Shown in pieces: positions 1-20,256 of a stretch of 20,256 bases of DNA; the stretch's first letter is position 1, and each line of letters opens with the position of its first letter. The notes under the pieces are model-generated. The model was not told the DNA's origin, searched no databases, and was given only the letters and a program-made list of their open reading frames with translations. The DNA is from a virus, in the IMG/VR virus record IMGVR_UViG_3300005613_000505, positions 1 through 20,256 of that record. The stretch is one strand, 5' to 3'. The position numbers and the translations under genes were made by a program.

Positions 1-747
1 AAGCTACGTAGAAGTCTAGGTGTAGGTGTTACAAGCTATGCTTACTGGTTAGCTAAACAAGGACTTAAGTATACAGATACCCAGGCACTAGAAGACACTC
101 ATAAGTTATTTGAGACAATCTCTTATAGTCTGATTAATGCTTCTGTAGAACTGGCTAAGGAGAAAGGACACTGTGAGTTATATGAGGAAACGAAGTGGTC
201 ACAGGGCATTCTACCTATTGACAATTACAAGAAAGACTTGGATGCCGTTTGTAACACACCAACCAAAATGGACTGGGAGGGCTTACGCCAAAGAATGCAA
301 GAAGTGGGCATCAGGAACTCGACGCTCATGGCTCTTATGCCGAGTGAGACATCCTCTCAGATTACAAATTCGACCAATGGTATAGAGCCTCCTCGTGGTT
401 ATGTCACGATTAAGCAATCTAAAGATGGTATTGTACCACAAGTCGTACCTGAATTAGAAAAATATCGTCATAGTTACCAACTGTTGTGGTCACTTCCAAG
501 TAACAAACCTATTATTGAGTTGACAGGTGTTATGCAGAAGTTTGTTTGTCAAGGTATCTCAACTAACTTAAACTACAATCCTGGTGCTTTCCCAGATGGT
601 AAACTACCTATCAAGGTTGTTATGCAAGACTTGATTAGATACTACAAATTAGGTGGTAAGCAGATTTACTACCATAATACAAACGATGGAACTGCTGACC
701 AAGGTGTTGAAGATGATGGTTGTGCAGGTGGTGCATGTAAACTTTAA
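1..747 (+). CDS. nrdA: Ribonucleoside-diphosphate reductase class Ia, large (alpha) subunit, C-terminal part
   Basis: This is the last 248 codons of a gene that starts before the window. The enzyme reduces ribonucleoside diphosphates to deoxyribonucleotides in the cytoplasm, feeding phage DNA synthesis. The fragment reads collinearly with E. coli NrdA from memory. It has RRSLGVGVTSYAYWLAK near the left edge, the substrate phosphate-binding loop MPSETSSQ followed by NGIEPPRGY, and a Tyr-Tyr pair at 667-672 equivalent to the radical-transfer tyrosines. It ends in DDGCAGGACKL, whose two cysteines (codons at 721 and 736) match the C-terminal thiol shuttle that takes electrons from thioredoxin or glutaredoxin. 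These features indicate class Ia rather than class II. The linker between YY and the first tail cysteine is about six residues shorter than in E. coli. No nrdB follows; it would have to lie upstream or come from the host. Confidence 0.97.
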   Translation, partial: KLRRSLGVGVTSYAYWLAKQGLKYTDTQALEDTHKLFETISYSLINASVELAKEKGHCELYEETKWSQGILPIDNYKKDLDAVCNTPTKMDWEGLRQRMQEVGIRNSTLMALMPSETSSQITNSTNGIEPPRGYVTIKQSKDGIVPQVVPELEKYRHSYQLLWSLPSNKPIIELTGVMQKFVCQGISTNLNYNPGAFPDGKLPIKVVMQDLIRYYKLGGKQIYYHNTNDGTADQGVEDDGCAGGACKL

Positions 748-749
748 AT

Positions 750-777
750 AGTAAACAACATACGCTGCACCGTATAA
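750..777 (+). repeat. Dyad element, copy 1 (direct repeat with 1098-1125)
   Basis: This 28-base element starts two bases after the nrdA stop and matches 1098-1125 at 24 of 28 positions. Its core CATACGCTGCACCGTATA has 5-base half-sites (CATAC and GTATA) around eight bases. Both copies sit directly after a stop codon and ahead of an initiation cassette, which suggests a recurrent intergenic module such as a promoter, operator or processing site. Confidence 0.6.
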
Positions 778-803
778 GACTTAAACTATACTCTGTAGCG
801 TAT
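760..803 (+). promoter_or_regulatory. Imperfect RNA hairpin formed by two inverted dyad elements after nrdA
   Basis: The left arm 760-776 and right arm 787-803/804 are inverted copies. Ten pairs (one G-U) are followed by a two-base mismatch (770-771 against 792-793) and five more pairs, closing a 10-base loop at 777-786. The hairpin starts 13 bases after the nrdA stop. No U-tract follows, so it does not look like an intrinsic terminator. A long stem with an internal mismatch between phage cistrons resembles an RNase III processing site or an mRNA-stabilising element; that role is inference. Confidence 0.5.
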
Positions 804-804
804 A
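787..804 (+). repeat. Dyad element, copy 2 (inverted relative to copies 1 and 3)
   Basis: TATACTCTGTAGCGTATA is the reverse complement of the core at 1107-1124 in all but the terminal base, and is also the right arm of the hairpin with copy 1. It carries the same TATAC-N8-GTATA half-site layout. Confidence 0.55.
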
Positions 805-806
805 AA

Positions 807-828
807 CGGCAAAACAAACGGCAAAGGA
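807..828 (+). repeat. 22-base direct repeat, copy 1 (with 1140-1161)
   Basis: The 22 bases are identical to 1140-1161. They contain two tandem CGGCAAA units and end in AAAGGA, the Shine-Dalgarno portion of the initiation cassette. Here the cassette continues into GGAAGCCGTT instead of the TTAAATATG seen at the two functional copies. Confidence 0.75.
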
Positions 829-878
829 GGAAGCCGTTAAGGACTGGGAGTACGCCTGGTCGAAGACTCCATACATTT

Positions 879-925
879 AAACAAACGGCAAAGGATTAAA
901 TATGAATTTAGACAAAGAAACATAC
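879..925 (+). repeat. 47-base perfect direct repeat, copy 1: leader, RBS, start and first 8 codons
   Basis: Identical to 1145-1191 over 47 bases. It spans the A-rich leader, the Shine-Dalgarno AAAGGA (890-895), a six-base spacer, the ATG at 902 and codons for MNLDKETY. There are no synonymous differences between copies, which points to recent duplication or recombination of the DNA segment. Confidence 0.85.
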
Positions 926-1090
926 GGACAAATTATGAAAGACACGGAACTGACTAAAGAAGAAGCTATCCAAGCAGCCAGGGAGATTATGGACAAGATG
1001 GATGAGGAAGCTAAGAAGAAGTTTAAGCGGCAGTTTGAGCTAGAGGAGATAAGGAAGAAGCATATAAAGCTTAGTGAACTCTTTCCTTAG
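902..1090 (+). CDS. Small charged helical protein of unknown function, 62 aa
   Basis: I do not recognise this protein. It is rich in Lys and Glu, with long runs predicted by eye to be helical (about residues 16-56, including DKMDEEAKKKFKRQFELEEI). It has no cysteine or membrane segment. The ATG at 902 is preceded by AAAGGA at a six-base spacing, which supports both expression and the start choice. Its first eight residues, MNLDKETY, are identical to those of the next gene at 1168 through an exact DNA repeat, after which the two proteins are unrelated. It follows nrdA in the same direction, so it is probably an early or middle gene. Small acidic/basic helical proteins of this kind in phages often bind host proteins, but nothing here shows a target. 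Confidence 0.75.
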   Translation: MNLDKETYGQIMKDTELTKEEAIQAAREIMDKMDEEAKKKFKRQFELEEIRKKHIKLSELFP

Positions 1091-1097
1091 ATTAAAA

Positions 1098-1125
1098 AGT
1101 AAACTACATACGCTACAGAGTATAA
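1098..1125 (+). repeat. Dyad element, copy 3 (direct repeat with 750-777)
   Basis: The core CATACGCTACAGAGTATA (1107-1124) lies seven bases after the TAG of the 62-aa gene. Unlike copy 1, it has no inverted partner beside it, so any hairpin here would be only the weak internal one. This copy therefore argues for a DNA site rather than an RNA stem as the conserved function. Confidence 0.55.
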
Positions 1126-1139
1126 ACAAAAACACGAAT

Positions 1140-1161
1140 CGGCAAAACAAACGGCAAAGGA
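1140..1161 (+). repeat. 22-base direct repeat, copy 2 (with 807-828)
   Basis: Exact copy of 807-828. Here it supplies the leader and Shine-Dalgarno of the gene starting at 1168, and it overlaps the 47-base repeat that begins at 1145. Confidence 0.75.
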
Positions 1162-1191
1162 TTAAATATGAATTTAGACAAAGAAACATAC
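1145..1191 (+). repeat. 47-base perfect direct repeat, copy 2: leader, RBS, start and first 8 codons
   Basis: Exact copy of 879-925. It supplies AAAGGA (1156-1161), the ATG at 1168 and codons for MNLDKETY of the 87-aa gene. The identity ends immediately after the TAC codon for Tyr8. Confidence 0.85.
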
Positions 1192-1431
1192 TTAAAAACA
1201 GTTATCCAAATTGATGGAGAAGAGTACACAGAGTGCTTAACTACTCAGGATGGAATCACTTGGGTACACTTTATGGAGGCTATGCTTAGGCAACACTTAC
1301 CAGCAGCAGGGTTCTCCATAGATGGTGGTGATGCTGATAAAATACTATCATACATTGAGGACACTTTAGAGGAGCGTAAGAACTCTATCCTTACTCCTAA
1401 TAAACATGTTAACCCTTATGAATATTATTAA
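1168..1431 (+). CDS. Small acidic protein of unknown function, 87 aa
   Basis: I do not recognise this protein. After the shared MNLDKETY start it reads as a mixed alpha/beta small domain: a strand-like LKTVIQIDGEEYTEC, then a helical region around WVHFMEAMLRQH, then an acidic helix ADKILSYIEDTLEERK, and an aromatic tail ending PYEYY. Acidic residues outnumber basic ones. The start is fixed by AAAGGA six bases before ATG 1168, identical to the gene at 902. It is the last rightward gene before the convergence with the late operon; the terminator hairpin begins only six bases after its stop. The shared leader suggests co-regulation at translation with the 62-aa gene. Confidence 0.75.
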   Translation: MNLDKETYLKTVIQIDGEEYTECLTTQDGITWVHFMEAMLRQHLPAAGFSIDGGDADKILSYIEDTLEERKNSILTPNKHVNPYEYY

Positions 1432-1436
1432 GGCAT

Positions 1437-1469
1437 AAAAAAGAGGGGAAGCATTTCTGCAACCCCTCT
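1437..1469 (-). terminator. Intrinsic terminator closing the leftward late operon
   Basis: Read on the minus strand, AGAGGGG (1469-1463) pairs perfectly with CCCCTCT (1448-1442) over seven base pairs around a 14-base loop, with a possible inner 3-bp TGC/GCA stem. The T-run is six bases (1442-1437, its first base also pairing with the stem). On the plus strand the stem is followed by CTAAAC, so it lacks a U-tract in that direction. It sits between the stop of the last leftward gene (1514) and the stop of the last rightward gene (1431). Confidence 0.9.
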
Positions 1470-1498
1470 CTAAACATTTCAAGTTTTAAACACTTCTA

Positions 1499-1511
1499 GG
1501 TCATCCTGACC
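1499..1511. other. Short perfect hairpin just after the last late gene
   Basis: GGTCA (1499-1503) and TGACC (1507-1511) form a 5-bp stem with a 3-base loop, two bases downstream of the stop codon of the 336-aa gene in the minus direction. It has no U-tract. It may protect the 3' end of the late transcript or be chance. Confidence 0.25.
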
Positions 1512-1513
1512 AA

Positions 1514-2524
1514 TTACCAATCACCATCCATTAACCAACCTACAGTATTGTTAACAGGCTTCTTAGGTTTAGGTGTACTAGGCTTAGGAGCTTTAGCAGG
1601 GTTCTTATAACCACTGTCCATACGCTTCTTAGTCATTTGTGTACCTTTACTATTCTGAGGCTTATAAGAGGTTGTCACAGGCTTCTTAGGAGCTTTCACA
1701 GCTTTCTTAGGAGTTACTGTAGACTTCTTAGCAGGAGCTGTTACTTTAGGCTTAACAACCTTACCAGACATTGAACCAGCTTTTGGTTTAATAGCCTTCA
1801 CAGCTTTCTCATTAGCCTTAGTAGACAGTCCTGGTTTAGACTTAGGTAAAGGCATCTGTGTAGTCTTCGTCTTAGTTAAACGGTCTCCATAGATAGCCTT
1901 GTCACCAAATCTGTCCATAGGGGTACTTAACTTACCTGTAGAGGCTAAGTGAGAAGTACGCTCCATACTAGCACCAATTACACCTGCACCTACTGCAACA
2001 AAAGGTGTAGACTTAGCAGCATTCTTAGCAGCAGTTAAAGCTTTTTTAGGTACTACGTTAGCTTTACCCATATTCTTAACACCACGTGTAGGAGAGGTCT
2101 TTGTAACAGCTCTTCCTTTAGTTGTAGCAGGTAACTTCTTACTCTGTACCTTTGTGGATACATTTGAAGGGTTCTTCTTAACAGGTGTTGTTTTAGTTTG
2201 TGTCTTAGGTAAGGACTTAGGTACAGAACCTTTAGGTTTAACCTTCATAGAAGTAGACACTTTGTTTACAATTTTCTTACCACTTCCTGTATCAACAAGT
2301 CTACCTTCATAAGCAGTCTTAGCTACTTTAGAATGAGCTGTACCTCTTACACGATTACCTGTCTTTGTGTCCGATACATAAGAACGCTTCCTGCCATCCT
2401 TGCCTACTTCACTTGTAACATTAACCCTATTAGCTTTTGAGGAAGAGGTCTTTGGCATCTCCTGACCAGTTGCATGAAGCATCTCTCTACCTTTGTTAAC
2501 TCTTCTACTATTTCTACCAGCCAT
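1514..2524 (-). CDS. Histone H1-like, extremely Lys-rich basic protein, 336 aa
   Basis: I know no named phage family for this. By hand count it has about 61 Lys and 16 Arg against about 14 acidic residues, a net charge near +63. Pro, Ala, Thr, Ser and Val fill the rest, in motifs such as TPKKAVKAPKKP and KAPKPSTPKPKKP, which resemble the C-terminal tails of linker histone H1 and bacterial H1-like proteins. A short hydrophobic, Gly-rich stretch lies at about residues 174-186 (PFVAVGAGVIGAS), and the protein ends in an acidic-aromatic tag, GWLMDGDW. Nucleic-acid binding or condensation is the natural inference; cytoplasmic or packaged location cannot be told from sequence. It starts on a TAATG shared with the preceding HNH-like gene, with GAGGA inside that gene's last codons, and is the last gene before the operon terminator. 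An alternative is a disordered, charged virion-internal protein. Confidence 0.6.
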   Translation of the reverse strand: MAGRNSRRVNKGREMLHATGQEMPKTSSSKANRVNVTSEVGKDGRKRSYVSDTKTGNRVRGTAHSKVAKTAYEGRLVDTGSGKKIVNKVSTSMKVKPKGSVPKSLPKTQTKTTPVKKNPSNVSTKVQSKKLPATTKGRAVTKTSPTRGVKNMGKANVVPKKALTAAKNAAKSTPFVAVGAGVIGASMERTSHLASTGKLSTPMDRFGDKAIYGDRLTKTKTTQMPLPKSKPGLSTKANEKAVKAIKPKAGSMSGKVVKPKVTAPAKKSTVTPKKAVKAPKKPVTTSYKPQNSKGTQMTKKRMDSGYKNPAKAPKPSTPKPKKPVNNTVGWLMDGDW

Positions 2525-2829
2525 TATTTACTTCCTCTTTTATTTATTGAACCTTTTGGTCTACCGCCTGTACCACCATTATCAGAACGGTTAGCAGACC
2601 TAGACCTTACTCTTCTATTAGTTGTAGCATTACTTCCACCACTTCTTAGTGGCTTCTTATGGTCTACATCTTTACCATCACCTTTCTTAACTGTGCCCTT
2701 CTTTAAAGCATCTCGTCTAGCTTTATTACGCATAGCTCTTTTCTTCTTCTGCTCAGGAGAGCTGTTATACTTTCTCTGAGCAACTGAACGAGGTTTAGCT
2801 GTAGATTTAGTTTCACCTTTCTTAGCCAT
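2524..2829 (-). CDS. Small basic HNH-like protein, 101 aa
   Basis: About 33 Lys/Arg against 7 acidic residues. A central motif KGDGKDVDHKKPLRSGG (residues 48-64), followed by N71 and N80, matches the layout of HNH nuclease-like ββα-metal folds: D56-H57, an Asn in the helix region, then a final metal-ligand position that is Asn here rather than His. Related small phage proteins with KGDGKDVDH are commonly annotated as hypothetical or HNH-type. The N-terminal half is a Lys/Arg-rich helix (SPEQKKKRAMRNKARRDALKK), which favours DNA binding. The end is disordered and Gly/Lys-rich. It overlaps both neighbours by one base (TAATG at 2829 and 2524). Its place at the end of the structural operon suggests a role in packaging or DNA processing, or a virion component. 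Catalytic activity is uncertain because of the final ligand. Confidence 0.6.
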   Translation of the reverse strand: MAKKGETKSTAKPRSVAQRKYNSSPEQKKKRAMRNKARRDALKKGTVKKGDGKDVDHKKPLRSGGSNATTNRRVRSRSANRSDNGGTGGRPKGSINKRGSK

Positions 2830-4805
2830 TACTTGTTCTCCTTAAGCTCATTTGACAGAGCCTCTGAAAACTCTAACCAATTCTTCTTAGAGTTTTCAGA
2901 CAGCCCTTTTAACTCACCTGCTTGCCATTTGATAGCAGCAACTGCTGGGCTAAGGTCTGTTATAGCTCCAATAGGGTTATCTTCAAACTTCTTAGAGAAT
3001 CTCTCTGTAAGTTCTTCTCCCATACCTGCTACAGAGGCAGTGGCCTTAGCAGCAACCTTAGCAGTTGTCTGAGCTATTGTGTCTCCTTCTGCAACTTCTC
3101 CAGTTAGCCCTGTCATTTGTATGTAAGACTTAATCTGGTCATCAGATAGTTTGACTTTCTTAGCAGCACGTGTGTAGTTAGATAGAGTCTTAATCATAGG
3201 GTCTCTGTTGATATCTAACAAGACCTTCTCATCATACTCACCTTGAAGCTCTACGTTACCTTGAGGTGTAAGTGTTAGTTCAGTATTCTCAAACACTTCA
3301 TTAACATCGTAACCTTTACCTTTAATATTGTTTCTAAGTGAGTTTAGTGCATCTGGTAAAAAGTCTGTTCTAGCACCTTGTTGTAAGTATCTGCTAGAAG
3401 CCTTAATCACATCAGGATTAAAGTCATATTTACCTGTCTCTATCTGTTTAAACATTACATTAGTTTGGTTAAAGTCAACCACGCTCTTATGCCCATTTAA
3501 CAAAGACTCTTCATTCACTGATTTAATAGCTGATACAATCTTTGAAGCAGTTTGATTAGACTGTACCCCTAGCTCTTTATCTGTTCCACCTAGCATTAAA
3601 GAGGCTGTAACAGCAGTAGGTGTAGAGTTAATACTCATTGCTGGCATCTCATCGTAATCAGTTACACCTTCTGACATGCTTGCTAGTACGTTTCTCCCCA
3701 CAAATAAAACTTCATCTTGAAACATCAACGATAACTTTGGGTTGTTTTTCAAAGCATCTGACCAGTTCTCCAACTTAAACTTAGCTTGTCTTAGTTCAGG
3801 GAACTTAGCATGAAACTTTAACTCTGCTGAAGCATTGTCACGTTCTAACCTAGTTGTAACACGTGTAGTTAAGTTTGTAGCTTTAGCCGTTGTCAGCTTC
3901 CCTGTTAACATATCATCAGATAAGCTTGCACGTTTAGCTTTAATAGCATCTACAACTGCACCAACCATGTCCTTACCATTACTAAACTTGTTAAGGTTTA
4001 CATAACGCTGTTGAGTTTGTAGAACTAAACTTGCCTCAAGGCTATCTAAAGCTGTGTTAATTGTATCAGGGTTCTTACCTTTGCTAAGTATATCTAGCAT
4101 CTGCTTCTCAGCCTGTTCAACTAAAGCTGCTGAACCTACTGCAAAGTCTTCTACAGCACCTGTAGGTAATACTGCCATACCTTCATTAAACATCTGCTCA
4201 TATTGACTAGCTTTCTGCTTAACAGACTCCATACGTTGTGCAGCTTCTGTTTTATAAGCAATGTCTAATTCTGAGTCAGTAGGCAACATGTAGTAACCAT
4301 TAGCATTAAGTAACTTAGCTGTCTGGTCACGTACAAACTTAGCCTGTTCAATTTGAGCCTTCTCTGTAGCTGTTTGCTTAAAGTCCCCTTGATTAAATAG
4401 TCCAGCAGATACGTCTTTAGGACTAGCTAAAGGATTGTGTTTAAGTACCTGTGTACCTAGTTTACGTTTAGCTAGGTTAGCTTGGTCAGTAGTTATCTTA
4501 CCACTTGCATGCGCCTTAGCAATCTTTTCATAATTAGCAATAAGCTTAGGGTCTTCTACTCCAGCGATATCTAACTGAGTCTCCCCACCTAGATACTCTT
4601 TACGAGCATATTGTGTAGCACCTGTCTGTACAAAACTAGCTACATCTGTAACTAGATTTGCATTAACTTGCCCTTGTCTTTCAATAGAAGAGGCTGTAAT
4701 TGAACCAGCTCTTGACTCGGCCTCAGCCCTCATTCTGTCACCTTGACCAGCAGAGCCACTACGGTCAGTAGCCCCACCTTGTATAAACTGCTGAAATCCA
4801 GCCAT
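2829..4805 (-). CDS. Putative internal virion protein (T7 gp15-like by place and size), 658 aa
   Basis: I recognise no catalytic motif. The protein is mainly alpha-helical by composition, without cysteines or a clear membrane segment. Its N-terminus, MAGFQQFIQGGATDRSGSAG, is Gly/Ser-rich and is followed by helical, Gln/Ala-rich segments and many Lys/Asp/Glu. The T7 counterpart gp15 is about 750 residues, has a helical core and lines the ejection channel together with gp14 and gp16. Here the gene directly follows the 1500-aa protein, sharing one base (TAATG, 4805), so the order of the two large proteins would be the reverse of T7 if the assignments are right. The Shine-Dalgarno GGGGA lies inside the upstream gene's last codons. 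A different virion structural role is possible. Confidence 0.55.
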   Translation of the reverse strand: MAGFQQFIQGGATDRSGSAGQGDRMRAEAESRAGSITASSIERQGQVNANLVTDVASFVQTGATQYARKEYLGGETQLDIAGVEDPKLIANYEKIAKAHASGKITTDQANLAKRKLGTQVLKHNPLASPKDVSAGLFNQGDFKQTATEKAQIEQAKFVRDQTAKLLNANGYYMLPTDSELDIAYKTEAAQRMESVKQKASQYEQMFNEGMAVLPTGAVEDFAVGSAALVEQAEKQMLDILSKGKNPDTINTALDSLEASLVLQTQQRYVNLNKFSNGKDMVGAVVDAIKAKRASLSDDMLTGKLTTAKATNLTTRVTTRLERDNASAELKFHAKFPELRQAKFKLENWSDALKNNPKLSLMFQDEVLFVGRNVLASMSEGVTDYDEMPAMSINSTPTAVTASLMLGGTDKELGVQSNQTASKIVSAIKSVNEESLLNGHKSVVDFNQTNVMFKQIETGKYDFNPDVIKASSRYLQQGARTDFLPDALNSLRNNIKGKGYDVNEVFENTELTLTPQGNVELQGEYDEKVLLDINRDPMIKTLSNYTRAAKKVKLSDDQIKSYIQMTGLTGEVAEGDTIAQTTAKVAAKATASVAGMGEELTERFSKKFEDNPIGAITDLSPAVAAIKWQAGELKGLSENSKKNWLEFSEALSNELKENK

Positions 4806-7800
4806 TATTTATCCCCTTCAAAAATACTAATGTACTCATCATATAGAGCTTTTTCATTAGGTGTTAAGTCTTTCTCACTAGCTAATTCTCTAAAACGTCT
4901 AACAAGAGTTCCATTGCTTATATCCGCTTCTGGTACATTCTTAACAACATAGTGGATTTGAGTAGCTAGACCCTCATCAACATTTGCACCAAACCTCTTC
5001 ATTTCACTAAGTATTTCCTTACCTGCGTAAGCATAATCAGCTTCTGAGTAAAGTTGTGCAGTTCTCTTTGGTTGAGTTAATTTTATAAACAATTCCTCTG
5101 GAGGTTGCTCACCACTTGATAAGTAAGTCTCAAGAGCTAAGTTAGCTTTGTTATACTCTCTAGCACTTCTACGCATGTCTTGTTCATAGCTCTTCTGTAT
5201 GTCTCTAACACTTGTAGAAATGTCAAACATCTCTTGCTCTTTAACTGTACGCATGCCTACAAGCTTTGCAGCTATCTCTTGAGCAGTAGCTCTACCAGCA
5301 TCTGTACCTGTTAGTGAAAGTAACCTCTCTGTACGTTTCTGTAATAGATATGTTTCAAAGTGGCTAGAACCTGAGTAAACAGTTGCAAGGTTACGTAGTA
5401 TTAAACCTAACTGCTCTTCTGGTGCAATACTTTCATCTAACTCTGTCATTGAGTAGATATGCTTAGTTCTTGTAGCAACATCTGTTACCTTCTTAGCAGC
5501 TCCAAAGAAAGCTCCTCCCATCTCTACTTTACCTTCTAGTAAAGCTTTAACAGGTGCTTCCATAATCTCAAAAGGAGATGTAACAGGGTTGAAGGATGCT
5601 CCATAGTCTACATTAGAGCCATCACCACCTGTGATAAAGTCTCCGAAAGAGTTGAGCACTAAGTTTAGCATACCATCCTGAGCAAGTCCATATACCTCTG
5701 GAGATACATCATCAGCAATTGGGTCAAGAGCTGCATCAATACCAAAACCTGCTGTACCAAATAGTACCAAGTTTGTTCCTGCTACTTTCATACGTTCTGC
5801 TCTAGTCAATGTACCAGAACCTGTAATCATATTAAGAATAGCTTTATGCGGTACTTGTATGAACTGCATAGGAATAGACATAAGTCCTGTTTGATAGCCA
5901 AACTTACCTGCATGGTTCATATTCCATGACAAGTTACGTGCATCACTGGCTAAACTAGACATGCCTGTTTTACTTGTTAAGTCTAATACCTTAGCTTCTT
6001 TCTGTCTTTGGTAAGCAACCATAAAAGAGCCTACCAAGTTATTAAACTCACCTACATCAAAACCATACTTCTGACCATAATGAGGTATTGTTGTAAACAC
6101 TTTCCCTGTTTTAGCTGCTAAGGATTGTCCTAAGTTGTTATACACATCTTTACCAGCCATTGCAAAAGTACGTTCAATCATTGTATTAGAGTGAACAGAC
6201 TCTGCTAAACCAGACTCCTTAAAAGCTTTAAATAAACCTCTAAGTTCTTGCTCCGACATGTTTAACCATTTAGCTTGACTTCTAACAACCTTATCAAACT
6301 TAGACACATCATCTTTAACATGAAACAAAGTACGCATAATATGTACATCTTTAATAAGATTATAAGGATTACGGTACTTAGCAGTTAAAGGCATAACCTG
6401 TATAAGCTGTGAATGTTGTATAACTAACTGTCTAAGGGGTGCAGCAGCAATGAACAAAATATGTGGTAATGTTCTTGCAGCTCTAATTGGGTCAATCTTA
6501 GCTAAGGCTCTAATAGCCTCACCAGTAGTTCCTGACATCTTACCAAGTAGGCCACCTTCTTCAATAGCCTCTGACATATTAAACAAAGCATCTCTGTAAA
6601 TTGTAGAGGCTAGGTTAGTGTTAGCCCCAGACTCCATAGACTCTATGTACTTGTACAAAGCTTTAGCCTCTGCTGTTTTATCCACACCATTAACACGAAT
6701 GTCTTTAACCTCTTCTACACTTCTTGGAAACTTACCTTGTGTTTTAAAGGTCTCATTAAAGTTACCTTTCATTGTAGCAATAGTGTCAAACATTACAGAA
6801 GCGTTAGAAGTAGATGCAGCAGCATTAATCATAGACTCAATAGGGTTTTCAATATTTGCTAAACCATAATTAGAGTCTAAGTCAGTGATACCACTTAACT
6901 GTGCCCCTCTACGTCTTTCTACAGAACGTCCTCTTTCAAAAGCTTTATCAAGTGTGTCTACATCAGACAACTCTTTAGCCCTACGAGGAGTGTTAATTGT
7001 GTACTCTGCATAAGCTTCATCAGCTCTTAACTTACTTACATAACCTAAAGCATCTCCAAACCTAGAACCACTAGCTACAACAGTTGTCTTACCTGTAACC
7101 TTATGCACAGCTTCAACAAAGTAGTCAGTTGTATAGTTACGTTTAACATAACCATCAATCTTTTTCAGTGTTAAGTCAGACTCTTTAACACGTCTACCTG
7201 TCATTGCAGAGTTCTTTAGAACATAATCTGCTCCATCTTCTGCATGTCTAAGCTCATATACTTCATAGCCCATGTCTTTACTAAGTCTTGCATTCGCTTC
7301 CTTAGCAGTCATTGTCTCCTTAGTCTGAGGATTGTATACTTTACCTTTAGCCTCTTTAACAGGTTTACCTAAGTAAATATCCCCTGTCAAGTCATCTGAA
7401 AGTCTGTAGTAATCTTGGCTAATTAACTTTCTATTAAGTGTACGGTTGTCTAAATGATACAGTGTATCCCAGAATCTATATACAGAGTAAACAGCATTTA
7501 CTTCCTTATCTGATAAAGGAGCATGACCATCTACACCCTTCTTTAGTTCTGCTTCTGAGTAATACTTACGCTTCTTATTAGAAGACTCTACAACTGACCA
7601 TGCAGCTTTCTTTTGAGTCTGACCCAAGTCTGCAAAGTCTTTATCAATCATATCAACTAACTTAGCATTTACAGCAGTCTTTCTATCTGCTGCTACACTT
7701 AATGGAGAAGATACTTTAGATTTAAACATGTTTGCAGGGTCTAGTATCCAGTTCGAGAAGTTATTGCCACCAACTGTTAGAATCTTTTGTAGGCTTCCAA

Positions 7801-9307
7801 ACTTAACAGCATCTGCATAAGAAGCTTCACCTTTAGTGTCATATCTCTGTAGTGTGTTAATTTGTGCAATGTATTGACCTTTCTCGTCAGAAGCTAATAC
7901 TTTAGATATATCCTCTTTAGGTACTTCATCAAACTCTTTTGTAATAGGATTACGTTTAAGTAAAGAGATATTATCAATATCTGCACCATAAGGTTCACCT
8001 GCTTTTCTAGCTGTTAAGAAAGCATCTACAGGAGATTTAAAAGGTCTTGAACTACCATTCACTTGGTTAGCAATAGGAACTTTTATAGTCATATATTCAG
8101 AGTCACCAGCTTGCTGTACAGATACTTTCATATCTCCAAACAACACTGCCGTGTCTCCTGCTTCTTGTTCAGCCTTAGCAAGTTTAGCTGCTCTTTCTTC
8201 TGGAGTTAATCTAATACCTGTCTCAGATGATTGACTATAAATATCTTCTTGTAAAGCTTTTCTCTCTCTTTCAGCTTTAGCTAACCCACTAGACATTCCT
8301 TTATTGACTGCATCTAAAGAAGAGCTAGGCATGTGTGTCTCATTAAATACACCTGTACTATCTGTTCCAGAGATGTACTCAGCAGACTGCTTATTAGAGA
8401 TAGAAGCTTCGGCTAAGTTCTCTGCCAACTCGGGATTAATACCTTGTATAGTTTCGATAGGAGACTCAGGAAGAGGTGCTCTAGTCATTGCCTTAGAAGT
8501 ACCAATAGTTCTTGCTATTGACTTTAAACCAGAGCTTACTGCAAAACCTACAGCAGTAGAGTCTAATAGTGTCATAAAGTTACCAAACCACTTATCAAAG
8601 TTTGTCTGACCCTCTAGTACAGCCTCTATTGTAAAAGCTTCTACTAATGTATTCTTTAGTGGGCTATCTTTCAAACCATCAAATAAATCATTGAAGTATT
8701 GGATACGTTCTTTTGGAGGAAGTGCCATAGCATTAGCACGTAGTTCTTCAATCCTGTTACCTTGTAACCAAGACTTAACATCTGCTGCTGACTCTGTCTT
8801 TAAATCTTCTAGCAAAGGAACTACAACTAAAGCTGTGAAGTTTCCTACATCTTCTGTATGTGTTGTACCTGATTTAAACTCTTCAACCTCTTTACGAAGC
8901 TCATGTTTAGCTTGTTCGTAAGTTACTTGCTCATTGAACATTTGGTCAGTATACTCTTTTAGTGACATAGCCTCTTTAGCTAGTACACCAGTAGGTACGC
9001 CTTGTTCAGATTGCAAGTAGTTTTGAACAGCTTTTGTAGCACTCTCTATGTCTTGTGAGTTGTCAATAAGACTCTCTACAACACCTTCTCTGACTTCCTC
9101 ATTAGTTCTGTTCTTAATCTCTGTAAGAGTAGGTGAGTCTCCTTCATTAATATACTCTGAGTAAGTTTGGCTATAGACTTCTCCAGAAAAGTCACCACTA
9201 ATCATACTAGCTTGCCCAGCTTTAATATTAGCCTCTTCATGTGTAACCAAACTGTAGTTTAAAGGTTGTTCATACTTACCAGCATAGGTAACTTCTTCTT
9301 GTTTCAT
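4805..9307 (-). CDS. Giant internal virion / DNA-ejection protein (T7 gp16-like by place and size), 1500 aa
   Basis: This is the largest gene of the window, and its size and position match the giant ejection proteins of short-tailed phages (T7 gp16 is about 1,320 aa). The N-terminal third is acidic and helical. I see no lysozyme or lytic transglycosylase motif at the N-terminus, unlike T7 gp16, so peptidoglycan cutting is probably supplied elsewhere. Hydrophobic or amphipathic stretches occur at about residues 245-262 (LLDSTAVGFAVSSG), 938-960 (LPHILFIAAAPLRQLVI), 1145-1160 (IPMQFIQVPHKAILNM) and 1175-1192 (LVLFGTAGFGIDAAL). These are suited to transient membrane insertion, which is inference. 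The start ATG at 9305-9307 follows AAGGA with a six-base spacer. The gene is 12 bases downstream of the gp14-like gene and its stop overlaps the next start. Confidence 0.7.
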   Translation of the reverse strand: MKQEEVTYAGKYEQPLNYSLVTHEEANIKAGQASMISGDFSGEVYSQTYSEYINEGDSPTLTEIKNRTNEEVREGVVESLIDNSQDIESATKAVQNYLQSEQGVPTGVLAKEAMSLKEYTDQMFNEQVTYEQAKHELRKEVEEFKSGTTHTEDVGNFTALVVVPLLEDLKTESAADVKSWLQGNRIEELRANAMALPPKERIQYFNDLFDGLKDSPLKNTLVEAFTIEAVLEGQTNFDKWFGNFMTLLDSTAVGFAVSSGLKSIARTIGTSKAMTRAPLPESPIETIQGINPELAENLAEASISNKQSAEYISGTDSTGVFNETHMPSSSLDAVNKGMSSGLAKAERERKALQEDIYSQSSETGIRLTPEERAAKLAKAEQEAGDTAVLFGDMKVSVQQAGDSEYMTIKVPIANQVNGSSRPFKSPVDAFLTARKAGEPYGADIDNISLLKRNPITKEFDEVPKEDISKVLASDEKGQYIAQINTLQRYDTKGEASYADAVKFGSLQKILTVGGNNFSNWILDPANMFKSKVSSPLSVAADRKTAVNAKLVDMIDKDFADLGQTQKKAAWSVVESSNKKRKYYSEAELKKGVDGHAPLSDKEVNAVYSVYRFWDTLYHLDNRTLNRKLISQDYYRLSDDLTGDIYLGKPVKEAKGKVYNPQTKETMTAKEANARLSKDMGYEVYELRHAEDGADYVLKNSAMTGRRVKESDLTLKKIDGYVKRNYTTDYFVEAVHKVTGKTTVVASGSRFGDALGYVSKLRADEAYAEYTINTPRRAKELSDVDTLDKAFERGRSVERRRGAQLSGITDLDSNYGLANIENPIESMINAAASTSNASVMFDTIATMKGNFNETFKTQGKFPRSVEEVKDIRVNGVDKTAEAKALYKYIESMESGANTNLASTIYRDALFNMSEAIEEGGLLGKMSGTTGEAIRALAKIDPIRAARTLPHILFIAAAPLRQLVIQHSQLIQVMPLTAKYRNPYNLIKDVHIMRTLFHVKDDVSKFDKVVRSQAKWLNMSEQELRGLFKAFKESGLAESVHSNTMIERTFAMAGKDVYNNLGQSLAAKTGKVFTTIPHYGQKYGFDVGEFNNLVGSFMVAYQRQKEAKVLDLTSKTGMSSLASDARNLSWNMNHAGKFGYQTGLMSIPMQFIQVPHKAILNMITGSGTLTRAERMKVAGTNLVLFGTAGFGIDAALDPIADDVSPEVYGLAQDGMLNLVLNSFGDFITGGDGSNVDYGASFNPVTSPFEIMEAPVKALLEGKVEMGGAFFGAAKKVTDVATRTKHIYSMTELDESIAPEEQLGLILRNLATVYSGSSHFETYLLQKRTERLLSLTGTDAGRATAQEIAAKLVGMRTVKEQEMFDISTSVRDIQKSYEQDMRRSAREYNKANLALETYLSSGEQPPEELFIKLTQPKRTAQLYSEADYAYAGKEILSEMKRFGANVDEGLATQIHYVVKNVPEADISNGTLVRRFRELASEKDLTPNEKALYDEYISIFEGDK

Positions 9308-9319
9308 CTATAATCCTTA

Positions 9320-9946
9320 TTATCTTAATTTAACACCAAACCCACTAGAACCTTTAGATAAATCTACACTTCCAAATGAGCTAGAACTTGGTACAGAGCT
9401 AAAATCTACCCCTAAGCTTGGCTGCCCACTAGATAGAGGAGAGATACCAGGGTTAGTGTTAAAAGTCTCCCCAAGAGAGCTGTAGTCTGCAAACTGACCA
9501 GCTATACTACCTACTGCACCAATCATTGCAATATCCGATTGAGACTTAGCCATATCTACTGCTGCATTTGATTCAATCTGTGAAGCTTGTAGCAAGTCTC
9601 CACCAATACTCTTACCAAAGGCTGCTGTAGTCTCTGAGAAGGCTATGTTAGACCCTAATTGTGAACCTAGTGAACTTACTCCACCTAGTACACCAGAGCT
9701 TCCAGATACACCTAAGCCTTCTGCCTGTGACTTCAGAGAAGCTTGTTTAATCCTACTCTCTCTTATTGCAGATAGCCTCTCTCGTCTTGCAGAGATTTCT
9801 CCTAATCGGTCTTGTTTATCTGCTGCCTCTTCTCTCTCAGCCTGTGCTGCCTTGGCTGCTTTACGTTGTTTAGTTTCTGCATCGTTTGCCACCTTAGCTC
9901 CAGCTACTGCTGAACCAACAGCTACGACTGCTGCTGTAACTCCCAT
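9320..9946 (-). CDS. Putative internal virion protein, T7 gp14-like, 208 aa
   Basis: The length is close to T7 gp14 (196 aa), the ejection protein placed in the outer membrane channel. The N-terminus is hydrophobic (AAVVAVGSAVAGAKVA, about residues 4-19). A strongly charged Ala/Arg/Glu helix follows (about 22-70, ending SAIRESRIKQASLKSQAEG), then Gly/Ser/Ala-rich segments with a second hydrophobic helix (IAMIGAVGSIAGQFA, about 138-153), and a low-complexity Ser/Gly tail. This hydrophobic, helix, Gly-Ser plan is typical of gp14-type proteins and of related small ejection proteins. The gene lies immediately ahead of the two large internal virion candidates, as in T7. AAGGA inside the last two codons of the hydroxylase gene supplies its ribosome site, and the ATG at 9944-9946 follows two bases after that gene's stop. 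Confidence 0.7.
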   Translation of the reverse strand: MGVTAAVVAVGSAVAGAKVANDAETKQRKAAKAAQAEREEAADKQDRLGEISARRERLSAIRESRIKQASLKSQAEGLGVSGSSGVLGGVSSLGSQLGSNIAFSETTAAFGKSIGGDLLQASQIESNAAVDMAKSQSDIAMIGAVGSIAGQFADYSSLGETFNTNPGISPLSSGQPSLGVDFSSVPSSSSFGSVDLSKGSSGFGVKLR

Positions 9947-9948
9947 AC

Positions 9949-10533
9949 TTATTCCTTTATATAAAAACCATCTGGAACAAAACTATTAAGTAGTCCTTCT
10001 GAAAACTCATACTCTCTTCCAACAATGTCTATTATTAAATGTAACCTGTCCTCTCCATAGTTTCTAACACTATGTGGAACTGTGTTATTAATTTCTACAA
10101 AGTAACCTTCTGTCAGGGTTGCAGAATCTCCACCAACTGTAAACACGCACTCTTTGTTTGTATAGATAGGTAAATGTACTCTGTGAGCAATATCATACCA
10201 ACCGTTGTTATCAATGTGCTCAGGTATTTCTCCACCAGCTTCCATCTTAACTAATAATAAACTTAGAACTTCTACTGACTTATAGTTGTACTTTTCTTTT
10301 AAAGTATCTACCAAATCTTGTAATAATGGATAGTATTTGAAGAAAACTCCTTTATCCATAAATCCTGGAACATCTTCAAGTATATTAAACAAACCTACAA
10401 CAGTTCTTGTACAACATTGAGCACTGTTTGCCTCTCTCATAGATTTCCTGGAGAAGTCTTCTTGTAAAGCTAATTCTTTAATTTTATCAAAGTTTTCAGA
10501 TTCTCCATAGTCTATGAAGTTGTCAGTAATCAT
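9949..10533 (-). CDS. Aspartyl/asparaginyl beta-hydroxylase-like Fe(II)/2-oxoglutarate dioxygenase, 194 aa
   Basis: The C-terminal half carries the family's double-stranded beta-helix signature: HIDNNGWYDIAHRVHLP (H106-x-D108, then R118-H120), then EINNTVPHSVRN with the distal His at 154, then EDRLHLIIDI with Arg163 suited to bind 2-oxoglutarate. H106, D108 and H154 are the likely iron triad. Members hydroxylate Asp or Asn side chains in proteins, or act on small molecules; the substrate here is unknown. The protein is about the minimal length for the domain and has no signal peptide, so it acts in the host cytoplasm or is a virion component. It shares one base with the GNAT-like gene (TAATG) and lies two bases ahead of the gp14-like gene, so it is translated with the virion proteins. 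Modification of a structural protein is possible but unproven. Confidence 0.85.
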   Translation of the reverse strand: MITDNFIDYGESENFDKIKELALQEDFSRKSMREANSAQCCTRTVVGLFNILEDVPGFMDKGVFFKYYPLLQDLVDTLKEKYNYKSVEVLSLLLVKMEAGGEIPEHIDNNGWYDIAHRVHLPIYTNKECVFTVGGDSATLTEGYFVEINNTVPHSVRNYGEDRLHLIIDIVGREYEFSEGLLNSFVPDGFYIKE

Positions 10534-10988
10534 TAGTTAATCCTTTTTGCATGAAGCTTTTCAATGCATTCATAACCCATCTTCTCAAGAAAAGGAGAGA
10601 AGTTATTTGTAAGCTTTGAATGTTGTACTATAATATGTACACCATCCTTCTTAAGCTCTTTCTCAGTAAACTTCAATAATCTCATAGGAAGTAAGCTTTT
10701 ACGCTTTTCCTCAGACACATAGAATATATCTTGAGTAGCATACATAAAATCTGAGTAATGCATATTAGGCAGTACAAAGAAACATGCATAACCAACAACT
10801 TTGCCCTCTTCTCTAGCTGTGTACATTCTTAGGCAATCATTCTGCTCTAATGAGAAGTACACATCTTTATTAGGGTTAAGTTTCATGTCATCAAATTTGG
10901 ATAACTCTTGTCTATGCTTTTCAAACATTCCAAACAGTTCATCCATAAGTGCATCGTCTGCAACTTCTCTTTGGTAAGTTACGGTCAT
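10533..10988 (-). CDS. GNAT-family acyltransferase-like protein, 151 aa
   Basis: The GNAT fold is suggested by the strand EGKVVGYACFFVLP (residues 61-74), the strand QDIFYVSEEKRKSLLPMRLLKFTEKEL (86-112) followed by a helix, the strand GVHIIVQHS (116-124), and the terminal NFSPFLEKMGYE (129-140), the classic end of GNAT domains. The acetyl-CoA phosphate loop, usually R/Q-x-x-G-x-G/A, is replaced by KRKSLLP without glycines, so cofactor binding may be altered or lost. The gene overlaps the nozzle gene by four bases (ATGA at 10985-10988) and the hydroxylase gene by one base. It occupies the same place as T7 gene 13, after the tail-tube B gene and before the gp14-like gene. It may therefore be a morphogenesis protein with a GNAT-like fold, or a working acetyltransferase. 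Confidence 0.72.
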   Translation of the reverse strand: MTVTYQREVADDALMDELFGMFEKHRQELSKFDDMKLNPNKDVYFSLEQNDCLRMYTAREEGKVVGYACFFVLPNMHYSDFMYATQDIFYVSEEKRKSLLPMRLLKFTEKELKKDGVHIIVQHSKLTNNFSPFLEKMGYECIEKLHAKRIN

Positions 10989-13111
10989 ATCATACCTCTA
11001 TATTTTACATCTAAAGAGTAACCAAGCATATTTAAGTGCTTACCACTCTCTCCTGTGAATTTAAGTTGAAGAGCCTTGCCAGACCCTCTTAACTTTCTCT
11101 TAGACTCTACAACTGTGTAGTTGTCGAACTCTAAAGTCTCATCAGGTATGTGTAATCTCTTATGCCTATAAGCTTGATACTCTGTTCCAAACTTTCCTGT
11201 CTTATTGCTTGAAGAATAATCCCACTTAGACTGTACAAGACAGCTAGACTCATTATCTAACTGCATATCACCGTTTGCATCTTCTATATAACCTGTCTCT
11301 GTCTTCTTGAACTGACAGTGTAAGTTATATACCTGCTTCTCTCTTGGTAAATCCTTAAAAACAAACGGATTAGTTGTGAATGTTCCTTCAAATACTCCTT
11401 CACCTAAGTCATTATAGTCTGAACCATTTAATGCAGCAATCTTAACCACTGAATCACCTGTCAAGAACTCTAACTTTGTAGGTATGTTCTGAGCAAGCTT
11501 AATAGGTACTGTAACACTCTCTGAGAGGCTCGTGGTGACGAGTTCTCCTAGTGAGTTATACACTTCATCCTCTGAGTCTATAAAAGTGCTTGTAGGAGAC
11601 TCTATGAAGTTTTTAATACCTGTTGTAGTAAACTTATAAGTATAGAAACTTTGTAGCGGTACATTGAGTATCAACATGTTTGTATATACATTGTATAAAT
11701 CTTTATACAGAATATTTAATCTCTTGTTTGAAGAGTCATAAGCAATCTTAATTGAAAGCTTCTGTATATCTGTTATCTCATTGTAGTATTTCTGTACCTT
11801 ACCTAATAAAAAGTTAATAGGAGACAGGTTTCCTGTAACCTCGTCTGGAGTTAACGTGAACAATCCTTCTTTAGTTGCAAAGGCTAATCCAAACTCTGTT
11901 AAAGATACACTACCAGAGATGGGCGTAACATCTGCTACCTTATATACTTGGTATATAGTAGCTGAGAACCCACCTTCACTCTTAATCCCCCATATACCAT
12001 TACTTGCAAATACTAACAAAGTATCTTTGTAAGGGATTAGTTTGAAAATTCTACTAGCTTCTGGGATATTGATAGCTCCACCATCTGTATCAATAATCTC
12101 ACTAATATCTGGGGAGGTAGGGTCAGCATCTTGTAGACACTCTCCTGCCTCTGCATTGTCATTCAATAGTTTTGAGAAAAGAACTGTAGAGGTATACGCA
12201 TTGTCTCCCGAAATACCTGAGTAGAATACCCTACCAACGTGAAAAGCCACTGTAGTAGGTTTATTAGTTGTAGCCTTTCCAAGCTCTGTTACAAATGTAT
12301 CAGCTATAAAGGTAGAAGATAAGGCTAAGTCACTATTATCAAAAGGTGCAGTTGTGTCATTAATACTTAATACTATAGAACCTTTTGGAGCTTTACTTGT
12401 ACCTAAATAAGCTGTATCTAAATTGCTAACTCTAAACCTAGTCTCAGCAGAAGCATCAGGATTCTCTTGAAGAGCTACTGTAGGGTTGTCTGAGTTGCTT
12501 GGATAAACACCTAGAGCTACTTGTACATGGTTATAATCTACACGGCTTGTACCTAGTGAATACTCTTTTACAGTTTTACCCCAACCCTGATTAAACAAAT
12601 TATACTTATGTTTATCTGTCAATGTTGCAGGTCTTTCCCCAGGAGTTGTCTCATCAACTAGACCAGAGAAGTCACGAACCTTTAAAGTAATATCTACTTT
12701 GTCAGTAATTGAACCATCTGACTTTGAAGTTACATGAAACAAATCTTTACCTGTTGCTACGTAACATGAGTTCTTACCAAAGTTAACATCTATAGAAGTT
12801 GTTGCAGTTAAGGGTAAAGTCTTCTTAAGAAGGCCACTTGTATAGTCATAAAAAACTAAGGAGACACCATCAAATACAACCCTGTATGTGTAAGCTGTGT
12901 CTGCTTCCCATATCCAATACTTTGTATTATCACCTGTCAATGTTAAACCAGCTAGTGTAGTAGATTCTTTAAGAGCATTCCTTTTAAAGATACTTCCATC
13001 AAAACTAATGTCCATATTAACAACTTCTTTCAAAGAGTTCTCAGGTGAGTTCACATCAGTAACATCAGTAATAAGGCCACTTATAAAGTTATTAAATTGG
13101 AAATCAGCCAT
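10985..13111 (-). CDS. Tail tubular protein B-like / nozzle (stabilisation) protein, 708 aa
   Basis: This forms the tip of the short tail that closes the DNA channel and, in T7-like phages, carries the fibres. The N-terminus FNNFISGLITDVTDVNSPEN-type sequence (residues 6-25), followed by VVNMDISFDGSIFKRNAL, is characteristic of podoviral nozzle/stabilisation proteins. The body is beta-rich (many Thr/Val/Ser strands, few charged clusters), consistent with a beta-propeller fold, including FHVGRVFYSG and IFKLIPYKDTLLVFASNGIWGIK. The size is close to T7 gp12 (about 790 aa). It starts three bases after the tail-tube A-like gene and ends in an ATGA overlap with the GNAT-like gene. The start at 13109-13111 is supported by GGGAG upstream. 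Confidence 0.87.
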   Translation of the reverse strand: MADFQFNNFISGLITDVTDVNSPENSLKEVVNMDISFDGSIFKRNALKESTTLAGLTLTGDNTKYWIWEADTAYTYRVVFDGVSLVFYDYTSGLLKKTLPLTATTSIDVNFGKNSCYVATGKDLFHVTSKSDGSITDKVDITLKVRDFSGLVDETTPGERPATLTDKHKYNLFNQGWGKTVKEYSLGTSRVDYNHVQVALGVYPSNSDNPTVALQENPDASAETRFRVSNLDTAYLGTSKAPKGSIVLSINDTTAPFDNSDLALSSTFIADTFVTELGKATTNKPTTVAFHVGRVFYSGISGDNAYTSTVLFSKLLNDNAEAGECLQDADPTSPDISEIIDTDGGAINIPEASRIFKLIPYKDTLLVFASNGIWGIKSEGGFSATIYQVYKVADVTPISGSVSLTEFGLAFATKEGLFTLTPDEVTGNLSPINFLLGKVQKYYNEITDIQKLSIKIAYDSSNKRLNILYKDLYNVYTNMLILNVPLQSFYTYKFTTTGIKNFIESPTSTFIDSEDEVYNSLGELVTTSLSESVTVPIKLAQNIPTKLEFLTGDSVVKIAALNGSDYNDLGEGVFEGTFTTNPFVFKDLPREKQVYNLHCQFKKTETGYIEDANGDMQLDNESSCLVQSKWDYSSSNKTGKFGTEYQAYRHKRLHIPDETLEFDNYTVVESKRKLRGSGKALQLKFTGESGKHLNMLGYSLDVKYRGMI

Positions 13112-13114
13112 TGT

Positions 13115-13834
13115 TTATTTTCTCCCAAAGTTAGGTGTACTTCTGGTACGTTTTAAGTTTCCATCTGCATAGTTCATTCTGTACCTGCCTCTACGTGACA
13201 TTTGTTCAGCTTTACTATTTACTTGCTGATTAATCTCAACAAAGGCTACTGACTTAGACTCTGACAATAGGTATGAAAAACCATCTACAGGTAAATCAGG
13301 TACAAAGTCATCATCTAATGTGAACTCAGGGGTACGTGTACCGTAGCAGTATGTGTCACTAGACTCTAAAGTAGACTGTCTAGTAATATCCAAACTGTCA
13401 AAGTAAATAGTGCTTTGATTAAAAGTTGTCCAATAAGTTGGCTCTACATCTGTACGCACTGTTATAGTGTTATCCCCATCAACCATCTCTATAGTATTTG
13501 TTGTATAGTTCATAGTGACTTCTATAAAGTCTTCTGGCTCTAGGTAAATAAGCTCTACAAATGTCCCATCTGCTTTCTTATACTTTACCCAATTAATATT
13601 ACTAATCTCTGAAGGTACAGTCATCTTTGTTGGTAGAAGTAAAGAGTTTGATGCTTCTAATTTAAAACTCTTCTGTAAATGTTTCCACTCTTGAAGAGAT
13701 AAGATATTGTAGTAAGTCTCTTTGATAATCTCAGTAACCTGTACAGCTTCTGGAGTATCTTGGATAGAGTTTACTTCATCTTCATTCAAAGCACCTAGTA
13801 TATTCTGTGTAAGCTCTAGTAAGGTATATTTCAT
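13115..13834 (-). CDS. Tail tubular protein A-like adaptor, 239 aa
   Basis: This is the adaptor ring that joins portal to nozzle. The N-terminal helices MKYTLLELTQNILGALNEDE and VQVTEIIKETYYNILSLQEW (about residues 31-50) followed by a beta-rich domain are the pattern of gp11-type adaptors of podoviruses (T7 gp11 is about 196 aa, so this one is somewhat longer). The C-terminal half has helix VDGFSYLLSESKSVAFVEINQQVNSKAEQMSRRGRYRMN-type features, ending with a basic SRRGRYRM. The gene lies between the head-fibre candidate, with which it shares one base (TAATG at 13834), and the nozzle gene three bases downstream. Its GAGAGA ribosome site is in the last codons of the upstream gene. Confidence 0.86.
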   Translation of the reverse strand: MKYTLLELTQNILGALNEDEVNSIQDTPEAVQVTEIIKETYYNILSLQEWKHLQKSFKLEASNSLLLPTKMTVPSEISNINWVKYKKADGTFVELIYLEPEDFIEVTMNYTTNTIEMVDGDNTITVRTDVEPTYWTTFNQSTIYFDSLDITRQSTLESSDTYCYGTRTPEFTLDDDFVPDLPVDGFSYLLSESKSVAFVEINQQVNSKAEQMSRRGRYRMNYADGNLKRTRSTPNFGRK

Positions 13835-14424
13835 TACAATCTCTCTATTGATAACTGACCAGACTCTAAGGTTAAAGCTACAGCACTTGTTGCAGCTACA
13901 TGAAGTCTGACAACCTGTCCTTCTGTAACTTCCACTAAACCATCTGCACTACTGTTACGAATATCTCCTGAAAAGTCAGAAGTAGAGATAAGTTTAATAG
14001 GGCTAAATGCTCCATCTACAGAAAATTTAAAAGCAATATTTACATTAGCTGTACCATCTACATAGTGGTCTGTCCAGAATGACAAACGATACGTACCAGG
14101 TTTAGTTGTCGTAAGTGTACCATTAGTAGCATCAAGTGTTACATCTTTGCTTAGACTACCTGTCCACATGCTTAGTGTTGTCAAATTAATATAATCTATA
14201 TCTGTATCTAGAGCAGAGTCTGTAGCTTGTGTAACATTGATAGTTGAGCCAGAGGTATATAGTTGTCCATACGCTTTTTCAGATGTTAAGGTATCTGTAA
14301 AAGATTCCCAAGCTCCTGCTCCTGCTCCATCTGATACAAAAATATCTCCACTGCTTGCTAAATCTGAGCCTGGTGGGTAAGCTGGATGCCATTCACTTGA
14401 AGGTAAGTCTGCATGATTTGCCAT
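13834..14424 (-). CDS. Putative head-fibre/decoration protein with C1q/TNF-like jelly-roll domain, 196 aa
   Basis: The N-terminus NHADLPSSEWHPAY (residues 3-16), followed by GDIFVSDGAGAGAWE, resembles a capsid-anchoring peptide I associate with phage proteins encoded just after the major capsid gene. The rest is beta-rich, with a jelly-roll-like run GTYRLSFWTDHYVDGTANVN (about 108-127), FKFSVDG and a final VRLHVAATSAVALTLESG, in the style of C1q/TNF-like domains that form trimers. It therefore probably decorates the head as a short fibre, or is a small host-adhesion fibre. It shares one base with the preceding 73-aa gene and one with the adaptor gene. The Shine-Dalgarno AGGAA lies inside the upstream gene's last codons. 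Family assignment rests on memory of the motif, not a search. Confidence 0.65.
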   Translation of the reverse strand: MANHADLPSSEWHPAYPPGSDLASSGDIFVSDGAGAGAWESFTDTLTSEKAYGQLYTSGSTINVTQATDSALDTDIDYINLTTLSMWTGSLSKDVTLDATNGTLTTTKPGTYRLSFWTDHYVDGTANVNIAFKFSVDGAFSPIKLISTSDFSGDIRNSSADGLVEVTEGQVVRLHVAATSAVALTLESGQLSIERL

Positions 14425-14645
14425 TATTTATTCCTTTGTTTGAAAGCTTCTAATCTTGAGTTAGCTTCTGAATAAGAAGTCCAAATACCTGCTAAGAAGC
14501 CTGGTAGCTGTCCACCACCTTCATACTTCATATACCAATATGCACCCATAGGTAGAATCTTAATCTCTTTCTTAGTACCCTTTGTAGGGCTTGTTCTTTT
14601 CTGTTTAGGTTCTTCAACCTTCTTACTACTTGTGCGTGTTGTCAT
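14424..14645 (-). CDS. Small basic protein of unknown function, 73 aa
   Basis: I do not recognise this protein. The first 30 residues are very basic and disordered (TRTSSKKVEEPKQKRTSPTKGTKKE), followed by a compact aromatic domain, ILPMGAYWYMKYEGGGQLPGF, and a short helix ending QRNK. The gene follows the capsid terminator with a strong Shine-Dalgarno, AGGAGG, four bases before the ATG at 14643-14645, indicating abundant translation. It lies between the capsid and head-fibre candidates, so a minor head protein or a DNA-contacting head component is plausible. It ends on a TAATG junction with the next gene. Confidence 0.78.
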   Translation of the reverse strand: MTTRTSSKKVEEPKQKRTSPTKGTKKEIKILPMGAYWYMKYEGGGQLPGFLAGIWTSYSEANSRLEAFKQRNK

Positions 14646-14659
14646 AGCACCTCCTAAAT

Positions 14660-14675
14660 CTTAATAAGTATTAAG
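14660..14675. repeat. Perfect 7/2/7 inverted repeat after the capsid terminator
   Basis: CTTAATAAGTATTAAG has 7-base arms (CTTAATA/TATTAAG) separated by AG. It begins at the foot of the terminator stem and ends 14 bases before the start of the 73-aa gene. It could be a protein-binding site for re-initiating transcription, or an RNA element. Confidence 0.4.
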
Positions 14676-14700
14676 GAAGAGCCTCCGAAGAAGCCCCTCC
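14675..14700 (-). terminator. Intrinsic terminator or attenuator after the major capsid gene, UUCG loop
   Basis: As minus-strand RNA, an 11-bp stem (14700-14690 with 14685-14675) closes a UUCG loop in the stable C(UUCG)G context. Three of the pairs are G-U wobbles that would be A-C mismatches if the plus strand were transcribed, which fixes the orientation. The following tract, TTAATACTTATTAAG, is U-rich but interrupted, so termination is probably partial. T7 has its terminator Tphi at the same place, directly after gene 10. Confidence 0.8.
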
Positions 14701-14714
14701 AAACTACTTACTGT

Positions 14715-15788
14715 TTAGTATGCAGTTGCTGAGTGAGCAATAGTTACAAGGCTCTCTGGACGTTGAATACCGAAGCCCCAACGTGCACTTGAGTAGAACA
14801 CATCACGGAAAAGGTCAACCTCACGGTCTCCTTCCATTTTAGGCATACGTCTCCAAGCTGACATGAATGGTGAAACTTCATCATCTGCTACACACATGAA
14901 CAATGCAGTTTTCATACCTGTCACTTCTACAGCTACACCAGTACCGTTATAAGCATCATCAAACACTTTAAGGTCTGTATCCCCAGAAGCTAGTGTTGCA
15001 TTGTAGTTAGAGATATAAATATCGAAGCCCATGATGTTACCGAAGAAACGAGAGTTTTGTGCAAAACCTGTCTCAAGTAAACCACCCCAATGCTGTTCAG
15101 CAGAGAATGCCTGAGCACCAACTAGAGAGTTAAGTGTAGCTTCTACTACAGGGTCAACAATAGCGATACGACCTTCAGATGGTACATTAGCTTTGTCTAA
15201 AGATAACTTAGCAGATACGAAGTCAGCCATAGTTAGTACGTTTGAAGTACCACCTGCTGTCCAACGGTGAGGTACACCATTGATGATACAACGCTCGTCA
15301 TTAGTCAAACCTGCACCATATGCACCAGCTTGAAACTGAGCTGTAGCAGCAATCTGTTTAGATTGTTGATTAAGCATATCTGTTTCATAGTCTTCACGTA
15401 AAGCACGTAAATGCTTAGTAGGCATTGCTGCTTCTACAGTTGACCACATGTATGAATCTTCTTTTAACTCATCAGTGATATAAGTTTTAGCACCTTTGTA
15501 CTTCTGGATAGTTAGTGTGTTTTTAGAAATGTCAACAACTTGTCCAGCACCTTTAGTAGTGTCTTCTGAAAAGTCAATTGTTGATACGTTGCCTAACTGT
15601 GGGATGATGATTTGAGAACCATCTCCAAATTCAGATACATCACGTGCAAGTCCTTCTGGTAAGAAACCATCTAGGATTTCTTCTTGCATCATTTGTGAAT
15701 ATACTGCTGCACGTACGATAGGTGAGTTGTTAGCAATAGTACCATCGTTAGTGAAAGCACCGCCATTTGTTGTGTTATTACCAGCCAT
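14715..15788 (-). CDS. Major capsid protein, HK97 fold, 357 aa
   Basis: The main shell protein of the icosahedral head. The length and composition fit podoviral HK97-fold capsids: an N-terminal extended arm (residues 1-30, Asn/Thr/Gly-rich), the spine-helix region around LRALREDYETDMLNQQ (about 129-144), the DERCIINGVPHRW loop, and a C-terminal axial domain with IAIVDPVVEATLNSL and FGNIMGFDIYISN, a typical capsid motif. The start at 15786-15788 follows AGGAG with a suitable spacer. It sits 11 bases after the scaffold gene and is followed by a terminator hairpin, the usual arrangement for the most abundant late product. I see no slippery sequence at the 3' end that would give a longer frameshifted form. 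Confidence 0.95.
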   Translation of the reverse strand: MAGNNTTNGGAFTNDGTIANNSPIVRAAVYSQMMQEEILDGFLPEGLARDVSEFGDGSQIIIPQLGNVSTIDFSEDTTKGAGQVVDISKNTLTIQKYKGAKTYITDELKEDSYMWSTVEAAMPTKHLRALREDYETDMLNQQSKQIAATAQFQAGAYGAGLTNDERCIINGVPHRWTAGGTSNVLTMADFVSAKLSLDKANVPSEGRIAIVDPVVEATLNSLVGAQAFSAEQHWGGLLETGFAQNSRFFGNIMGFDIYISNYNATLASGDTDLKVFDDAYNGTGVAVEVTGMKTALFMCVADDEVSPFMSAWRRMPKMEGDREVDLFRDVFYSSARWGFGIQRPESLVTIAHSATAY

Positions 15789-15799
15789 TTAAATTCTCC

Positions 15800-16513
15800 T
15801 TATAATGTGCCGTTATGATATTTTTTAGCTGCCTCTTCAATTCTTCGAGAAATCTCTTGAATACGAGAAGCTTTATCTTTGATTTGATGAACTTTCATAG
15901 GTTCTTTAGGTTGTTGAGATAATGCAGTTGTATTTACTCCACTAGAGCTTGCTATTGAACTATTGAACGTCTGTGTGCTTTCTCCTACAAACAAAGCCTT
16001 AAAAGCCTCTGGTGAGGTCTTAGCTAAGTTTGAGGCTACTGCATCAGACATACCTAGTTCTGCAATCTTTCTGTTATAAACTTCTCCTGCTTTCTCACCA
16101 TACTTACCAGTGAAAGCTTGTCTAGCATTAGCTAAATTAGCCTCTGCTTGTTCAGTTGCCCTAGTCTGTGCTAAAGCTTTTTGAACCATCTGCTCGACAC
16201 TCTCTGAACTCGTAGAGGGGGTTTGTACCTCTGGAGCTTGTTGTGTTACTTGTTGAGGTTCTTGATTCTTAAGAGCATCTAACACTGCATCTACTTTTGT
16301 TGATGATTCTACTTTATCACGTAACTGAGCATTCTCTTGCTTTAATTGCTCAATAAATAAATCAGCAGACTCTAACTTTGTAGTTACTTCATCAGGTGTC
16401 TTAAATACACGTTCACCTTGAACAAGGAATGGCTGGTCGGCCTGTACTTGTGGTTGTTGTGCTACTTGCTGTTCCACAGGGTCTTGTGGAGGGTTCTCTA
16501 AAAACTTAGACAT
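15800..16513 (-). CDS. Capsid scaffolding protein, 237 aa
   Basis: The scaffold assembles the procapsid and leaves before or during DNA packaging. The protein is rich in Gln, Glu, Lys and Ala, with no cysteine. A coiled-coil-like helix lies at about residues 45-70 (LFIEQLKQENAQLRDKVE), Gln-rich linkers follow, then a helical region. The C-terminal basic helix SRIQEISRRIEEAAKKYHN is typical of the capsid-binding tail of scaffolds. It lies directly before the major capsid gene, as T7 gene 9 does. The ATG at 16511-16513 is nine bases after GGAG. A nearer but out-of-frame ATG (16518-16520) opens a four-codon reading frame that overlaps the start, which may modulate initiation. Confidence 0.88.
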   Translation of the reverse strand: MSKFLENPPQDPVEQQVAQQPQVQADQPFLVQGERVFKTPDEVTTKLESADLFIEQLKQENAQLRDKVESSTKVDAVLDALKNQEPQQVTQQAPEVQTPSTSSESVEQMVQKALAQTRATEQAEANLANARQAFTGKYGEKAGEVYNRKIAELGMSDAVASNLAKTSPEAFKALFVGESTQTFNSSIASSSGVNTTALSQQPKEPMKVHQIKDKASRIQEISRRIEEAAKKYHNGTL

Positions 16514-16527
16514 TTGTCATGTCTCCT

Positions 16528-16755
16528 TTATTCTAAAAGTTTTAAAATACCACGTATGGATTCTTCTTTACCATTGCGGTGTGCTTGCTTATGTGCCCAA
16601 GAGGGAGAGTCGTAGTCTGACTCAACAATCTCAAGAGCTGCCTTCAAATCTGCCTCTAACACTTTAGCAAGCAGGGTTCTGAATCTTTTTGACTCTGCAT
16701 ACAGGACTTTAAAATCTTCGTCCTTGCATCCAGTAGCCTTAAACCTATTATTCAC
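16528..16755 (-). CDS. Small protein of unknown function between portal and scaffold, 75 aa, GTG start
   Basis: I do not recognise this protein. It is helical and charged, with a central helix VLYAESKRFRTLLAKVLEADLKAALEIVES-like stretch (residues about 18-47) and HKQAHRNGKEESIRGILKLLE at the end. The start is GTG (16753-16755), immediately after the portal stop (TAAGTG), with AGGAG inside the end of the portal gene. The coding assignment is supported by tight packing between two certain genes and by correct Shine-Dalgarno placement. Small genes are often found in this position in podoviruses and can be head-associated proteins, but no function is visible. Confidence 0.75.
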   Translation of the reverse strand: MNNRFKATGCKDEDFKVLYAESKRFRTLLAKVLEADLKAALEIVESDYDSPSWAHKQAHRNGKEESIRGILKLLE

Positions 16756-18471
16756 TTACACTGTCTCCTGTATTTGAGAACTTGCCATAGCATCTTCTTC
16801 AAACTGGTTCTGTGCAAGTTGCATCATCTTCTGTGTCTCTAATTGCTCAACTACTTGGATATTCTCTCCATAGATAGTTTCCTCTCCTAGTAACTCTGAG
16901 AAGATTTGTGCAATACGTTTAGAACTAATATGAGCACGTACGCTAGGGTCTTGTAATACAGAGTTGTTATATGTAGCTAACTCTTGTACACGTTGATTAC
17001 GATAAGCTAAGTGTCTTGCACCTCTAGCCTTCAAAGTACCTTTAGATGTTAGGTCATCTTTTGTAATCTCTACAAAGGATTCAATACCTAACTCATCATC
17101 AAATGTCTTGATAATATCTACACCATCTAACATACGTCTTGACATTTCTAACCAATCATTTAACATTGGCTCTAGGTACTCTTTTTCAAATTGTGATACC
17201 TTGTTCAAGAACACACGGTTTGCAGCAGCATCTAAAGAGTTAACTTCAAAGGCTGTCTTCTCACCTGGTGTACGTAACCCCATAGCACTCTTAGGAGCAC
17301 CTGCCATTTCTTCCATAGATTGTTCTAAGTTAGCAATCTGGAAATCAGCATTCAAGGCATGTGAATCAATCTTCAATATACCTAGGTCAGCTTCATCTGA
17401 TAGGTATGCTCTAGCTCCTGGATAGAAACCTTCAAACTCTAAATCACCTTTCTCAATAGTAATCGGATAGGCAATCATATCAAACACATCTGCCTTAAGA
17501 TTCTCTAGGTGGTCAATACGATACTGCATGCCTACTAAGTTATCTAAACATCCCATTGCCCATAGGTTATCAGGACGTTTACGCCAACCTGAATGATATA
17601 AGTATGAACTTCCATTCCAAGATTTTAAAGGTTCGTTGTAAATAACATGTGCTCTGTCTATAACAATAATGCGTCTATTCTGTAGAACCTTACCACTCTC
17701 TGCGTCATATAAATCACCAACGTACTCAAGAAGCTCAACCATACCTGAGTCCATATACTGTTGAATGTTACCAAAACCATCTACTTCAAACCCACGATTC
17801 TTACGTAAGTCATACTTAACACCACGTGCAGCTTTTAATTTCTCTACATGGTCTTTTAAGAAGCTCATTTCAGGGTTCTGTTCAGCTTCTAATAACAACG
17901 TACCTAGTGATTTTACTTTTCGGATAATCTTAGGAGTTGTTTTAAAGTTTTCAGCAGTAGGGTCAAACACTAAATCAAATGGTGAGATTCTATAAGGCTT
18001 ACACCCTACATACTTAACAATCTCTTCGCCTGCTTCATCTTCATAAGTATCTCGTACCCAATCAAGCCCCCCAAATACTACACCATAATCAATCCAATCT
18101 AGTAAAGCTTGGCTTACATGTGATTCAAAATCTACCTGGCTTAGCTTACTATACATGTACTGTTCAGCAGCTTTAACCTTCTCTGTATCAGAACTTTGCT
18201 CATCCCCTGGTAAAAACTGTAACCACTCATTAGAAGAGAACTCAGCAGCCATGTAGTTAGCATGTAAATTATCACGAATCTGTGTAAGCTTAGGCCTAGT
18301 TGTAGAGTTTCTCCACGGTAGTTTATTGTTTGTTGTATCCCTTGTTGAGGTAGCAAATAGGTAACGCCTAAGCTCTTCCCACTCTTCCTCACGTTTGTGG
18401 CGATAGCCTTTGTATTCATCAAACTTACTAGCAATAAGTGTAGCAAGTGATTCTCGTTCTAATGTAAACAT
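16756..18471 (-). CDS. Portal (head-tail connector) protein, 571 aa
   Basis: It forms the dodecameric ring at one capsid vertex through which DNA is packaged and ejected. The N-terminal segment RHKREEEWEELRRYLFAT (about residues 24-41) followed by PWRNSTTRPKLTQIRDNLHA is characteristic of podoviral connectors. Then come PYRISPFDLVFDPTA (about 159-173), the WRKRPDNLWAMGCLDNLVG block (about 297-315), and GLRTPGEKTAFEV (about 398-410), a widely conserved portal motif before the long helix that crosses the ring. The length is close to T7 gp8 (536 aa). It lies nine bases after the terminase gene, its protein partner in packaging. AGGA precedes the ATG at 18469-18471. The C-terminal part (ETQKMMQLAQNQFEEDAM) is helical. 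Confidence 0.94.
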   Translation of the reverse strand: MFTLERESLATLIASKFDEYKGYRHKREEEWEELRRYLFATSTRDTTNNKLPWRNSTTRPKLTQIRDNLHANYMAAEFSSNEWLQFLPGDEQSSDTEKVKAAEQYMYSKLSQVDFESHVSQALLDWIDYGVVFGGLDWVRDTYEDEAGEEIVKYVGCKPYRISPFDLVFDPTAENFKTTPKIIRKVKSLGTLLLEAEQNPEMSFLKDHVEKLKAARGVKYDLRKNRGFEVDGFGNIQQYMDSGMVELLEYVGDLYDAESGKVLQNRRIIVIDRAHVIYNEPLKSWNGSSYLYHSGWRKRPDNLWAMGCLDNLVGMQYRIDHLENLKADVFDMIAYPITIEKGDLEFEGFYPGARAYLSDEADLGILKIDSHALNADFQIANLEQSMEEMAGAPKSAMGLRTPGEKTAFEVNSLDAAANRVFLNKVSQFEKEYLEPMLNDWLEMSRRMLDGVDIIKTFDDELGIESFVEITKDDLTSKGTLKARGARHLAYRNQRVQELATYNNSVLQDPSVRAHISSKRIAQIFSELLGEETIYGENIQVVEQLETQKMMQLAQNQFEEDAMASSQIQETV

Positions 18472-18480
18472 ATTTGTCCT

Positions 18481-20031
18481 TTATCCAAATGCACCAAACC
18501 TGCCACCCATAGGTATGACTTTATTAGTCTCTCTATTTCTGTGACCAACTGGCTTAACAGCTATCTCCACAGCAGATGCTAATGCATCCTTTACATCATC
18601 ATGTGGAGGCTTATTCATAACTAACTCTTCTTCTAATACGCTTGTGTAACCACCTCTATAGTGCCACACAGATAAGTTCTCGTACCTATGCTCAAGAGCT
18701 GCTGCAATGCGTTCCTCTTTTGAACCCTCATTGCGTGAAGGTCTGAACTCATCAATTGACAACATCATGCCACTTCTTGTTATCTCATCTTTCAAATCTC
18801 TAACAATAAGTTTCTGAGCCACTGTTACTTCTGCACGTAGTTTCCTGAAGTTCCACTTGGAGTGTAACTGTGCAAGTCGGTCAAAGTATGTACTAATCTT
18901 GTCCGCTTTAAACCTATCAATGTCGAGGACGTATATATGACCTTCTGGGTTAATACCAATAACAACAATAGCTGTGCTATCCGCTTTCTTACCAAGAGAG
19001 AATGCAAAGTCAATTGAAGCATATACATTTAGCCTCTTGTCTTTAAAGTACCAATTACCTCCAGAGTTCTTTAAAAACTTCTGGTCATAGTATTGAAACA
19101 GCTCCCTGTTGATTCTATCTGTAGAGGAGTCATTAGGGTCGTTATAATACTGAGAGAAGAACTGAGTAATGTCTTCATACTTAGCTTTTACTCTTGCTAA
19201 GATTTGTCTATTAAAACCAAACCATTTACCATCTGCTCTTTGTGTTCTAGGCCATAGGTAATTACCATGCTCTTCAACAACTCTTTCAAATACTTCCCAA
19301 ACTAACTCTTCACCAACTATTTCATCTTCTTCTAAGTTGTCTTCATTATAAATAGGTACTTTCTGTTCAAGCCATGTTGCATATAAGTCTTTAGGGTGGT
19401 AGCGTGTACCTACAGCTTTTGTAATCCCACCAGCATTCTTGATAGACTCCATCTGTGACATTGCTGCTGCAACCTTACGCCTACCTTCTGTAGTATAAGC
19501 ATTGTCAGGTACTACAACATCATCTGAAATGATTACATCAGCGTGAAAACCTGTTGTGTTAGTGGTAATACCAGCAGTTGTAACTGTTGCATCACGTATA
19601 CCTTCTTCTTTACGTTTTGGATGGTCTACAGAGATTTGGTTCATTGACCACTTCTCTCTCTTACCTTCTTCTGGCGTAAGCATGTCAGGCCAAAGTAGTT
19701 TGTACTGGTCTGAGTCAAGTATATTCTTAATCGCATATAACTGTGCTTCTGCTAGAGAAGCTGTTGCAGATACATATAAGATAGTTGTTTCTGGGTGTTT
19801 AGTTATCCACCATGCACACCATCCTGCAATAATGTGTGACTTCATGTGAGCACGTGGTAACAGAACAAGTTGGTCAGGAGATGCCTCTTCTCTAGTGAGC
19901 CATTCACATAACTCTTTGTGTACATCTCCATACTCTCTGTTAGGTTGTGTCCATCTAAGGAAGCTGAACAAGTCACTCTCACAGAGATTTCTAACTTCTT
20001 CTAACTCTGATTTTGATTGACCTCTAGCCAT
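18481..20031 (-). CDS. Terminase large subunit (packaging ATPase and nuclease), 516 aa
   Basis: The motor that cuts and translocates DNA into the procapsid. The ATPase domain has a Walker A-like LPRAHMKSH (residues 58-66), the strand TTILYVSATASLAEAQ (82-97), Walker B DVIISDD (165-171) and a coupling motif KAVGTRYHPKD (205-215). The nuclease domain has the acidic triad candidates D341 (YASIDFAFS), D351 in KKADSTAIVV, and D478/D479 in PPHDDVKDALASAV. All the expected motifs are present and the length fits T7-like large terminases (T7 gp19 is about 590 aa). The start at 20029-20031 is preceded by AGGAA. The gene sits nine bases after the M15 peptidase gene and before the portal gene. The small subunit is not in the window. 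Confidence 0.97.
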   Translation of the reverse strand: MARGQSKSELEEVRNLCESDLFSFLRWTQPNREYGDVHKELCEWLTREEASPDQLVLLPRAHMKSHIIAGWCAWWITKHPETTILYVSATASLAEAQLYAIKNILDSDQYKLLWPDMLTPEEGKREKWSMNQISVDHPKRKEEGIRDATVTTAGITTNTTGFHADVIISDDVVVPDNAYTTEGRRKVAAAMSQMESIKNAGGITKAVGTRYHPKDLYATWLEQKVPIYNEDNLEEDEIVGEELVWEVFERVVEEHGNYLWPRTQRADGKWFGFNRQILARVKAKYEDITQFFSQYYNDPNDSSTDRINRELFQYYDQKFLKNSGGNWYFKDKRLNVYASIDFAFSLGKKADSTAIVVIGINPEGHIYVLDIDRFKADKISTYFDRLAQLHSKWNFRKLRAEVTVAQKLIVRDLKDEITRSGMMLSIDEFRPSRNEGSKEERIAAALEHRYENLSVWHYRGGYTSVLEEELVMNKPPHDDVKDALASAVEIAVKPVGHRNRETNKVIPMGGRFGAFG

Positions 20032-20040
20032 AAGTTTTCC

Positions 20041-20256
20041 TTAATATGTCCAGATAACTGGAGTAGTTGTTCTAGTATCTACATGTACAAAGTTACCTGC
20101 AATACCTACACCACCAAAACCAATCTCAGTAGCATACTTAACAATAAGATACCTTTGATTTGAATTGGCTGTATAAATATCAGCAGCAATACCCTCTGCA
20201 TGTTTACCTGGTGTTTGTTTAACCTTCTCAATAGAGTGCGTAGGTGAGCGATAACC
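20041..20256 (-). CDS. M15-family D-Ala-D-Ala peptidase-type endolysin, C-terminal part
   Basis: The last 71 codons plus stop of a leftward gene whose start lies beyond the right edge. The visible part has GYRSPTHS, then HAEGIAAD (His19 and Asp26 of the fragment) and NFVHVD (His58), the three expected zinc ligands of M15 peptidases of the peptidase_M15_3 type. Such enzymes cleave peptide bonds in the peptidoglycan stem and act as phage endolysins at the end of infection. The protein ends at TTPVIWTY, with no added cell-wall-binding domain after the catalytic core. It precedes the terminase gene by nine bases and is in the same operon. A holin would be expected upstream, outside the window. 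A virion-associated role cannot be excluded from a fragment. Confidence 0.9.
   Translation of the reverse strand, partial: GYRSPTHSIEKVKQTPGKHAEGIAADIYTANSNQRYLIVKYATEIGFGGVGIAGNFVHVDTRTTTPVIWTY

Follow-up and report, generated by a model that had tools for sequence, protein, structure and literature searches.

Introduction

The DNA of tailed phages is usually thought to be packed almost naked, and to our knowledge few systems, T4 and T7 among them, have dedicated polycationic virion proteins. In T7, the positively charged, unresolved N-terminus of gp7.3 has been located around the end of the DNA within the tail channel, and gp7.3 is ejected (PMC11784390). T4 has about 300 copies of each of its basic internal proteins, which bind DNA when salt is low, and many of which are ejected; the internal proteins IPI-IPIII are targeted to the head through a short shared sequence (PMC9026906). 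Moraphage proteins have also been described as H1-like, and were assigned to the Hc1 family PF07432 (PMC12619734).

Here we analyse a gene for a strongly basic protein in a 20,256-nucleotide stretch of viral DNA (IMG/VR record IMGVR_UViG_3300005613_000505), referred to as the window. A first-pass annotation had described its product as a 336-residue phage histone H1-like protein, and the minus strand does carry an ORF of that length at exactly 1514-2524. What is new here, from sequence comparison, is a homologue in a second phage, in which both the tail charge and a central core are kept, and the occurrence of the same core within a muramidase protein of another phage to which the window is otherwise unrelated. 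The core is strongly conserved, and was missed in the first-pass annotation.

Genomic context

Judging by its TerL, which is 62-65% identical to the nearest records, and by a late arm that converges with the early arm, the window represents the late arm of a short-tailed marine podophage that is Zobellviridae-like. Its gene order is shared with the Zobellviridae CW02, ICP2, RIO-1 and VpV262. The facing early arm contains a ribonucleotide reductase gene and then, at its end, two small ORFs. A 54-nt leader together with the first codons is repeated at 94% before these two ORFs (879-932 and 1145-1198, plus strand), behind the ribonucleotide reductase gene, and there are further copies of AAACAAACGGCAAAGGA.

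The features of the late operon around the basic gene are listed in Table 1. The gene closes the late structural operon, following the genes for internal virion proteins, and has the late structural operon location of the internal or ejected virion protein class. It had been proposed to end the late operon, and this is borne out: from TerL through to the basic gene no gap is larger than 69 nt, and a strong terminator follows directly. None of 200 shuffled sequences was as stable as the terminator hairpin, and the plus strand at this site forms a weaker hairpin. The ATG of the basic gene shares one base with the stop codon of the 101-residue gene upstream.

Table 1 Features of the late operon end in the window. 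G002, the phage with the homologue; L199, the locus with the muramidase protein.
Feature	Position	Strand	Evidence
Terminator hairpin followed by U run, late operon end	1440..1471	-	-20.1 kcal/mol, z -4.07
Gene for 336-residue basic protein, net +62	1514..2524	-	ORF; homologue in G002
C-terminal basic tail, residues 232-336, net +22, acidic/Trp tip last	1517..1831	-	homologue +20
Conserved core, residues 176-231	1832..1999	-	about 80% identical to G002, 56% to L199
Short Gly/Ala/Val-rich hydrophobic stretch, residues 173-187, TPFVAVGAGVIGASM	1964..2008	-	hydropathy
N-terminal basic tail, residues 1-156, net +31	2057..2524	-	homologue tail +32
Shine-Dalgarno sequence AGAGGA, 8 nt 5' of ATG	2533..2538	-	sequence
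101-residue basic HNH-like gene (phrog_4590), directly upstream partner	2524..2829	-	68% identical in G002
658-residue protein, putative internal virion protein	2829..4805	-	position; no family match
1500-residue internal virion protein (IVP-D type)	4805..9307	-	phrog_18427, phrog_12003; tblastn to Zobellviridae

Seeds from the 1500- and 658-residue proteins found no direct relatives in viral contigs. The phrog_4590 family of the 101-residue protein is very common, with at least 548 viral-contig matches, frequently located towards the late-arm end; one member (MW865292) is labelled 'Polyhydroxyalkanoic acid synthase', which looks to be a misannotation. In the interval that separates a GNAT gene from the internal virion protein genes, the window also encodes an Asp/Arg beta-hydroxylase-like protein (9949-10533, minus strand; PF05118, E 1e-12), to which G002 has no match.

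Properties of the basic protein

The protein contains 61 Lys, 16 Arg, 9 Asp and 6 Glu, giving a net charge of +62, one unit from the value of near +63 counted previously. It has a pI of 11.0 and a mass of 35.7 kDa. Among 423 ORFs of at least 100 residues, taken from 11 Zobellviridae records (some of them partial) and the window, it has the highest net charge; the next is +32, and the mean is -6.8 (sd 13.0). A repeat check ruled out a tandem-repeat artefact. Taken together, the charge rank, the lack of a repeat artefact, the AGAGGA sequence, a dN below dS against the homologue (see below) and the terminator argue that this ORF is not a matter of chance.

Both tails of the protein are predicted to be disordered. 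The acidic GWLMDGDW end and the hydrophobic segment in the middle are present as described in the first-pass annotation, although the latter is weak for a membrane helix (Kyte-Doolittle maximum 1.15 in a 19-residue window). The structure models are of low confidence, with pLDDT of 46 from two sequences and 55 for the core from three sequences; these are too poor to search with by fold. Queries with the whole protein against Pfam, PHROGs, NCBIfam, PDB sequences and 50,697 phage records turned up nothing of use, and no hydrolase domain was matched in it.

Pro-Lys-Lys repeats like those of linker histone tails had been noted. The simple repeats are indeed there (PKK 4, KPK 4, PK 13, KP 9), but SPKK is absent and [ST]PKK occurs once. 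Linker histone H1 (PF00538) gave no match at E up to 10, and the low-confidence model has no fold resembling the H1 winged-helix globular domain. Nor was there a family-model match to the bacterial H1-like proteins Hc1 and HC2 (PF07432, PF07382), and the protein is in this respect unlike the Moraphage proteins. On the basis of these searches, membership of histone H1 is rejected. Other parts of the earlier interpretation are supported: this is a late gene with an extreme, conserved charge in a structural operon. Given these three features and the predicted disorder of the tails, the leading reading is a DNA-binding protein that is probably virion-associated or ejected.

The statement that there is no T7-like counterpart is too strong, since gp7.3 offers a precedent in function, although no homology to it was detected. 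It is a protein of 99 residues with a net charge of +10, and its alignment with the 336-residue protein scores 45, as compared to 45.3 ± 6.1 for shuffled sequences; the core profile does not match it. T7 gp7.3 and the T4 internal proteins are functional precedents, neither of them a demonstrated homologue.

Conservation in a second phage

A set of 58 IMG/VR records, many of them fragments, was gathered via TerL and via the 101-residue family. One of the 58 contains a true homologue, of 300 residues (G002, IMGVR_UViG_3300039036_000041, locus L173:1444-2346). It is found in the same position, directly behind the 101-residue-family gene of that phage. Since most relatives in this set, fragments included, do not have it, the basic gene is accessory. 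The local alignment of the two proteins is 57% identical over 192 residues. For comparison, the identities between the two late arms are 69% for TerL, 61% for MCP, 46% for portal, 31% for TTB, 25% for IVP-D and 68% for the 101-residue gene, with no similarity for the 658-residue gene. By this measure, the basic gene and its 101-residue partner (57-68%) rank with the better conserved genes in the late arm.

Conservation is very unevenly distributed along the protein. Alignment of the core region (residues 122-232) scores 398, far above the 37.9 ± 6.5 of shuffled sequences. The N-terminal tail (residues 1-121) is at shuffle level (40 against 43.7 ± 7.6), and the C-terminal tail is modestly above it (99 against 60.6 ± 8.5, best shuffle 101). 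Identity reaches 81% (46/57) in residues 176-232. There dN/dS is about 0.2. For the tails it is 0.4-0.5, with dS close to saturation or past it. In this comparison the most conserved element is therefore a small core and not the histone-like basic part. The core is made up of the end of the hydrophobic stretch followed by SMERTSHL..GKL..PMDxFGDKAIYGDRLTKxKTTQMPLPKSKP; as a motif of about 55 residues it reads as a Gly/Ala-rich hydrophobic stretch and then ASMERTSHLA..GKL..PMDxFGDKAIYGDRLTK. No second copy was found elsewhere in the window.

The net charges of the two proteins agree closely: +62 and +62 overall, +31 and +32 in the N-terminal tail, +9 and +10 in the core, and +22 and +20 in the C-terminal tail. 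Tails drawn independently from a single composition would agree in charge to within 1 in about 9% of cases, and the exact equality is suggestive only. Overall, it is apparently the charge of the tails that is kept, and hardly their sequence.

The core in a muramidase protein

A search with the core profile located one further site, in the protein encoded at L199:8876-11806 (IMGVR_UViG_3300039037_000066), at approximately residues 372-425. This brings the known relatives to two basic homologues and one protein that shares the core only; at the sensitivity used, the core was not found in public phage records or in bacterial and archaeal genomes. The L199 protein is 976 residues long and acidic (net -24), with Glyco_hydro_108 (GH108) and PG_binding_3 domains. 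It adjoins a predicted virion structural protein (phrog_6958), and is itself predicted to be of virion type. Beside it, at L199:15803-19297, is a 1164-residue protein with a weak match to a virion RNA polymerase (phrog_2206, E 7e-5). With the exception of the core and an M15 endolysin, the late proteins of the window have no match at this locus.

In joining a peptidoglycan hydrolase to internal-virion-like sequence, the L199 protein resembles the ejection proteins of the T7 gp16 type. The basic protein, which lacks any hydrolase match, has only the core of about 55 residues in common with it. It is conceivable, though we consider it rather doubtful, that the core is a portable module for virion loading or ejection that podophages fuse to unrelated cargo, the cargo being polycationic tails in the window phage and G002 and a GH108 muramidase protein in the L199 phage. 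If so, the polycationic version would represent an undescribed class of DNA-gripping ejected protein.

Proposed function

Because the core is also seen alongside ejection-type proteins, and because the tails seem to be conserved for their charge, we favour, with a probability of about 0.45, a role for this late gene product as a minor protein of the virion. Its core would serve for docking within the internal ejection apparatus or the tail channel, or else touch the host membrane during ejection. The lysine-rich tails (+31 and +22), if disordered as predicted, would hold DNA electrostatically, either close to the leading end or within the head, and the protein would leave the virion with the DNA. 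DNA binding is likely; virion residence, DNA contact and ejection are what we infer from the sequence features described above.

The same charge, so similar in the two homologues, would also suit a protein that condenses DNA in bulk, many copies neutralising the packaged DNA after the manner of the basic T4 internal proteins, with the core serving only for head targeting. IPI-IPIII differ from the present protein in their size, 8-20 kDa, and in having a prohead protease and an N-terminal targeting peptide that is cleaved. Bulk condensation and an ejection or channel role are not separable by sequence alone. However, the basic part is not the best conserved part, and the core is also present in a muramidase-bearing protein, which makes bulk condensation improbable.

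It is similarly unlikely that the protein acts within the cell and outside the virion, binding the host nucleoid, RNA or phage DNA before packaging, perhaps with the 101-residue HNH-like protein. The overlap of its start codon with the stop of that gene, and the good conservation of the pair, would fit such a role, whereas the position in a structural operon and the core in a virion-type protein speak for the virion.

Cationic disruptins are lysis factors, and a disruptin-like disruption of the outer membrane by this cationic, weakly hydrophobic protein, in place of spanins, is the least credible reading: several relatives do have spanin-type genes at the late-arm end, and the window phage and G002 have no gene between the internal protein gene and the 101-residue gene, but no secretion signal is evident by eye, spanin genes may sit next to the M15 endolysin, beyond the window edge on the upstream side, and the protein is much larger than what we take to be the usual size of cationic lysis peptides.

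Under the favoured reading, that of a minor virion protein with a docking core and DNA-holding tails, a conserved and exceptionally charged protein with a shared core would provide a testable case of how podophages hold the leading end of their DNA or release it. In phages that are as yet unannotated, the core might also mark virion-loaded proteins.

Basic proteins in other related phages

Exact peptide seeds of the 336-residue protein retrieved no relatives from viral contigs, because the seeds differ from the true homologue, and the C-terminal GWLMDGDW, searched as a DNA pattern, gave no match. At the loci checked in other relatives, no similar basic protein was seen near the 101-residue gene. 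Two small proteins of related phages, VpV262p44 (L091:22028-22198) and the product of L177:2860-3126, show no sign of the core and carry short Lys/Pro/Ala-rich tails at their ends. VpV262p44 is the last gene in the late arm of VpV262.
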